A stretch of DNA of 64,000 bases from NCBI GenBank assembly GCA_937125225.1, contig CAKZLE010000023.1, positions 124,001 through 188,000 of the forward strand. Direction: 5' to 3'. Of the stretch, positions 1 to 64,000 are shown one piece after another; the stretch's first letter is position 1; every line of letters starts with the position of its first letter. The position numbers and the translations under genes were made by a program. The DNA is from an uncultured Spirochaetia bacterium (GTDB taxonomy: Bacteria; Spirochaetota; Spirochaetia; CAKZLE01). A model generated the notes under the pieces. That model had not been told where the DNA came from. It made no database searches and saw only the letters and a program-made list of their open reading frames with translations.

Positions 1-2171
1 ATGACAGGTTCACACAACAATTCGGGTATACCATCGACGATATCCATCTCCTTGAAGATTGGTGGCAACAGGTCTATCCAGACCCTACCTATCGTGAGAC
101 AGTAAAAGATACGTGGAACAAGGCCATAGAGGAATCTAAGCTCCTTGGTTCTGATATGGCAGTACAGCAGTGGACCATAACAACAAAGAACAGATCAATG
201 AGAATATGTGAATTCTATATGTATCCAGTGCAAGAGATGTCTCTCATCATCATGAAGGATGTGACCGAAGAAAAAGAGATGGAGCAAAAGCTCAGAGACA
301 GTGAAGAACAATTCAGGGTTTTAGCAGATGAACTCCCAGCGATCTATGCGGAGTGGTTACCCGACAGCTCGCTGCTCTATACAAATAAAGCTTTTGGTGA
401 GTTATTTGGTGATTTGGTACAGGAAAACACCGCTATAAGGTTATTAGACCTCATTCCAGAGAAAACATTTAATAAGATAAAATCTGAGTACCTATCACTC
501 ACAGCAGCCAACCCCTTTGGAACCAGTATCATCCCAATTACTATTCATCAAACAGAATACTGGATCGAATGGCGTTACAGGGGTATCTTCGATGAGACCG
601 AAGAGTTGATCCTGATACATGGGTTAGGTTCTGATGTCACCAAGGGGAAGATCGATCAAGAAGAGCGAGAGAGACTGACCTTTGCTATCGAGCAAGCCGG
701 TGAGACTATCCTCATCACAAACAAAGATGGAGATATACAGTATTGTAATCCTATCTTCGAGAAGATCACAGGGTATAGTAGAAACGAAGTAATTGGGCAG
801 AATCCACGGTTTCTCAAAAGTGGTGATAAGGACCTTGCCTTTTATCAAGAGCTCTGGGCGACCATCACCCAAGGGAAGGTTTGGACAGGACAGTTTACTA
901 ACAAACGGAAGGACGGGGCACTCTTCATTGAGGCTGCTACCATATCACCGATTAAGGACAAAACCGGTGAGATCATAAACTTCGTTGCGGTAAAAAGAGA
1001 TATTACAGAGACGATGAGACTAGAGGCCCAATTTCAGCAATCACAGAAGATGGAATCTGTCGGCAGGCTCGCAGGTGGTGTGGCACATGATTTCAATAAT
1101 ATGTTGAGTGTGATCATCGGTTATACCGAGATAGCTAAAGAGTCGAATCTTGAAAATACACTACTCTCTGATAATCTAGATCAGGTGCTAGATGCTGCGA
1201 ACAGATCAAAAGAGATAACCCAGCAATTGCTTGCCTTCGCACGAAAACAGACGATCAAACCCATTGTGATAGATCTTAATAGCAATATCGCAGATATGTT
1301 GAATATGCTCAAACGTCTGATAGGAGAAGAGATCTCCCTTCGATGGCAACCTGGAGATCTACTTAGTCCTATAAAGATCGATCCTTCACAACTGAATCAG
1401 ATCCTCGTCAACCTCTGTATCAATTCCCGTGATGCTATAGATGAGCAAGGAGAGATCAGGATATGCACCTTCAATCGCATGATAGATGAAGAGTTCTGTA
1501 TCGATAAACCCTATTTCAGACCAGGAGGATATGTGGTCCTCTCTGTAGAGGATAATGGGATAGGAATGGAGAAATCCATGTTAAAGAAGATATTCGAACC
1601 CTTCTTTACTACAAAAGAGCTCTATAAAGGAACAGGCTTAGGTCTATCCTCTGTCTATGGGATCATCAAGCAGAATGATGGTTATATTCATGTTGAGAGT
1701 GAACCGGGAAATGGATCAGTATTCGAGATCTTCTTCAAACAGATCAAGACTGAATTGGATCTTATCAAATCGGAGGATCATGAGAAGATCCCAATGGGCT
1801 CTGGTGAACTTATCCTCATCGTAGAAGATGAAGGAATCAACATAGAACTCTATCAGACCATGCTCAAACATCTTGGTTATGAAGTATTGATCGCAATGAA
1901 CGGTACAGAGGCAATCAACATCTATAAAGATCATAGGGATAGAATCAGCCTACTCTTAAGTGATGTGATACTTCCGGGAATGAATGGCCGTGAACTCTCA
2001 GATACGATTCAAAGTCTTGATCCTTCTCTAAAGACTTTGTTCATGTCGGGTTACACAACAGATATCATTGCGAAGAAAGGAGTCCTTGATAAAGGAGACT
2101 TCTTCATCCAGAAGCCCTTCTCGATCTATGATATTGCCTGTAAAGTCAGATCAGTTCTAGATGAGAACTAA
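1..2171 (+). CDS. PAS-rich hybrid histidine kinase with C-terminal receiver (5' truncated by window)
   Basis: The reading frame is open from position 3, so the true start lies upstream; the first internal ATG (156) is not the start because PAS-like sequence (FGYTIDD, YPDPTYR) precedes it. Domains in order: end of one PAS (3-290), a degenerate PAS (about 310-640), a clear PAS/PAC (about 670-1010), HisKA with the phospho-acceptor His at 1086-1088 inside AHDFNN, HATPase with N box (NSRDAI), DNGIGM, EPFFTT and GTGLGL (about 1405-1720), and a receiver (about 1800-2165) with Asp at 1962-1964 in SDVILPG. This is a soluble-looking sensor kinase of the VGRLAGGVAHDFNN class; signal and partner are unknown. 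The C-terminal receiver suggests a phosphorelay or internal feedback rather than direct DNA control. No response regulator gene follows it. Confidence 0.93.
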   Translation, partial: DRFTQQFGYTIDDIHLLEDWWQQVYPDPTYRETVKDTWNKAIEESKLLGSDMAVQQWTITTKNRSMRICEFYMYPVQEMSLIIMKDVTEEKEMEQKLRDSEEQFRVLADELPAIYAEWLPDSSLLYTNKAFGELFGDLVQENTAIRLLDLIPEKTFNKIKSEYLSLTAANPFGTSIIPITIHQTEYWIEWRYRGIFDETEELILIHGLGSDVTKGKIDQEERERLTFAIEQAGETILITNKDGDIQYCNPIFEKITGYSRNEVIGQNPRFLKSGDKDLAFYQELWATITQGKVWTGQFTNKRKDGALFIEAATISPIKDKTGEIINFVAVKRDITETMRLEAQFQQSQKMESVGRLAGGVAHDFNNMLSVIIGYTEIAKESNLENTLLSDNLDQVLDAANRSKEITQQLLAFARKQTIKPIVIDLNSNIADMLNMLKRLIGEEISLRWQPGDLLSPIKIDPSQLNQILVNLCINSRDAIDEQGEIRICTFNRMIDEEFCIDKPYFRPGGYVVLSVEDNGIGMEKSMLKKIFEPFFTTKELYKGTGLGLSSVYGIIKQNDGYIHVESEPGNGSVFEIFFKQIKTELDLIKSEDHEKIPMGSGELILIVEDEGINIELYQTMLKHLGYEVLIAMNGTEAINIYKDHRDRISLLLSDVILPGMNGRELSDTIQSLDPSLKTLFMSGYTTDIIAKKGVLDKGDFFIQKPFSIYDIACKVRSVLDEN

Positions 2172-2551
2172 GATACCCAGGAGTAGGACATACCACTATA
2201 GCAGTCTCTTCTGATTGCTCAGGCAATACTTTATCTTTGAATACTCATAAGATTGAAATACTTTTTCACATGCTATCTAACAATTCTCCCTCATTACCAT
2301 CTCTTCTAACACACTTATTGCACCATGTAAGATATCTAAACTGATCATCCTATCAGGTGCGGTAGACTTTCATCTTCTACGGTATACAATTTGTACCTAC
2401 TATCTTTTTCTGCTACTACTTGACATATTTGTATATAATTGTATTATATGCATTATAATCATGAATCAAACACATGAGCCATCGAAACAGGGGAAACGAA
2501 GTTACCCGGTGGTATGACACAAAGAGATTCAAAATAAAGAGTAAAGGGAAA
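2172..2551. other. Intergenic region upstream of nitroreductase
   Basis: About 380 bases without a convincing gene. A weak hairpin (ATTGC-TCAG-GCAAT, 2214-2227) followed by an interrupted T-rich stretch may end the kinase transcript. The right part carries the nitroreductase promoter and dyads, listed separately. An in-frame ATG at 2474 lies only about 15 bases after the dyad and has no ribosome binding site, so I treat 2474-2551 as leader. Confidence 0.5.
2420..2459 (+). promoter_or_regulatory. Promoter and AT-rich dyads of the nitroreductase gene
   Basis: TTGACA at 2420-2425 is followed by a perfect inverted repeat ATATAAT-TGT-ATTATAT (2433-2449) that overlaps a second one, ATTATA-N5-TATAAT (2443-2459). 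The -10 is probably TATTAT at 2442-2447 (16-base spacer). The 10-mer TGTATATAAT (2430-2439) recurs at the promoter of the downstream HxlR gene, so both may be bound by that regulator. The operator role is inferred. Confidence 0.5.
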
Positions 2552-3223
2552 ATGATGAAAGAGAGAAAAGAAGAGATCCTACAGGCTTTCGAATATAGAC
2601 GGGCAATAAAAGAGTTCCAGGCAGACAAGAAGATCTCAGATGATGATTTTGAGTTCATCCTGGAGACCGGGAGATTATCACCGAGTTCATTTGGATATGA
2701 ACCCTGGAAGTTCTTAGTCATTCAGAATACAGATCTCAGAGAGAAATTGAGTGGACCAAGCTGGGGTGCACAGAGGCAGTTACCAGGGGCTAGTCACTTT
2801 GTTGTCCTTCTTGCGAGAAAAGCAGTTGATATGAGACCGGGATCCAAATATCTCGAATGGAAATCACAGAAAGTGGATGGACTCCCTGCAGCGGTCGATG
2901 CTGAGAAACAGAGTTTCTTTGGTAATTTCCAGCAGAATGAGTTCGATCTGACTGATGATCGAAAACTCTTTGATTGGGCATGTAGACAGGTCTATCTTCC
3001 ATTTGCGAATATGATGACCAGTGCAGCTATGATCGGTATCGATTCCTGTCCTATTGAAGGTTTCGATAAGAACAAAGTCGAAGAGATCCTTGAGACTGAG
3101 AAGATAGTCGATCCAGAGCATTTCGGAGTTGCCGCAATGGTCGCCTTTGGCTACAGAGCAGAAGATTCACCCTTTCCAAGAACAAGACACACTACTGAAG
3201 ATGTCATTCAGTGGGTTAAATAG
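2552..3223 (+). CDS. NAD(P)H-dependent nitroreductase (NfsB/YfkO-like)
   Basis: A protein of 223 aa of the FMN-dependent nitroreductase family, which reduces nitro compounds, quinones or similar electrophiles with NAD(P)H in the cytoplasm. The N-terminal YRRAIKEF and the LSPSSFGYEPWKFLV segment are the FMN-binding start of the family, and the C-terminal GVAAMVAFGYRAED is also typical. I place the start at ATG 2552 or 2555, preceded by AAAGGG; the longer form from ATG 2474 adds 26 basic residues unlike the family and lacks a binding site. The gene is followed after about 250 bases by an HxlR regulator, a common pairing for electrophile- or quinone-responsive reductases. The physiological substrate cannot be read from the sequence. 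Confidence 0.9.
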   Translation: MMKERKEEILQAFEYRRAIKEFQADKKISDDDFEFILETGRLSPSSFGYEPWKFLVIQNTDLREKLSGPSWGAQRQLPGASHFVVLLARKAVDMRPGSKYLEWKSQKVDGLPAAVDAEKQSFFGNFQQNEFDLTDDRKLFDWACRQVYLPFANMMTSAAMIGIDSCPIEGFDKNKVEEILETEKIVDPEHFGVAAMVAFGYRAEDSPFPRTRHTTEDVIQWVK

Positions 3224-3329
3224 TCCAATAAAGTGACTTTGTAAGGAGAGCCTATGGAGTCTCATAGCTCTCCAGAGATAAGCCGAATGCTGAAAAGACT
3301 AAACTCCAAACCAACAGAATAAAAAAGTT

Positions 3330-3352
3330 GTTCTTAGCCTCTCCTTAAGAAC
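3330..3352 (+). terminator. Possible weak terminator after nitroreductase
   Basis: GTTCTTA (3330-3336) pairs with TAAGAAC (3346-3352) and is followed by CATTTTG. A second imperfect hairpin with GGAGAGC/GCTCTCC arms lies at 3244-3272 without a T-run. The T-tract is poor, so this is tentative. Confidence 0.35.
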
Positions 3353-3395
3353 CATTTTGATCAAGACGATAACCATACTAATGGTATAGTGCTGT

Positions 3396-3426
3396 TTGAC
3401 AAGTAGAAATCATTATGTATATAATG
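3396..3426 (+). promoter_or_regulatory. Promoter and dyad of the HxlR regulator gene
   Basis: TTGACA (3396-3401), 18-base spacer, TATAAT (3420-3425). The -10 lies inside a perfect inverted repeat CATTAT-GTAT-ATAATG (3411-3426), an arrangement expected for an autorepressor. The shared 10-mer TGTATATAAT sits at 3416-3425. Confidence 0.65.
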
Positions 3427-3470
3427 AACAAAAAGTATGTTAGGTACAGTTATTATACTAAGGATAGATT

Positions 3471-3827
3471 ATGGAATATAATGAGAATGCTTCTCTAGGT
3501 TGTCCCGTTGAGGCCACATTGAATGTTATCGGTGGAAAATGGAAAGGAATCGCTCTATTCCATCTATTGGTAGATGGTACTCTCCGTTTCAACGAATTGA
3601 AGAGAAGAGTCGGAGATGTCACACAGAGAATGCTTACCAAACAACTCAGAGAGTTAGAGGCAGATGGCCTGATCAATAGACATGTATATGCTGAAGTACC
3701 TCCTAAGGTCGAATACAGTCTTACAGAGAAGGGAGAGTCCCTTCGACCTATACTATTGGCCTTAAGAGATTGGGGCATGATCAATGTCTTCTTACTTGAA
3801 CCCGATCAGATACCTGAGATCAAATAG
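3471..3827 (+). CDS. HxlR-family winged-helix regulator with conserved N-terminal Cys
   Basis: A protein of 118 aa matching the HxlR family along its whole length: CPVEATL, then [33 protein letters not shown] and [11 protein letters not shown]. Cys11 stands at the position that in YodB, HypR and QorR serves as thiol sensor of quinones, diamide or hypochlorite (family knowledge). It probably binds the dyads at its own promoter and at the upstream nitroreductase. The ATG at 3471 follows AAGGATAGATT. The regulon beyond these two genes cannot be seen from here. Confidence 0.93.
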
Positions 3828-3880
3828 ATAATACTGAGACGATACATCCAATCCACTTCTTCATTTCTTTTTAGGACTAC

Positions 3881-4192
3881 CTATAGATAAAGGCTAAGAG
3901 CCTCTCTGATCGCATCATCTCCCGGGAATCCCCCATAGAACAGAAGTGTGCCATTGACCACCATAGCAGGAGTCTGTTTGACTCCGGGATTCTCTTTTGC
4001 CATTGCATGACATCCAGGACAATAACCATAGAGGCAATTGATCTCCACCCCATATTTCATTGATTCTTCTTCAGTCTCAGTCTTTTTGATAGAATAGTCT
4101 AGTTCAAGAGTATCAGCGATCTCTTTGACAAGCTCCATATAGCTATCAGTCACGGCACAGGAAGATCCCAGGATGGTTATTGATGTATTCAT
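3881..4192 (-). CDS. Thioredoxin-fold protein with displaced cysteine cluster
   Basis: A protein of 103 aa resembling the small 'redox-active disulfide' thioredoxin-fold proteins: a first strand ITILGSSC, a central ESMKYGV, then QTPAMVVNG with the cis-proline Pro75 and a GGFPGDDAI end. In those proteins a CxxC follows the first strand. Here only Cys12 remains there (SSCAVT), and instead Cys53, Cys58 and Cys61 form C-x4-C-x2-C with His62 just before the cis-proline loop. This could be a relocated redox centre or a metal site; neither can be told from sequence. It is convergent with the HxlR gene. There is no Shine-Dalgarno sequence, and TATATT (4200-4205) lies 7 bases before the ATG. Confidence 0.75.
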   Translation of the reverse strand: MNTSITILGSSCAVTDSYMELVKEIADTLELDYSIKKTETEEESMKYGVEINCLYGYCPGCHAMAKENPGVKQTPAMVVNGTLLFYGGFPGDDAIREALSLYL

Positions 4193-4401
4193 GAGAAGGA
4201 ATATACCAGATTTTAATGAGGTATCCTAGTATACTGCATTCCTCTGTTCAGTAGGTTCATTCCCATTATTTGATGGGGAACAACCCTAATCGACAATGAT
4301 TGGATACCCCCAGTGCTGAGAACACCTTGTACCGTAAAACAATTTGTGTATTTCTTGTATGAATGATGATATTCTTAAAAATATACTTTGCAGGAGTAGC
4401 C

Positions 4402-4992
4402 ATGAGAACTGAGTCCTTCTCTTTTGAGACACAGACAGAAGATGATAAGAATATCATCACGAACATCCTCTATGAATCATTTGATATGAAATTCAAACCT
4501 CTTTTCAAGAGGTTCTCTTCAGAGGAGACTATTGGGATCATTAAGGCATCACTCAACCAGGCTGAAGGGATTCTCTATAAAGAGGACGATACGATCCTGG
4601 GAGTTGCAGTGTTCTCAACAAAGCAGAACCCCGGGATGGAGATCACGAAAGATATGAGAAAGAGACTGGGTCTGTTCTCCTACCACCTCTATCGTTGGTT
4701 GTTTCAGTCAGAGAAGCTGACAGATGAAGGGATAATCAAACTGGAAATGATCGCAACAAAGACTGAAACACGGGGAAAGGGTGTCGGGACAACATTGATC
4801 CATAAGATGATCGAATATGCTAAGAGGAGTGAATACAACAAGATAACTCTAGAGGTCGTCAATACGAATCCCAGAGCAAAAGCACTATACGAAAGAATGG
4901 GTTTCACCACATACAAACATCATCATACAGGGATCTTCACTAGAGCCTTTGATTTCTCAGGTTTTGATGATATGAGTCTATCGTTAAGATAA
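4402..4992 (+). CDS. GNAT-family N-acetyltransferase
   Basis: A protein of 196 aa. The acetyl-CoA binding motif A is visible as TRGKGVGTTLIHKMIEYA, followed by LEVVNTNPRAKALYERMGF (motif B), typical of GNAT enzymes. I start at ATG 4402 because CAGGAG lies 6 bases upstream; the upstream in-frame ATG at 4363 has no binding site. It is the first gene of a tightly spaced run (27 and 12 bases to the next two genes), so it is probably co-transcribed with the VOC protein and a nitroreductase. The substrate is unknown. Confidence 0.88.
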   Translation: MRTESFSFETQTEDDKNIITNILYESFDMKFKPLFKRFSSEETIGIIKASLNQAEGILYKEDDTILGVAVFSTKQNPGMEITKDMRKRLGLFSYHLYRWLFQSEKLTDEGIIKLEMIATKTETRGKGVGTTLIHKMIEYAKRSEYNKITLEVVNTNPRAKALYERMGFTTYKHHHTGIFTRAFDFSGFDDMSLSLR

Positions 4993-5019
4993 GAAAGGTA
5001 CTTTGAAAAGGAGAACAAC

Positions 5020-5376
5020 GTGCAAAAGAGTTTCATCACCATCATGACAAACACACTAGAGGATTCAACTACCTTCTACTGTGACATACTGGGATTCGAG
5101 GTACAACATATCATGACCCCTGCTGAGGATATCAAACTCATATGGTTGAAGAATGAGAATGATATGATCATAGAACTCGCCTATATAGCACAGGGAGGAG
5201 CGGGCGATAATTCAGGAGCCTCGATCACCCTTACCTTTCAAGTCGAGGACCTGGAGAGCAAAAGACAGTTACTCATAATTAATGATGTGCCTTATCAGAC
5301 CCACAGCCTACCTAATGGATCAACTGTACATCGATTCAGTGATCCTAATGGAACGGCTATCTCATTTATGGACTAG
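5020..5376 (+). CDS. VOC-superfamily (glyoxalase/dioxygenase-like) protein
   Basis: A protein of 118 aa with the paired beta-alpha-beta layout of the VOC fold: FYCDILGFEVQ in the first half and HRFSDPNGTAISFMD at the end. The start is GTG 5020, preceded by AAAAGGAG. Family members include glyoxalase I, fosfomycin-resistance enzymes and extradiol dioxygenases, so the reaction cannot be assigned. Its place between a GNAT and a nitroreductase gene hints at detoxification, which is inference only. Confidence 0.85.
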   Translation: MQKSFITIMTNTLEDSTTFYCDILGFEVQHIMTPAEDIKLIWLKNENDMIIELAYIAQGGAGDNSGASITLTFQVEDLESKRQLLIINDVPYQTHSLPNGSTVHRFSDPNGTAISFMD

Positions 5377-5388
5377 TTGGAGATACCC

Positions 5389-6237
5389 ATGATACATGTG
5401 ATAAAGAAGAGAAAATCTGTACGAACATTCAGCAAGCAACCATTTAATGAGGAGCTTATCACCTCGATCAATACAATAATCACAGAATATAGCAAGAGTG
5501 TCGGGCCCTTCGGCAATCTATGCAGATTCACACTCATCCCTGCCCTAGTTGAAGGTTTCAAGCCGGGAACCTATGGTTTCATCAAAGATCCTGAGGCATA
5601 TATTGCCGGGATCTGTAAGAATGACAATGAGGCCCTCGTTGATTTTGGCTATACCTTTGAAAAGATCATTCTAGAACTTACCGCTTTGAATCTTGGTACC
5701 TGTTGGCTCGGAGGTACATTCAAACGAGAATCCTTCAAGAGCAATCTTCATATTACCGGGTCAGAGCTAATCCCAGCAGTAACTCCAATCGGTTTTCCGG
5801 CAGAACATAGGAGAGTATTTGAAAAGGGTATGCGAAAGATCGCTCAGTCCGATAGGAGAAAACCCTGGGAGGTGCTCTTCTTTGATGGAGGACTCTTAAC
5901 ACCCCTATCAAAGCAGTCTGCAGGTGAGCTCTCTATTGTCTTCGAGATGGTCCGTATAGGTCCTTCTGCCTCAAACAAACAACCTTGGGTCTTAGTCCTT
6001 TCTGAGGATAGGACTCTCATACATTTCTTCCTGAACTTTATGCCCGGTTATACAGGTAATAAGATGGGCTTCGAGATGCAGCGTCTCGACATTGGTATCG
6101 CCATGGCCCATCTAGAGATCGCCTGTGATGCGATAGGTATCTCCGGTACCTTCAAAGCTATATCACATAGGATCAGGGTTCATGATGAGAACCTGAAATA
6201 TATAACGACCTATCACCTGCAGGACCCGATAGATTGA
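5389..6237 (+). CDS. Nitroreductase-fold protein, TM1586-like
   Basis: A protein of 282 aa. The start KKRKSVRTFSKQPF is the nitroreductase FMN-binding opening. The second half repeats the fold with IGPSASNKQPW and MQRLDIGIAMAHLEIACD, the two-domain arrangement of TM1586-type putative nitroreductases in which one chain carries both halves of the usual dimer. I chose ATG 5389, preceded by TTGGAG; a TTG at 5377 is in frame but overlaps the binding site. It lies 12 bases after the VOC gene. It is a probable flavin oxidoreductase of unknown substrate. Confidence 0.85.
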   Translation: MIHVIKKRKSVRTFSKQPFNEELITSINTIITEYSKSVGPFGNLCRFTLIPALVEGFKPGTYGFIKDPEAYIAGICKNDNEALVDFGYTFEKIILELTALNLGTCWLGGTFKRESFKSNLHITGSELIPAVTPIGFPAEHRRVFEKGMRKIAQSDRRKPWEVLFFDGGLLTPLSKQSAGELSIVFEMVRIGPSASNKQPWVLVLSEDRTLIHFFLNFMPGYTGNKMGFEMQRLDIGIAMAHLEIACDAIGISGTFKAISHRIRVHDENLKYITTYHLQDPID

Positions 6238-6247
6238 CAGGACTATT

Positions 6248-7159
6248 ATGAAACAGAGACATAAGAATATCTTGGGATGGACAGGAGTCTCGATCACTAT
6301 ACTATTCTCGAGTCTTTGGGCCTACTGGGGTTCTTTTGAGAACTTTCATGAAGGATGGTATGAAGAATCACTCTTATTGAATCTTATGATATTCCTTGTG
6401 CAGTATTTACTTTTCAGTATCTTCTTCACATTCCTAGCATGTATCTCTTTGCGCTGGAAGAAGAGAGGACTGATCCTCCATATACTCATAGGTATGTTCT
6501 GTATCTATTTCTTCTCTGGAGCTAACTTCCAGGTATTGGGCATGCTGATCATCATCCCCTTTGCTCTACTGGGTCTTATGTACTATATCGGAGAGCCTCA
6601 GCCTCGTCGTTGGGCCTATCGTCTGATAATCTTCGTACCCTTGGTGGTAACCCTCGCCATCTCTATTCCCTTGGGGATCAGAGTGTCACATCGAATAGAT
6701 GACAGGGATCTCTCGATGAGGATCATTGAGGGCAATGAGGTGACTCTTGCCTGGGCTCCCCGTGGTCCGGGATGGCCTGATGTGGGCATCTCCTGGGAGG
6801 ATGCGCAGAGGCTCTGTGCTCATCTCTCAGAGGATGGGCTTACGCTAAGTGATGATGAGCTGAATATCTGGAGATTACCCACGGTTGATGAAGCAGTAAG
6901 ATCCATGATGCTCCATGGAGAATCTTCGATGGGAACATGGGACCCCGAAGAGGAGAAAGCCTACTATTCACAGAAGCCAGATAAGGAAAGCCCACTCTGG
7001 GACTTAGGATCCAAGGTGATCTACTACTGGACTTCCGATACCTCGAAAGAAGACCCAGAACAGGCCTACATCATCGTCTATGATGGTGGAGTCTTTGATA
7101 AAAGAAAGTCAAACAGACAGGACTACCAGAGTTTTAGAGCTGTCAAAGAATTACCCTAA
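6248..7159 (+). CDS. Five-span membrane protein with C-terminal Lcl/DUF1566-like domain
   Basis: A protein of 303 aa. Hydrophobic segments at about 8-28, 43-68, 74-90, 94-114 and 124-145 form a membrane module. Residues 150-303 have the look of the DUF1566/Lcl C-terminal domain (ISWEDAQRLCAHLSEDG, WRLPTVDEA, YYWTSDTS), usually found in secreted or surface proteins. With five spans the domain would lie opposite the N-terminus, presumably outside the cytoplasm. It starts 10 bases after the nitroreductase gene and probably ends that operon. Function unknown. Confidence 0.7.
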   Translation: MKQRHKNILGWTGVSITILFSSLWAYWGSFENFHEGWYEESLLLNLMIFLVQYLLFSIFFTFLACISLRWKKRGLILHILIGMFCIYFFSGANFQVLGMLIIIPFALLGLMYYIGEPQPRRWAYRLIIFVPLVVTLAISIPLGIRVSHRIDDRDLSMRIIEGNEVTLAWAPRGPGWPDVGISWEDAQRLCAHLSEDGLTLSDDELNIWRLPTVDEAVRSMMLHGESSMGTWDPEEEKAYYSQKPDKESPLWDLGSKVIYYWTSDTSKEDPEQAYIIVYDGGVFDKRKSNRQDYQSFRAVKELP

Positions 7160-7258
7160 AGGTATCCATAAAAGCAGAATGTTCATCTCGATTCTTTTAC
7201 CGATCTCTTTACTTCTGCTATAATTATATATTGATGTATCACTATCAGGAGTCCCATA

Positions 7259-7876
7259 ATGAATAATGACCCAGGTGAATTGTATCGTATCACAAAGAAA
7301 GATATAGCAAAGACTGGAATCATTCTCGCAGAGGCCTTCCGGAACGATCCAATATTCGAGGCAATATTTCATGGTAAGAGGTCCAAACATATCGACTCCT
7401 TCTTTGAAGGTGCCGCTCGTTTTGGTATCCGTTATGGTCAAGCTCTTGCACCTTCAGAGGCCCTTGAAGGGGTTGCTGTCTGGGTACCCGGTGATCAAGC
7501 AGATATGACAGCTTGGCGAACTCTTATCACAGGAGCAGCCTTCGCTTCCTTGGGACTCGGTATACGACTCCTGAAGAATATGGAGGTCATCTTCTCCCCC
7601 CTAGAAAAGAATCGAAGACGTCTGATGAAGGGTCGAGACTATATCTATCTGATGGCTATAGCTGTCGCACCAGAATATCAGGGACAAGGGATGGGAAAGA
7701 GATTACTCACACAGTTGTTCAGAGAAAGTGAAGAGGCGGCTCTTCCTATCTTTCTAGAGACTGCAACAGAGAAGAATGTCAGGATGTATGAACACTTGGG
7801 TTTCAAACTCATCGATACGGTGATTCAGCCGATCATCAACCTTCCCCACCATGGCATGCTCAGAGAACCAAAATAG
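7259..7876 (+). CDS. GNAT-family N-acetyltransferase
   Basis: A protein of 205 aa with motif A APEYQGQGMGKRLL and a following FLETATEKNVRMYEHLGF, typical of GNAT proteins of the type found near antibiotic or polyamine modification genes. The start ATG 7259 has AGGAG 8 bases upstream. TATAAT at 7219-7224 with TTTTAC at 7195-7200 (18-base spacer) is a possible promoter. It stands alone between the preceding operon and the GntR operon. Substrate not assignable. Confidence 0.88.
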   Translation: MNNDPGELYRITKKDIAKTGIILAEAFRNDPIFEAIFHGKRSKHIDSFFEGAARFGIRYGQALAPSEALEGVAVWVPGDQADMTAWRTLITGAAFASLGLGIRLLKNMEVIFSPLEKNRRRLMKGRDYIYLMAIAVAPEYQGQGMGKRLLTQLFRESEEAALPIFLETATEKNVRMYEHLGFKLIDTVIQPIINLPHHGMLREPK

Positions 7877-7916
7877 CATTCATGAACCCCCGTTTAGTCT
7901 GAAAGAATATAATTCC

Positions 7917-7957
7917 TTGACAACCGTTCTTATTGTATATATATTTCTATATACAAT
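7917..7957 (+). promoter_or_regulatory. Promoter and perfect operator of the GntR-ABC operon
   Basis: TTGACA (7917-7922), 17-base spacer, TATATT (7940-7945). The -10 lies inside a perfect 10-bp inverted repeat ATTGTATATA-N6-TATATACAAT (7932-7957). A repressor bound here would block the promoter, so this is very likely the operator of the GntR regulator encoded 18 bases downstream. Confidence 0.8.
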
Positions 7958-7974
7958 TTCTTTGGTTGGAGAAT

Positions 7975-8364
7975 ATGGTCAGTATAATTATTTCTAATTC
8001 ATCAGATAGACCCCTTTATCGTCAGATCGCAGATCAGATAAAGAGGGGTATCCTTGATGGTGAGATCAACTCTGGAGAGAGTCTTCCCTCTATTAGAGCC
8101 CTTGCAGCAGAGCTGTCTATCAGCGTCATCACCACTAAACGTGCCTATGATGAACTCGAGACTCAGGGACTCATAGAGACCTATCGAGGTCGTGGTTGCT
8201 TTGCGGCAGGAGATAATGAACTGCTCAGAGAAAGACGACTCAGAATGTTGGAGGAGCATCTTGAAGATGCTCTCAAACAGGCTGCGTACCTTGGTTTGTC
8301 ACAACAGGAGTTGATCTCCATGCTCAGAGTACTTCAGGAGGATAACGATGGACTCGATACTTGA
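7975..8364 (+). CDS. GntR-family regulator, YtrA subfamily
   Basis: A protein of 129 aa. The N-terminal winged helix (PLYRQIADQIKRGILDG, LPSIRALAAELSIS, TKRAYDELETQGLIET, GRGCF) is followed by a short helical tail, which is the YtrA layout. YtrA-type regulators repress adjoining ABC transporter operons. I chose ATG 7975 with GGAGAA just upstream; the longer form from 7933 would begin inside the operator. It overlaps the ABC ATPase gene by 17 bases, so the operon is translationally coupled. The effector ligand is unknown. Confidence 0.92.
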   Translation: MVSIIISNSSDRPLYRQIADQIKRGILDGEINSGESLPSIRALAAELSISVITTKRAYDELETQGLIETYRGRGCFAAGDNELLRERRLRMLEEHLEDALKQAAYLGLSQQELISMLRVLQEDNDGLDT

Positions 8365-9241
8365 GATCAATGATCTCACTAAACGGTATGATACATTCAC
8401 CCTAGACGGTATCTCTATGAGACTTGATGAGGGTTTCATCATGGGACTCGTAGGCCCGAATGGAGCAGGAAAGACCACCCTGATCAAGCTCATCCTGTCT
8501 CTCCTACGAAAAGATTCAGGGAAGATCTCGATCTTCGGAATGGATGCGACTGATAAAGAGGATCATATCAAACAGCAACTAGGATTCGTCCTTGATGAAT
8601 CGAGTTGGTATGATGATCTCCGAGTCCGTGAGATGGCAGCGGTCATCTCTCCCTTCTACGTTGATTGGAATAGTACTATTTTCAATGACTATCTGAATAG
8701 ATTCGGTATTTTTACCGATCAGAGGATCGGTACTCTTTCGAAGGGTATGAAAATGAAGTTCTCTTTGGCCGTCGCCCTCTCCCACAACGCACGACTGATC
8801 ATCATGGATGAGCCTACCTCAGGGCTCGACCCCATCATCAGAGATGAGGTACTCGATATGCTTCAGGAGATCATCAGAGAGGGAGACAGGTCTATCCTCT
8901 TCTCAAGCCACATATCAAGCGATGTGGATAAGATCGCCGATTATATTACCTTCATCAACGATGGGAAGATCGTATTCAGTGAATCTCGAGAATTTATCAA
9001 GGACACCTACCATATCATCAAGGGACCTCTCGAGTACCTTGATCGAGACACCTCTCGATTCTTTGTTGGGATCAGAAAGAAGCAGCATACTTTCAGCGCT
9101 ATCACAACTCGATCAAATATGGTCCTCAAGGACTTCGGTAGATATTTGAACAGTGGGAAGATGATCATGGAGCCGGCATCGATTGATGAGATCATGCTAC
9201 ATACGATCAAAGGAGAAAACTATGATCAGCCTAGTGTATAA
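8348..9241 (+). CDS. ABC transporter ATPase (YtrB/BcrA-like)
   Basis: A protein of 297 aa with Walker A GPNGAGKTT, a signature of the LSKGM form, Walker B LIIMDEPTSGLDP and an SSH switch (LFSSHIS). The C-terminal 70 residues are the accessory region usual in exporters of this type. The start ATG 8348 has AGGAGG at 8336-8341. It would energise the ABC-2 permease encoded just downstream, whose start lies inside this gene. Substrates of such operons include peptide antibiotics and cell-wall-active compounds, but none can be inferred here. Confidence 0.93.
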   Translation: MDSILEINDLTKRYDTFTLDGISMRLDEGFIMGLVGPNGAGKTTLIKLILSLLRKDSGKISIFGMDATDKEDHIKQQLGFVLDESSWYDDLRVREMAAVISPFYVDWNSTIFNDYLNRFGIFTDQRIGTLSKGMKMKFSLAVALSHNARLIIMDEPTSGLDPIIRDEVLDMLQEIIREGDRSILFSSHISSDVDKIADYITFINDGKIVFSESREFIKDTYHIIKGPLEYLDRDTSRFFVGIRKKQHTFSAITTRSNMVLKDFGRYLNSGKMIMEPASIDEIMLHTIKGENYDQPSV

Positions 9242-9893
9242 GGACTTTCTGCTACAACGAGGAGGAAAGTCATTGATCTACATGGCTATTATGCCCATCA
9301 TAAGTGCTTTCGCCCTCTCTACGACCATCTTCAATGTGATCATGCCCTATATTGCAGGAAGCTATCTCTACATCGTCTATGCCAATGCACTTGATGATAA
9401 ATATCAGACAGAGAGACTCTTCATCGCTATGCCTGTCAGTCGCAGGACTATCGTAGGTTCAAAATATATGAGTATGGGGTTCTATATGGTGGCCTTTCTC
9501 ACGATCATCGGAATCCTGAGCCCTCTTTTTCGACTCTTCATACCTTCATTATTGAATATGCAACTTCTATCATGGCAGATCATCGTGCAATTCTTCGCTG
9601 TCTCTAGTCTCTATTACAGTATCTACTTCCCCCTCTACTTCAAAGTCGGATATCAGAAGAGCAGATGGGCCAACTATATTGCACTGATCGCTTCTGCAGG
9701 ACTTTTCATAGGAATACTGCAATTAGTGTCAGAACTATCAGGAATTGAGATGGAGAGCCTCCAGGAGGCCTTAGCTTTTTATTTGCGAGTTCCTGCAGGA
9801 CTCTGGGATATCATCATCCCTATCGCCTCAGTAGGAATCATCGTACTCTCGATCAAGTTGTCTACCTACTATTACAAACAACGTGAATTCTGA
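9222..9893 (+). CDS. ABC-2 type permease
   Basis: A protein of 223 aa, mostly hydrophobic, with about six membrane segments. It begins MISLVYKDFLLQRG and contains KYQTERLFIAMPVSRRTIV, the cytosolic loop typical of ABC-2 permeases. I start at ATG 9222 (GGAGAAAACT upstream), overlapping the ATPase gene by 20 bases; ATG 9183 is in frame but lacks a binding site. It is the last gene of the GntR-controlled operon. Confidence 0.88.
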   Translation: MISLVYKDFLLQRGGKSLIYMAIMPIISAFALSTTIFNVIMPYIAGSYLYIVYANALDDKYQTERLFIAMPVSRRTIVGSKYMSMGFYMVAFLTIIGILSPLFRLFIPSLLNMQLLSWQIIVQFFAVSSLYYSIYFPLYFKVGYQKSRWANYIALIASAGLFIGILQLVSELSGIEMESLQEALAFYLRVPAGLWDIIIPIASVGIIVLSIKLSTYYYKQREF

Positions 9894-10088
9894 TTTGAGA
9901 ACTCATCTGTTAAGAATGCAATAAACATCTAAAAGGTGTACTAAACTCAATGAATAAATAATTTGAATATTTTATTTTTTTATTCAGAAAGCTATGATAT
10001 AGTTGAAAATCAAACATGTTAGAGTTGTGAATTTTGGAAAGGATTCATACGCTTAACAAACTAAAAACACAATTACGTGGGGTAACAT

Positions 10089-11501
10089 ATGTGTAAAACT
10101 CGAAGAATTCAAGCTACTATTCTCATTATGTCTACATTAGTATTATTGATCTCTCTTACAGGATGTGACTTGACATCCAATACTATGAGCTACAGTATTG
10201 TCTCTTTTGATGGAAATGGAGCCGAATCCGGATCAAGCCCGGGAACCATAATACAGGATTCTAATCTTGAAATAACTCTTCCTACTACGTATGGAAGCTT
10301 TTATCGAGAAGGGAACTATATCTCAGGATGGAATACAAAAGCTGATGGATCAGGAACAGCATATAAGAAAGGTGAGACTGTTGAGTTAACCGGCACTTCT
10401 TTGACCCTATTTGCTCAATGGACCCATGTTATAGATCAGATCCAAGCACTATTGAGACATATGCTCATTTTAAAAGATAATGGAGATCTATTTGCAGGTG
10501 GTAGTAGCAGGTCCTACCAGTTAGGATTCTATTCTGATTATCATAATTCTACAGACCCACTACTTATCATGACGGATGTCAAATCTGTTAGCTCAAATGA
10601 TAACTTCACGCTAGTTTTGAAGAATGATGGATCTTTGTTTGCCTCCGGGACGAATACTTATGGAGCATTTGGAGATGGTACGACTACGTATAGAAGATTT
10701 TTCACGAGAATAACTGATATCGACAATATTGAATCGGTATATTCGAGTACCTATGGGACTATGATCAAGAAGAAAGATGATACCCTTTGGGCCGCAGGAA
10801 AAAATAATGTCGGACAACTTGGGATAGGGGCCCTCGCAAGTACTAGTTCTTTCGTTGAGTTACCAAATATGACAGATGTTTCATCCATAAGTATGAGTGA
10901 CACCCATACCGTTGTTGTCAAGAATGATGGGACACTATGGGTTACCGGAAGTGATTCCAACGGCCAGTTGGGTCTAGAGAATAGTAGTGAGAATAAGACC
11001 TCTTTCGTACAAGTACCTGGTGTCACGGGAGTTGCATCGGTTGTGACTAGTACTAATAATACTCTGATCCTAAAAACTGATGGTACTGTCTGGGCAACAG
11101 GGCAAAACTCACAAGGATCATTGGGATTTGAAAACCAAGCCTCCTCTAACACCTTTCAACAAGTCTCTGGCATAAGTGATGCAATCTCTTTGACTACTAA
11201 TTCTAACTACTCCATGATAATAACCGGTGATGGTCAGTTGTGGGTTTCAGGGAATAATCAAAACGGGCAGTTTGGTGATGAGACCTTTACCAATAGTACG
11301 ACCTTCAAACAAACGGGTATAACAGATGTGTTATCAGTATCCGCAGGGTCTACGGGGGCTGCTATTGTTAAAGAAGATGGATCATTATGGGTTACCGGAA
11401 GCGCATTCAGTAAATATTTCAACTCAGGGCAAGAACCAGGTGATCTTGTTAATAGCAAACCCATACAAATAAGCCTATCGTCACTACGGATGTTTCTCTA
11501 G
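10089..11501 (+). CDS. Lipoprotein with seven RCC1-like repeats and an InlB-type B-repeat domain
   Basis: A protein of 470 aa. The signal peptide ends in LTGC, making Cys26 the probable lipid anchor. Residues about 36-112 (VSFDGNGAESG, GWNTKADGSGTAY, LFAQWT) are a Listeria-Bacteroides (Flg_new/InlB B) repeat. After that I count seven RCC1-type units of about 50 residues with recurring KNDGTLWVTG-N-GQLG cores, as expected for one complete seven-bladed beta-propeller. This suggests a surface- or periplasm-exposed binding protein. The gene stands alone, with an AT-rich upstream region and its own terminator. Ligand unknown. Confidence 0.85.
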   Translation: MCKTRRIQATILIMSTLVLLISLTGCDLTSNTMSYSIVSFDGNGAESGSSPGTIIQDSNLEITLPTTYGSFYREGNYISGWNTKADGSGTAYKKGETVELTGTSLTLFAQWTHVIDQIQALLRHMLILKDNGDLFAGGSSRSYQLGFYSDYHNSTDPLLIMTDVKSVSSNDNFTLVLKNDGSLFASGTNTYGAFGDGTTTYRRFFTRITDIDNIESVYSSTYGTMIKKKDDTLWAAGKNNVGQLGIGALASTSSFVELPNMTDVSSISMSDTHTVVVKNDGTLWVTGSDSNGQLGLENSSENKTSFVQVPGVTGVASVVTSTNNTLILKTDGTVWATGQNSQGSLGFENQASSNTFQQVSGISDAISLTTNSNYSMIITGDGQLWVSGNNQNGQFGDETFTNSTTFKQTGITDVLSVSAGSTGAAIVKEDGSLWVTGSAFSKYFNSGQEPGDLVNSKPIQISLSSLRMFL

Positions 11502-11524
11502 TGCTTGTAAGTCAATACAAGAGG

Positions 11525-11555
11525 GGGGTGTCTTTTATGAGGACAACCCCTTTTT
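11525..11555 (+). terminator. Terminator after the RCC1 lipoprotein gene
   Basis: The GGGGTGTC arm (11525-11532) pairs with GGACAACCCC (11541-11550), one base bulged, followed by TTTTT (11551-11555). Confidence 0.75.
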
Positions 11556-11573
11556 ATTGGGTCAAGAATATTC

Positions 11574-12617
11574 TCACATTCTATCGTTACGGCTCTCCCC
11601 CATCCCTATCCAATCATCAAAGCTGACTTTATCGCCATCATCATCTATGATATATCCCTTCAATCTTCCAATAGGTCCATAATAAAAGGTAGAGATCATA
11701 CCAAATCTCTTCTTCATAGGTTCTCCACATAGTGGGGTAAAAGAGAGAGACACTCGATCATAGGTATCACTGATCTCCCATCGCTCTTTGAGCCCCTCTG
11801 ATCTGATCATCTTGACTGGGGGAAGAAGGCACATTCTCCCATCGACCCAGAGACAGTTCTCATTATATCTTTCGGGGTCCTTTACCTGGTTGTCGGTGAG
11901 ATTGAACCCGATCAAGTGACCATCTTCCTGCTTCAACGCAGTAAGCCAGTCATACCTCGTATGGTAGGGATAAAAACCCTTATGATCATCAAGGATCACA
12001 GCAGTCGCACCCTTTTTGAATCTTGAAGTCTTCTCCCCGACAGTCACGGTACCATAACCTTTCATAAGAGCCTTGTGTGAATACAGAGGCCTATTCTTAC
12101 CGAGAGGATGTACGATCACGAGAGGAGCATTATCATGCGACGCACTGATCTGACCTTCACAGGCAGGTTGATCTTCTGTCGCCTCAGCACTGAAGTGGAT
12201 AGTGAAAAGATTATCTGAAAGATGATTCCCTATCCTGATATTCAACGTCTCACTTGAATAATGACAGACCGATTCCATCAAGCCTGTGGGGACAGAGACC
12301 CTATTTGCTCGGGTCTTCTGGAAATAACGGTAGTATCGCTCTTCAAGCTTATCATAGATGAAGATGAAGGCTACTCCTAACAGTTTGAAGTTCGATACGG
12401 CAAGACAGATGAAATAGTTCTCGTCAGATATCTGAAAAGCCTCCCACTCCTTCAGGCGAAATGATTTGAAACAGGAAGGAACTAAGGCACCTAACGGTTT
12501 CTCAGCTTCAAGAAGGTTCAGTTCAGTAAAGGGAGCCCAATAGGTCCCCATGGAACAGATACCCTCTTCGACAGGTCTCTCATCAGGTAACAGTAGATCT
12601 CGGTGATATTGATTCAT
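11574..12617 (-). CDS. DUF2804 family protein
   Basis: A protein of 347 aa that I recognise as DUF2804 from the central block ILDDHKGFYPYHTRYDW, followed by DGHLIGFNLTDNQ and NENCLWVDG. The family is widespread and, to my knowledge, of unproven function; the fold is expected to be a beta-rich lipocalin-like domain. There is no signal peptide. A GAGGT lies upstream of ATG 12617. It is convergent with the RCC1 lipoprotein gene and divergent from the acyl-CoA synthetase gene; a lipid-related role is only a guess from that neighbour. Confidence 0.85.
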   Translation of the reverse strand: MNQYHRDLLLPDERPVEEGICSMGTYWAPFTELNLLEAEKPLGALVPSCFKSFRLKEWEAFQISDENYFICLAVSNFKLLGVAFIFIYDKLEERYYRYFQKTRANRVSVPTGLMESVCHYSSETLNIRIGNHLSDNLFTIHFSAEATEDQPACEGQISASHDNAPLVIVHPLGKNRPLYSHKALMKGYGTVTVGEKTSRFKKGATAVILDDHKGFYPYHTRYDWLTALKQEDGHLIGFNLTDNQVKDPERYNENCLWVDGRMCLLPPVKMIRSEGLKERWEISDTYDRVSLSFTPLCGEPMKKRFGMISTFYYGPIGRLKGYIIDDDGDKVSFDDWIGMGESRNDRM

Positions 12618-12953
12618 AGGTATTCTACCTCTATATATGCTTACAGTCTTTTCTCTAGTCTATCACGAATAGATATAAAAAGAATATTCATCAGAATGAA
12701 ATAGATACAATCAATATCAAAATCTCATAACATGAAAATAGTGACGGTTGCCCCGTGATTAGAGAAGCAATAACCCAAACTGTATATTCTTTTATACAGT
12801 AATAGCAATTATCACACTACATATAACATGGGTTAACTCTAAATTATACAAAAAGAAGTCCTTTCTCTGTATAATTTTATTGATTTATTTTGACATATGT
12901 ATTACATTCTGTCATAATAAAACTATCATAAAGTAGTAAACAGGGGGAATCCC
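12618..12953. other. Regulatory gap between DUF2804 and acyl-CoA synthetase genes
   Basis: 336 bases without an ORF. Two perfect inverted repeats occur: ACTGTATA-N6-TATACAGT (12779-12800) and AAATTATACA-N17-TGTATAATTT (12841-12850/12868-12877). The acyl-CoA synthetase promoter follows. The repeats share a TGTATA/TATACA core and may be operators for a regulator not encoded here. Confidence 0.6.
12890..12918 (+). promoter_or_regulatory. Promoter of the acyl-CoA synthetase gene
   Basis: TTGACA (12890-12895), 17-base spacer, CATAAT (12913-12918). The predicted start of transcription is about 30 bases before ATG 12954. Confidence 0.75.
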
Positions 12954-14855
12954 ATGGAAAAGACATTACCATTGCTTTTGAGATCTATACAGAAGCAGCA
13001 TCCAGATACAGAGGTTCAATTATGGAAGGATCATTCAGGATTATTCCAACCTACGACCTATTCACAATTCTATCAGGAAGTGATGGACTTTGCTGCCGGA
13101 TTGCAGCATTACGGTGTGAAGAGGGCTCACCATATTGGTCTGATCTCCGATAACAGACGAGAATGGCTGATCGCAGATATGGCAACACTCACCCTCGGAG
13201 CAGCAGATGTACCAAGAGGCCGTGATGCGATGCCTCATGAACTCGAATATATTCTCGGATTCAGTGAATGTGCTCTTTGCTTCGTTGAGAATGAGCAACA
13301 ACTGAAGAAGATCCTTGCACTGAAAGATAACCTTCCAAAACTTAAGAAGATCATTATGCTCGATCAAGATTTTCAGAAAGATGAAGGGCTTCCTCAATCA
13401 CCTGAGATCATCACCTTCCTAGAAGTTATGAAAGAGGGGCAGAAGAAGACTGGAAAATCGGGTATAGCCGCATTAGAGAAAGAGATGGAGAAGGGAGAAT
13501 CTGATGATCTGGCTACGATCATATTCACCTCTGGGACGACCGGAGAGCCAAAGGGAGTCATGCTCACGCATGGGAACTTCACATTTCAGGTCAAGGAAGT
13601 TTCCAAGGTCATCGACATCCAACCCGGAGACAGATGGTTATCAGTATTGCCGGTATGGCACTCATTCGAGAGGATTCTGCAGTATGTTGCCATAGGATAT
13701 GCCTCGACTCTCGCCTATTCAAAACCGATCGGAAAAGTACTCCTGACTGACTTCGGTAGAGTGAACCCCACATGGATGGGATCAGTCCCAAGGATCTGGG
13801 AATCGATCAAACAAGGAGTCTATAAGAGTGTCAAAAGTAAGAGCGTCATCGCACGTGGGATGTTCAAGTTCTTCGTCTGGGCTGGGAGTTCACACGCTGT
13901 AGCAAGAGATCTTATCCTCAACAGGACTCCTCAGTTCAAGAAAAGATTCTATCCTCTAGATATACTGTTAGGAATCGTTCCCTTTATCCTACTCTACCCC
14001 TTCAAACTGTTGGGTAATGCCCTGGTCTTCAAGACGATACAGCAGAAGCTTGGTACCAACTTCAAAGCAGGTGTCTCAGGTGGTGGATCGCTCCCCTCTG
14101 AAGTCGATAAGTTCTTCAGAGCGATCGGTATTGTACTCCTTGATGGATATGGTCTTACAGAGACTGCACCTGTTATAGGGATAAGATCCTTCGATCATCC
14201 AGTCCCCTCAACGGTCTCACCTCTACCGGGAACCTTGATCGAGATCAGGGATGAGCAGGGAGAAGCGCTACCTCCTGGAAAGAAGGGAGTCATCCATGCA
14301 AAGGGACCTCAGATCATGAAAGGGTACTTTCAGAAGCCAGGACTCACACGGGCTATCCTCAGCGAGGATGGATGGTTGAATACCGGGGATATAGGCATGT
14401 GGACCTTTAAAGGTGAATACTGTATCTCAGGACGTGCCAAAGATACGATCGTACTCTCAGGTGGAGAGAACATCGAACCAGTGCCGATAGAGGCACGATT
14501 AAGAGAGTCCGAGTATATCGAACATGCGATCGTATTGGGACAGGACAAGAAGTACCTCGGAGCATTGATCATACCAGATACGAAACTCCTAGAACTCTAT
14601 ATGAAGAATAACAGTATCCCCTATATCTCACGAGGAGACCTCATCGGAATGCCAGAGATCATTGAACTGCTCAATGAGGAGATCAGTAACCAGATCAGCA
14701 CGAAGAATGGCTTCAAGACATTCGAACACATCGTGCGCTTCAAACTGATCAAAGCGAATCTCGAGATTGGTAAAGAACTCTCTGCGAAGCAGGAGATCAA
14801 AAGACATGTGATCAATGAACTGTATAAGAAAGAGATCAAAGCGCTCTTCAACTAG
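12954..14855 (+). CDS. Long-chain fatty acid-CoA ligase (AMP-dependent synthetase)
   Basis: A protein of 633 aa of the ANL superfamily, activating fatty acids via acyl-AMP to acyl-CoA. Visible motifs: the P-loop TIIFTSGTTGEPKGV, DGYGLTETAPV (A5), GWLNTGDIG (A7) and a C-terminal region with GGENIEP and KKYLGALI. The length and the hydrophobic stretch near FILLYPFKLLGNALV fit the long-chain ACSL/FadD15-like group, which associates with the membrane. A strong promoter and a GGGGGAA binding site precede ATG 12954. It is a single-gene unit closed by a terminator. Exact chain length is not readable. Confidence 0.92.
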   Translation: MEKTLPLLLRSIQKQHPDTEVQLWKDHSGLFQPTTYSQFYQEVMDFAAGLQHYGVKRAHHIGLISDNRREWLIADMATLTLGAADVPRGRDAMPHELEYILGFSECALCFVENEQQLKKILALKDNLPKLKKIIMLDQDFQKDEGLPQSPEIITFLEVMKEGQKKTGKSGIAALEKEMEKGESDDLATIIFTSGTTGEPKGVMLTHGNFTFQVKEVSKVIDIQPGDRWLSVLPVWHSFERILQYVAIGYASTLAYSKPIGKVLLTDFGRVNPTWMGSVPRIWESIKQGVYKSVKSKSVIARGMFKFFVWAGSSHAVARDLILNRTPQFKKRFYPLDILLGIVPFILLYPFKLLGNALVFKTIQQKLGTNFKAGVSGGGSLPSEVDKFFRAIGIVLLDGYGLTETAPVIGIRSFDHPVPSTVSPLPGTLIEIRDEQGEALPPGKKGVIHAKGPQIMKGYFQKPGLTRAILSEDGWLNTGDIGMWTFKGEYCISGRAKDTIVLSGGENIEPVPIEARLRESEYIEHAIVLGQDKKYLGALIIPDTKLLELYMKNNSIPYISRGDLIGMPEIIELLNEEISNQISTKNGFKTFEHIVRFKLIKANLEIGKELSAKQEIKRHVINELYKKEIKALFN

Positions 14856-14865
14856 AAACTAATAA

Positions 14866-14898
14866 GGGTGTCGGTCTATAAGACTGACACCCTCTCTT
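14866..14898. terminator. Terminator between acyl-CoA synthetase and PNPOx-fold genes
   Basis: GGGTGTCGGTC (14866-14876) pairs with GACTGACACCC (14882-14892) with one mismatch around a 5-base loop, followed by TCTCTT. The two genes converge here, so it may serve both. Confidence 0.7.
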
Positions 14899-14914
14899 GT
14901 CAAGTTGTTTGAAG

Positions 14915-15292
14915 TTAAGCGAGTTTGGTACTTCCACTATAGACTTCATCGACTTTCAATGCTACTGCAGCATTTCCAGGAAGATGATCGGGGTTCCAGG
15001 ACTTCATGAAATCAAAGTATTCACCCTCAGATTCATAAACGAGTGTACCCTTGATCTGATAACCCTTCTTCTCAGATGTAAGAAATAGGATCGAACCGGT
15101 AGAACCAGCTTCAATATTAGCCTTAGTCTTTCCAAAATAGTTATCAGCCACTACAAAAGTAGAATCATCAAGGATCCTGATGCAGGTAGCATATACTGAG
15201 TTGGGAATCCCGTTTGTATCTGTTGTAGTGAATACTGGTGCGATGACCTGGTCTTCCCAAGCGGTCTTTACCTCTTGTGGTATAATTGCCAT
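14915..15292 (-). CDS. Pyridoxamine 5'-phosphate oxidase-fold (FMN split-barrel) protein
   Basis: A protein of 125 aa. VFTTTDTNGIPNSVYATCI and FVVADNYFGKTKANIEAG followed by KGYQIKGTLVYE are the family core. These small split-barrel proteins bind FMN or haem-like cofactors and are usually reductases of unknown substrate; there is no sign that this is a true PdxH. The start ATG has GGAGAAGCTC upstream. It lies 54 bases after a SpoIIAA-like gene on the same strand. Confidence 0.87.
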   Translation of the reverse strand: MAIIPQEVKTAWEDQVIAPVFTTTDTNGIPNSVYATCIRILDDSTFVVADNYFGKTKANIEAGSTGSILFLTSEKKGYQIKGTLVYESEGEYFDFMKSWNPDHLPGNAAVALKVDEVYSGSTKLA

Positions 15293-15346
15293 GAGCTTCT
15301 CCTTGTTTTTCTTAGAGTATGCATAAAATATAGCATATGCTCAATA

Positions 15347-15703
15347 CTATTCAAACCAATTAAGTGCATCTCCTTCGCAATCAAAAACCCGCATATCCAT
15401 CCGAGATTCAGCAGCGAATATGTTCTCCTCTGGGATCTTTGACTCTTCAGAGACAAGGATTCCCATACGAATCCCTCTAGGCATCGTCTGATGAAGATTC
15501 TTCGAGAAGATATAATGTTCAAAATCAATTAGATCAGTTCCGGGGACCTCCCTGAAATCGACCAATACATTACTCCATTGTTTGAAGGCTAATACATTCA
15601 TCATCTCAGGAAGTACTTTAGATCCGATCGTATGTTCAAATTCTTGGTGGTGAACGATCACCACCAGTCTTCTTTCTCTATTCAACCGTATTTCGTATGA
15701 CAA
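15347..15703 (-). CDS. SpoIIAA/STAS-like protein
   Basis: A protein of 118 aa with the pattern of the SpoIIAA-like (STAS/Sec14-type) family: an N-terminal beta pair, a central strand WSNVLVDFREVPG, GIRMGILVS and a C-terminal MRVFDCEGDALNWFE. The only usable start is TTG 15703 with AAGGAG about 11 bases upstream. Such proteins bind small hydrophobic ligands or act as regulators; no partner kinase or sigma factor adjoins it. Confidence 0.75.
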   Translation of the reverse strand: MSYEIRLNRERRLVVIVHHQEFEHTIGSKVLPEMMNVLAFKQWSNVLVDFREVPGTDLIDFEHYIFSKNLHQTMPRGIRMGILVSEESKIPEENIFAAESRMDMRVFDCEGDALNWFE

Positions 15704-15798
15704 AAAAGATCTCTCCTTATCACCGTTCTCTAACCATATCTACTCATTACGTCTAGCTATAGTAACACAGCTCATTTGGATCAATAAAGAGTTAAAAA

Positions 15799-16554
15799 CT
15801 ACTTCTTTCTTCTGTCTTTGAGGTAGGTGGATTTGAAAGGTCCCTGTCCATTCTGACGCTCATCGATCTCAAAGAGTTTTATAGCCTTCATCAACTCACC
15901 GAGTCTCTTGTATCCATAGTTTCGAGGGTCGAATTCAGGGGATCTTTTTGCGATATTGCTACCAACAGATGCAAGGTGTGCCCATCCTCCATCGTCTGAG
16001 GCAAGTTCTACTGCATTTCTCAAGAGGGTAACCAGTTTTGTATCCTGTTTGAGTTCTGCTGTGCTCTTCTTCGTCGAAATATCATTATCATCCTCATCAT
16101 CCTTGATCCTCAGGACCTCGGTATAGATGAACTTGTCACAGGCTGCGACAAAGGGATTCGGTGTCTTCTTCTCACCAAACCCATAGGTGATGAGTCCGGC
16201 CTCTCTGATACGGGATGCTAATTTAGTGAAGTCACTGTCACTAGAGACGATGGCGAATGCATCAAAACTCTTGGTATAGAGCAGATCCATCGCATCGATG
16301 ATCATCGCACTATCTGTAGCATTCTTGCCAGTGGTATAACCGAACTGCTGTATCGGTTGGATCGAATACAGGAGGAGCATCTCTTTCCATCCATTGAGTC
16401 TTGGAGAAGTCCAGTCTCCATATATTCTCTTAACATGGGCAGTCCCATATTTCGAGATCTCCATCAAAAGTCCCTCTATTATGGTTGGCTGTGCATTATC
16501 AGCATCTATAAGAACTGCTATCTTAACATTCTTTTCGCTGTTTATTTCTGACAT
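15799..16554 (-). CDS. LabA-like NYN-domain protein with C-terminal LOTUS (OST-HTH) domain
   Basis: A protein of 251 aa. The NYN (PIN-like) nuclease domain spans residues about 10-145, with acidic residues Asp17/Asp19 (VLIDADN), Asp81 and Asp88/Asp90 (TDSAMIIDAMD), and Asp106/Asp108 (SSDSDF). Residues about 170-245 (LVTLLRNAVELASDDGGWAH, NYGYKRLGELMKAI) form an OST-HTH/LOTUS domain, thought to bind RNA. The combination is that of the DUF88/LabA family, presumed ribonucleases. AAGGAG precedes ATG 16554. The RNA target is unknown. Confidence 0.9.
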   Translation of the reverse strand: MSEINSEKNVKIAVLIDADNAQPTIIEGLLMEISKYGTAHVKRIYGDWTSPRLNGWKEMLLLYSIQPIQQFGYTTGKNATDSAMIIDAMDLLYTKSFDAFAIVSSDSDFTKLASRIREAGLITYGFGEKKTPNPFVAACDKFIYTEVLRIKDDEDDNDISTKKSTAELKQDTKLVTLLRNAVELASDDGGWAHLASVGSNIAKRSPEFDPRNYGYKRLGELMKAIKLFEIDERQNGQGPFKSTYLKDRRKK

Positions 16555-16659
16555 CTAGTGTACTCCTTATCATTCAATGAAGTATAAGTGTACCACACAG
16601 ATTCATAAACTGCTATAGAACAGCAAAGAAGATAAACGGTCCCAAATACCTTTACCATA

Positions 16660-16688
16660 TTTACAATTAGGAGTCTGTTGCGTATACT
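16660..16688 (+). promoter_or_regulatory. Promoter of the amino-acid ABC importer operon
   Basis: TTTACA (16660-16665), 17-base spacer, TATACT (16683-16688). Transcription would begin near 16695, which rules out the in-frame TTG at 16678 as start and supports ATG 16720. Confidence 0.65.
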
Positions 16689-16719
16689 GACGGCAAATAA
16701 AACATACTTGGAGAGCACT

Positions 16720-17526
16720 ATGAAAAAAGTTGCACTGTTATGCCTTATTGCGGTACTGGGGACAACCCTACTATTCGCGGGCGGTACTCAAGAGACATCA
16801 GGTGATAATTCACTCAATTACATTAAAGAGAAAGGGACATTCATCCTTGGTTTGGATGACAGCTTCCCTCCTATGGGCTTCAGAGGAGAAGATGGAGAGG
16901 TAACAGGATTCGATATCGACCTTGCAAAGGAACTTTGTGAGAGAATGGGACTCGAACTCGTTCTTCAGCCAATCGACTGGGATGCGAAGATCCTAGATCT
17001 GAACAGCAAAGACATCGATGTCATCTGGAATGGTCTTACCATCACCGATGAGAGAATGGAGAAGATCGAATTCTCAAAACCCTATATTGCGAACAGACAG
17101 ATCGTCATCGTACAGGATGCTTCAGGTATCGACCTGTTAAGTGATCTTGCAGATAAGTCAGTCGGATTCCAGTTGGGATCAAGTGCTGAAGCTGCAATCA
17201 CTAGTAATGCACCAGTCGCAGCATCTTTTGCAGAGAGTTTCAAATACCAGGATAATATCCAGGCACTCATGGACCTGGAAGCAGGAAAGATCGACGCAGT
17301 CGTCGTAGATGAGATCCTCGGACGATACTATATCTCCAAAAAACCTGGCATCTATGCTGTAGCTACTGAGTACTTCTCAGAAGAGGAATACGGTATCGGA
17401 ATCAGAAAAGGTGAGTTAGCATTCAAAGCAGAGATCGATCGTGTATTCGACGAGATGGTAGCTGATGGAGCTGCTGTAACGATCTCAGAGAAATGGTTTG
17501 CTGAAGACATCCTACTGGAACGCTAG
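16720..17526 (+). CDS. Polar amino-acid ABC transporter, periplasmic binding protein
   Basis: A protein of 268 aa of the SBP family 3. The signal peptide (VALLCLIAVLGTTLLFAGG) ends in the FAGGTQE pattern frequent in spirochaetes and has no lipobox Cys. The mature part shows GTFILGLDDSFPPMGF, GFDIDLAKEL and DVIWNGLTITDERM, the ligand-binding core. GGAGAG lies upstream of ATG 16720. It is the first gene of a three-gene importer, with the permease starting immediately after its stop codon. The amino acid bound cannot be decided; cystine, glutamine and arginine types all look like this. Confidence 0.92.
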   Translation: MKKVALLCLIAVLGTTLLFAGGTQETSGDNSLNYIKEKGTFILGLDDSFPPMGFRGEDGEVTGFDIDLAKELCERMGLELVLQPIDWDAKILDLNSKDIDVIWNGLTITDERMEKIEFSKPYIANRQIVIVQDASGIDLLSDLADKSVGFQLGSSAEAAITSNAPVAASFAESFKYQDNIQALMDLEAGKIDAVVVDEILGRYYISKKPGIYAVATEYFSEEEYGIGIRKGELAFKAEIDRVFDEMVADGAAVTISEKWFAEDILLER

Positions 17527-18180
17527 ATGAATATAGAATATCTGGTTCAATCAACGGGGTACATCCTTCAAGGATGTTCAGTGACGATAAAACTCTTCTT
17601 CTTGACACTCTTATTCTCCATGCCTCTGGGATTCCTCGGAGCGATGGCAAAGACTTCAAGAGTCAAGACACTTCATATCATCATGGAGTTCTACACATCG
17701 ATTGTGCGTGGGACACCGTTACTGCTCCAGATATTCTTCGTCTATTATGGACTTCCTCTGATCATCCCAGGGTTGAGATTCGATCGCTTCAATGCTGCGG
17801 CATTGACCTTCATTCTCAACTATGGGGCCTATTTCACTGAAATATTCAGAGGAGGTATCCAATCGATCGAAAAGGGACAGTATGAGGCATCTAAGGTCCT
17901 TGGTATGTCATACCAGCAGACCATGTTGCGTATCATCCTCCCTCAGACGATAAAAAGGGTTCTCCCTCCTGTAGCCAATGAATCAATAACCCTAGTTAAG
18001 GATACAGCTCTCGTAGTTGTCCTCGGTATCGGTGATATCCTGCGAAACTCAAAAGAGATCGTAGCTCGTGATTTCACGATCAGTCCATTCGTCATCGCAG
18101 CACTCATCTACCTTCTGATGAACTACGTGGTGGTTATCTTCTTCAAGAATCTTGAAAAGAGGTATGCTGTATATGAATAA
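17527..18180 (+). CDS. Polar amino-acid ABC transporter permease
   Basis: A protein of 217 aa with about five membrane segments, of the HisM/GlnP type. The EAA loop that docks the ATPase is visible as [19 protein letters not shown], followed by [12 protein letters not shown]. The ATG lies directly after the binding-protein stop codon, so translation is coupled. As the only permease of the operon it would work as a homodimer. Confidence 0.93.
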
Positions 18181-18937
18181 TCAACATATGATTGAAGTAG
18201 ATGGATTGAGAAAGGCCTTTGGTGATCTTGAGGTCCTCAAAGGGATCGATCTCGTTGTTGATAGAGGAGACATCATCTCTGTCATAGGACCCTCGGGCTC
18301 AGGGAAAAGCACCCTCTTACGCTCCCTTATTCACCTTGAGAAGGCTGAACATGGAACGATCCTTATAGAGGGAGCCCCTATTCTTGAGGAACGTGGGAAC
18401 AAACTTACCCATATCAGTGAGACAGAGATCCGAAAACGCTGTAAAAAGCTAGGTATGGTATTCCAAGGATTCAACCTCTATCCACATAAGACTGCATTAG
18501 AGAATATCATCGAGGCACCCACCGTCGTCGCAAAGGTTCCCAAAGCTGAGGCAATCAAGAACGGTGAAGAGCTACTGCAGAAGGTAGGTCTCTCTGACAA
18601 AAGAGACACCTACCCCTGTTTTCTTTCAGGTGGTCAAAAACAACGTGTAGCGATAGCGAGAGCTCTTGCGATGAACCCAGACATACTCCTGTTCGATGAA
18701 CCGACGAGTGCTCTCGATCCTGAACTGATCGGTGAAGTACTACAGGTCATAAAGGAGCTTGCAGCTGAACATATGACGATGATCATCGTCACCCATGAGA
18801 TGACCTTCGCAAAAGAGGTCTCTGACCGGGTGATCTTCATGGATGAGGGAAAGATACTTGAAGAGGCACATCCAGACAAACTCTTCAATGACCCTGACCA
18901 TCCACGTATCAAGACATTCCTTGATAAGATGCTCTAA
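18173..18937 (+). CDS. Polar amino-acid ABC transporter ATPase
   Basis: A protein of 254 aa of the GlnQ/HisP group: Walker [26 protein letters not shown], Walker [16 protein letters not shown] and the switch TH in IIVTHEM. Several starts are possible (TTG 18152, ATG 18164, 18173, 18188). I prefer ATG 18173, about 10 bases after AAGAGG, which overlaps the permease stop. It drives uptake through the preceding permease. Confidence 0.93.
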
Positions 18938-18943
18938 AGAACA

Positions 18944-18971
18944 AGGTCTGAATCATCTCTGATCCAGACCT
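18944..18971. terminator. Terminator between convergent importer and secreted-protein genes
   Basis: AGGTCTG (18944-18950) pairs with CAGACCT (18965-18971), with an inner ATC/GAT extension of the stem. The T-tract is short (AAATCTTTCT). Confidence 0.6.
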
Positions 18972-18996
18972 CAAATCTTTCTATTAACCTATTAGA

Positions 18997-19902
18997 CTAA
19001 GTCCACTCTGCAAGCAGTTCTTCAATCTCTTCGATTGTATTGGTATCACCTTGAGAAGGAGATACCATAGCATCATATTCATTGATCAGCCAGTTTAGGA
19101 TGATCACTGATTCCTCATGGTCACTCATATCCTGCAATTCCTTGTCAGTATAGACAGGTGAGTAATCATATCCCAATGAGCCTTCAAAGTACTGCATCTT
19201 CTCGAACTCTTTAGTCTTCTTATTGAAATTCTTAGTCTCACCTTTAATCTTGTTCTTTCGGTCTTTTGCCTTCCAGTTCCTCTTCCTGAGATTCTCAGCA
19301 AGACTCTTGTAATAGGAAAACTTAAGATCGTCACCATCATACACATCAATAGCACGACGAGTGAAAGATACTGCAAAGATCGAATTACCAAACGATAGAG
19401 GCCATCCTGGTAATAACATGTGCAGTCGACCAAAGACGTACCAGGCATCTGCATAGTTCTTATCATACTCGATTACCTTGTATAGATCCTTTTTCATCGG
19501 ATCTGCTTTGAACAGTGAGTCTAGGATCCCTTTTGTCTCTCCCCATCTTCCTACATTGGAAGATTTCCAGTAATAGGCGTCAGCAGAGGGTTTCAGCTCT
19601 ATTGCCTTCTCAGCAAACTCTCGACCTTCAACAAACATCTTCAGGAGTTCAGCATTAGGAGTCCCCTCTCGTTCCTCATCATCTGTGATGAATAATTTGA
19701 ATCGTGAGAGTCTCCAATAGACTTCAGCCTTATCCCCATCCCCGTCTATAGACGGTAAGAGGTTGTCCAAAAACTCAAACCCTTCGATATATTGTTCATC
19801 ATCATACATTGCATCTGCTTGAGCAATATCGTCAGATACTCCAGCAAATAATGCTGGCATAACGAATAGGCATAACACCGCGATAGATATCCATCGTTTC
19901 AT
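18997..19902 (-). CDS. Secreted helical-repeat (TPR-like) protein
   Basis: A protein of 301 aa with an N-terminal signal peptide (MKRWISIAVLCLFVMPALFAG) and then helical pairs reminiscent of TPRs: DIAQADAMYDDEQYIEGFEFLD, EVYWRLSRFKLF, EGREFAEKAIELKPSADAYYW and KNYADAWYVFGRLHMLLP. The order resembles TatT or RMD-type proteins, but I cannot assign it. The start at 19902 has AAGGAG 8 bases upstream; an ATG 30 bases earlier lacks one. It is presumably periplasmic. It follows glyA on the same strand but is separated by a terminator. Confidence 0.7.
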   Translation of the reverse strand: MKRWISIAVLCLFVMPALFAGVSDDIAQADAMYDDEQYIEGFEFLDNLLPSIDGDGDKAEVYWRLSRFKLFITDDEEREGTPNAELLKMFVEGREFAEKAIELKPSADAYYWKSSNVGRWGETKGILDSLFKADPMKKDLYKVIEYDKNYADAWYVFGRLHMLLPGWPLSFGNSIFAVSFTRRAIDVYDGDDLKFSYYKSLAENLRKRNWKAKDRKNKIKGETKNFNKKTKEFEKMQYFEGSLGYDYSPVYTDKELQDMSDHEESVIILNWLINEYDAMVSPSQGDTNTIEEIEELLAEWT

Positions 19903-19987
19903 GAAATACACTCCTTTTGTTAAATCATCCATGTGAAATCTAATTCTGATTATAACAGAGATTTAGCATTACTCTAAGTAAAAATGA

Positions 19988-20011
19988 CAAAACCGAGGAA
20001 TCACCCTCGGT
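19988..20011 (-). terminator. Terminator after glyA
   Basis: On the minus strand ACCGAGG (complement of 20005-20011) pairs with CCTCGGT (complement of 19992-19998), followed by TTTTGTCATTTTT. Confidence 0.8.
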
Positions 20012-20036
20012 CTCTTATCATTCTCAAGTTTTAGAT

Positions 20037-21557
20037 CTAAGCTAAATAGAACTCTTTCTTCAAGAAATCAAGATCGATATCAGGATAGACAGGATATTGA
20101 TCAAGAAGAGTCTTCACTAGAGCACGTGCTTCAGTGATGATCTCTGAATCGATTGTATATTTTGCCTTACTAGGTTTTCCAGCATTCTTTCCTTTGGTCA
20201 GGATCTTTGGATTGGTAGCTTCAAGAACGATCTTCACGATCTTAGCGATCTCCTTCATCTGTTCGACTCCCATTCCTAGAGTCGTGATCGCAGGAGTACC
20301 AATTCTCAAACCACTCGTATACCAAGGGCCATTGGGGTCGAAAGGTAGAGCATTTCTATTCAATGTCACCCCACACTCTCGTAACACACTCTCAGCCTGT
20401 CGTCCGTTGATCCCAAAGGATCTGACATCAAGTAGCATCAGGTGATTATCTGTACCCCCGGTAGCGATGGTTATCCCCTCTTCGATGCAGGCAGCCGCAA
20501 GTGCTTTTGAGTTCTTTACAATCTGCTTAGCGTAGTCTTGGTAGGCCTCTGTCTGTGCCTCTGTATATGCAACGGCCTTTGCAGCCATCATATGAGGAAG
20601 TGGTCCACCAAGTACCATCGGACACCCTTTATCAAGGGCCTCGGTATATTCATCGGTACAGAGTACCATTCCCCCTCGAGGACCTCGAAGAGTCTTATGT
20701 GTCGTAGTAGTCACAACATCAGCATAAGCAACAGGATTGTAGACACCAGTCATCTGTTTTCCTGCTACGAGTCCTGAGAAGTGAGCCATGTCTACCATAA
20801 GGACAGCACCGATGCTGTCTGCGATCTCTCGCATCTTGCTGAAATCGATGAGTCTTGGATAGGCACTGTATCCTGCAAGAAGGATAAGAGGTTTTATCTC
20901 CTGAGCCATCGCAGAGAGTTCATCATAATCAAGCAGACCAGTCTCCCTGTTCACACTGTAACTATAGGCATCGAACATCTGCGCAGAGATATTATGTCGG
21001 TAGCCATGAGTGAGGTGTCCACCTGAATAGTAATCAAGTCCCAGTAGTCTCTGATTTCCTAGCTTCTCTCTAATGACATCCCAGTCCTCTCGCGAGAGGT
21101 TCGCAGGATTCATCTCACCAAGTTCCTCAAGAGCAGGCATCTCGATCTTAGTGGAGAGTATAGTCCAATATGCTACAAGATTCGCATCTGCACCACTATG
21201 TGGTTGCACATAGGCATGATCTGAACCGAAGATCTCACAAGCTTTCTTGACAGCTAGAGCTTCGATCTCATCCACATTGTCACAACCTGCATAGAATCTA
21301 TGATAGGGAAAACCTTCAGCATACTTATCTGTGAGGAGGTTACCCATCGCAGCCTGTGTAGCTAGTGAGGTATAGTTCTCACTTGCGATCAATTTGAGGT
21401 TAGAACGTTGATCCTCTAACTCTTTTACGATAGAACTAGCAACCTTTGGGCTCACCTCTTTTACCTGTTCAAGGCTAGAAATGTAATTGATACAACCGGT
21501 ATTGATGTTCTCTACACCAATTTCATTGATATAACGTATTACCGCTGATTCTTTCAT
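20037..21557 (-). CDS. glyA: Serine hydroxymethyltransferase, long form
   Basis: A protein of 506 aa that interconverts serine and glycine with tetrahydrofolate, using PLP. The PLP lysine is Lys288 in TTTTHKTLRGPRGG. RFYAGCDNVDEIE, QPHSGADANLVAYW and VDMAHFSGLVAGK are all conserved. It is about 85 residues longer than the common bacterial enzyme (about 420 aa): there is an N-terminal extension and an insertion around residues 138-180 (ELGEMNPANLSREDWDVIREK) before the segment with YSGGHLTHG. I recall this form from chlamydiae and spirochaetes. AAGGAG lies 6 bases before ATG 21557; a GTG at 21560 is adjacent. Confidence 0.95.
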   Translation of the reverse strand: MKESAVIRYINEIGVENINTGCINYISSLEQVKEVSPKVASSIVKELEDQRSNLKLIASENYTSLATQAAMGNLLTDKYAEGFPYHRFYAGCDNVDEIEALAVKKACEIFGSDHAYVQPHSGADANLVAYWTILSTKIEMPALEELGEMNPANLSREDWDVIREKLGNQRLLGLDYYSGGHLTHGYRHNISAQMFDAYSYSVNRETGLLDYDELSAMAQEIKPLILLAGYSAYPRLIDFSKMREIADSIGAVLMVDMAHFSGLVAGKQMTGVYNPVAYADVVTTTTHKTLRGPRGGMVLCTDEYTEALDKGCPMVLGGPLPHMMAAKAVAYTEAQTEAYQDYAKQIVKNSKALAAACIEEGITIATGGTDNHLMLLDVRSFGINGRQAESVLRECGVTLNRNALPFDPNGPWYTSGLRIGTPAITTLGMGVEQMKEIAKIVKIVLEATNPKILTKGKNAGKPSKAKYTIDSEIITEARALVKTLLDQYPVYPDIDLDFLKKEFYLA

Positions 21558-21586
21558 CACAGACTCCTTTTATGCAACAAATTGAA

Positions 21587-21615
21587 ACAATATTTATGTA
21601 TATCTAAATTTTCAA
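21587..21615 (-). promoter_or_regulatory. glyA promoter
   Basis: On the minus strand TTGAAA (complement of 21610-21615), 17-base spacer, TATTGT (complement of 21587-21592). The -10 overlaps a 22-base motif (21574-21595) that recurs almost exactly upstream of the carbamate kinase gene. Confidence 0.55.
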
Positions 21616-21849
21616 GATACTTATAGTACTATTTCTAATATATTTCTAGATTAATTGCAATTGTACGCAATTAATTTATAAAACTATTTTTCCAGTATAG
21701 CCCTTTTAGAGCATTTAAATGCATTTTTTATTTTTTCTTGTATACCTGACATCTCATATGGGCTATACTGTTTTAGAGTTACAGTTTGTAACTGATATAT
21801 GCGATACACATCTGTGCATCGTATTATGCATGAAATTCTCACAATTACC

Positions 21850-21877
21850 TTGCATAATTTAGGTAATGTGATATTAT
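21850..21877 (+). promoter_or_regulatory. Promoter of the Hc1-like gene
   Basis: TTGCAT (21850-21855), 16-base spacer, TATTAT (21872-21877), then about 35 bases to the ATG, with AAGGGGG as a strong binding site. Confidence 0.55.
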
Positions 21878-21911
21878 TTTATGTATAAATTATACCACCA
21901 AGGGGGTTCTC

Positions 21912-22088
21912 ATGAACTTACATGATCAAATCGTAGAACAATATGAAATGTATATTGCTGAAAGTCAGAAATTCGAAGAAAAAGGCGTAAAAGCATCTGC
22001 TACACGTGCACGAAAGGCACTTGGTGAATTAGGTAAACTAGCAAAAGAAAGAAGAAAAGAGATTCAGGAAGCTAAAAACGAACTCTAG
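21912..22088 (+). CDS. Hc1-like small histone H1 family protein (58 aa)
   Basis: A short gene of 59 codons including stop. The product is highly charged and helical, with an acidic first half (VEQYEMYIAESQKFEEKG) and then VKASATRARKALGELGKL and AKERRKEIQEAK. The block KASATRARKALGELGKLAKE is the hallmark of Hc1-type bacterial histone H1-like proteins. These bind DNA or RNA and condense the nucleoid in chlamydiae; short homologues occur in several other phyla. AAGGGGG lies 5 bases before the ATG and a perfect terminator follows the stop, so this is a well-expressed-looking monocistronic unit. Role in this organism unproven. Confidence 0.85.
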   Translation: MNLHDQIVEQYEMYIAESQKFEEKGVKASATRARKALGELGKLAKERRKEIQEAKNEL

Positions 22089-22108
22089 AACTTTTCGCTA
22101 GACCAAAT

Positions 22109-22138
22109 AAAAAGGACTCAATATTGAGTCCTTTTTTT
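22109..22138. terminator. Bidirectional terminator between Hc1-like gene and valS
   Basis: A perfect hairpin, GGACTCAAT paired with ATTGAGTCC (22114-22131), is flanked by AAAAA (22109-22113) and TTTTTTT (22132-22138), and so works for both convergent genes. Confidence 0.92.
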
Positions 22139-22156
22139 ATGGATCACTACCTACCA

Positions 22157-24817
22157 TCAAGCATTTTTAAGCATTGACATATGAGCCTCGATCTTGAGCA
22201 GATGGTCACTGAATTCCTTCAGTTTTCCCTTCTCCTTCTCGATCACGGCATCTGGGGCATTCGATAGGAACTTCTCGTTCGAAAGTTTCTTTTGGACACC
22301 AATCTTCTGCTTCTCTAGCTTACCTGCCTCTTTCTCGAGTTTAGCAAGCTCTTTGGGGATATCGATCGCATCTCTAATGAATACAAAAGCTTCAAATCCA
22401 TTCCCAGCGACAGGGACACTATCAGCAACATCATATTCCTCACTACCTATGGTAACCTCAGAACCTTGTACAAACTGTCTGATCATAGCATTCTGTGCTT
22501 TTAGGAAATCACTGTTCTTATCGGTGGAGTCAAGTTTGATGATTACTCTCACTCTCTTCTCTGGTGGAAGAGAGAACTCACTTCTTAAGGTTCTGATACT
22601 CCTGATCACCTCTTGGAGCATGGTGAATCTCTTATCAGCAAGATCATGAACACGGTCTTCACGATAGACCGGATAATCAGCACTTATCACATACCCGTCA
22701 GTGTTTGGAAGTTTCTGATATATCTCTTCAGTGATAAAGGAGACGAAAGGATGAAGCATTCTCATAGCCTCTGCAAGTAGATCTAGGAGAAGAGAGAGCG
22801 CTCTATTCTGCTCTGCTGGATCCTTACTATAAAGAGAACTCTTAGATGCTTCGATATACCAGTCACAAAAATCATTCCAGAAGAATTCATAGAGGGCCTG
22901 TGATGCATCATTGAACCTATAGATCTTCATAGCCTGTTCAACCTGAAGTGCGGTCTGATTGAGTCTATGGTAGATCCATTTATCAAGGTCTCTCAATTCT
23001 ATCTGTTCTACAGGGATAAGATCTTTCCCCTCAAGGTTCATAAGCAGGAATCTAGTTGCATTCCAGATCTTATTGGCGAACTTCGAACCGAATTTGAATG
23101 ATTCCATATCAATAAGGATATCTTGCCCCTGCGCTGCAAGGAAGCAGAGGGTGAACTTCATCGCATCTGCCCCATAGAGGTCTACGACCTTCAATGGGTC
23201 GATACCATTACCAAGAGATTTGGACATCTTTCGCCCCTGACGATCACGTACGAGTCCTGTGATATATATATCTCTGAAAGGTACCTCATCCATGAACTCC
23301 AAAGAGGACATGATCATTCGTGCTACCCAGAAGAAGATGATGTCATACCCGGTCACAAGAGTACTTGTAGGAAAGAACCTTTTCAGATCCTCTGTGTCCT
23401 TTGGCCACCCTAGAGTCGAGAAAGGCCATAACCATGATGAGAACCAGGTATCAAGGACATCTTCATCCTGTCTGATATTGGTACTATCACATTTACTACA
23501 GGAATGCGGAGCTTCACGACAGACCATCATCTCCCCGCAATCATTGCAGTACCAGACAGGAATCCTGTGTCCCCACCATAATTGACGTGAAATACACCAG
23601 TCACGGATATTCTTCAACCAATGAGAATAGGTATTTTCCCATTTCTTCGGATAGAAGATGACTTCATCTTTTTCCCATGCAGCAAGGGCCTTCTTAGCCA
23701 TGGATTCCATCTTTACGAACCACTGTTCGGAGAGATAGGGCTCAATGACGGTATTACATCGGTAACAATGCCCAACCTGATGTACATGATCCTCATCCTT
23801 GATGAACAGTTCCTGTTCTACAAGATCTGCGATGATGAGTTTCCGCGCCTGCTTTGTCGTCATCCCACGGTATCGTTGTGGTACATTACTGTTGAGCGTA
23901 CCATTGGGGTTCAATATATTTATCTTCTCAAGATCATGTCTGTTTCCGATCTCATAGTCATTAGGGTCATGAGCTGGAGTGATCTTCACCATTCCGGTTC
24001 CAAACTCCATGGAGACATAACTGTCTGCGATGATCGGAATCTCTCTATCAGTGAGAGGAAGCAGGAGTTTCTTACCGATGAAAGCCTTGTATCGTTCATC
24101 ATTCGGATTGACTGCTACAGCGACATCACCGAGAAGAGTCTCTGGTCTCGTGGTAGCGATCTCGATGAATCCGGATCCATCTGCGAAAGGATATCTGATA
24201 TGATACATCTTACCGGGAAGTTCTTTATGTTCTACCTCATCATCGGCCAACGCTGTCGTACAGTTCGGGCACCAGTTAACGAGATAATTACCTTTATAGA
24301 CAAGCCCTCTCTCATAGAGAGATACAAAGACCTCTCTTACTGCTTCTGAGAGCCCCTCATCCAAGGTGAATCGTTCTCTATCCCAATCACAGGTCGCACC
24401 GATCTTCTCAAGTTGTTTTGAGATGATCTCATGATGTTCTTTCTTGACTTTCCAGGTCTCTTCGACAAAGGCCTCTCTCCCGATCTCATGTCTGGAGGAA
24501 CCCTTCTCTTTCAGCCTTCTCTCAACGACATGCTGAGTTGCGATACCTGCATGATCTGTTCCAGGAACCCATAAGGTAGGTCTTCCGAGCATCCTGTTGT
24601 AACGAATGAGAATATCCTGTAGTGAGTTGTTCAGACCATGTCCCATATGAAGGACTCCGGTCACATTTGGAGGTGGTATCACAATGACAAAAGGATCTTT
24701 CCCCTCTGTTCGCTCTGATACGTCAGGGCTGAACATCCCCTGACCTTTCCACTCTGCATAGATTCTGTCCTCAAACTCTTTTGGGCTAAAGGATTTAGCT
24801 AGTTCGACAGCTTTCAT
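22157..24817 (-). CDS. valS: Valyl-tRNA synthetase
   Basis: A protein of 886 aa, class Ia synthetase charging tRNA-Val. Visible: PPPNVTGVLHMGHG with the HIGH-type motif at residues 57-60, the CP1 editing domain around TTRPETLLGDVAVAVNP, a zinc-finger-like CYRCNTVIEP and CNDCGEMMVC with CSKC, the KMSKS motif at about residue 530 (GRKMSKSLGNG), an anticodon-binding domain with FCDWYIEASK, and a C-terminal coiled-coil arm (KLEKEAGKLEKQK) specific to ValS. GGAGG precedes the ATG. Full length for the family. Confidence 0.98.
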   Translation of the reverse strand: MKAVELAKSFSPKEFEDRIYAEWKGQGMFSPDVSERTEGKDPFVIVIPPPNVTGVLHMGHGLNNSLQDILIRYNRMLGRPTLWVPGTDHAGIATQHVVERRLKEKGSSRHEIGREAFVEETWKVKKEHHEIISKQLEKIGATCDWDRERFTLDEGLSEAVREVFVSLYERGLVYKGNYLVNWCPNCTTALADDEVEHKELPGKMYHIRYPFADGSGFIEIATTRPETLLGDVAVAVNPNDERYKAFIGKKLLLPLTDREIPIIADSYVSMEFGTGMVKITPAHDPNDYEIGNRHDLEKINILNPNGTLNSNVPQRYRGMTTKQARKLIIADLVEQELFIKDEDHVHQVGHCYRCNTVIEPYLSEQWFVKMESMAKKALAAWEKDEVIFYPKKWENTYSHWLKNIRDWCISRQLWWGHRIPVWYCNDCGEMMVCREAPHSCSKCDSTNIRQDEDVLDTWFSSWLWPFSTLGWPKDTEDLKRFFPTSTLVTGYDIIFFWVARMIMSSLEFMDEVPFRDIYITGLVRDRQGRKMSKSLGNGIDPLKVVDLYGADAMKFTLCFLAAQGQDILIDMESFKFGSKFANKIWNATRFLLMNLEGKDLIPVEQIELRDLDKWIYHRLNQTALQVEQAMKIYRFNDASQALYEFFWNDFCDWYIEASKSSLYSKDPAEQNRALSLLLDLLAEAMRMLHPFVSFITEEIYQKLPNTDGYVISADYPVYREDRVHDLADKRFTMLQEVIRSIRTLRSEFSLPPEKRVRVIIKLDSTDKNSDFLKAQNAMIRQFVQGSEVTIGSEEYDVADSVPVAGNGFEAFVFIRDAIDIPKELAKLEKEAGKLEKQKIGVQKKLSNEKFLSNAPDAVIEKEKGKLKEFSDHLLKIEAHMSMLKNA

Positions 24818-24936
24818 TAGTTTACCGATCCTCCGTAAGTCTACAATCTTTGAGACATAGTATCAAAATCTTATCTGAAATACAACATAGCGTTGAACTT
24901 CACCTATTCATATTCAGTTTTTTCAGAGCGAGAACC

Positions 24937-24965
24937 TTGAAGAATAGGGACTTACCCCTTACAAT
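24937..24965 (+). promoter_or_regulatory. Promoter of the SDR gene, abutting its start codon
   Basis: TTGAAG (24937-24942), 17-base spacer, TACAAT (24960-24965). The ATG at 24972 falls where transcription should begin, 7 bases after the -10, so the mRNA may be leaderless. No Shine-Dalgarno sequence is present. Confidence 0.55.
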
Positions 24966-24971
24966 TGATAC

Positions 24972-25835
24972 ATGAGAAAATCCATCGTGAATTATGCAAT
25001 TGTAACCAATGCAGACACAGGGTTCGGTAGGGAACTTGCCCTTTCCCTAGCAAAACGGGGGAATGTGGTACTTATCACTACTATAGATGAGGCCATCGGA
25101 GAGAAACTCCTTGAGGAGATTCGTTATAAGGCACGATCGAAATCTGTCCTCTATCATCCTTTGGACCTTTCGTCTCAGAAGTCTATCAGGAAGTTCGTCT
25201 CTGACTATCGATACAATGTGAAACAACTCGATTATCTCATCTTCAATGACTCAATTGAATTCCTCAAGACGAAGAAACGGCAATACACCGCTGATGATAT
25301 CGAACACAACTGGGCTGAATATCATATGGGTCCAGTCATCATGTCAGGACTGCTGTTGGCCATGCTCAAAGAATCTCCAGATGCCAGGATCATCATCTCT
25401 TTACCAGAGAGCGTGTTCGCAAATCGACACCAGAAGGTGAATCTTGAGGATGCAGAGTTCAGAAACTCAAAATATAATCTTATGCATGCCTACCATCAGG
25501 CGAAATTGGCAGAGATCTTTTTCATCCAATACCTTGCAGAGCATATCAACGAGACGAATATCATCCTCAATGGAATCTCGATACCAAACCTCAAGATCCC
25601 AAAGGATCATCTCAAGAAGATAGGATTGGGGGTCCGACTGCATAACAGGTTCGCAACGGGTCCTAAGAAGGCAAGCCACACCGTCCTCTTCGCCCTCACC
25701 TGTTCCCGAAAGAAACTGGTCACGGGTTCGATTCTGTCACTTCACAGGAAGAACCGAAGACTCAACCCCTATCTCAAGGATGTTGAGATCAAAGATCAGG
25801 TGATGACCCTCACCCGTAAATATATCATCACATAA
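24972..25835 (+). CDS. Short-chain dehydrogenase/reductase, divergent
   Basis: A protein of 287 aa with an SDR layout like retinol dehydrogenases: an N-terminal dinucleotide motif in the altered form TNADTGFG (usual TGxxxGIG), the HPLDLSS acidic position, catalytic Ser in IIISLPES and YHQAK for the Tyr-Lys pair. The NNAG motif is replaced by FNDS. The catalytic residues are kept, so it could be active on an unknown alcohol or ketone. Its promoter -10 box sits directly before the ATG. Confidence 0.8.
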   Translation: MRKSIVNYAIVTNADTGFGRELALSLAKRGNVVLITTIDEAIGEKLLEEIRYKARSKSVLYHPLDLSSQKSIRKFVSDYRYNVKQLDYLIFNDSIEFLKTKKRQYTADDIEHNWAEYHMGPVIMSGLLLAMLKESPDARIIISLPESVFANRHQKVNLEDAEFRNSKYNLMHAYHQAKLAEIFFIQYLAEHINETNIILNGISIPNLKIPKDHLKKIGLGVRLHNRFATGPKKASHTVLFALTCSRKKLVTGSILSLHRKNRRLNPYLKDVEIKDQVMTLTRKYIIT

Positions 25836-25847
25836 TCTAAACCGTAT

Positions 25848-25875
25848 TTGACATTGATAGAGTTCATGATATGAT
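25848..25875 (+). promoter_or_regulatory. Promoter of the DUF4105 gene, abutting its start codon
   Basis: TTGACA (25848-25853), 16-base spacer, TATGAT (25870-25875). The -10 overlaps the first in-frame ATG (25871), which therefore cannot be the start. The next ATG (25883) lies 8 bases after the -10, again suggesting a leaderless message. Confidence 0.55.
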
Positions 25876-25882
25876 TGTGCCC

Positions 25883-27169
25883 ATGAACATGCAACGTAAA
25901 CTGCTCCTCCTATTGATGATCCTTTTGACCTGCAGTCTCTCTCTTCATGCAGAGGAAACCTTGAGTGAAGAGGCCTTAAGAGGGGAACACCTCACCATAA
26001 GACTCATGACCCTCGGGCAGGGAGATCCACTGTACATCTGGTATGGTCATGTCGGTATCATAGTTGACGATACCCTCACTGACAGATCATTGATGTTTGA
26101 TTTCGGAGTGTTCAATTTCAAACAAGATAACTTCTACCTCAATTTCTCCATGGGAAGGCTTTTTTATCAGGTCATGGCCTCATATGCCGAGCAGAGAATC
26201 GACTATGCCGTAGATTCGAAGAGAAATACCTCGATGATAACCCTTGATCTACCTCCCGAGAGCAGATACAAGATCTATACGGCACTCATCGATCATATCC
26301 AACCGGAGAATCGTACCTATCTCTATCATCATTACTATAACAATTGTTCGACGAAGATCAGGGACATCATCGATATGGGTGTTGATGGGCAACTAAAACA
26401 GTGGTCAGAAGATATCCCCTCTCAATACAGTTATCGGGAACACATCAGGCGTTATTCCGGAAACAGCCTCATCATGGATTTCATCCTGAACTTCCTGCAG
26501 AGTTCTGTGATTGATACTCCTATCTCTGTTTGGGATGAGATGTTTCTCCCAGATCGTATGGAACGAGCCCTTATGCGATTCTCTTACACTGATGAGTCTG
26601 GAGTATCAAGACCAATCGTCTCAGAGAGGGAGATCCTCTCTGATTTCGAGGACAGACCAGAGATACCAGACCTATGGACACCAAAATGGCCGTGGGCCTT
26701 AGCTCTGGGGAGTCTTATCGGCATCTTTGGGATCCTTCTGAGATATCTTGTTGATATGAAAGATCTAAACTTCATAAAAATCCTACTTGGAGCCTACCAT
26801 ACGGTGTTAGCACTATTCGGAGGACTTCTGGGTACTGTTCTACTATTTATGATGCTCTTTACTGACCATGATGTGACTTTCGGGAATGTCAATCTTTTGT
26901 TACTGAATCCTCTTCTTCTCTATGCTGCTCTTAAAGGTATCCTGTTGATCTTCGGAAAGCAGAAGAACAGACATATAAGAGATATAGATAATCTCTGGGC
27001 TATCATGTCCTTGCTCTCTTTGACATTGCTATTCTTGAAATTTTTCTCTATTATTGTCCAACAGAATCAGATGTCAATAGCTCTGATCGTTCCGATCAAC
27101 TTTGCTTTAGGGATATATCCTTTGATCAGAAGACGACGGGATAGAAAGAGTACTGAAGAGGAGAGATGA
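25883..27169 (+). CDS. DUF4105/Lnb-type periplasmic domain protein with membrane C-terminus
   Basis: A protein of 428 aa. A signal peptide (LLLLLMILLTCSLSLHAEE) leads into the DUF4105 domain (residues about 30-200), an NlpC/P60-like fold: IWYGHVGIIVDD with His56, FDFGVFNFKQDNF, NFSMGRLFY and HHYYNNCSTKIRD with Cys155. Cys and His would be the catalytic pair. After about residue 265 there are about five membrane spans and a basic end. The domain occurs in Bifidobacterium lacto-N-biosidase and many Bacteroidetes proteins, with no general function known to me. The domain would face the periplasm. Confidence 0.85.
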   Translation: MNMQRKLLLLLMILLTCSLSLHAEETLSEEALRGEHLTIRLMTLGQGDPLYIWYGHVGIIVDDTLTDRSLMFDFGVFNFKQDNFYLNFSMGRLFYQVMASYAEQRIDYAVDSKRNTSMITLDLPPESRYKIYTALIDHIQPENRTYLYHHYYNNCSTKIRDIIDMGVDGQLKQWSEDIPSQYSYREHIRRYSGNSLIMDFILNFLQSSVIDTPISVWDEMFLPDRMERALMRFSYTDESGVSRPIVSEREILSDFEDRPEIPDLWTPKWPWALALGSLIGIFGILLRYLVDMKDLNFIKILLGAYHTVLALFGGLLGTVLLFMMLFTDHDVTFGNVNLLLLNPLLLYAALKGILLIFGKQKNRHIRDIDNLWAIMSLLSLTLLFLKFFSIIVQQNQMSIALIVPINFALGIYPLIRRRRDRKSTEEER

Positions 27170-27546
27170 AGATGAAAGAACGAGTCGTAGTACTTGGTGC
27201 AAGTTCTAAACCTGATAGATATTCATATAAAGCTATAGCATTGTTGCAGGAGCATGATCATACACCGATTCCTGTATCCGTAAGAGATGAGGAGATCCTA
27301 GGTTTGAAAGCGGTGAAATCGATCTCTCAGATCGATGAACCTATCGACACGGTCACCCTTTATGTCAATCCAAAGATCCTCTCTGAGGTCGTTGATGATA
27401 TCATAGCCATCAGGCCAAAACGGGTTATCATGAATCCAGGGACTGAATCACCCGAGGCAGCAGAGCAGTTCAAACAGCATGGGATCAGAGTGTTAGAGGC
27501 TTGTACCCTCGTTTTACTCAAGACAAACCAATATTCAAAAGCATGA
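27166..27546 (+). CDS. CoA-binding protein, YccU-like
   Basis: A protein of 126 aa with the single-domain CoA_binding_2 fold: VVVLGASSKPDRYSYKA, PIPVSVRDEEILGLKAV, DTVTLYVNPKILSEV and MNPGTESPEAAE. The family is thought to bind CoA or related nucleotides; its role is unclear. The start overlaps the DUF4105 stop by 4 bases (ATGA), with GAGGAG upstream, and the gene overlaps the next one in the same way, so the three form one operon. Confidence 0.88.
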   Translation: MKMKERVVVLGASSKPDRYSYKAIALLQEHDHTPIPVSVRDEEILGLKAVKSISQIDEPIDTVTLYVNPKILSEVVDDIIAIRPKRVIMNPGTESPEAAEQFKQHGIRVLEACTLVLLKTNQYSKA

Positions 27547-28190
27547 TCAAAGAACGTAGGTACTCAAGAACATTTGCCAATATCCCAGATGAGAAACAGC
27601 ACTTCATCATCGAAAAGGCGATCAAGGAGTTTGCTCAGAAAGGTTATATCACCGCTAATATAAATAGGATAGCAAAAGAGGCAAATATCAGTATTGGTTC
27701 TATGTACAGCTATTTCCCCTCTAAAGAGGCTCTCTTCCTATCGATCATCGATGAGGGTGTCGGGGTTCTGCAGGAGGCTCTCAAAGGAGTTACCGATACG
27801 AAAGGAGGCTTCTTCGACAAATATCATCAGATGCTCAAGGCCGCTATCACCTATGCAAAAGAGTATGAATATCTTCACCAGATATATCTGGAGATCTCGA
27901 CAGAGGGACTCTCCCACCTCGCAACAGAGTTGACTCAGAGTATGGAGAGTGTCACCACAGAGGTCTATGAGATCATATTGGCTGAGGCCGAAGCATCAGA
28001 TGAGATCAGAAAGGGACTTGATAAACAGGTAGTAGCCTTCTGTCTCGATAATATCGCGATGATGCTTCAGTTCTCCTTCGCATCAAAGTACTATTATGAA
28101 CGAATGAAACTCTTCATCTCTGGAGAGCGTGATGAGGATGAACTCATAGATTCTATCATATCTATCCTTAAGAACGGGATGGCCCCTTAA
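27543..28190 (+). CDS. TetR-family transcriptional regulator
   Basis: A protein of 215 aa. The N-terminal HTH is clear: KAIKEFAQKGYITANINRI, KEANISIGSMYSYFPSKE. The C-terminal ligand domain is variable, as usual. I start at ATG 27543, which overlaps the previous stop as ATGA; there is no separate binding site. It ends the DUF4105 operon, so it may control it, though no clear dyad overlaps that promoter. Ligand unknown. Confidence 0.92.
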   Translation: MIKERRYSRTFANIPDEKQHFIIEKAIKEFAQKGYITANINRIAKEANISIGSMYSYFPSKEALFLSIIDEGVGVLQEALKGVTDTKGGFFDKYHQMLKAAITYAKEYEYLHQIYLEISTEGLSHLATELTQSMESVTTEVYEIILAEAEASDEIRKGLDKQVVAFCLDNIAMMLQFSFASKYYYERMKLFISGERDEDELIDSIISILKNGMAP

Positions 28191-28765
28191 TAGGGTGTCT
28201 GTAGCGCAGAGATCATCGTAAACTCACCATAATCAGGTAGTTCCATCACACTTACAGCAAAGATATTCAAAACAGAAGTAACCGCTCGCTCATAGTTCAA
28301 GAGTTGACTATGATAGACTGCGACATGATCGCCAAGCATCATCTCATTGGCCATCAACTCTCTAACCGGTATCAGCAGTGGTGAGGGAATAGCTTTCCCA
28401 TACTCCTTTGATAGTTCGATGACACAATCATTGAGCAGATCATCTAGACTCAGATAGAGATGAGAAAGTTCTTCGACTCCAAGGAGGCTGATATCCCCTG
28501 CAGGAAGCACTGCCTCAAGCTGAATACCAAATTCCTTGAGTACCTGAACTTCTTCAGATTTCAATCTACCCGAGAGTTCTGCGACGGAATCAAGACGTTC
28601 CTCGAACAGAGTAGAGATAGCAACCTGTTGGGTATCAAGAGTATCTATCCACTTCTCAAGACCTCTTCTCTCTGCAAGGAAGACTAGTCCTATCGCAAAT
28701 ATCACGATCACACCATAGACGATGATCCGAAACCAGATTGGTGGGTTCTCAACGGAAAATGCCAT
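28187..28765 (-). CDS. Single-span membrane protein, weakly LemA-like
   Basis: A protein of 192 aa with one membrane segment (IIVYGVIVIFAIGLVFLA, residues about 13-30) and a helical soluble part. The layout, one span followed by long helices ending in LLNYERAVTSVLNIFAVS, recalls LemA proteins but the match is weak. AGGAG precedes the ATG. It starts 4 bases after the nucleotidyltransferase-like gene, so the two are translated together and may act together. Its 3' end overlaps the end of the TetR gene by 4 bases. Confidence 0.55.
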   Translation of the reverse strand: MAFSVENPPIWFRIIVYGVIVIFAIGLVFLAERRGLEKWIDTLDTQQVAISTLFEERLDSVAELSGRLKSEEVQVLKEFGIQLEAVLPAGDISLLGVEELSHLYLSLDDLLNDCVIELSKEYGKAIPSPLLIPVRELMANEMMLGDHVAVYHSQLLNYERAVTSVLNIFAVSVMELPDYGEFTMISALQTPY

Positions 28766-28769
28766 ATAC

Positions 28770-29519
28770 CTACTCTCCTAACTTCTCTACTGCATCAGTG
28801 AGAGCCTCATAGATCTTCATAAGATTCAAGATGGTAGCAGTATTGATCAGTTTAAGGTCCTGTGTATCACTGAAGTCATAGACCACAGCTAGTTCTGCCG
28901 AAGATAACTCGTAGAGTTCACTGATGATATCCACGATACCTGAAAAGGATTCTTCGAGGATCCTCTCGATATGGCTCTCATCTTTTAGAATGATCAATGC
29001 TCGAAAGATAGAATCCTGTGCATCACACCACTGATTGAGGAACTCTGTCAGGGGCCTTCTGCGTCCCTCTATCTGTAGGAGCAGTTGACGAAGGGTCATC
29101 ACAGACCCTCGAAGCCCCATCTCCAATTGATGACGATAAAGCGATCTGTCTATCTTGAGAGAATCGAACAGATCATCACCATGAACCACTCGTGCAGTAT
29201 GTTTGAGTTCGATATATTCCATGGTATAGATATCGGCTGACTCATTGAGTTCATCCTCTGTAACTAAAACAGGATGTATTCGATACTGCTGGATGGCACG
29301 AGATGTATAGGATGACAACTTGCCAAGCTGTTCGTCTAAAGGACCTGTGAGGACTACGAATAGTTTGATATCTGAGAAGCCGCAGATGAACGTTCCCTTC
29401 GCAGCACTTCCATAGAGTGCGACCATGCGGATCTCATCTGATGTAAAGACCTTGAGCATAGCGCTCATGAAGGCATCTACACCCTCACTGATGAATAGGT
29501 CTGGTCTCTGTTCTTTCAT
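28770..29519 (-). CDS. Nucleotidyltransferase-fold protein lacking one catalytic Asp
   Basis: A protein of 249 aa. The N-terminal half carries the polymerase-beta-type signature MVALYGSAAKGTFICGFSDIKLFVVL. The GS motif (Gly37-Ser38) is kept, but the metal-binding DxD is Ser49-Asp50-Ile51-Lys52, so the second Asp is Lys. The C-terminal half is helical, like the DUF4111/HEPN-type tails of MNT proteins. It may be a non-catalytic or altered enzyme. AGGAGAG precedes the ATG. It is paired with the downstream membrane protein gene. Confidence 0.7.
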   Translation of the reverse strand: MKEQRPDLFISEGVDAFMSAMLKVFTSDEIRMVALYGSAAKGTFICGFSDIKLFVVLTGPLDEQLGKLSSYTSRAIQQYRIHPVLVTEDELNESADIYTMEYIELKHTARVVHGDDLFDSLKIDRSLYRHQLEMGLRGSVMTLRQLLLQIEGRRRPLTEFLNQWCDAQDSIFRALIILKDESHIERILEESFSGIVDIISELYELSSAELAVVYDFSDTQDLKLINTATILNLMKIYEALTDAVEKLGE

Positions 29520-29547
29520 AAAGATCTCTCCTGTAACTCTAGTATAT

Positions 29548-29580
29548 AACGAACCCCCGCAGTTTGGGTACCTGCAGGGG
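29548..29580 (-). terminator. GC-rich hairpin after carbamate kinase gene
   Basis: AACCCCCGCAG pairs with CTGCAGGGGTT (one mismatch) around a 9-base loop, just downstream of arcC on the minus strand. There is no good T-run, so termination is uncertain. Confidence 0.5.
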
Positions 29581-29612
29581 TTAGAGATTCGGAAGTGGCT
29601 ATATTACATATA

Positions 29613-30563
29613 CTATCTCTTCGGTGATATACGAGTCCCTTTACCATGATTCACTGCATCATACAGATTCTCGGGGTTGGTAACGAGACCGACATGACCG
29701 GAGTTCTCAATGAAATCAACGACGGCCTGCATCTTGGGAAGCATGCTTCCTGGTGCAAAATGGCCCTCTTCAATATATTTTTTCGCATCATCAACGGTAA
29801 TATCACTGAGGCTCTTCTGCTCAGGAGTACCAAAATTCAGACATACCTGTTCCACAGCTGTTGAGATCACGAACAGATCCGCACCGAGCTCTTTTGCCAT
29901 GAGGGCTGCTGCGAGGTCCTTATCGATGACAGCCTCGGCCCCACTGAACACCCCTTCTTCTGAGATGGTAACAGGGATCCCACCACCACCGGCTGCGATG
30001 ACGATCGTGCCGTTATCAAGTAAGGTCCGTACGGTATCGAGTTCTACGATTCGTTTTGGAAAGGGAGATGCTACCACACGACGATACCCTCTACCTGCAT
30101 CCTCTACGATGTTCCAACCATCATTGTCTCTATGATACTCAGCATCTTCCTGAGTCATGAAAGTCCCGATAGGCTTTGAAGGATGTGTGAATGATGGATC
30201 GTCTTTAGCGACCTCTACCTGAGTGACGACTGTCGCTACAGGTCTTGATGTACCAAGCTTAGCGAACTCGTTATGCAGTGCCATCTGAAGGTTGTAACCG
30301 ATTGCTCCTTGAGTATCAGCAACACAGGAATCAAGGGGAACTGTATGCAGAATCCTTCTAGAGAACTCTGCTCTTCGCAGGATGAAACCTACCTGAGGTC
30401 CATTCCCATGTGCGATCACGATCTTGTGCCCTTCAGCTGCAAGTCTTACGATATGAGCTGCAGTCTTACGTGCAGCCTCATACTGAGCGGCAACGGTGAC
30501 ATGTTTTGTATCCTCGATCAGGGAATTCCCTCCGATCGCAATGACAATCAACTTCTTATCCAT
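29613..30563 (-). CDS. arcC: Carbamate kinase
   Basis: A protein of 316 aa that makes ATP and carbamate from carbamoyl phosphate, normally the last step of arginine deiminase or purine/agmatine breakdown. Motifs: IAIGGNSLI, IAHGNGPQVG, AIGYNLQMAL, AAGGGGIPV, VIDKDLAAALMA and APGSMLPKMQA. GGAGATAT precedes the ATG. No arginine deiminase or ornithine carbamoyltransferase gene is in the window, so its pathway partner lies elsewhere. Confidence 0.96.
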   Translation of the reverse strand: MDKKLIVIAIGGNSLIEDTKHVTVAAQYEAARKTAAHIVRLAAEGHKIVIAHGNGPQVGFILRRAEFSRRILHTVPLDSCVADTQGAIGYNLQMALHNEFAKLGTSRPVATVVTQVEVAKDDPSFTHPSKPIGTFMTQEDAEYHRDNDGWNIVEDAGRGYRRVVASPFPKRIVELDTVRTLLDNGTIVIAAGGGGIPVTISEEGVFSGAEAVIDKDLAAALMAKELGADLFVISTAVEQVCLNFGTPEQKSLSDITVDDAKKYIEEGHFAPGSMLPKMQAVVDFIENSGHVGLVTNPENLYDAVNHGKGTRISPKR

Positions 30564-30623
30564 ATATATATCTCCTACTGTTTATCTATATCCAATATCA
30601 CTGGCAAACCAGCTAATTTCTCT

Positions 30624-30660
30624 ATTATAACTCCATTGCAACAAATTGCAACAAATATTT
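30624..30660 (-). promoter_or_regulatory. arcC promoter with tandem repeat
   Basis: On the minus strand TTGCAA (complement of 30646-30651), 16-base spacer, TATAAT (complement of 30624-30629). The -35 lies in a tandem duplication of ATTGCAACAA (30635-30654). The wider motif GCAACAAATTG-N-AACAA-TATTT (30638-30660) is shared with the glyA promoter. Confidence 0.6.
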
Positions 30661-30799
30661 TCTCCAATTGGCAACTTTCTTCATGATATATAAATATTAC
30701 CATACATCAGTTCAACTAGTTTGACTAATCTGCCCTAATCAGCTATGGTACGTCTCATATTATTTCTGATATTTCATCTTGGAAGAGGAGATTAGTCAT

Positions 30800-31471
30800 A
30801 TGAATCTAATAGAGCGAAAGACACAGGTCCTATTGGCCCTATTCGTCAGTTCCATGGTCATCGTCAACACACTAGGAACAAAGATCACTACGATGTTCGG
30901 AGTCAGGGTATCTGTCGGTATCCTGTTCGTCCCTATCCTCTTCCTCATAACCGATATCATCGGTGAGGTTCATGGTAAGAAAAGAGCCCAGTTCTTCGTA
31001 AAGGTATCTTCTGGTATCCTGATCTTCATGTTCACGATGATCCTCATCTGTATCAAGCTCCCTGCGAATGCAAGCTGGGAAAACCAGGAACAGTACGAGC
31101 TGATCTTTGGTAGTTCATTGAGAATGACATTTGCCAGTATCGTCTCCTTCATGATCAGTCAATACTATGATGTGATAGCTTTCGACTTCTTCAAAAGGAT
31201 CACCAATGGCAAACATCTCTGGTTGAGAAACAACCTCTCTACCATGACCAGCCAACTCATTGATACCACGATCTTCATGTTCCTTGCCTTCTACCGGATC
31301 AGTCCAAAGTTCTCCGCGGGATTCATATTCTCATTGATCGTCCCCTATTGGCTGTTCAAAGTGATCTTCGCTCTGATAGATACCCCATTGTGTTACCTTG
31401 GAGTTAGATGGCTCAGAGGAGATTCACTGACAGATAAGAAGATCGTAGGTTCACAGTCTACTGCACTATAA
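30800..31471 (+). CDS. yhhQ: Queuosine precursor transporter (VUT/YhhQ family)
   Basis: A protein of 223 aa with about six membrane spans. VNTLGTKITTMFG, FLITDIIGEVHGKKRAQ, LWLRNNLSTMTSQLIDTTIFMF and FKVIFALIDTPLCYLG are hallmarks of the family that imports queuosine precursors (preQ0/preQ1). I start at ATG 30800, preceded by GAGGAG. I looked for a preQ1 riboswitch in the upstream gap and saw none. It is convergent with the molybdoenzyme gene, only 8 bases apart. Confidence 0.9.
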   Translation: MNLIERKTQVLLALFVSSMVIVNTLGTKITTMFGVRVSVGILFVPILFLITDIIGEVHGKKRAQFFVKVSSGILIFMFTMILICIKLPANASWENQEQYELIFGSSLRMTFASIVSFMISQYYDVIAFDFFKRITNGKHLWLRNNLSTMTSQLIDTTIFMFLAFYRISPKFSAGFIFSLIVPYWLFKVIFALIDTPLCYLGVRWLRGDSLTDKKIVGSQSTAL

Positions 31472-31479
31472 GATTCTCA

Positions 31480-33537
31480 TCACAAGACCTTAGTCACCTC
31501 GACTGCTATCGTATGTGTCCTTGAACCATAGGATGGCATCGTTGGGATATCAGAGGTAAGCATATTACAATCCTGATCACGGGTGTCCTGAGGATCCCAG
31601 AAACCCTCGAGTTTACAGATAGCACCTCTTATGATCTGACTGTCGAGGGAGACGATTCCTTCAAAACAACCTACTGGACTGATAACCCTCACAGAATCTC
31701 CATGTTCTATCCCCCTGCATCTCGCATCATCAAGATGCATCCAGATCGTATCATCTACCATTCCCTGCAGTGAAGGGATCTGTACATTCTGTGAATGGAT
31801 ACGGTATCGTGCATGAGGAGTGACCATCGTCAAGGGGTACTCCTTACTAGTAAAGAGATCCTGCAGAAGAGGATAATGATCGATACCTGCTGAATCAAGA
31901 TGCTCTGATACGAGCTCTATCTTACCTGAGGGTGTAGTCAGTCGGTGGGTCTCAGGTTCTTTGAAGAAGTCCGTAAAGGCAACGAAGCCTCTCTTAGGGC
32001 TTGCAAAGAAGCCCTTCCTCTTGAAATGGTCGATATCATCGATCTCACTCTCATCAAGAAATTGTTGAATCCACTGAGACTCACTCTTCCCCTCATCGAA
32101 GTCCTCTTTGAATCCTAACCGACTCGAGAGATCACAGAAGATCTGATAATCGGTCTTCACGCCAACAGGAGGTTCTATCACCTTCTGAGAATAGAAGAGG
32201 AACCCTGAATTCGAAGAACAGAGGTCCTCTCGCTCAGGGAACATCGCAACAGGAAGTATGATATCACTGTATCTGCAGGTCGGAGTCATGAACATCTCAT
32301 GGGTGACGACAAAATCAACCTTACCAAAAGCATCTTTGACCTTAGTGGTATCGCTACTTTGTAGCAGATAGTTTCCACCGACATTATAGATCACTTTGAT
32401 ATCTGTGGGATATCCACCAGAGGTGCCCTGAAGAACCGCATCGGCCCACCTGTAGACAGGAACACCATTACAGGTAGCAGGAGCAGTCATGGAGCCGTAT
32501 CGAACCTTTGGGACCTTATTCCATTGCCCCCCACCGATACTACCACCACACGTTCCTCCATTACCGGCCATCAACTGAAGGAATATCAGCAACCTTTGAA
32601 GGTTCTCTCCCCCCATGACCCTCTGAACCGAGAGACCGGGAAGAATTGCTGCAGGAATATCTGCTGTCAAAGCCTCGAATATCTGATCGATCATCTGTAA
32701 AGAAATCCCACATCGTGCGGAAGCTAGTTCAGGAGTCTTGGAGACCCCATCCACCTTACCAAGGAGATAATCTGCGATATCCTTGTGCCCCTCACAAACA
32801 GAATCGAGACTCTGTAATCTATCGGGAAACCTCTGGATACAGAGATATCCCAGAGCTGCTGCAAGATAGGAGTCTGTCCCTGGTCTGATACCGACCCATT
32901 CCCCTCCACACAGGGAGACACTCTTGGTCTCTCTCGGGTCGATGACGAAACAGGGGATACCCCGCTTCTTCACCTCTCTGAACACCGATTCTGATTCACA
33001 CCCGAATCGGGTATCAAAGGGATTATAACCCCAGAGGATAATAGCTTTTGAGTGGAGAACCGTTCGTATATCGATTCCTACCGTCTTGGTCCCAAAGATA
33101 TAAGGGTTGATGAAATCTACCACCTGAGAGCTATAGGTCCCAAGGGTATCGGTAAAGTCACCCATCATGGCAAGAAATCTTGAAGTGAGAGTATCAGTAT
33201 TATGGAGAGCCCCTCTGCAGGAGCCAGAACCACCGAGTCTCATGATCTGAGCTGCATCGACAGTCCCGAGCCTCTCCACGATCTCTGTATAGGCTGTTTC
33301 CCAGCTGATAGGGATGAACTGATCCTCTCCCCGTCTACCGACTCTCTTCAAGGGAGTAGTCAGACGGTCCTCATGATAGAGTATCTCCGGCATACGATAA
33401 CCTTTCACGCAACCCTGCATATAGGGAAGTCGTTCTGAGTTATCTGTTACCTTTAGCAGTAACCCATTCTCTATATGGGCTTCGAGTGCACAACCTGCAC
33501 CACAATCCTTGTTACATGATATGGGGAATCTTTCCAT
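31480..33537 (-). CDS. Molybdopterin oxidoreductase, DMSO reductase family, cytoplasmic orphan
   Basis: A protein of 685 aa. Cys8, Cys12, Cys16 and Cys43 (C-x3-C-x3-C ... C) would hold a 4Fe-4S cluster. The FIPISWETAY, AIILWGYNPFDTR and ARYRIHSQN segments are typical of the family, and DTLGTYSSQVV aligns by eye with the DmsA region carrying the serine molybdenum ligand. There is no Tat signal peptide, so the enzyme stays in the cytoplasm. No DmsB-type electron carrier or anchor and no cofactor-synthesis gene adjoins it. The start is ATG 33537, with AGAGGA upstream. Substrate (S- or N-oxide or other) not readable. Confidence 0.88.
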   Translation of the reverse strand: MERFPISCNKDCGAGCALEAHIENGLLLKVTDNSERLPYMQGCVKGYRMPEILYHEDRLTTPLKRVGRRGEDQFIPISWETAYTEIVERLGTVDAAQIMRLGGSGSCRGALHNTDTLTSRFLAMMGDFTDTLGTYSSQVVDFINPYIFGTKTVGIDIRTVLHSKAIILWGYNPFDTRFGCESESVFREVKKRGIPCFVIDPRETKSVSLCGGEWVGIRPGTDSYLAAALGYLCIQRFPDRLQSLDSVCEGHKDIADYLLGKVDGVSKTPELASARCGISLQMIDQIFEALTADIPAAILPGLSVQRVMGGENLQRLLIFLQLMAGNGGTCGGSIGGGQWNKVPKVRYGSMTAPATCNGVPVYRWADAVLQGTSGGYPTDIKVIYNVGGNYLLQSSDTTKVKDAFGKVDFVVTHEMFMTPTCRYSDIILPVAMFPEREDLCSSNSGFLFYSQKVIEPPVGVKTDYQIFCDLSSRLGFKEDFDEGKSESQWIQQFLDESEIDDIDHFKRKGFFASPKRGFVAFTDFFKEPETHRLTTPSGKIELVSEHLDSAGIDHYPLLQDLFTSKEYPLTMVTPHARYRIHSQNVQIPSLQGMVDDTIWMHLDDARCRGIEHGDSVRVISPVGCFEGIVSLDSQIIRGAICKLEGFWDPQDTRDQDCNMLTSDIPTMPSYGSRTHTIAVEVTKVL

Positions 33538-33630
33538 CACTATCCTCTCTATTCTTTAGATGATTCTAATATATGGGTTTTTTCTTTTCAATCTGTTATA
33601 CTTCCCAATCATCAGTAATGGAGGTCTTTC

Positions 33631-33927
33631 GTGTCAATCTACCGAATTCATTTCACCTGGAAATCAAAAGAGGTCACTCTCAGCGCAAAGCTTCTCGATA
33701 TGACACATCCCTACTTCGTTTCGATCAAGGAGATTCTCTTACCGAAGGCTAGTTCATTGATCATCGATCCCGGTAGAGAGGAGTTCGAGAAGACCTTCGG
33801 GAAGGCTAACCATCTCATGATCCCCTTTCAGGGAGTCTCTCTCATAGAGGAGATCGATGAGAAAGATATCGAGAATGAGAAGAGGATATCTGCCTTCTCT
33901 ATCATAGAGACAGAGAGGAAAAACTAG
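33631..33927 (+). CDS. DUF1820 family protein
   Basis: A protein of 98 aa. The pattern IYRIHFTWKSKEVTLSAK, then HPYFVSIKEIL, SSLIIDPGREEFEKTFG and MIPFQGVSLIEEID matches DUF1820, a small beta-rich family without known function. GTG start with GGAGG 8 bases upstream. The next gene begins at the base after its stop codon, so the two are coupled. Confidence 0.85.
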   Translation: MSIYRIHFTWKSKEVTLSAKLLDMTHPYFVSIKEILLPKASSLIIDPGREEFEKTFGKANHLMIPFQGVSLIEEIDEKDIENEKRISAFSIIETERKN

Positions 33928-34671
33928 ATGATCCTGATAGCAGGGGACAGCCTTACCGCAGGTAATATCGGAATAGGTTTCACAGAGTTTCTCCCTGAAG
34001 GATCATATCTTTTCAGGGGAATCGATGGGGATACGATGAGAGGGGTAACCTCAAGGACTCTTCGCTATATCAGACAGTCTAAGATAAGGACTCAACTCCG
34101 TGGGATAGTCCTTGAATGTGGGACCAATGATGTATTGCTCCCCTATCTTCTTAGTAGCCCCCTCAAGCTTTTGAGGGATTCTGCTCATACACTGATCAGA
34201 GAATCCTCTGAACCGTCAGGTGATTCACTTGAATTCTACACTATCTACAGAGAACGGCTGAGAGCTATCATCAAGGAGACCTCCGGTATACTCGAGACTA
34301 ACCAGATAGCGATCACGACTCTACCACCCATTGGAGAGGATCTTGACCATGAGCTACAAGATCTCAGAAAAGGTCATAATACTCAGATAAGAAGGATCTC
34401 AGAGGAGTTTTGCCTCTCACTGATCGATCTAGAGGCAGCGATGCTAAGACTCTACCGGGAATCTCCACCGTTCAAAGAATCCCCCTACTTCATGGATGAT
34501 CCCGGTAATTTCATCATCGATGCAAGACTCATAGCCTCTGATCATCGTAAAGCCCTGGCTCTTACACAAAAGCGTGGTCTGAACTATACTATTGATGGAC
34601 TACATTTTAATGCAAACGGAGCAAGAGCGTTAGCTATTCCATTCAGTGAGTTCATAGAGACCCTAAATTAG
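33928..34671 (+). CDS. SGNH/GDSL-family hydrolase
   Basis: A protein of 247 aa. Block I has GDSLTAG with the nucleophile Ser8, block II RGIDGDT (Gly), block III ECGTNDV (Asn) and block V DGLHFNANGA (Asp/His). This is a complete SGNH catalytic set, so it is an esterase or lipase-type hydrolase. No signal peptide is visible, suggesting a cytoplasmic enzyme. It is coupled to the DUF1820 gene. Substrate unknown. Confidence 0.9.
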   Translation: MILIAGDSLTAGNIGIGFTEFLPEGSYLFRGIDGDTMRGVTSRTLRYIRQSKIRTQLRGIVLECGTNDVLLPYLLSSPLKLLRDSAHTLIRESSEPSGDSLEFYTIYRERLRAIIKETSGILETNQIAITTLPPIGEDLDHELQDLRKGHNTQIRRISEEFCLSLIDLEAAMLRLYRESPPFKESPYFMDDPGNFIIDARLIASDHRKALALTQKRGLNYTIDGLHFNANGARALAIPFSEFIETLN

Positions 34672-34751
34672 GATATTCTCGATTTTAGCCTTTCCTCTTG
34701 CTCACAGATTGATTACATTTAACTGTGCATAAATCGTATGAGGAGGAATGG

Positions 34752-37115
34752 ATGTCAGAGAACACCACCATATTGCCTATTAATCAAATACTGCCACATC
34801 ACCTATTCATGGTACCCTTGACCGGTAACCCGATATTCCCAGGGATCTTTACCCCTTTAGTCATTGAGGACGAAGAGGATATCACCGTTATCGAGGCAGC
34901 AATGGAAAGAGACAATCTGATTGGGCTCATCCTTACCAAAGAGACCGAGAAAGATGGATACGATCCTGAGAATCTCTACCGAATCGGAACTGTCGCAAAG
35001 ATCGTGAAAAAGATCAAACTGCCTGACGGTGGACTCAATATATTCATCTCGACTCTCAAGAGATTCGAGGTAAAACGATATATATCGGAAGAGAAACCTT
35101 TGACTGCCATCGTCGATTATATCGAACCTGTCGAAGAACGTGATGATGAGATCAAAGCCCTCACCCGTTCACTACTCATCGAGATGAAACAACTCTCAAA
35201 ATCGAATCCACTCTTCACCGAAGAGATGCGACTTAATATGGTGAATATCGATGAGCCGGGTAAGATCGCTGACTTCATCACCTCGATCATGAATATCGAT
35301 AGGGAACAGCAGCAAGAGATACTTGAGACCGTATTGGTTCGAGATAGACTCGAGCAGGTACTTATCTTCATCAAACGAGAACAGGATCTCATGAAACTTC
35401 AGCAGAAGATCCAGAACAGGATCAATAAGAAGATCGAGAAGAATCAAAGAGACTATTTCCTCAGAGAGGAGCTCAAAGCTATCCAACAAGAGTTGGGAAT
35501 CGCTGATGATCCTCGGACTCTTGCCTATGATCAGTTCAAAGAACTCATTGAGACCCTCCCTCTGAATCCAGAGGCCTATGAACAGGCGACTAGGGAACTT
35601 GAGAAGTTCCAGTTCCTCGATCCGAACTCAGCAGAGTCATCAGTGACACGTAATTACCTTGAGACTATGACCTCACTCCCCTGGAAGGATGCAGTCCCAA
35701 AGAACTTCAATCTGAAGAAGGCGATAAGGATCCTTGATCGGGACCATTATGGTATGCAGGATGTGAAGAATAGGATCATTGAACATCTCTCAGTTCGAAA
35801 ACTGAAACAGGACACAAAGGGTTCCATCATCTGTCTTGTCGGTCCTCCAGGAGTCGGGAAGACCTCTGTCGGAAGGTCCATCGCACGTGCACTCAATAAA
35901 GAGTTCTTCAGATTCTCTGTAGGGGGAATGCGTGATGAAGCAGAGATCAAGGGTCACAGAAGGACCTATGTAGGGGCTATGCCCGGAAAGATCATTCAAG
36001 GACTCAAGATCGTTAAGACCAAGGACCCTGTGTTCATGATCGATGAGATCGATAAGATGGGAGCCTCCTATCAGGGAGACCCCTCATCCGCACTGCTCGA
36101 GGTCCTTGACCCTGAACAGAATGATAACTTCAGGGATCATTATCTCGATGTACCCTTCGACCTCTCACAGATCCTGTTCGTCGTCACGGCGAACACCCTC
36201 GACACCATCCCAAGACCTCTACTTGATAGAATGGAGATCATTCGACTCTCAGGGTATATCGCTCAAGAGAAGATCGCGATCGCAAAAAAATACCTTGTTC
36301 CGAAATCGCTTGATCGTAATGGTCTGACAAAAGGTCAAGTGAGCTTCAAACAGAGATCACTTACTCGTATTGCCGATGAGTATGCAAGAGAGGCAGGTGT
36401 GAGGAACTTTGAGAAAGCTCTCAATAAGATCCTTCGAAAGGTCGCTAAGAAAGTTGTTGCTGAGGAGATCGAACTACCATTAGTCGTAGAATCTGGCTCG
36501 ATCGAAGAATACTTGGGCAAGCCGATATTCAGAGAGGATGAGATCAAAAAGGCAGAACGTCCCGGGATGACAGTAGGTCTTGCATGGACCAACTTCGGTG
36601 GAGATACCCTCCTGATCGAAGCAGTGAACATCAAAGGGAAAGAGGGATTGAAACTCACAGGACAGATGGGCGATGTCATGAAAGAATCTGCCGGTATCTC
36701 CTATACCTATGTTCGCCATATTGCCGAAGCCTATGGGATCGACCCTAGTTTCTTTAATAAGAATGTGATACACCTTCATATTCCTGAAGGTGCTACACCA
36801 AAAGATGGTCCATCAGCAGGTATTACCATGGCCACGACATTGATGTCTTTAGCCATGGATAAGAAGATTCGGGCGAATCTGGCCATGACTGGAGAACTGT
36901 CATTGACTGGTAAAGTCCTTCCCATCGGTGGACTCAAAGAGAAGGTCATCGCGGCTAGAAGAAACAAGATAAAGACGATCATCATCCCGGCTCAGAACCA
37001 ACGAGACCTTGATGAGATTCCTGAGTATATAAAGAAGGGGATAACCTTCCATACAGCTTCTCGTCTAGAAGAGGTGTTGGAAGTCGCTTTCACCCATCTA
37101 GCAAAGAAAGATTAG
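34752..37115 (+). CDS. lon: ATP-dependent protease Lon
   Basis: A protein of 787 aa: an N-terminal LON substrate domain (PLTGNPIFPGIFTPLVI), a coiled-coil linker, AAA+ with Walker A GPPGVGKTS at about 364-372 and Walker B VFMIDEIDK, and the C-terminal Ser-Lys protease with Ser688 (PKDGPSAG) and Lys731 (GGLKEKV); the 43-residue spacing equals that of E. coli Lon. It degrades misfolded and regulatory proteins. The start is ATG 34752 with GAGGAGG upstream; GTG 34725 is in frame but less likely. A U32 gene follows after 11 bases. Confidence 0.97.
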   Translation: MSENTTILPINQILPHHLFMVPLTGNPIFPGIFTPLVIEDEEDITVIEAAMERDNLIGLILTKETEKDGYDPENLYRIGTVAKIVKKIKLPDGGLNIFISTLKRFEVKRYISEEKPLTAIVDYIEPVEERDDEIKALTRSLLIEMKQLSKSNPLFTEEMRLNMVNIDEPGKIADFITSIMNIDREQQQEILETVLVRDRLEQVLIFIKREQDLMKLQQKIQNRINKKIEKNQRDYFLREELKAIQQELGIADDPRTLAYDQFKELIETLPLNPEAYEQATRELEKFQFLDPNSAESSVTRNYLETMTSLPWKDAVPKNFNLKKAIRILDRDHYGMQDVKNRIIEHLSVRKLKQDTKGSIICLVGPPGVGKTSVGRSIARALNKEFFRFSVGGMRDEAEIKGHRRTYVGAMPGKIIQGLKIVKTKDPVFMIDEIDKMGASYQGDPSSALLEVLDPEQNDNFRDHYLDVPFDLSQILFVVTANTLDTIPRPLLDRMEIIRLSGYIAQEKIAIAKKYLVPKSLDRNGLTKGQVSFKQRSLTRIADEYAREAGVRNFEKALNKILRKVAKKVVAEEIELPLVVESGSIEEYLGKPIFREDEIKKAERPGMTVGLAWTNFGGDTLLIEAVNIKGKEGLKLTGQMGDVMKESAGISYTYVRHIAEAYGIDPSFFNKNVIHLHIPEGATPKDGPSAGITMATTLMSLAMDKKIRANLAMTGELSLTGKVLPIGGLKEKVIAARRNKIKTIIIPAQNQRDLDEIPEYIKKGITFHTASRLEEVLEVAFTHLAKKD

Positions 37116-37126
37116 AAGAGGATAAC

Positions 37127-38356
37127 ATGGAACTATTGGCTCCGGCAGGAAATCTAGAAAAACTCTATTATGCATATACCTATGGTGCAGATGCAGCATA
37201 TATAGGCCTCAGTAACTTCTCCCTTCGTGCACGAGCCGAGAATTTCCATGGAGATCAATGGAGGCGTATCAAAGAGGTCAAAGGGGATAAGAAACTCTTT
37301 GGGGCAGTGAATATCTACTTTCATAATGGGGATCTCTCAAAACTGCAGGAGTCCTATGAGTATATTGAACAGTATCCTCTAGATGCCTTTATCGTCAGTG
37401 ACCTTGGAGCAGCCTCACTCTTGAAGAACCGTTTTCCCGATATTCCATTACACCTCAGTACACAGGCAAACTGTATCAATGCTGAGGCTGCAAAGGTGTA
37501 TCAGTCACTCGGTTTTGAGAGGATCGTTCTTGGTCGGGAGACTAGTCTCGATGAGATCAAAGCGATCAAGGATGCGGTTCCTGATCTTGAGCTAGAGACT
37601 TTCGTTCATGGTGCGATGTGTATCGCCTACTCCGGAAGATGTTTCCTGAGTCGATACCTCTCTGACAGGTCTGCTAACCAGGGAGATTGTGCCCACTCCT
37701 GTAGATGGGACTACCAGGTGAACTCACTCGACCTCGCGCTAGAGGAGAAACAGAGACCCGGAGAGTACTTCCCTATCTATGAGGGAGAGAATTTCACTTC
37801 GATCCTCTCCTCGAAAGATATGTGTATGATAGATTACCTGAAGGATCTCAAGGCCGCAGGAGTGGACTCACTCAAGGTCGAAGGTCGTATGAAGTCGATC
37901 TACTATGCTGCAGTCACAACTAGAGCCTATAGAAAAGCATTGGATGCTCTAGAGGCAGGAAAATCAGATGAGTCCTGGCAGGGTTATAAGGATGAGCTGT
38001 ACAAAGTAAGCAGACGCGAATACTCTACCGGATTCTATTTCGATAAAGAGGACATCGAGGCCTCGACTCAAAAGAGTTATGACCGTGAGTACCTGTTTCT
38101 CGGATCTGTCGGAGAGAAGGCAGATAATGGATATTATGAACTGACTGTCAAGAATCAGATCAGAGAGGATGACACGATCGAATATATCGGACCTGATATC
38201 CTCTTCATAGAGGATACCTCTTTCACTATCGTTGATGAGAATTATCATCCTGTAGTGAAGGCAGATCATGGGAAGACCTACTTCATCAAAGCCTCCCAAC
38301 CGGTCGAACCCGGGTATATCCTCAGAAAGAAGAGAGATCCCGACTGTGCTAATTAG
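37127..38356 (+). CDS. trhP: Peptidase U32-family tRNA hydroxylation protein (TrhP/YegQ-like)
   Basis: A protein of 409 aa. The U32 signature is clear in ETFVHGAMCIAYSGRCFLS, followed by NQGDCAHSCRW; these cysteines hold an iron-sulfur cluster in the family. The start MELLAPAGNLEKL is typical. The C-terminal domain (YLFLGSVGEKADNGYYEL) is the one of YegQ/TrhP, which helps make 5-hydroxyuridine at tRNA position 34 from prephenate; other U32 members act on rRNA or ubiquinone. It is encoded 11 bases after lon, so probably co-transcribed. Confidence 0.85.
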   Translation: MELLAPAGNLEKLYYAYTYGADAAYIGLSNFSLRARAENFHGDQWRRIKEVKGDKKLFGAVNIYFHNGDLSKLQESYEYIEQYPLDAFIVSDLGAASLLKNRFPDIPLHLSTQANCINAEAAKVYQSLGFERIVLGRETSLDEIKAIKDAVPDLELETFVHGAMCIAYSGRCFLSRYLSDRSANQGDCAHSCRWDYQVNSLDLALEEKQRPGEYFPIYEGENFTSILSSKDMCMIDYLKDLKAAGVDSLKVEGRMKSIYYAAVTTRAYRKALDALEAGKSDESWQGYKDELYKVSRREYSTGFYFDKEDIEASTQKSYDREYLFLGSVGEKADNGYYELTVKNQIREDDTIEYIGPDILFIEDTSFTIVDENYHPVVKADHGKTYFIKASQPVEPGYILRKKRDPDCAN

Positions 38357-38379
38357 CAGTCAAGCCAGAATCGCATAGA

Positions 38380-39042
38380 CTACTGCTCTCTTCTTAACTC
38401 AGTTATATGCTTTCCTGGAGATACTTTGACCGGACAGACTCTACTACAGATAAAATGCTTATCACAACCAGAGACCCCGGTCTCACCATATGCGAGAGCT
38501 CTCAGCTCTCGTATCTCATCGGGATCCTTTCGTTTGAGTATCTCTGTGTGGATCGCTGCTAATGGTGAGGGGCCGAGAAATCTCTCAGATACCGGACAGG
38601 CTGAGATACAGGATCCACACTCTATACAGTTCTCGAACCTGACCCAACTTGCTATCCCATCAGGAGGGAGTACTTCGGTATTGAGTTCACTATCACGCAA
38701 GTAGGAGTTCACCGGCATCTTCTGTACCATCGAAGAGATATCGACCACGAGGTCTGAGATTATCCTGAAGGAATCTAGAGGTCTCACTGAGATCTTCCGA
38801 TCCGGGAACTCAGAAAGCCTGGTCATACAGGCTAGACGTTGGGTACCCTCGATAATACAGGCACAGGTACCGCAGGAGCCATGATGGCAGGAATGTCTGT
38901 ATTGCAGAGAGCTATCCATGGTATATCGGATCTCATCAAGGGCATCAAGGATCGTGAGTTCATCGCTCAGATTGAGAACGAACTCCATATACTCCTCCTC
39001 TCTCAGAATGGAGATGCTATACATATGTTCATCAGTTCCCAT
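38380..39042 (-). CDS. FrdB/SdhB-like iron-sulfur protein
   Basis: A protein of 220 aa with all ligands of the succinate dehydrogenase/fumarate reductase B subunit. The 2Fe-2S site is Cys52, Cys57, Cys60 and Cys72 (CHHGSCGTCAC). CIECGSCISACPV holds Cys139, Cys142, Cys145 and Cys149. CDKHFICSRVCP holds Cys193, Cys199 and Cys203, spaced as in FrdB. The start is ATG 39042, after GAGGATACC; it overlaps the flavoprotein gene by 11 bases. No FrdA or membrane subunit is nearby, so it probably serves as electron acceptor of the GlpA-like flavoprotein. The physiological acceptor is unknown. Confidence 0.88.
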   Translation of the reverse strand: MGTDEHMYSISILREEEYMEFVLNLSDELTILDALDEIRYTMDSSLQYRHSCHHGSCGTCACIIEGTQRLACMTRLSEFPDRKISVRPLDSFRIISDLVVDISSMVQKMPVNSYLRDSELNTEVLPPDGIASWVRFENCIECGSCISACPVSERFLGPSPLAAIHTEILKRKDPDEIRELRALAYGETGVSGCDKHFICSRVCPVKVSPGKHITELRREQ

Positions 39043-40225
39043 GGTATCCTCTCTTATAGAACTCTCGATGTGAAGGTAGTACAATATCAGCAGTCGTACA
39101 GGGTATCTCTACTCCTATCTTCTTACAGACCATATCGGTGGCCACTTCTCCCATACCTCTGAGAGTCGTAGCCTTCCCTCCTACGATACTCACCATATTG
39201 TCGATCTTATCAGCGATCTCATGATCGATCGCGGCAAAGTCACGACTGAGAGCACGTACATCCTCTGCATCCTGTGAGACCCCATACAGAGGTCTTGCAG
39301 CAGCCCATGCCGTATGGAACTTCTGTTCACTGAAACCAGGGAACATGGCCTCTGCTGATTCATAGAGGAAGGGAATATCTCCCTCATGGATCCGTACGAT
39401 ATCAGGGTCCTCAGAGAGCCATTGGGTAGAACCTATGATAGTCAGTCCTCTCTGAGGTACGATGATATCACCGTCACCTGCCTTATGGAGTCTACTCACC
39501 ACCATATTCGACATCCGCCCCTTCACCACGAGCATCGTCCCAGGAGAGGGAGCGACCTGTAAAGGAATCCCTGCCATCTGAGCGATCTGTCCTGCCCAGG
39601 GACCTGCAGCATTGATGAAAAGATCTGCATCAATTGTACGCTGTTCCCCATTCGTATGATCGACGACCGAGATGGAATCTATATGTTCATCACTCGTATT
39701 GATGGCTATGACCTCTGTATAGGGACATATCTGTGCATTTTGAGTCTCAAGTGCGCCTGCAGCGAAACTGATAACCAATCGCCATGGGTCGATCGTACCA
39801 TCTGGTACGACTACCGCAGCTTTGATCTTCACAGAAAGGGCCTTCTCATAGTTCAAAGCTTGTGGTACGGGAATCTCCTGAGCTGGAATATCTGATTCCA
39901 GGCAGGCCTCGATGAACTGTTCACGATAGGACATATCTTCATCATCAACTGCGACGAAGAGCCCCTTATTATACTCTATAGCCTGTGGGGCGATCTTTCT
40001 TAGGATCTCACTCTCATGCATACATTCACGGGCAATATTCCTGTCACCCATAGCATAGCGTGCACCGCAGTGAAGCTGGCCATGATGTCTTCCCGTCGTT
40101 CCGGAAGTCAACTCCCCACGCTCTATGAGGGTCACTTTGAAACCACGTCTACAAAGATCGTACATGGTGGCGATTCCCGTCCCCCCACCTCCGATCACTA
40201 CGATGTGACCGAGTCTATTACTCAT
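39032..40225 (-). CDS. GlpA-like FAD-dependent glycerol-3-phosphate dehydrogenase
   Basis: A protein of 397 aa of the DAO family. HIVVIGGGGTGIATMYDL is the FAD-binding motif, and ERGELTSGTTGRHHGQLHCGARY is the active-site region characteristic of anaerobic GlpA. INAAGPWAGQIAQ and IVGGKATTLRGMGE are also typical. GlpA normally oxidises glycerol-3-phosphate to dihydroxyacetone phosphate with GlpB and GlpC. Here neither is present, and an FrdB-like protein is encoded in overlap instead. The C-terminal [2Fe-2S]-type domain of longer GlpA proteins is missing. Another 2-hydroxy acid substrate is possible. Confidence 0.85.
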   Translation of the reverse strand: MSNRLGHIVVIGGGGTGIATMYDLCRRGFKVTLIERGELTSGTTGRHHGQLHCGARYAMGDRNIARECMHESEILRKIAPQAIEYNKGLFVAVDDEDMSYREQFIEACLESDIPAQEIPVPQALNYEKALSVKIKAAVVVPDGTIDPWRLVISFAAGALETQNAQICPYTEVIAINTSDEHIDSISVVDHTNGEQRTIDADLFINAAGPWAGQIAQMAGIPLQVAPSPGTMLVVKGRMSNMVVSRLHKAGDGDIIVPQRGLTIIGSTQWLSEDPDIVRIHEGDIPFLYESAEAMFPGFSEQKFHTAWAAARPLYGVSQDAEDVRALSRDFAAIDHEIADKIDNMVSIVGGKATTLRGMGEVATDMVCKKIGVEIPCTTADIVLPSHREFYKRGYHGN

Positions 40226-40284
40226 AGTCTACTCCTCGTCCTCATGATGTTCCTTAAGATTTATATAGTACCATGAAGATCAAT

Positions 40285-40314
40285 AAAAAAGGTGAATCAA
40301 TTTCTTGATTCACC
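40285..40314 (-). terminator. Terminator after putP
   Basis: GGTGAATCAA (40291-40300) pairs perfectly with TTGATTCACC (40305-40314). On the minus strand the stem is followed by TTTTTT (complement of 40285-40290). Confidence 0.9.
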
Positions 40315-40344
40315 CATGTATCTTTGAACCTATGTACTAGGTCA

Positions 40345-41814
40345 CTATTTTGAGAGGATACCTTTCATCTCATCGAACTGTTTCAGGATTGCACTGTCTT
40401 TCTGAGGTGAGACCCTATTCATGATCTGGATGACGAGGAAGTTCGCGATGAAGCCTGGTACGATCTCATACATCTGAGCCCCGAGTCCGATCTCTTTCCA
40501 GAGAACACAGACAACAGCACCAGTGATCATTCCAGCAAGAGCCGACTTGGCAGTGGTCTTCTTGGAGAAGAGTGCCATAAGGACGACAGGACCGAAGGCC
40601 GCACCAAACCCACCCCAAGCATATGATACCAGGGAAAGAATACTGCTCTTAGGATTGAGAGCAAGGACCATGGCAAGTACGGAGATCACAATAACACAGA
40701 TCCTTCCTACCCAGATGAGCTCTTTCTCAGATGCATTCTTGTTTATGATCTTCTGGTAGAAGTCCTCTGTGAGTGCAGAGGAGGATACGAGAAGCTGTGA
40801 ATCGATCGTGGACATGATCGCTGAGAGGATCGCTGCTAAGAGGATCCCTCCGATCCATGGATTAAAAAGATCTGAGATCATATAGATGAAGACCTTCTCT
40901 GCATCACCACCAGGAGCCTGTTGATACATAACCATTCCGATGAGTCCTACAAGGATCGCGCCGGCTAATGATATAAGCACCCAGATCGTTGCGATCGTTG
41001 TCGATCGTGAGAGCTCTTTCACATTTTTGATGCTCATGAACCTTGCGAGGATATGGGGTTGTCCGAAGTATCCAAGTCCCCAAGCCATAGTAGAGATGAT
41101 CGCTACGACTCCCGCGATACCACTTCCGGTATCAAAGAGACTCAAGGATATATTCTTGATTTGCGCCACATTCACGATAGCCTCAGCACCACCATGAGCA
41201 TTGTAGGCAACAATCGGTACGATGAGGATAGAGAAGAACATCAGAGCCCCCTGAAAGAGGTCTGTCCAGCATACGGCTAGAAAGCCTCCAAGGAAGGTAT
41301 AGATAACGATGACGATACAGCCACCGATGACTGCTGAGACATACGGAATACCGAACATTGCTTCGAAGAGTTTTCCCGCACCTGCCATACCAGAAGAGGC
41401 ATATATGGTAAAGAATATAAGGGTGATGACTGCTGATATCACTCGAAGAAGACCTGAAGAGTCTTTGAAACGGTTCTCAAAGAAGCTAGATAACGTCAAT
41501 GAGGAGGTCTCCTCCGTGTATACTCTCAATCGAGGTGCTACGAGAATCCAGTTTAGGACAGTACCGATAAAAAGACCGATAGCGATCCAACTCTGTCCGA
41601 TACCATACAGAAAGACGGCTCCAGGAAGTCCCATGAGTAGCCATCCAGACATATCACTTGCCTGCGCAGAGAGAGCTGTTACCCAGACCCCCATAGAGCG
41701 TCCACCGAGAATATAGTCTTCTAGACTATTCGTTCGTTTGTAAAAATATAATCCGACACACAGTAGAAATATAAGATAGATAATAAATGTTATGATCGTT
41801 GCTGCATTTGCCAT
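40345..41814 (-). CDS. putP: Sodium/proline symporter
   Basis: A protein of 489 aa of the sodium:solute symporter family with about 13 membrane spans. It is close to PutP: YILGGRSMGVWVTALSAQASDMSGWLLMG in parts, FGQPHILARFMSIK, and SAIMSTIDSQLLVSSSALTEDFY. It takes up proline with sodium, for nutrition or osmoprotection. AGGAGG precedes the ATG. It is a single-gene unit with a strong terminator. Confidence 0.95.
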   Translation of the reverse strand: MANAATIITFIIYLIFLLCVGLYFYKRTNSLEDYILGGRSMGVWVTALSAQASDMSGWLLMGLPGAVFLYGIGQSWIAIGLFIGTVLNWILVAPRLRVYTEETSSLTLSSFFENRFKDSSGLLRVISAVITLIFFTIYASSGMAGAGKLFEAMFGIPYVSAVIGGCIVIVIYTFLGGFLAVCWTDLFQGALMFFSILIVPIVAYNAHGGAEAIVNVAQIKNISLSLFDTGSGIAGVVAIISTMAWGLGYFGQPHILARFMSIKNVKELSRSTTIATIWVLISLAGAILVGLIGMVMYQQAPGGDAEKVFIYMISDLFNPWIGGILLAAILSAIMSTIDSQLLVSSSALTEDFYQKIINKNASEKELIWVGRICVIVISVLAMVLALNPKSSILSLVSYAWGGFGAAFGPVVLMALFSKKTTAKSALAGMITGAVVCVLWKEIGLGAQMYEIVPGFIANFLVIQIMNRVSPQKDSAILKQFDEMKGILSK

Positions 41815-41931
41815 ACATCCTCCTAATTAATCATGCTGATTCTATAGGAGAATGTATATTTATGCAATAATTATACAGAATTTATACAATTCTATTTTTC
41901 TTTGAGATCTCTTTAAAACACGTTCCTGAAT

Positions 41932-42414
41932 CTAGCTCTTGTGCTTTTCAGCTCGAACCATCAATACAGGGACCTTTCCGGCACGTAAGACCTTATCAGT
42001 GACACTTCCAAAGGCCCATCGACTCAAACCAGAACGTCCATGAGTTGACATGGCTACGAGGTCACAGCCAAAGTCTGTCTCAGCTTTGACGATCTCTTCT
42101 GCAGGGTTGTTTCCGATCACGATATGAGTTTCGATGATCGCTCCACAACCGGAGATCTTCTTACCAGCCTTTTTCAGGTATTCGACTGATTCCTTCTCCA
42201 TCTTCTCTATCTCTTCGGGCGTGAAGGGGATGATGACCGTCCCAACCCCTCCGCTATGAACATCAAGTTGATGAGTCAAGGTAGTGATGATGTGCAGTAG
42301 AATAACTGTTACATGCTCTGTTGGTGATAACCTGGAGATAAAACTGTTGACATATTCGAGAGCAGCTTCTCCAAGTCCTGATCCATCTAATGGAACCAAA
42401 ATCTTTTCTGCCAT
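41932..42414 (-). CDS. Universal stress protein (UspA family)
   Basis: A protein of 160 aa with start KILVPLDGSGLGEAAL and the ATP-binding motif MSTHGRSGLSRWAFGSVTDKVL (G-x2-G-x9-G-S/T). This is the ATP-binding type of Usp; it acts in the cytoplasm in stress survival by an ill-defined mechanism. GGGGAG precedes the ATG. A 9-bp hairpin lies 60-84 bases upstream. Confidence 0.93.
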   Translation of the reverse strand: MAEKILVPLDGSGLGEAALEYVNSFISRLSPTEHVTVILLHIITTLTHQLDVHSGGVGTVIIPFTPEEIEKMEKESVEYLKKAGKKISGCGAIIETHIVIGNNPAEEIVKAETDFGCDLVAMSTHGRSGLSRWAFGSVTDKVLRAGKVPVLMVRAEKHKS

Positions 42415-42473
42415 AGTGCTCCCCCTATGATTTAAGAATAGTCCTGTACACGTGCAAAATCAAGAGTTGGATA

Positions 42474-42498
42474 AGATATTACCTGATGAGTAATATCT
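42474..42498. repeat. Perfect 9-bp inverted repeat between rmuC and the usp gene
   Basis: AGATATTAC (42474-42482), 7-base loop, GTAATATCT (42490-42498). There is no T-run on either strand, so it could be an operator for the usp gene or a weak terminator of rmuC. Confidence 0.5.
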
Positions 42499-42525
42499 GG
42501 GTGGGGGGATTATTTCTTTCGATGA

Positions 42526-43893
42526 TCAGTCTGCCTGATCTGTGAGCCTCTTTGGGATCTGCCGCTTCGTCTTGGCTCCAAGAGTCTTGATCGTCTCTGA
42601 CTGTCGAACGAGATTGCCCCGCCCCTTCGAAAGTCGGTCAAAGGCCTTATCCAATGATCCTTTGGTATTCCCTAGATGTTTTTCAACCTCAAGAAGGGCC
42701 TCTACGAAAAGGGTGAACTTATCGTAGAGTTTCCCGGCCTTCTCAGCTATCTCCTGAGCATTGGCGTTCTGTCTCTCATATCGCCAGATATTCTGTATGG
42801 TCCTCAAGGTCACCATGAGGGTAGAGGGAGAGACGATGATGATATTCTTCTCATACGCATCAGTAAAGAGCCGTTTATCGGCTTCAATAGCCGTCATGAA
42901 GGCAGATTCTATAGGTATGAACATCAGAACATAATCGAGAGTCCTCACCTCTTCTAGTTCATCGTAGTTCTTCAACGCAAGCTCTTTGATATGAGCTCTC
43001 ACACTCGCTACATGACTCTTCAAACCTTTGATCATTTCCGCATCATCAACCTCTGAGGTATACTGTTCATAGCCGACTAGGGATACCTTCGAATCAAGGA
43101 TGATATCCTTCTCATCCGGGAGATGAAGAATGACATCAGGTCGTTTCCTTCGCCCTTCAGCATCTGTGAAGGAGGTCTGAGTCTCATACTCATACCCTTT
43201 TCTTAGACCTGATTCCTCGAGAAGGCGTTCCAGTACGACCTCTCCCCAGGCTCCCTGTTTTTGAGAATCTCCTTTGAGAGCCTTCGTAAGATTAGCAGCC
43301 TCATCATTTATTCGCTTATTGAGCTCTTTGAGATTGGATATCTCATTATAGAGGGCCTGCCTGTCTCTAGCCTCTTTATCATAGACGACATCGACCCTCT
43401 CACGAAAACCCTTTATCTGGGTCTTCAACGGTTCGAGCATCTGATTGATCGATTCTCTATTATGAGAATTGAGCCGTTCGGTAGTCGTGTTGAAGATCTG
43501 GTTCGAGATGTTCTCAAAGTCCTTTGTCAGCTCGGTCCTAGCATTCTGTAAAAGAGATATCTGCTCTTTGTGATAGAGTTCTTGAGCTTTACTCTTCTCA
43601 GTGAGACTACTATTGTCCTTCTCGAGAAGAATGATCTTATCCCTGAGGGTCTCAGTCCTGGTATCGGCCTCTTTGAGTCTTGCCTCCATAACAGCTAACT
43701 GCTCTCTCGTTTTCTCATGAAGGCTCTTCTCAGTCTCGAGAATACCTCTCGACTTCTCTTCGTTCACCCGGTATTCTGAGGTGAGACCTGCCTGAACCTG
43801 CTTGAGTCTTCCTTTGGATAGCAACCCGATCACCAGAAAGTAACCGAAGAGTCCTCCGATCAATAACGATATAATAATGAACACAACACCCAT
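42526..43893 (-). CDS. rmuC: DNA recombination protein RmuC
   Basis: A protein of 455 aa. An N-terminal membrane anchor (VVFIIISLLIGGLFGYFLVIG) is followed by a long coiled coil (about 35-200) and the RmuC nuclease-like domain: KGDSQKQGAWGEVVLERLLE, TQTSFTDAEGRRKRPDVI, IILDSKVSLVGYEQY and MFIPIESAF. RmuC limits inversions and is a predicted nuclease. AAGGAG lies 8 bases before the ATG. Confidence 0.95.
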   Translation of the reverse strand: MGVVFIIISLLIGGLFGYFLVIGLLSKGRLKQVQAGLTSEYRVNEEKSRGILETEKSLHEKTREQLAVMEARLKEADTRTETLRDKIILLEKDNSSLTEKSKAQELYHKEQISLLQNARTELTKDFENISNQIFNTTTERLNSHNRESINQMLEPLKTQIKGFRERVDVVYDKEARDRQALYNEISNLKELNKRINDEAANLTKALKGDSQKQGAWGEVVLERLLEESGLRKGYEYETQTSFTDAEGRRKRPDVILHLPDEKDIILDSKVSLVGYEQYTSEVDDAEMIKGLKSHVASVRAHIKELALKNYDELEEVRTLDYVLMFIPIESAFMTAIEADKRLFTDAYEKNIIIVSPSTLMVTLRTIQNIWRYERQNANAQEIAEKAGKLYDKFTLFVEALLEVEKHLGNTKGSLDKAFDRLSKGRGNLVRQSETIKTLGAKTKRQIPKRLTDQAD

Positions 43894-44038
43894 GAACTGC
43901 TCCTTGAAGAGAGGATCTACCCATCTATGATAGCTTATCCAGTTGATTTACAAAAGAGAATAGAGCAATCAAAAGAGGCCCTATCTTCTTGAGTGGTAAA
44001 ACACATACCTTGATTGATCCTACTTCTATAACCAACAA

Positions 44039-44063
44039 GAGCACGATCTATAAGACCGTGCTC
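44039..44063 (-). terminator. Probable terminator after uraA
   Basis: GAGCACG (44039-44045) pairs with CGTGCTC (44057-44063). On the minus strand it is followed by TTGTTGGTT, a modest T-tract. Confidence 0.6.
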
Positions 44064-44091
44064 CTGTTCTCAACTCATAAAAATCGAAAGA

Positions 44092-45384
44092 CTAATCGTC
44101 CTCTTTCTTCATAAGACTTGGAGGTAGAATAAGGTTCAGTACGATACCTACGAGAGTTGCTAGTGCAACACCACTCAGCTCGAATGTGAGTGATTCATTG
44201 ATTGGGAGGTAGATCATTCCACCACCGATCCCGATAACGAGGATGACTGAAGTGATTGTAAGATTCCTCTTACAGGAATAGTCTACACCACTCTCTACAA
44301 CCGTTCTGATACCAGCACTCGCGATGATACCGAAGAGCATCATCGAGATTCCACCCATGACTGGAGTCGGGATGGTCTGGATGATAGCACCTACCTTTTG
44401 AATGAAGGAGAGTACTAGAGCGATGATGGCAGCACCACCGATTACCCATACACTATATACTTTCGAGATTGCCATTACCCCGATATTCTCACCATAGGTG
44501 GTATTTGGAGGTCCACCGAAGAGTGATGCAAAAGCGGTAGCGACACCGTCACCTGCCAGGGTTCTATGAAGGCCTGGGTCCTTATAGAAATCCTTACCCA
44601 CGACCTTACTCACGACCATGGTATCACCAAGGTGTTCAGCAATAGTAGCAAGAGAGACAAGTAGGAAAGTTATGATCGGAACAAGAGCAAACTTTGGCAT
44701 AGCGAACTTAGGAAGTCCGAACCATGCTGCATCATTGATTATCTGGAAGTCGATCAGTGCGAATGCTGGGAATATGAATCCCATGATCAAGGTAAAAAGG
44801 TATCCACCGACGATCGCGATAAGTATAGGGATGACGGTAAAGAAACCTTTCATGACGATACTACAGAAGATCGCGATCCCTAAGGTGACTACTGCGATCA
44901 GCACATAACTACCACTATAACCGTTCGCTGCATCAGCAAATGGATACATCGCCATATTCATGGCTACCGGTGCTAACTTCAATCCGATGACCATGATGAC
45001 ACTACCGATCACGACAGGTGGCAGCACACGGTCAAGCCAGTCCACGCCGAACTTCCTGATGATCGCTGAAATGATCACATAGAAGATACCGACACAGAAG
45101 GAGGCTCCCATCGCATAAGCTACCCCATAAGATGCGCTGACAGTGATCAGCGGGACGATGAATGCGAAAGAGGATCCAAGATAGGTTGGGACCTTTCCTT
45201 TAGTGATCAGGATATAGATAAGTGTACCCATACCTGAAGTGAATAAAGCGATCGATGGACTCAACCCTGTGAGCATCGGAACTAATACGGTCGAGCCAAA
45301 CATAGCGAAGACATGTTGGAAACTAAGTGGGATCCATTTCTTCAGTTCTGGCTTCTGATCGACATCGATGATTTCGTGTGACAT
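44092..45384 (-). CDS. uraA: Uracil/xanthine permease (NCS2 family, UraA-like)
   Basis: A protein of 430 aa with about 14 membrane segments. The start WIPLSFQHVFAMFGSTVLVP, then TYLGSSFAFI, ATIAEHLGDTMVVSKVVGKDF (the substrate-site Glu and following residues) and GGPPNTTYGENIGVMAI all match UraA/UapA-type nucleobase:proton symporters; uracil is most likely. AAGGGGAATGGT precedes the ATG. A hairpin-plus-T-run about 80 bases upstream may be the end of the neighbouring operon or an attenuator. Confidence 0.93.
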   Translation of the reverse strand: MSHEIIDVDQKPELKKWIPLSFQHVFAMFGSTVLVPMLTGLSPSIALFTSGMGTLIYILITKGKVPTYLGSSFAFIVPLITVSASYGVAYAMGASFCVGIFYVIISAIIRKFGVDWLDRVLPPVVIGSVIMVIGLKLAPVAMNMAMYPFADAANGYSGSYVLIAVVTLGIAIFCSIVMKGFFTVIPILIAIVGGYLFTLIMGFIFPAFALIDFQIINDAAWFGLPKFAMPKFALVPIITFLLVSLATIAEHLGDTMVVSKVVGKDFYKDPGLHRTLAGDGVATAFASLFGGPPNTTYGENIGVMAISKVYSVWVIGGAAIIALVLSFIQKVGAIIQTIPTPVMGGISMMLFGIIASAGIRTVVESGVDYSCKRNLTITSVILVIGIGGGMIYLPINESLTFELSGVALATLVGIVLNLILPPSLMKKEDD

Positions 45385-45453
45385 ACCATTCCCCTTGTGT
45401 GTGTTTTATCGGTCAGTGTTGCAGGATGTAGCACAGTATGTCATGGTCATTAC

Positions 45454-45487
45454 AAAAAAAAAGGCCCTTCCGCTTGTCTTTAAGCAG
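45454..45487 (-). terminator. Hairpin and long T-run between response regulator and uraA
   Basis: On the minus strand CTGCTT pairs with AAGCGG (complement of 45470-45487, one G-T pair), then AAGGGCC and nine T (complement of 45454-45462). It could terminate the two-component operon or act as an attenuator in the uraA leader, since TTGACA occurs on the minus strand just after the regulator stop (complement near 45560). Confidence 0.55.
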
Positions 45488-45578
45488 AAAAACCGTTCCT
45501 AGAATATATTCATACTGTATTCATATCTAACAATCAAACCCATGTTAGAACTATTTTTACAATGATTCCTACATAATG

Positions 45579-46274
45579 TCAAGGAATGAAACGGTACCCT
45601 CTCCCTCTAACGGTCCTGATATGATTCGGATTCTCTGATTCTTTCAGATGAAATCGCAACTTGGCAATGTGAACATCTACTGTTCTAGTATAGATACTCG
45701 TATCATAGCCCCATACATCATCAAGAATCTGATCACGGGAGACGATCTGTTGGGGATGTAATGCAAGATACTCAAGAAGACGATACTCCTGAGCGTTCAA
45801 AGAGATTTGGTCCTCTCCAAAGAAGAGAGATCCTTTCACACGATCCAAGGTGTAGTCCCCAAAGACTATCAGATCCGGACTCTCCTTTGATTCTGGTTGG
45901 TCAACAGGAGACTCTGCACGTCTCAAAGAGGCTTCGATCCTTGCAAGCAGCACACCCATATCAAAAGGTTTCATGACATAGTCGTCAGCCCCCTGCTGAA
46001 GACCCATGATCACATCTATATTGGTGTTTCTTGCGGTAAGCATGATGATCGGAGTCCTGATACCATGCTCTCTCAGATGTTTACATACCGTGAATCCATC
46101 ACGTCCGGGTAACATGACATCAAGAAGTATGAGATCGAACTCATGCTGTTTTGCAGCCTCTTCCCCTCTGATACCATCTCCTTTGACCTCTACCTCATAT
46201 CCCTCTGCGATCAGGCGATCTTCCAAGGTCATCTGTACTCCAAGTTCATCTTCTATGATTAGTATCTTAGCCAT
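45579..46274 (-). CDS. OmpR/PhoB-type response regulator
   Basis: A protein of 231 aa. The receiver has Glu8/Asp9, the phosphorylation site Asp52 (LILLDVMLPG), Thr (IIMLTAR) and Lys (VMKPFD). The winged helix contains LNAQEYRLLEYLALHPQQIVSR and HIAKLRFHLKE, with VRGRGYRF at the end. Its start overlaps the kinase gene end by 8 bases. It is probably the activator of the divergent export operon and may bind the 11-bp phased TTTAC repeats at 48068-48105. Confidence 0.96.
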   Translation of the reverse strand: MAKILIIEDELGVQMTLEDRLIAEGYEVEVKGDGIRGEEAAKQHEFDLILLDVMLPGRDGFTVCKHLREHGIRTPIIMLTARNTNIDVIMGLQQGADDYVMKPFDMGVLLARIEASLRRAESPVDQPESKESPDLIVFGDYTLDRVKGSLFFGEDQISLNAQEYRLLEYLALHPQQIVSRDQILDDVWGYDTSIYTRTVDVHIAKLRFHLKESENPNHIRTVRGRGYRFIP

Positions 46275-48006
46275 TATTCTCTACCTTACAGGGGATGTTG
46301 ATGGTGAACCTACATCCCGATTTCTCTATTCCATCTAATCTCTGATAGGGCGATTCCAAATCTACTTTCCCACCTAAGATAGAAACGTTCCTCTTAACGA
46401 TAAACAGTCCAAGACCGCTACCTCGCTCCTGAGAGTCCCTTGATTGGGCACCTCTATAATAGGATTTCCAGATATCCTTCTGTTCCTTGAAAGATATACC
46501 GATACCATCATCTTCAACAACACACTGCAAAGTCTCTGGTTCTGAGAAGCGTATGGTAATACGGATCTCACCATGTTTCTGGGAGTATGCATGATATACG
46601 CCATTGCTAATAAGGTTCGTGATCACTAGAGCCAATAGCTCTTTATCGGTAAGCACCTCTTTGCTAGTATTGATCTTGACCCAATGTAAAGAGATTCCCT
46701 TCTCTTCAGCAAGAATCCCCATCTGCTGCTCAATATCACCAAGTAGCCGGTCAAGCTGTAGTGGACTCTCATGATAAGTATAGACCTTCTTATCCTCGAT
46801 ACGGGAGAATACAAGAATATTCTCTATCATCGATCCTAACCTATGGGTCTGTTGTTTGATGAGTTTCCCGTAGGCAGGGATCCTCTCCCCTTTTATGACC
46901 CCTTCAGCAAGATTGTCTGAGGCTGACTGGATGATCGTCAAGGGGGTCCTCAACTCATGGGTGATAGATGCCGTGAACTCTCGCTCTTTCTGACGCTGAC
47001 CCTGTATCCGTCTCATCTGATAGAAGAGAAGAAGACAGATGAAACCGATAAGAAGAATGAGCAGGATCCCACCGATGAACACGATACTCAGAGTACGTTC
47101 GATGGAGCTGCTATAAGATGAACTCGAGGTGAAGGAGACTCCTGCTAAGATAAAGTCAAAATCACTAAGATGCAGGAATTCTTCAGGTGGCATCTCATTC
47201 TCAGATTTTGGTTTATTCTCGATATCAAAGGACTTCATGAAGTCTGGAAGTTTATATCCTCTACCTAATAAGAAAGGGATGAACTGTTCAGTGGTCTCTA
47301 TATAGGAATCTCCCATGAGGGCACGAACCGGATTATAATGATAATCTGTTATAATCCGACCCTGATCATCAATATAGGTGGTGAAGTCAGGGTCCTGTGG
47401 AGTGATCATCCAATTGATCTCGATATCCTGATAGACCTGTTCGATCTCGGGAAGAACACCTGTCTCAATGAAAGTGAAGAGGTCGAGTTCGATCAATATG
47501 ACATATTGCTCATCGAGTGGTACCTGAATATAGACAGCTGAAGCGGTGATCGTGAGACTCTTGGTGTTACTTGCTACTCCTGCTCTTATATCGATCTCAT
47601 ATGGGAGAGAGACCTCTTGAAAGCCCCTCTCACTATACTGACGTATTCTATGCTCATCAGAGAGGAGATCCACATAACCTATGGTGGTAAACAGATAGTC
47701 TGATTGGCTATTTGGCCCGAACCTCTCATAAATATCAACAAGCTGATCCTCAATGACATCTTTTCTGTTTCCCGAGTTCTCGAGCATCTGATCCAACCAG
47801 TTCGTCAGCAACTCCGTTCGCTGTAGTTCTCTACTGATGATCCTGTTTATCGAGAAGATGAGAGAGTTGTATGTCTTTTGATACTCCTCCTCAGCAATTG
47901 CTGAGAACCATCGGTATTCGAGCATACCGAAAGTGAACAGGATCACGAGAAAGAGGAGGATGGTGGTTGTGATGATGAATCTACTCTTCAGCCATTTCAC
48001 ATTCAT
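46267..48006 (-). CDS. Membrane sensor histidine kinase
   Basis: A protein of 579 aa. Membrane segments at about 9-28 and 306-329 enclose a periplasmic sensor region of about 275 residues with no family that I recognise. HisKA has His350 in TASITHELRTPLTII; HATPase has NLISNGVYHA, EDDGIGIS and GSGLGLFIVKRN. No HAMP domain is obvious between the second span and HisKA. It pairs with the regulator downstream. The signal is unknown; the divergent exporter suggests a toxic amphiphile or envelope stress. Confidence 0.94.
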   Translation of the reverse strand: MNVKWLKSRFIITTTILLFLVILFTFGMLEYRWFSAIAEEEYQKTYNSLIFSINRIISRELQRTELLTNWLDQMLENSGNRKDVIEDQLVDIYERFGPNSQSDYLFTTIGYVDLLSDEHRIRQYSERGFQEVSLPYEIDIRAGVASNTKSLTITASAVYIQVPLDEQYVILIELDLFTFIETGVLPEIEQVYQDIEINWMITPQDPDFTTYIDDQGRIITDYHYNPVRALMGDSYIETTEQFIPFLLGRGYKLPDFMKSFDIENKPKSENEMPPEEFLHLSDFDFILAGVSFTSSSSYSSSIERTLSIVFIGGILLILLIGFICLLLFYQMRRIQGQRQKEREFTASITHELRTPLTIIQSASDNLAEGVIKGERIPAYGKLIKQQTHRLGSMIENILVFSRIEDKKVYTYHESPLQLDRLLGDIEQQMGILAEEKGISLHWVKINTSKEVLTDKELLALVITNLISNGVYHAYSQKHGEIRITIRFSEPETLQCVVEDDGIGISFKEQKDIWKSYYRGAQSRDSQERGSGLGLFIVKRNVSILGGKVDLESPYQRLDGIEKSGCRFTINIPCKVENNG

Positions 48007-48067
48007 AAGACTATCATAACGGGTTAAGCCGATTTGAACTATAAAAATCTTTCTTGGGTCATCTTCT

Positions 48068-48105
48068 TTTACATAATTTACATCTGATTTACCTGAGGTT
48101 TACCT
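48068..48105 (+). promoter_or_regulatory. 11-bp phased TTTAC direct repeats upstream of the export operon
   Basis: TTTAC occurs at 48068, 48077, 48088 and 48099. The last two are the perfect repeat TTTACCT-GAGG-TTTACCT, and the last three are spaced 11 bases apart, one helical turn. OmpR/PhoP-type regulators bind 11-bp direct repeats of this kind. The site lies between the divergent kinase gene and the adaptor gene, so it could control both. Confidence 0.65.
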
Positions 48106-48149
48106 TCAATAGAACATTTAACGGTATGTTATTCTCAGGAGGCGACTAT

Positions 48150-49625
48150 ATGAGTACAGAAGAACATATCATCCAAGTGAATAAGGTAAAACCCCATACA
48201 TCTAAGAAGAAAAGAAGAAGGATCATCATCGTTTCGATCCTTTTGCTAGCATTGGCAGGAGGGGCCTACTGGTACCTCACTCAAGCAACACAACAAGAGG
48301 TCCTTACCATCTCCTCATACGATGAGATCAATGTGACGCTAGGATCATTAGTCTCGACAACAGAGGCTAGTGGTACGGTAGTACTACCCTCTCAGGTCAC
48401 CATTATCAACTCAGATGATGCCTACGTAAAAGAGCTTCTCGTAACAGAAGGAGATGAGATCACCACCGAAGATATTCTTCTCATCATGGACGTTCCTGAA
48501 TATGAAGAACAGATGGAGACCTACGAGGTAGAGCTCGAACAGGCGAACATCGAACTCGACTCTCAGATCTCACAATATGATTATGACATACAGACACTGC
48601 GACTGAAGATCGCTAGAACTATAGAAGATATTGCAGGGGCTGAAGCCGATATAGAAGAGATAACCTCTGACTCTCTCTATGAGATCAAGACACTACAACT
48701 TGAACTCGATAGACTCATAGAGGATATTGCAGAGGCGACTGTAGAGGTCGAAGAGGCTGAAGCGCTCTCGAACTTGAGGACGACCTATAGTGAGACCTAT
48801 GAGAATGCCCTAGACTCACTCGAAGCTCTGATAGAGAACAAAGAGGACCTAGAGGCACAATTGGCCGAGACCTATGCAGATACCTATGAAGGTGCCGTAG
48901 AGACTCTTGAGGCACTGAAAGAGAATCATGAGGATTACGAATCTGAACTCACACAGACGATCGCAGAACGTGAATACTATATAGCTAAACAGAACTCGAA
49001 CATAAGACAGATCGCACTCAACATCTCTCAACTTGAAGAGGAGATTGCAGATCTTCATCTCACGAGTCCTATCGCAGGTGAGATCCTGAGCATAAATGAG
49101 GATGCTGAGATCATCGGTAACTACCTAGATTCATCAACCTCTCTGTTCATCGTAGCGGACCGATCCGATGTCTATGTCGATCTTGATATCTATGAGCAAT
49201 ACTCATCACTTCTCGAGATTGGAGATCCGGTAGAGCTCACCATAGGTACAGAGACCATGGAATCAGAGATCATCAAGATCGGGAAGGTCGCATCCCTTGA
49301 TTCAGATGGCTTGAGTGCTACGATCACTATCAGAGTCCGTCCGATCACAGATACCGTACTCAACCCTGGTGCATCTGCAGTATCAAGTATCATACTTGGT
49401 ATCCAGGAGAATGCGTTGCTCCTTCCAAGAGGAGCCTATCTGACGACCGGTAATCAGAAGTACCTGTATGTCATTGAAGGTGATAAGGCCTATAAGACAG
49501 AGGTATCCTTCGGTGATATCGAAGGAAACAGTGTAGAGATACTCAGTGGAGTCGATGCAGGTGATACGATCATCACATCCTCTTATTCGAATTTCATCGG
49601 TGAAGATGTCATCCAATTACAGTAA
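48150..49625 (+). CDS. Efflux periplasmic adaptor protein (MacA-like) with long coiled coil
   Basis: A protein of 491 aa with a membrane anchor (IIIVSILLLALAGGAYWYL) and then split lipoyl, hairpin and beta-barrel regions: VVLPSQVTIINSDDAYVKELLV, the matching return HLTSPIAGEILSI and the C-terminal LLLPRGAYLTTGNQKYLYVI. The hairpin is long (about residues 120-295) and contains an internal duplication, ENALDSLEALIENKEDLE against GAVETLEALKENHEDYE. It would link the inner-membrane ABC exporter to the TolC-like protein encoded in the same operon. AGGAGG precedes ATG 48150; the longer form from 48054 includes the regulatory repeats and is unlikely. Confidence 0.9.
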   Translation: MSTEEHIIQVNKVKPHTSKKKRRRIIIVSILLLALAGGAYWYLTQATQQEVLTISSYDEINVTLGSLVSTTEASGTVVLPSQVTIINSDDAYVKELLVTEGDEITTEDILLIMDVPEYEEQMETYEVELEQANIELDSQISQYDYDIQTLRLKIARTIEDIAGAEADIEEITSDSLYEIKTLQLELDRLIEDIAEATVEVEEAEALSNLRTTYSETYENALDSLEALIENKEDLEAQLAETYADTYEGAVETLEALKENHEDYESELTQTIAEREYYIAKQNSNIRQIALNISQLEEEIADLHLTSPIAGEILSINEDAEIIGNYLDSSTSLFIVADRSDVYVDLDIYEQYSSLLEIGDPVELTIGTETMESEIIKIGKVASLDSDGLSATITIRVRPITDTVLNPGASAVSSIILGIQENALLLPRGAYLTTGNQKYLYVIEGDKAYKTEVSFGDIEGNSVEILSGVDAGDTIITSSYSNFIGEDVIQLQ

Positions 49626-49638
49626 CAAGGAGAGAATC

Positions 49639-50334
49639 ATGATTCAATTAGAGAATATTTCAAAGATATATGACCTGCAGGAGGTGAAGATCACCGCCTT
49701 AGATAACGTTTCCTTCAACATCGACCGTGGTGAGTACATTGCGATCATGGGACCCTCAGGGTCAGGGAAGTCAACTATGATGCAGATCCTTGGGATCTTA
49801 GACAATGCCACCAATGGGGTCTATAAACTCGAAGGCTATGATATTACTACCCTGCCAGACAAAGAACAGGCAAGGATCAGGAACAAGCATTTCGGGTTCA
49901 TCTTCCAGAGTTTCAACCTCTTCCCCGAACTCAGTGCGGTAGAGAATGTCATGCTTCCTATGCAGTATGCCGGAGTCCCGGTAAAAAAGAGAAAAGAACG
50001 GGCAATCTACCTTCTCAATGAGGTGGGACTCGATCACCGAATGAACCACCTCCCTACCATGCTCAGTGGTGGAGAACAGCAGAGAGTCGCTATCGCAAGA
50101 GCTCTCTCGAATGAACCAGACCTGATCCTTGCAGACGAACCTACTGGAAATCTGCCAACCGAAAAAGGTGATGAGATCATGGATATCCTCGAGAAGGTTA
50201 ACAATAATGGTGTCACCATCGTCATGGTCACCCATAACCCGAATCAGGGCAAGAGAGCTAAGCGGATCATAAATCTGCGAGATGGTAGATTGGAATCATC
50301 TATCACTGCAACAGGAGCAGCATATGCGAAATGA
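49639..50334 (+). CDS. ABC exporter ATPase (MacB/LolD-like) with unusual D-loop
   Basis: A protein of 231 aa with Walker [10 protein letters not shown] (38-46), signature LSGGEQQ (142-148) and Walker [10 protein letters not shown]. The D-loop, normally GNLD in this family, reads GNLPTEKG with Pro173 replacing the Asp. The start ATG 49639 has AAGGAGAG upstream. The end overlaps the first permease gene by 11 bases. It is expected to power the two FtsX-type permeases encoded next. Confidence 0.92.
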
Positions 50335-51718
50335 ATCAGGCAAGATCATGCTGCGACGGTTCATTGACCGTCTGACTGAATCTGGTCTTCTAATCCTCAC
50401 GGTTGCTCTAGGTGTCGGCGCCTTTGCAGCCGGTGGTGCACTTTTCATCAATGTCCAGCAGCAGAGTATCGAGATGCTCAACTCTCCGGCCTATCAGGAG
50501 ATCGTAGTCTCAACAAGGACTGATACGGAGAATATGGATGTCCCGGTAGAGGCGAAAGCTCTCAATGAGAATGCGATCCTCACTCAGGCCGATCTTGATG
50601 CGGCAGACCTTATCCCATCGATCGAGTACTCCTATATTCTCAATAACTCTAGAATACACCCGATCAATGAGGATTCACTAGCTGAAGAAGCAGAGAAATC
50701 TGCGATGCGAGAACAGTTCCAGGCAAGTAACAAGGCCAGTGAAGATACAGAGGCTCCCGGTGAACCCCCAGAAGGTGATAAGCAGGGCTTCGGTCTCGAT
50801 GTCACAGATGAGTGGGACTCCCTCCAGGCATCAGATGATATCATCATCTCGCAGGAGGACGAATACTCAGGTTATGAGATCACCTCAGAATTCTTCAGCG
50901 CTACCAAACTCGCTGTCTCAGCGGGGTCACTCTTCTCAATGAGTGATTATACCGATACAGCATCTGTCATCATCCTGGGAGATACCATGGCACAGAATCT
51001 CGCAACTGAAGGGGAATCTACCGATACCCTCATAGGAAAGAGACTTCTCACAAGAGAGGGGTATCAGACTATCGTCGGTATACTCGAACCTACAGGAGAT
51101 ACCTATGACGCCCTATACTACGAACCCTACAGGGATTCAGCTAATTCAGCAGGTTTCACCGGGATCAGAAGGATGTCGATGAACAGCGAACTTCGTTTCA
51201 GTGTATCAGATGTTGAAAAACTCGATTCAGTCGCAGCACTTCTTGATGACTGGTTCATCAATCAGTTCGGTGAGGATCAGGTGAATGTCTCAAACCCAAG
51301 GATCGAGGCAGAGCAGACCATTGCTAGAAATAACGGTATCAGTCTTCTCCTCTTCATCCTCTCCCTCGCAGGCCTGTTCATCGCATCGGTTAATGTAGCA
51401 CATATGATGCTCAGTAGGACGATGAGAATGAAGAAACATGTCGGTATACTTATGGCCCTCGGTGCAACGAGAAAGAATATCAACAGGCTCTTCGCATCAG
51501 AATCTCTTGTGGTAATAGCACTTGGCTCCATCGCAGGGGCACTGATCGCTATACCGCTCAATATCCAGATGAAGAACACCCTTGAACTTCAGGGAAGTGC
51601 GACACCGCTTGTCATCATCAGTGCACTCGTCTCAGCTCTGATCATCTTCACCTTTACGCAGATACCGATCAGAAGGTTCGACAGTATCAAACCTGCCGAT
51701 GCCATGAGATCTAATTAG
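50324..51718 (+). CDS. FtsX/MacB-type ABC permease 1
   Basis: A protein of 464 aa. One membrane span near residues 22-45, a large periplasmic domain (about 50-335) with a proline-rich acidic linker (EDTEAPGEPPEGDK), then three spans with LFILSLAGLFIASVNVAHMM and LMALGATRKNINRLFASE, the FtsX core. The start ATG 50324 has AGGAG upstream and overlaps the ATPase end. With permease 2 it would form a heterodimeric MacB-like exporter. Confidence 0.9.
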   Translation: MRNESGKIMLRRFIDRLTESGLLILTVALGVGAFAAGGALFINVQQQSIEMLNSPAYQEIVVSTRTDTENMDVPVEAKALNENAILTQADLDAADLIPSIEYSYILNNSRIHPINEDSLAEEAEKSAMREQFQASNKASEDTEAPGEPPEGDKQGFGLDVTDEWDSLQASDDIIISQEDEYSGYEITSEFFSATKLAVSAGSLFSMSDYTDTASVIILGDTMAQNLATEGESTDTLIGKRLLTREGYQTIVGILEPTGDTYDALYYEPYRDSANSAGFTGIRRMSMNSELRFSVSDVEKLDSVAALLDDWFINQFGEDQVNVSNPRIEAEQTIARNNGISLLLFILSLAGLFIASVNVAHMMLSRTMRMKKHVGILMALGATRKNINRLFASESLVVIALGSIAGALIAIPLNIQMKNTLELQGSATPLVIISALVSALIIFTFTQIPIRRFDSIKPADAMRSN

Positions 51719-51728
51719 GAGATATGCT

Positions 51729-53036
51729 ATGAAAAAGTTTTTTGTCATGCTCATTAGACAGTGGGCACAATCACCGATAAAAGTATTACTGACACTCTTA
51801 GCAGTCTCACTTGGAACATTCATCCTCATCCTCTCCTTCAGTGTGACGAACATCATACAGAGTGAGGTGACCGATGTCCTCAATGAACAGGGTGTCATCG
51901 TACATGTCGCAAATGGGGAATGGTCCTCAGATGGAGGGATAGATCAGAACAGACCCTCAGAGTGGGATGCATCAGCTAAGGATTATCTCATCTCTGATAC
52001 TGATACGGTGGAGTATGCCGCAATCGTCAGCTTTGCCCCTTTTGCAGAGCTTACCATTGACGGATCATCCTACAACCTTCGAAGTGCTGTTGGTACAGAA
52101 CCAAGCTATTTTGATGTCTACGATCTGCTGCTCATAGCAGGAAACCCCATGACGGATGAGGATATCGATCAAGGATCAAGAAAGACCTGGATCAGTGAAT
52201 CCACAGCTATCGCACTATTCGGTTCTGCTGAAGAGGCAATCGGAGAATGGGTCCAGCCCCCGGGAATGCAGATGGGGAGAGGAATGAATAACAAGCAAGA
52301 GAATGTGGTGACTCTTTACAGTGTCACCGGTGTCTATGGAGACCCCTCGGAGATCACCAGGAAATCCTATGGTATAGGGGATCTGATCATTCCCTACACA
52401 GCACTGCTTCCTAGCGGCATCAACTCCAATATGGCGAAGAACCTGATGTCCGGGATGATGGTAGTGAAGAGTTCTGATACTTCAATCGATTCTGCTGAAT
52501 CGACCATTCGACAGACATTGACCCAGAACTATGGGGATGATATCGATATCATCGTATGGGAGGGTTCGACTCAGGGAGAGACCACCTATATGCATGATCT
52601 GAGAAAGACTGTTGATGTATTTACTGTATCGGTCAATATCCTTGGTATCGTATTGATGCTTGTCAGTACCCTCGGAGTCTTCAGTATCATGCTCGTAGAG
52701 GCTTTGAGCCGAAAAAAACATATCGCTTTAGAACGAGCACTTGGAGCCTCGAAAGGAAGGATCATCAAGGAGTTCTGGAGCTGGTCAATATCAATGAGTT
52801 TCTTTGGTGTGGTCATCGGGGCAATCATTGCCTACTTTGCCTGCCCGTCAGTACTGTCTACTATAGCACCGCTAGTCGGCGATCTATCCTCTGAACTCGA
52901 TCTCTCCTCAGGAATCGACCTGATGGCACTCTTAGAAAGCACTATCCTCGTACTGGGCTTTGGCGGCCTCTTTGGTCTACTCCCTGCCCTACCGGTAGTC
53001 AATGATAACATCTCTGATGTTCTGAAGGAGTCATAA
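51729..53036 (+). CDS. FtsX/MacB-type ABC permease 2
   Basis: A protein of 435 aa of the same build as permease 1: an N-terminal span (VLLTLLAVSLGTFILILSF), a periplasmic domain to about residue 300, and three C-terminal spans with FSIMLVEALSRKKHIALERALGASKGRIIKEFWSWS. AGGAG occurs just upstream of the ATG, and the gene starts 10 bases after permease 1. The presence of two different permeases rather than one MacB fusion is notable. Confidence 0.9.
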   Translation: MKKFFVMLIRQWAQSPIKVLLTLLAVSLGTFILILSFSVTNIIQSEVTDVLNEQGVIVHVANGEWSSDGGIDQNRPSEWDASAKDYLISDTDTVEYAAIVSFAPFAELTIDGSSYNLRSAVGTEPSYFDVYDLLLIAGNPMTDEDIDQGSRKTWISESTAIALFGSAEEAIGEWVQPPGMQMGRGMNNKQENVVTLYSVTGVYGDPSEITRKSYGIGDLIIPYTALLPSGINSNMAKNLMSGMMVVKSSDTSIDSAESTIRQTLTQNYGDDIDIIVWEGSTQGETTYMHDLRKTVDVFTVSVNILGIVLMLVSTLGVFSIMLVEALSRKKHIALERALGASKGRIIKEFWSWSISMSFFGVVIGAIIAYFACPSVLSTIAPLVGDLSSELDLSSGIDLMALLESTILVLGFGGLFGLLPALPVVNDNISDVLKES

Positions 53037-53039
53037 AAC

Positions 53040-54311
53040 ATGAAAAAATTCCTACTTGTAACTGCAGTAATCCTTTTGCTGCTCTCTCCCATCTATGCAG
53101 AGACCCTAGAGAGTACAGATGATCTGATCGCCTATGGATTAGCTCATAACATTACCTATATGAAAGCACTCTATGCTCTAAGGTCTGCAGAGAGTGCCCT
53201 TGATGTCGAGAAGCCCTATGAAGCAGCTTCTTTAGAGGTCAGCTCTACAGCAAAGTTGAATTCGAGTAGTAACAGCTGGGATTCATCGATGGACCTCGAT
53301 GTTCCCCTACTCGACCAGCTCTCTTTGAGTGCTAACATCGATACAGACCTTGATGGTTCTGTAGGATTGACCTACAAGCCATTCGAAGTGTCAGAATCTA
53401 CCGTCACCATCGATACCACCTATGAGAGCGCACTCGTATACCTGAATGAACTTGAGAAGACACTCACTTCAACAATCATCGATGATTATCTGAGTTATAT
53501 GATCGCATTAGAGGAGCTCGAGTATCAGCAGGGGGTCGCAGACCTCGAGAAGATATATTATGAAGATGAGCTCGCTCTCTATGACCTTGGAGAATCAACG
53601 ATCATCGAAGTCCAGGACGTGTTCATCGACTGGACTGAGAAGAAGGCTCTCGTCCGGTCGAAACAGAATACGTTGACAGAGGCGAAGATCAATCTCTATA
53701 CGACTCTCGGTAGTGATTCACAGAGTCTAGATCTACCAGTAATCGATATAGCATCTTTGACTGCAATCATTGCGGAGAATGATCTCATAGATTTTGAGTC
53801 TATAACCTCTCCTATGGTCGCCTATTCAGTGGTCGATGCGCAGAATACCGTGTTAAAAGCACAGGATGCCTATGATACCCAGCGTTCCTATGATCCTGAT
53901 CTTAAGATCTCGGGTGATATGGACACCTCCGGGGAGATCACCACTTCAATAGTATTCGGTATCGGTTTCGATGATTTCAATGGTGATGAGAAAGATGAAC
54001 TCTACGACGATCTGATCCTTGCTCAGGCAGAGGCTGTCTCGAAGATAACTGAGGTTCAGTTCAAAATCGACACCCTCATCATGACTCTTGAAGAGGATAA
54101 GAGGGAGATCGACGACCTGAGTCTTGAGATCGAGATGAATGATCTATTGATCGAAGAAGGAAAGTTATTATTCGAATATGGAGAATTCACAGAACTGGAA
54201 CTACAGTCCCTCCTGCTCAATTCAGAGCTGTTAGAGATCAATCTCTATAGCAAGATCAAAGAGAAATATATACATCAGTTGGATCTTCTCGTCTATGTGA
54301 ATAATCAGTAA
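53040..54311 (+). CDS. TolC-like outer-membrane efflux protein
   Basis: A protein of 423 aa with a signal peptide (FLLVTAVILLLLSPIYAE) and two repeated OEP halves of long helices: LRSAESALDVEKPYEAASLEV, QQGVADLEKIYYEDELALYDLGES, and later QAEAVSKITEVQFKIDTL with YGEFTELELQSLLLNSELLEI. It would form the outer-membrane channel of the exporter. It starts 3 bases after the permease 2 stop and is closed by a strong terminator, so the operon has five genes. Confidence 0.88.
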   Translation: MKKFLLVTAVILLLLSPIYAETLESTDDLIAYGLAHNITYMKALYALRSAESALDVEKPYEAASLEVSSTAKLNSSSNSWDSSMDLDVPLLDQLSLSANIDTDLDGSVGLTYKPFEVSESTVTIDTTYESALVYLNELEKTLTSTIIDDYLSYMIALEELEYQQGVADLEKIYYEDELALYDLGESTIIEVQDVFIDWTEKKALVRSKQNTLTEAKINLYTTLGSDSQSLDLPVIDIASLTAIIAENDLIDFESITSPMVAYSVVDAQNTVLKAQDAYDTQRSYDPDLKISGDMDTSGEITTSIVFGIGFDDFNGDEKDELYDDLILAQAEAVSKITEVQFKIDTLIMTLEEDKREIDDLSLEIEMNDLLIEEGKLLFEYGEFTELELQSLLLNSELLEINLYSKIKEKYIHQLDLLVYVNNQ

Positions 54312-54319
54312 ATATGCTA

Positions 54320-54353
54320 CAGGGTACAGGCTTCGTCTGTACCCTGTTTTTTT
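54320..54353 (+). terminator. Terminator of the export operon
   Basis: CAGGGTACAG (54320-54329) pairs perfectly with CTGTACCCTG (54337-54346), loop GCTTCGT, followed by TTTTTTT. Confidence 0.95.
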
Positions 54354-54376
54354 GTTGAAAAACAAATCAACCCAAT

Positions 54377-55183
54377 CTAGAAATCGAAATTATCGGGATC
54401 AGGACCTATGCGAGATCCTTCCAAGACTCTCATCCTCTCAAGATCTTCATGACTTATGGTAATATCAGGAATCTGAAGATTCTCAACCATACGCTCTTTA
54501 TGAGTCGATTTGACCAACGGAAGGGTTCCCATCTGAAGTTGCCAGACTGTGGCGAACTGTGCTATCGAAACATCATAGGCCTTTGCGAGTTCTCCGATCA
54601 GGGGGATAGAGAAGATCGCCCCCTGCATCAGTGGAGCCCATGCTTCAATGAGGATATCATGCTTAAGACAATACTCTCTCAACTCTAATTGTGGGAACTG
54701 CGGGTGGAGTTCGATCTGATTGACCATCGGTACGATAGATGAGGCTTCAATGAGTTCATCAAGCATCGGAATAGTGAAATTACTCACCCCTATCGACTTG
54801 ATCGAACCCTCTGAATAGAGTCTCTCTAAGGCTTTCCAACTCTCTTTACTGAGAGGCTTCGGCCAGTGAATCAGATAGAGATCAAGATAATCGGTCTTGA
54901 GCCGTTCTAAGGATTCTTCAAAGGCTCTCAGAGTCTGATCATAACCTTGATCAGCATTCCACAATTTACTCGTGAGGAATATCTCCTCACGCTCTTTAAC
55001 ACAATTATGAAGTCCCTCTCCTACACCCTTCTCATTTCCATATACCGATGCAGTATCAATATGGGTATAGCCGAGGTCAACAGCATCAATGATTACGTTC
55101 GGGGCCTCTTCATCGGGAATCTTGAATGTCCCAAACCCGATTGAAGGTATGTTCTTTCCATTAGACAGTATATAATCTTTCAT
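54377..55183 (-). CDS. Aldo/keto reductase
   Basis: A protein of 268 aa, a (beta/alpha)8 NADPH-dependent carbonyl reductase. The catalytic set is visible: GYTHIDTASVYGNEKGVGEGL (Asp, Tyr), FLTSKLWN (Lys), YLDLYLIHWP (His) and the signature SIGVSNF. The C-terminal cofactor site shows LPLVKSTHKERMVENL. The start ATG 55183 has GGAGGAAACG upstream; an earlier in-frame ATG at 55210 is less likely. It is close to the YvgN/DkgA group of glyoxal reductases; exact substrate unknown. Confidence 0.95.
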   Translation of the reverse strand: MKDYILSNGKNIPSIGFGTFKIPDEEAPNVIIDAVDLGYTHIDTASVYGNEKGVGEGLHNCVKEREEIFLTSKLWNADQGYDQTLRAFEESLERLKTDYLDLYLIHWPKPLSKESWKALERLYSEGSIKSIGVSNFTIPMLDELIEASSIVPMVNQIELHPQFPQLELREYCLKHDILIEAWAPLMQGAIFSIPLIGELAKAYDVSIAQFATVWQLQMGTLPLVKSTHKERMVENLQIPDITISHEDLERMRVLEGSRIGPDPDNFDF

Positions 55184-55369
55184 CGTTTCCTCCAAATCAT
55201 CTTCATCCACTAGTATACCATGCTACCTATAAGAAGTTCACCTCACATTTCAGCTATACCACCCTTCAGTCTATCGAGGGTGGTGTTCAAGACGTTTTCC
55301 AGTCTATTGAGGGCTTTATAACTCGTGATTGGGACAGAGGCTATCTCCAACCTTTGTCACCTTTTCGGA
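55184..55369. repeat. Gap with imperfect direct repeat and strong hairpin
   Basis: CAGTCTATCGAGGG (55267-55280) and CAGTCTATTGAGGG (55300-55313) are direct repeats 33 bases apart. ACCACCCT and AGGGTGGT (about 55258-55284) form a perfect 8-bp hairpin around the first repeat. On the minus strand a 33-codon frame without internal stop reads through both copies (LNRLENVL, LDRLKGG), but it has no start. It looks like a remnant of a coding or dispersed repeat element. Confidence 0.45.
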
Positions 55370-56695
55370 TCAGAGAGAGTTCTTATTCCCACGCATGAGT
55401 ATGCCAGCTAAGAAGATCAACAGAGTGATCACAACAAAAGGGATGATCATGGCCTTTTGTATTGCTCCCCAGATGATATAACAAGAGCCAACTGCAGCAA
55501 GAGCAGGAGCAATGAATCGAACGAAAACTGTCTCATCAGTGAAGGATCTCATGACCCATAGATAGAGTGAGAGATAGATCAGATAGAGAAAGGCGATAGG
55601 AAGCTCTGAGATATCCATGAAACCCCACCAGCCATGAAAGTTGCCATACCAGACAACCAACCATATAGCGGATAAGATAAATCCGAGGATACCTGAGTTG
55701 ATCGTACTGTTTGTCTTCTCATTGACCTTTCCGAAGATCTCAGGTTTTGGTCCAAGCTTTCTCGCTGCGATCGAATACATCCCTCGAACCGATCCCATCA
55801 CTAGACCGTTCAGAGTCCCAAGACAGGAGACAACCACAAAAAGAGTGAGGATAGTTCCTGCGAGATTACCGAATACCAAGGAGATGACCTGTACCGGCGC
55901 ATTATCTGCTGCAGCTATTACCTGATCGTTGGTAAGTACTCCGGCGATTCCAATATAGTAGAGCATATAGGCTATTACGACTACCGCAGCACCGACCATC
56001 AAGGCCTTAGGAAGAGTCTTCTTAGCGTCACGAAGTTCTGCATTGATAGAAGTCGCAATGATCCACCCCTCATAGGCGAAGACGGTTGCAAGTGTCGCTA
56101 CTGCAAGACCTCCACCACTAGAGGATATATTCTGGGCTGAATTCGTGAAACTTGCGATCGTCTGACCTTTTGTCAGCCCCATGACCAAGCCGATCACCAC
56201 GACGATAGCGATCGGAACCAGTTTGATCATGGCAGTAGAGACCTGCCATCGACCTGCAAGAACAGGGGATAATACATTCAGGAGGAAGAAGAGCGTCAGA
56301 TAGATGAATGCGATCAACCATATACCAGACTCAAGTGCGAAGAGTCCCATAGTATAGTTCGCTGATACCCAAGCAAGTACTGCACAGAGTGTGGGATAAT
56401 AGACAAAGGTCATGAACCAACCGACGAGGTACCCCCCCTTCGGGCCATAGGCCTCTTCAAAATAGTCTACAAGACCGTTAACCCTCTCATATCTTGTCGC
56501 GATCTTTGCGAAGACGAAAGAGGTTATGATCATGATCAGACCACCGATGAGCCATGCGACAAGGGCAATAGGCAATGAGCCTCCAGATGCGATCAACACA
56601 TCGTCAGCCTTGAAAAAGACACCAGAACCAATGACGATCCCTACAACCATAGCCGTAGCGGTCCAGAATCCATATTTCTTTTGTAATTTTTCCAT
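55370..56695 (-). CDS. APC-family amino acid permease
   Basis: A protein of 441 aa with about 12 membrane spans. MVVGIVIGSGVFFKADDVL is the conserved first helix with the GSG substrate loop, and FAYEGWIIATSINAEL and SVRGMYSIAARK follow. It most resembles the LAT-like/SteT (serine/threonine exchanger) subfamily. The start ATG 56695 follows GGAGTGTGTAC. The transported amino acid and direction cannot be decided from sequence. Confidence 0.9.
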   Translation of the reverse strand: MEKLQKKYGFWTATAMVVGIVIGSGVFFKADDVLIASGGSLPIALVAWLIGGLIMIITSFVFAKIATRYERVNGLVDYFEEAYGPKGGYLVGWFMTFVYYPTLCAVLAWVSANYTMGLFALESGIWLIAFIYLTLFFLLNVLSPVLAGRWQVSTAMIKLVPIAIVVVIGLVMGLTKGQTIASFTNSAQNISSSGGGLAVATLATVFAYEGWIIATSINAELRDAKKTLPKALMVGAAVVVIAYMLYYIGIAGVLTNDQVIAAADNAPVQVISLVFGNLAGTILTLFVVVSCLGTLNGLVMGSVRGMYSIAARKLGPKPEIFGKVNEKTNSTINSGILGFILSAIWLVVWYGNFHGWWGFMDISELPIAFLYLIYLSLYLWVMRSFTDETVFVRFIAPALAAVGSCYIIWGAIQKAMIIPFVVITLLIFLAGILMRGNKNSL

Positions 56696-56779
56696 GTACA
56701 CACTCCAATTTTAGACTACTCTTCAGGTACAAGTCTTATGTACCGATGAGTAAGATATCATATATGTAGGTAGTTGTGT

Positions 56780-56818
56780 AAAAAAAAAGACTGAAGATCA
56801 TTACTGATCATCAGTCTT
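56780..56818 (-). terminator. Terminator after the anti-sigma factor gene
   Basis: AAGACTGA (56787-56794) pairs with TCAGTCTT (56811-56818). On the minus strand the stem runs into about nine T (complement of 56780-56788). Confidence 0.85.
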
Positions 56819-56840
56819 CATCGACTTGCTGGACTGTCAC

Positions 56841-57500
56841 CTATTCTGTGGTCAGTTCAGTCTCCTCTGGGAGTTCCCCAAGGGATTCGTCCCAAGGTGT
56901 TTCTGGATCATCCACTAATGGAGTCTCCAAAGCAACTGGAACTTCCTCTATATCTTTCAAGCGCAATTCAACTTCAAAGCCCTTCTTATCGAGCATCACT
57001 AGGATGTCTTCTACAGAAAGGTCATCGAGAATACGCGCTACTGCAACTGAATCCGTCGCACTGACTGGTACCATCTCACCTACTGGAGCTGCAGTCTCTA
57101 CCTCTACTGCTGCACTGATCACGGGGATCGGTGTATCATTAAGGTCCTGTCCTCCGTTGATATTCTGTAGAACAAAGAAGTTAATAGCAAAAAGACAGAC
57201 AAAAGCAGCAGCGACTCCGATCAACATCGGGGTTCTGACATACAGACGTTTCTTCATGAAACGTGAAGGCTCCTCTGTGACCACATTACTTTTCAGATAT
57301 TTCCAAACTCTCTCTTTCTGATCTTCGAACTCATAATCCTGAATTCGAGCAGATTGTATTTGCTTACCTAATGACTTGTGTTGTTCGAACCGATGTTTGC
57401 AGTCCTGGCAATGAAGAAGATGCTCTTCCACTTGAGTCTTCCATGGTTCACCAAGTTCCCCATCAATGTAAGCTGATAATGTCTTATCATCTAGACACAT
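56841..57500 (-). CDS. Zinc-finger anti-sigma factor
   Basis: A protein of 219 aa. The N-terminus has the ZAS motif with His27, Cys31 and Cys34 (HLLHCQDC), and SAYIDGELGEPW is the usual opening. A single membrane span (about 93-112, MLIGVAAAFVCLFAINFF) leads to a C-terminal domain rich in acidic residues and Pro, facing the periplasm. It would hold the ECF sigma factor encoded upstream, whose gene it overlaps by 14 bases. Release may be by thiol or zinc chemistry or by proteolysis; unknown here. Confidence 0.9.
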   Translation of the reverse strand: MCLDDKTLSAYIDGELGEPWKTQVEEHLLHCQDCKHRFEQHKSLGKQIQSARIQDYEFEDQKERVWKYLKSNVVTEEPSRFMKKRLYVRTPMLIGVAAAFVCLFAINFFVLQNINGGQDLNDTPIPVISAAVEVETAAPVGEMVPVSATDSVAVARILDDLSVEDILVMLDKKGFEVELRLKDIEEVPVALETPLVDDPETPWDESLGELPEETELTTE

Positions 57501-58017
57501 ACATATCCTCCTGATTCAGCAGTTTTTCTAATTGCTGCCTTGCTCGGTGCACTCGCACCTTCACATTACTTTCGGAAATATTAAGTATAGTGGCGATCTC
57601 TCGATAGTTCAGTTCACTATACTCTTTAAGTACGAGCACTGCTCGTAACTTTTCCGGTAACTTATGTATTGCTTCCCGAACAAGAGCACATGTCTCTTGA
57701 CCAAGAACTTCATCCTCACCAGTCTTGAGAACAGGCTTTGTCTGTTTCTTTATCTTCTCAACAGCAACTTGCTCTCTACCCTTTCTCTTCACATAGTTGA
57801 TTGACAGGTTCTTAGTCACACGGATCAGCCAATATTTCGCCTCATCAATCGATGGAAATGAAAGACTCCGGTTATAAAACCTGATAAAAGCTTCCTGACA
57901 GATGTCCTCTGATGCATCCATATTATAGGTAACATGATAGGCAACACGCATCAAAACAGGAAAGACTTCCTTATAAACTAGTTGAAAAGACTCATAACCG
58001 TTACTTTTAACTTCCAT
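57487..58017 (-). CDS. ECF-type RNA polymerase sigma factor
   Basis: A protein of 176 aa. Region 2 contains DASEDICQEAFIRFY and AKYWLIRVTKNLSINYVKR; region 4 contains LPEKLRAVLVLKEYSELNYREIATIL and SESNVKVRVHRARQQL. I start at ATG 58017; a GTG at 58032 is in frame and neither has a clear binding site. It follows cysS on the same strand after 28 bases and overlaps the anti-sigma gene, so the three may share a transcript. No own promoter is visible in the short gap. Confidence 0.94.
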   Translation of the reverse strand: MEVKSNGYESFQLVYKEVFPVLMRVAYHVTYNMDASEDICQEAFIRFYNRSLSFPSIDEAKYWLIRVTKNLSINYVKRKGREQVAVEKIKKQTKPVLKTGEDEVLGQETCALVREAIHKLPEKLRAVLVLKEYSELNYREIATILNISESNVKVRVHRARQQLEKLLNQEDMYVSR

Positions 58018-58045
58018 AACTATTAACAACACACCATAAAATAAG

Positions 58046-59464
58046 TTACACGATTGATTTCCATTTTGTACCAGAAGCGGTATCTTTTATCTCAATACCG
58101 TGCTCTAGGAGTATATCACGAATCTCATCTGCTCTTATAAAGTTTTTATTTTTCCTGACAATCTCACGCTCTTGAATCAGAGCAAGAAGGTCAGCACTCA
58201 GCTCCTGTACCTCTGCAACCACTACTCCATCTATTCGTAAACCCAAGACTTTGTCAATATCATAGAGTATAGTTATCTTCTCTGATGGAGTCAAATCATT
58301 ATCTTTCAGTACTGCCCAGACTACAGAGAGAGCTCTAGGCATATTGAGGTCCCTGAAGACCGCACCCTTGAACTCTTCGATACATTTCTGTGCCGGTGCC
58401 GAAAGAGCCGACAGTTCTAACTGAGATGCCCCCTCCTCGAGGAGTTTCTGCACTCGAGTGACCAGATTGTTCCGAGCTGTCTTTGCAGAATCAAGCGATT
58501 CGAAAGAGAACTGGAGCTGAGATCTATAGTGACCTCCCAAACAGAAGTATCTAAAGTCCATAGGGTCGTAACCCTTCTTCTTCAGAAGTGACAGGGTCAA
58601 GAACTCCCCTTTCGACTTTGACATCTTACCAGTCTCATCGAGAAGGAACTCCCCATGAATCCAGAAATTGACCCAGGGACTCTTTCCCGTCGCAGCCTCT
58701 GATTGTGCGATCTCATTCGTGTGATGGACTGGTATATGGTCGGTACCACCACAATGGATATCGAACTGTTCGCCTAGATATTTCATACTCATGGCACTAC
58801 ACTCGAGGTGCCAACCAGGATAACCGACTCCCCAGGGAGAATCCCAGGTCATCGCCTGCTTATCGAACTTGGAGTTGGTGAACCAGAGGACGAAATCCTT
58901 GGGATTTCGTTTATTGGTATCTACTTCGATCCTAGCCCCAGATTTCAACTCACTCAGATCGAGTCTAGCAAGCTTTCCATAGGCAGGGAAGGTATCGATA
59001 CTGAAATAGACATTACCACCTGAGATATAAGTGTGTCCGTTTTCTTCTAGTCGTCTGATCAGAGCTATCATCTCACCGATATGTTCTGTAGCTTTACACG
59101 CTACGGTCGGAACTTCGATGTTCAGATCCTTTGTATCGTCAAAGAAGGCCTTTGTATAGAATTCTGCGATATCATAGACACTTCGACCAGTCTCTTTCGA
59201 AGTCTTGACCATCTTGTCCTCACCATCATCTCCATCCCCAACGAGATGACCGACATCGGTGACGTTCATGACATGATTGACCTTATACCCATCATATTCA
59301 AGGACTCTCCTGAGAATATCCTCGAATACGTAGGTTCTCAAGTTCCCGATATGTGCATAATTATAGACTGTGGGTCCACATGCATAGAGTTTCACTTCTT
59401 CGGGATCTATCGGAGTGAACTCCTCCAAGCTTTTTTTCATAGTATTATATAGAGTTAATGACAT
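58046..59464 (-). CDS. cysS: Cysteinyl-tRNA synthetase
   Basis: A protein of 472 aa. Cys29 of [11 protein letters not shown] is the first zinc ligand; HIGN is at 38-41; [15 protein letters not shown] and [17 protein letters not shown] complete the zinc site; KMSKSKGEF is the ATP loop. The C-terminal [18 protein letters not shown] is typical. The start ATG 59464 has GGGGGC upstream; ATG 59482 is a weaker option. It charges tRNA-Cys. Confidence 0.97.
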
Positions 59465-59506
59465 AACTGCCCCCAATTTCAATAATAAATAACATGTCCA
59501 TTATAT

Positions 59507-59535
59507 TTGCCCAAATGGGATTAATCCAGTACAAT
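59507..59535 (+). promoter_or_regulatory. murB promoter
   Basis: TTGCCC (59507-59512), 17-base spacer, TACAAT (59530-59535). Transcription would begin near 59542, which excludes the upstream in-frame ATG at 59534; a GTG at 59543 sits at the predicted start of the mRNA. Confidence 0.6.
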
Positions 59536-59581
59536 GATACTTGTGCAATCAAATGTACGAGAAACAGGTGAAAAAATCAAC

Positions 59582-60472
59582 ATGGAACATTTAATACAAA
59601 AAGACATATTATTAGAATCATATACATCGATCAAAGCAGGTGGACGAGCAGAATATATAGCACAACCTGAAAACTATGAGGAACTCTCAGGACTACTCGC
59701 ATGGGCTTTAGACCAACAACAGGATGTGAATATTCTCGGAAGTGGAACGAATACCCTCATCTCTGAAAAGGGTGTAGAGGGGCTCCTTATCGACATTAAG
59801 AAGTTGCGAAAGGTCCATACTCGTGGAACCCTTCTTACAGCCTATGCAGGAAGTTCTATGGAGAGCGTAGTCAAGGCAGCAGGGGATGCAGGGCTATCAG
59901 GCCTGGAGTATTTCTCAGGACTTCCGGGTACTGTCGGTGGGGCAGTCTATGGCAACGCAGGATGCTTCGGACATGAGGTCGCTGATCTCATTGAATGGAT
60001 CGAATATATGACCCCGGATGGGGAAATGCATAAGATGAGAAAAGACCAGTACCTATTCACTTATAGGGGATCTCCCTGTAAATGCAATGGATGGATCATT
60101 ACAGAGGTTGGTTTCAATCTTACCCCGAAACCATCTATAGAGATTCAGGATAAGGCTAAAGGCTATAGACAGAAAAGACGAGATATGGGCCACTACCGAT
60201 ACCCCTCCCTCGGATCAATATTCAAGAACCCGAGCATCGAGGGAATCGATGAAAGGATTTCTGCGGGAAAACTGATTGACGAAGCAGGCCTACTCGGGCA
60301 TGCTGTCGGTGCTGCAAAGATTGCAGAATATCATGGTAATATCATCATCAACCCAAAAGGTGAAGCTAAATCTGATGACATATATCAACTCATAGAGTAC
60401 ATTCAGATGCAGGTCAAGAAGAAACACGATATAGCATTGGAATTGGAGATCAATCTACTAGGAAACTGGTAG
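59582..60472 (+). CDS. murB: UDP-N-acetylenolpyruvoylglucosamine reductase
   Basis: A protein of 296 aa that reduces UDP-GlcNAc-enolpyruvate to UDP-MurNAc in peptidoglycan synthesis, using FAD and NADPH. SIKAGGRAEYIAQP, NILGSGTNTLI, GLEYFSGLPGTVGGAVYGNAG and YPSLGSIFKNP (with the catalytic Ser) are conserved, and the C-terminal AKIAEYHGNIIIN is typical. I take ATG 59582, which fits the family N-terminus; GTG 59543 is an alternative. The binding site is weak (AGGTGA, 12 bases upstream). Confidence 0.95.
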   Translation: MEHLIQKDILLESYTSIKAGGRAEYIAQPENYEELSGLLAWALDQQQDVNILGSGTNTLISEKGVEGLLIDIKKLRKVHTRGTLLTAYAGSSMESVVKAAGDAGLSGLEYFSGLPGTVGGAVYGNAGCFGHEVADLIEWIEYMTPDGEMHKMRKDQYLFTYRGSPCKCNGWIITEVGFNLTPKPSIEIQDKAKGYRQKRRDMGHYRYPSLGSIFKNPSIEGIDERISAGKLIDEAGLLGHAVGAAKIAEYHGNIIINPKGEAKSDDIYQLIEYIQMQVKKKHDIALELEINLLGNW

Positions 60473-60509
60473 AACAGGCTAAAGCCATCGTCATCGAGAA
60501 GGAGTCAAC

Positions 60510-61859
60510 ATGAATGAACCACTGAAACACTTCCTTGAATATTATGAGAGAATGACTCCCTCTGAGAGAAAACTGTTTCTCAATGAGATTCCCTTTGCCG
60601 ACATGGTGGAAGATTGGAACGATCTAGAAGATCAGGAAGCAATGAAGATCTTCGTAGAACTTCCTCTTGAGATAAAGACTGACCTCATATCTGAACTATC
60701 ATATCAGGATCAGGAACTCCTGATCCTAGGACTTTCTGAAAAGAGCAAAAAGAACCTCTTCCAGATGATGGAACCCGACGACCTGGTAGATATCATGCAG
60801 TCGGTGAATAAAGAGGTTCGTGATTCAGTCTGGAAGAGTTTGAGTGATGATGCGAAAAGGGAGATGCTCTTCCTTCTCAGATTCGATGAAGATGATGCTG
60901 CAGGGCTCATGACCCCCAGATTCCTTGCGGTTCAAGCACATACTTCAGTCGGTCAGGCCATCAATTTCATACGAGCTAACTGTAATACGGTCGAGTATCT
61001 TTTCAGTATCTACGTCATCGATCAACTCGAGCGACTCATCGGCTTTGTAGATATGAAATATCTTCTTGCAGCGAAAGACAGCCAGAAGATCAGCGAGATC
61101 CTCGAGGACAAGATCGTCTATGTCTACGAGGACACAGACCAGGAAGAGGTAGCCAAACTGATGGATACCAATGACTTCGCATCTATTCCGGTAATAAACC
61201 ATGAACATATCCTCATTGGTATCGTCACTTTCGATGATGTCATCGATGTCATTAGAGAGGAACAGACAGAGGATGTCTATAAGATGGGTGGTATGGCATC
61301 ATCGACGGATACCTATATGCACAACTCAGTATGGGACCTCGTGAAGATGCGTGTCCCCTGGTTGATCATTCTCCTACTCTTAGGGACTGTATCGGCGAAT
61401 GTTCTCAACCATTATGAATCGATCCTTGTCGGAGCTGCATTCCTTATCATATTCATGCCGGTAATCACTCAGACTGGTGGTAATGCAGGGTCTCAGGCCT
61501 CAACTCTGATGATCCGTGGTCTTGCGACCGGAGAGATCCAATTCAGGGACGTGATGAAGATCATCTCAAAAGAGCTTCTGATAGGTATCATCATGGGAGT
61601 GATAACCGGCGGTGTCATCATCCTACGATCGATCTTCCTCCCCCCTGGTGTCGGGGTCTATGAGGGCATGGTCATAGGGCTATCACTGATGATTGTAGTG
61701 TTCATATCGAACCTCATTGGTATCTTAGCTCCATTAGGGATCGCACGTCTCGGTAAAGACCCGACAGTCATGTCTGCCCCATTGATGGCTACAGTCATCG
61801 ATATCTGCGGATATGCCATCTACTTCGAGACTGCGAAATGGTTATTGAAGCTTTCCTGA
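60510..61859 (+). CDS. mgtE: Magnesium transporter MgtE
   Basis: A protein of 449 aa. The N-terminal superhelical domain (EIPFADMVEDWNDLEDQEA), two CBS domains (about 135-255, LMTPRFLAVQ ... FASIPVINHEHILIGIVTFDD), a connecting helix and five membrane spans with MPVITQTGGNAGSQASTL are the full MgtE architecture. The cytosolic domains sense magnesium and close the channel. AAGGAG precedes the ATG, 37 bases after murB. No magnesium riboswitch is present in that short gap. Confidence 0.96.
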   Translation: MNEPLKHFLEYYERMTPSERKLFLNEIPFADMVEDWNDLEDQEAMKIFVELPLEIKTDLISELSYQDQELLILGLSEKSKKNLFQMMEPDDLVDIMQSVNKEVRDSVWKSLSDDAKREMLFLLRFDEDDAAGLMTPRFLAVQAHTSVGQAINFIRANCNTVEYLFSIYVIDQLERLIGFVDMKYLLAAKDSQKISEILEDKIVYVYEDTDQEEVAKLMDTNDFASIPVINHEHILIGIVTFDDVIDVIREEQTEDVYKMGGMASSTDTYMHNSVWDLVKMRVPWLIILLLLGTVSANVLNHYESILVGAAFLIIFMPVITQTGGNAGSQASTLMIRGLATGEIQFRDVMKIISKELLIGIIMGVITGGVIILRSIFLPPGVGVYEGMVIGLSLMIVVFISNLIGILAPLGIARLGKDPTVMSAPLMATVIDICGYAIYFETAKWLLKLS

Positions 61860-61885
61860 GGATTATCGACGGTACGCAAACATCG

Positions 61886-63073
61886 TCACCAGGAGATCGT
61901 GGATCTTAATACCTCTTCGGACTCACCGATACTCTTCTTCAAGGAGAGTATCTCATCTGTATAATCTATTGATATCGTGAAATCTAATGTATGATCACTC
62001 ATCCCAACAGAGAGTCCAAACTCTAGTCTGTCATGATCATAGATCAAACCTATCTCATGATCCCCCACCCACTCTCCTCTTACATAGCTATATTGGGTCT
62101 TCACGTTCATCTTCAAGGGATCAAGAGAAAGAGTGACCCTACTACTATCTTCAAGACTCTCTTCAAAAAATAGAAGATTCTCCGCCATGAATCGGTAGGA
62201 CCAACGCCTCTCATAGGATATTCTCCCGAATTCCAAGTCTAGCCCAGTAGTATATTGCCGATCATAGACCCCCGTGAAGACGAGAGGCTCCTTATGGTAA
62301 TGATATTCTCTCCACTGTGCGAAGAGACTCAATAGTTGCTTCGAATACTCTACCTTGAAATATCTTCCGAGTTTCAAGTTCTTCGATACAAGAGAGAATC
62401 CATCTTCTATCGCCCGTTGAGCTATGTTGAAATGGAAGGACCCGAATTCCTCGAGTATTGAGAATTCCAGTAAACTGACACTCTTCCCATATTCAGAGAG
62501 CCTTGTGAGGTATCTCATATCAAGGGCATCGTCTAGAGACCACCTCAAACCAATCACAGAAGATTCGAGAGAGCGATGCCCCCCTAGGAGTTCCGCTAGC
62601 CCATCTTCTCTATAGTGATCATACTGACCTAAGATCTCGAAAGCCTCAGAATACTCTCCCAATAATCCAACCGAGGTCACTTCTGTATCTGAGAGGAGAT
62701 ACCCCCCTATGCGAAAGATCCCACTGCTATAGGAGTCATATAAAGCAAGCGTATTACCATGAGCGTAGGGAGAGACCGTTATGTGAGAGATTGCAAAGAT
62801 ATTAGCGAATGAGACTGAATCAGGGTAATAAAGAGAGTGCAGCAATCCTTTGTATACAGGGCTACCGATAGAGATGCCTGCGATGTCTCTCAATCGTATA
62901 GCTAGCTCAGCCTCTCCATCCATAGATAGAGAACCCCAGTCAGCCTTAAAGGTGATCAGGTTATCGACGTCCTCTTCTCTTTCAATATGGGTAACAGAGA
63001 GAGAATTGCCGTAACCTCGAATACCGAGAATCAGGATTATAATAATAAATGGATAGAGTTTCTTTGTTCTCAC
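61886..63073 (-). CDS. Predicted outer-membrane beta-barrel protein, family unknown
   Basis: A protein of 395 aa that I do not recognise. A hydrophobic leader (LYPFIIIILILGIRGYG) with a possible cleavage near residue 23 is followed by many short alternating hydrophobic strands ending in aromatic residues (RRWSYRFMAENLLFF, VKTQYSYVRGEW, HEIGLIYDHDRLEFGLSVGM), as in barrel proteins. The C-terminal residue is Trp after a strand, which fits a barrel signal. It is convergent with mgtE. Function unknown. Confidence 0.6.
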   Translation of the reverse strand: MRTKKLYPFIIIILILGIRGYGNSLSVTHIEREEDVDNLITFKADWGSLSMDGEAELAIRLRDIAGISIGSPVYKGLLHSLYYPDSVSFANIFAISHITVSPYAHGNTLALYDSYSSGIFRIGGYLLSDTEVTSVGLLGEYSEAFEILGQYDHYREDGLAELLGGHRSLESSVIGLRWSLDDALDMRYLTRLSEYGKSVSLLEFSILEEFGSFHFNIAQRAIEDGFSLVSKNLKLGRYFKVEYSKQLLSLFAQWREYHYHKEPLVFTGVYDRQYTTGLDLEFGRISYERRWSYRFMAENLLFFEESLEDSSRVTLSLDPLKMNVKTQYSYVRGEWVGDHEIGLIYDHDRLEFGLSVGMSDHTLDFTISIDYTDEILSLKKSIGESEEVLRSTISW

Positions 63074-63214
63074 GGTTTCTATTAACTGATATACCTGAAT
63101 TTTGATTCATATATAGCCATAATAATAATATTGTTATTGCATTTTTTATCCTAAAGTGAAAAAATAGGCGCAGAAAATTACACTTGTCAAATATTTGTTC
63201 GGAGGTTTTATAAC

Positions 63215-64000
63215 ATGGTGATTCTCACATTGAACTGCGGAAGCTCTTCTGCTAAATATCAATTATATGATTGGGCTGCTAAAGAGGTACTTGCAGTCGG
63301 AGCTATTGAACGAATCGGTCAGAAGATCTCAACAATAGAACATAAAGCAAAGGGAGAGACCTATGAATCTGAAGTATCCTCTCCTTCACATAAAGAGGCG
63401 ATAGAGATCATCATCTCAACGATCCTCGATGAGAAACTCGGGGTCATCAGTTCCGTCGATGAAATCAAAGCCGTAGGACACAGAGTCCTTCATGGTGGAG
63501 AGAAATTCAAAGAGTCTGTGATCGTGACCGATGAGGTCATGGAAGTGTTCGAATCTCTTGTACACCTCGGACCTCTTCATATGCCTGCAAACATCCTGGG
63601 TATCAAAGCAGCTCAGCAGGTCATTCCTGAAGTACCTCATTGTGCTGTCATGGATACCGCTTGGCACCAGACGATGCCACCAGAGGCCTATCTCTATGCA
63701 GTACCCTATCAGTGGTATACCGACCATAATGTAAGAAGATACGGTTTCCACGGAACCAGTTATGTATATACGGCTAAAAGAGCCTCAGTACTGCTAGGGA
63801 AAGCGCCAAAAGATACGAATCTAGTAATCGCCCATATCGGTAACGGTGCATCGATCTGTGCAGTGAAGAATGGAGTCTGTGTAGATACCTCCATGGGACT
63901 CACCCCTCTTGAGGGACTGATCATGGGAACTCGATCAGGAGACCTCGATCCAGCCATACTCCCCTACATCATGAATGCAACGGGAAAGAGTGCGACAGAG
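63215..64000 (+). CDS. ackA: Acetate kinase (3' truncated by window)
   Basis: The first 262 codons of a gene that continues past the window. The start [18 protein letters not shown] is the acetate kinase opening, and [38 protein letters not shown] are its core motifs. It forms ATP and acetate from acetyl phosphate, the last step of mixed-acid or Stickland-type fermentation. CGGAGG lies 9 bases before ATG 63215. The expected full length is about 400-440 aa. Confidence 0.97.

Follow-up and report, generated by a model that had tools for sequence, protein, structure and literature searches.

A Thioredoxin_3-type protein with a lone active-site cysteine and a three-cysteine insert before the cis-proline: a possible iron-sulfur site

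The window, a stretch of 64,000 nucleotides from an uncultured Spirochaetia bacterium (assembly GCA_937125225.1, contig CAKZLE010000023.1, positions 124,001 to 188,000 of the forward strand), carries on its minus strand a small gene for a Thioredoxin_3-type protein that has a single active-site cysteine and three further cysteines in an inserted loop (Table 1). The gene converges on that of an HxlR regulator, whose closest NCBIfam models are redox regulators matched at sub-threshold level, and a nitroreductase gene lies nearby. A promoter-like site precedes the regulator gene. On the other side, TGGTATATT lies 7 bases from the ATG of the small gene and no Shine-Dalgarno-like stretch was seen, so that the transcript could be leaderless. 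Two other proteins of the window are also listed, an iron-sulfur protein and a protein with a DUF7670-like N-terminus. The reading of the small gene as a chance frame was ruled out by its relatives (E = 3e-30 and 2.4e-23), and a lipoprotein reading of its LGSSC stretch was rejected by eye, as LGSSC is strand 1 of the fold.

Table 1. Positions of the gene, its residues and other features in the window
Feature	Position	Strand	Basis
Thioredoxin_3-type protein, 103 aa, stop included	3881..4192	-	ORF with ATG start, Pfam, relatives
Cys12, sole Cys left of CxxC; proposed fourth ligand or attacking thiol	4157..4159	-	invariant in 3/3 members
Thr15, replacing the second active-site Cys (both relatives have Ser)	4148..4150	-	alignment, cysteine count
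22-residue insert linking helix 2 to the cis-Pro strand (about residues 52-73)	3974..4039	-	alignments
CLYGYCPGC, i.e. C-x2-G-x-C-x2-C: Cys53, Gly56, Cys58, Cys61	4010..4036	-	alignment, pattern scan
Pro75, cis-Pro of the fold	3968..3970	-	invariant; aligns with the Thioredoxin_3 cis-Pro; cis state as expected from the fold
TGGTATATT, ending 7 bases before the ORF's ATG	4193-4210	-	by eye; absent from the promoter-scan list
Promoter-like site upstream of the HxlR regulator	3396-3425	+	12/12 match to TTGACA-18-TATAAT
Succinate dehydrogenase/fumarate reductase-type iron-sulfur protein	~38380-39084	-	CHHGSCGTC at 38863-38889
Protein with DUF7670-like N-terminus and Lcl_C-type C-terminal domain	6248-7159	+	N-terminus just sub-threshold, C-terminal domain just over

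The domain itself belongs to a known family. PF13192 Thioredoxin_3 was matched with 45.5 bits against a cut-off of 24.8, in two stretches of which the best covers residues 4-50 and ends at the insert, and all three members of the insert family described below match it at E <= 1; the NCBIfam model TIGR00412 (MTH895/ArsE) was matched below its threshold (40.7 bits against a cut-off of 62). The author of an earlier note on this DNA knew of no described family with this arrangement, which holds for the arrangement, as neither Pfam nor NCBIfam contains a family with a one-cysteine site and a three-cysteine insert, and fails for the domain. Its assignment of a thioredoxin fold is supported by the predicted models: AlphaFold predictions for the window protein and for its relative from Ca. 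Thalassospirochaeta sargassi, both built from the same seven sequences, had mean pLDDT values of 83.1 and 82.6, and a fold search matched the predicted core to 1ilo (Z 9.2, rmsd 2.0, 76 of 77 residues aligned). The insert is the low-confidence region in both models (block means 54 and 61 in one, 55 and 64 in the other). There, two short strand pieces are predicted at the base of the insert (residues 49-50 and 72-73 of the window protein), and a predicted helix begins at or beside CPGC (residues 60-67 in one model, 58-66 in the other). In the models it is certain that the insert joins the fold one or two residues ahead of Pro75. Neither fold search had an iron-sulfur protein among its best 50 rows, an absence that carries no weight.

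The ORF translation gave the same residue numbers as the earlier note (Cys12, Cys53, Cys58, Cys61, His62 and Pro75), and alignment with two relatives bore out two of its main claims: the active-site CxxC is reduced to one cysteine, being CxxT in the window protein and CxxS in both relatives, and three cysteines, found here to be invariant in all three members, cluster directly before the cis-Pro. The insert starts after the YGV that closes helix 2, and its core reads CLYGYCPGC in the window protein and CLLGYCPGC and CLFGYCPGC in the relatives (consensus CLxGYCPGC); the residues invariant in 3/3 members include Cys12, Cys53, Leu54, Gly56, Tyr57, Cys58, Pro59, Gly60, Cys61, Pro75 and Ala76. Residue 62, which had been counted as part of the core, is His in two members and Tyr in the third (G450, L030), so that the 'CH' lies outside the conserved core, and His62 was ruled out as a ligand. 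No cysteine occurs downstream of Cys61 in the window protein and, to judge from the alignment, Cys12 would be the sole candidate for a fourth conserved ligand.

The protein of Ca. Thalassospirochaeta sargassi (G023, L029) is 50-52% identical to the window protein (E = 3e-30), and the third member, from G450 of the same genus, is 44% identical (profile E = 2.4e-23). The genome sets searched for further members overlap. Among the genomes of the window's relatives, 2/60 had a match at E <= 0.001, these being the own genome of the window (G000) and G023. In the phylum, a two-sequence profile matched 27/392 genomes at the same threshold, full-length only in these two; the other 25 loci hold a CxxC protein lacking the insert in 21 cases and in L022, L025 and L027, while L018, the remaining one, has the CxxC and no recognisable cis-Pro part. 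A profile search of the class gave 3/394 genomes at E <= 1e-6, with 2/7 in the order of G023 and 1/2 in the order of the own genome. One genome of 46 in another class of the phylum (G181) had an N-terminal match at the place of the CxxC protein in L005, and none matched in two further classes (0/31 and 0/1). In the contig scans of named genomes, only Ca. Thalassospirochaeta sargassi carries a relative. Within the window's class and phylum, the insert family is thus rare. By its sequences it is a true lineage forming one clade: in a tree calculated with the insert left out, a branch supported at 95/94 separates the three members, themselves on long branches, from the other sequences. Within the clade it is the window protein, and not that of the congener G450, that groups with the protein of G023 (92/77), a hint of transfer or of two old copies; this pairing is weak because few columns were available.

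A phage or plasmid gene reading was ruled out by searches of plasmid, phage and viral-contig sequences. No relative was found by tblastn against plasmids and phages at E 1e-5 or among viral contigs by the three-member profile. With the L002 protein as the query, plasmids gave 19 records at E <= 10, and those covering at least 80% of the query span about 62-78 codons, a length that leaves no room for the insert. In viral contigs, 18 loci matched a DNA pattern encoding C-x2-G-x-C-P-G-C-H, with no thioredoxin core in the frames displayed; one of these frames (L043) resembles an anaerobic ribonucleotide reductase activase.

Gene neighbourhoods differ among the three genomes, by which a function from context was ruled out, and no gene linkage is common to all three. 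At the G450 locus (L030/L064), the gene is preceded by a TetR gene and an FMN-reductase-like gene, the latter at a distance of 33 bases, and a gene of the NADH:flavin-oxidoreductase family converges with it; in L029 the end of the gene runs into the start of a putative acetate kinase gene, identified from its translation. Flavoenzymes are thus near the gene in 2/3 genomes, in keeping with an electron carrier or with a role in stress. The host also carries an ordinary CxxC copy (L031) beside an ArsC-like gene and a permease gene, both named from their translations.

The relationship between the insert and the active site was evaluated by counting residues in 65 loci (L001-L028, L030, L031, L059-L063 and L067-L096), which yielded 67 distinct Thioredoxin_3 cores: 63 with CxxC, the three CxxT/S members and one incomplete frame. 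All 63 complete CxxC proteins have exactly 36 residues from the CxxC to the residue before the cis-Pro and no insert, against 57 or 58 residues in the corresponding interval of the CxxT/S members, a count that leans to well-matching CxxC proteins because L067-L096 represent the top 30 by score among all matches. L018, with no recognisable cis-Pro, was left out, as were copies in L014, L019 and L021 that have neither the first cysteine nor the insert and show that cysteine loss without the insert does occur. The latter three loci, from genus g103 of the same phylum, contain several Thioredoxin_3 copies each, one of which lacks both active-site cysteines yet retains YGVMTLPALIVN or YGVMTLPALIIN. 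In the counted set, the insert and the loss of the second active-site cysteine go together (3/3 versus 63/63). Accordingly, the cysteines have not moved, as the earlier note had it; rather, the resolving cysteine was replaced by Thr or Ser, and a block of 21-22 residues with three cysteines was inserted. In the accessible part of a thioredoxin-fold census (PMC2757866), only the strand 2-helix 2 connection is said to tolerate insertions easily, which makes the place before the cis-Pro an unusual one; the same text suggests that the cis-Pro might guard the active site against metals.

The word C-x2-G-x-C-x2-C was also searched in the own genome, whose DNA contains it 29 times, compared with 8 times for a reversed control pattern. 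Seven occurrences include a stop, 16 lie in open frames of less than 100 aa and six in frames of at least 100 aa, a limit chosen after the list was seen; the longest short frame (95 aa), the one of the 16 covered by Pfam, matched no family. One of the six longer frames is the window protein, and the five others look like [2Fe-2S] proteins: L130, L146 and L150 are XDH-type small subunits (Fer2_2 over the cut-off), L143 is a succinate dehydrogenase/fumarate reductase iron-sulfur protein (Fer2_3 and TIGR00384 over the cut-off), and L131 (contig C6) is a 536-aa frame in which dihydroorotate dehydrogenase is joined to an electron-transfer-subunit-like part ending in CGIGMCGEC (DHO_dh over the cut-off, DHODB_Fe-S_bind at 13.8 against 23.9, NCBIfam electron-transfer subunit sub-threshold). 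The residue after the second loop cysteine is Gly in 5/5 of these examples and Pro59 in the window protein; the plant-type motif of PROSITE has a small residue there. The spacing of plant-type/XDH-type [2Fe-2S] proteins is given as C-X4-C-X2-C-X29-C in an excerpt of PMC11138216, and, in the part of PMC8928951 that was available, C-X4-C-X2-C rows are classed under 2Fe-2S, with the fourth cysteine downstream in these subtypes.

Our preferred reading, to which we give a probability of about 45%, is that the window protein is a four-cysteine iron-sulfur protein with the three insert cysteines and the retained Cys12 as ligands, disulfide exchange having been given up. We infer that a Thioredoxin_3 protein would thereby have abandoned its original chemistry, Cys53, Cys58 and Cys61 of the inserted loop and Cys12 of the former active site together holding one cluster at the position of the former active-site disulfide, beside the cis-Pro. 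The cluster would most likely be of the [2Fe-2S] type, possibly [4Fe-4S], and the protein might exchange single electrons with a flavoenzyme or act as a sensor of oxygen or electrophiles. We favour this reading because the other five frames of at least 100 aa with the same word in the own genome look like [2Fe-2S] proteins, because the invariant cysteines of the three members are exactly residues 12, 53, 58 and 61, because the insert goes together with the loss of the second active-site cysteine, because both places also carry cysteines in thioredoxin-like ferredoxins, whose profile the family matches better than any of 200 shuffles, and because a loop extension has a precedent in glutaredoxins, as far as the accessible text of PMC7351949 describes it. 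Counting against a cluster, Cys12 lies 40 residues upstream, as opposed to the downstream fourth cysteine of the subtypes in the available part of PMC8928951. Also against it, Pro59 follows Cys58 where the five ferredoxin-type loops of the own genome have Gly, Pfam at E <= 1 gave no iron-sulfur family for any of the three members, the insert is modelled at low confidence, and the hhalign likeness to the thioredoxin-like ferredoxins is of limited probability (71-74%), pairs Cys12 with the second of their cysteines and partly persists when the insert is removed. Lastly, CPGC, where a helix is predicted to begin, also fits a dithiol site.

That last point leads to the strongest alternative, a rebuilt thiol-disulfide centre in which Cys12 attacks, Cys53 resolves and Cys58-Pro-Gly-Cys61 passes the disulfide on to a reductase, i.e. 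a two-step relay. CPGC stands at the predicted helix start in both models, and a CPGC so placed resembles the sites of thioredoxin and glutaredoxin. Four cysteines make two pairs, flavin enzymes and a regulator resembling redox regulators are among the neighbours, and the thioredoxin fold is known to carry CxxS as an active site, namely in ArsC, according to the accessible part of PMC2757866. On the other hand, such a relay has no need of the glycine and the spacing of C-x2-G-x-C-x2-C, a word that marks [2Fe-2S] proteins in the own genome, Cys53 stands outside any CxxC, and the three genomes have no linked gene for a partner reductase in common. We consider the relay unlikely, though a serious competitor. 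Less probable still is that the same cysteines form a zinc or arsenite-type metalloid site, either structural or in a thioredoxin-fold metal carrier like ArsD. Four conserved cysteines would suit zinc, ArsD chains appear among the weak profile and fold matches, and the CxxC copy of the host adjoins the ArsC-like gene and the permease gene, but no arsenic or metal-resistance gene was found among the Pfam-typed neighbours in the window and L030, and the ArsD cysteine triad is in the strand 1 loop, not before the cis-Pro. Drift of a CxxC protein to loss of function, with an insert of no special role, would fit the rare and patchy occurrence (3/394 class genomes), the long branches and the cysteine-less copies in L014, L019 and L021, but is very improbable given that CLxGYCPGC is kept in 3/3 members while the relatives are only 44-50% identical to the window protein overall.

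The earlier note's reading of a redox or metal centre is thus reasonable, its metal or Fe-S variant being plausible, and we narrow it to a Cys4 site with a 1+3 set of cysteines that most likely binds an iron-sulfur cluster, which is unproven. What is new is the arrangement of CxxT/S with a three-cysteine insert; the Thioredoxin_3 domain was already known. A title and abstract search of the literature, with most subscription journals outside its scope, gave no description of a 1+3-cysteine thioredoxin arrangement, and an insertion of three cysteines beside the cis-Pro, coupled to a lost resolving cysteine, lies outside the tolerated site in the part of the census at hand (PMC2757866). If a cluster is really bound, the family would be a type of electron carrier or sensor that has gone unrecognised, and would illustrate how evolution can lead by simple steps from disulfide to iron-sulfur chemistry; if the cysteines work as a dithiol relay, it would be an unusual two-step thiol relay within one small domain. 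At 103 residues, the protein is easy to express and test.

Compared with known systems, the family is closest to Thioredoxin_3 proteins of the MTH895/ArsE type (TIGR00412; 1ilo), with which it has in common the fold, the core length and the LG-x-x-C, YGV and TPA-x-VV-x-G blocks; hhalign of the insert family to CxxC Thioredoxin_3 members gave 99% and a score of 107, with TPA aligned. MTH895/ArsE has CxxC and no insert, in contrast to the CxxT/S and the 21-22-residue three-cysteine insert of the window family.

The thioredoxin-like ferredoxins of PF01257 (Shethna protein I, Aquifex ferredoxin, NuoE/hydrogenase subunits) share with the window family a thioredoxin-type topology and cysteines after strand 1 and before the Pro of strand 3, but they have 2+2 cysteines, whereas the window family has 1+3 (C-x4-C-x2-C) and a longer loop. 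According to the accessible text of PMC8561814, Shethna protein I has a thioredoxin-like fold with its [2Fe-2S] cluster between the loops after strand 1 and strand 2, the ligands Cys11, 24, 56 and 60, and a cis peptide at 63-64. Among the PF01257 loci of the window's relatives, 23/25 were readable; in these a C-x4-C follows strand 1 and a C-x3-C immediately precedes the [AG]P of strand 3, a layout that the search expression itself demands. The own genome has six 2Fe-2S_thioredx (PF01257) matches, two of them over 160 bits, which suggests several complexes of hydrogenase or NADH-dehydrogenase type. None of the three insert-family members matches PF01257 in Pfam at E <= 1. In a profile comparison by hhalign, the family scored 31.3 against a nine-sequence PF01257 profile (probability 71-74% across runs), compared with 18.4 (5%) for CxxC Thioredoxin_3, and 0/200 column shuffles reached 30.9 (best 23.8). 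The score fell to 23.9 without the insert, level with the best shuffle, to 24.1 with the insert cysteines masked and to 26.4 with Cys12 masked; Cys12 is paired with the second, not the first, cysteine of these ferredoxins. We take the resemblance to concern the site and not to prove common ancestry, because the family matches Thioredoxin_3 far better (score 107 versus 31). If the iron-sulfur reading is right, it may represent a new placement of a cluster on the thioredoxin fold, a tentative proposal in which a lone active-site cysteine and an inserted loop would provide 1+3 ligands, unlike the 2+2 of thioredoxin-like ferredoxins and unlike glutaredoxins, and one insertion and one substitution would have converted a disulfide enzyme into a carrier or sensor.

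Plant-type and XDH-type [2Fe-2S] domains (PF00111, PF13085) have the C-x2-G-x-C-x2-C loop in common with the window family but differ in fold, in the downstream position of the fourth cysteine and in the small residue where the window family has Pro; Pfam gave no Fer2 match for the window protein. ArsD carries its cysteine triad in the strand 1 loop, where the window family has a single cysteine. In CGFS glutaredoxins, as in the window family, the second active-site cysteine is replaced and an extra loop lies beside the active cysteine; their cluster is situated between two chains and is held with glutathione, unlike that of the proposed Cys4 site. The extra loop is of 5 residues in CGFS glutaredoxins, and a loop extension beside the active cysteine is described in the available part of PMC7351949 as the key determinant of oxidoreductase versus Fe-S function.
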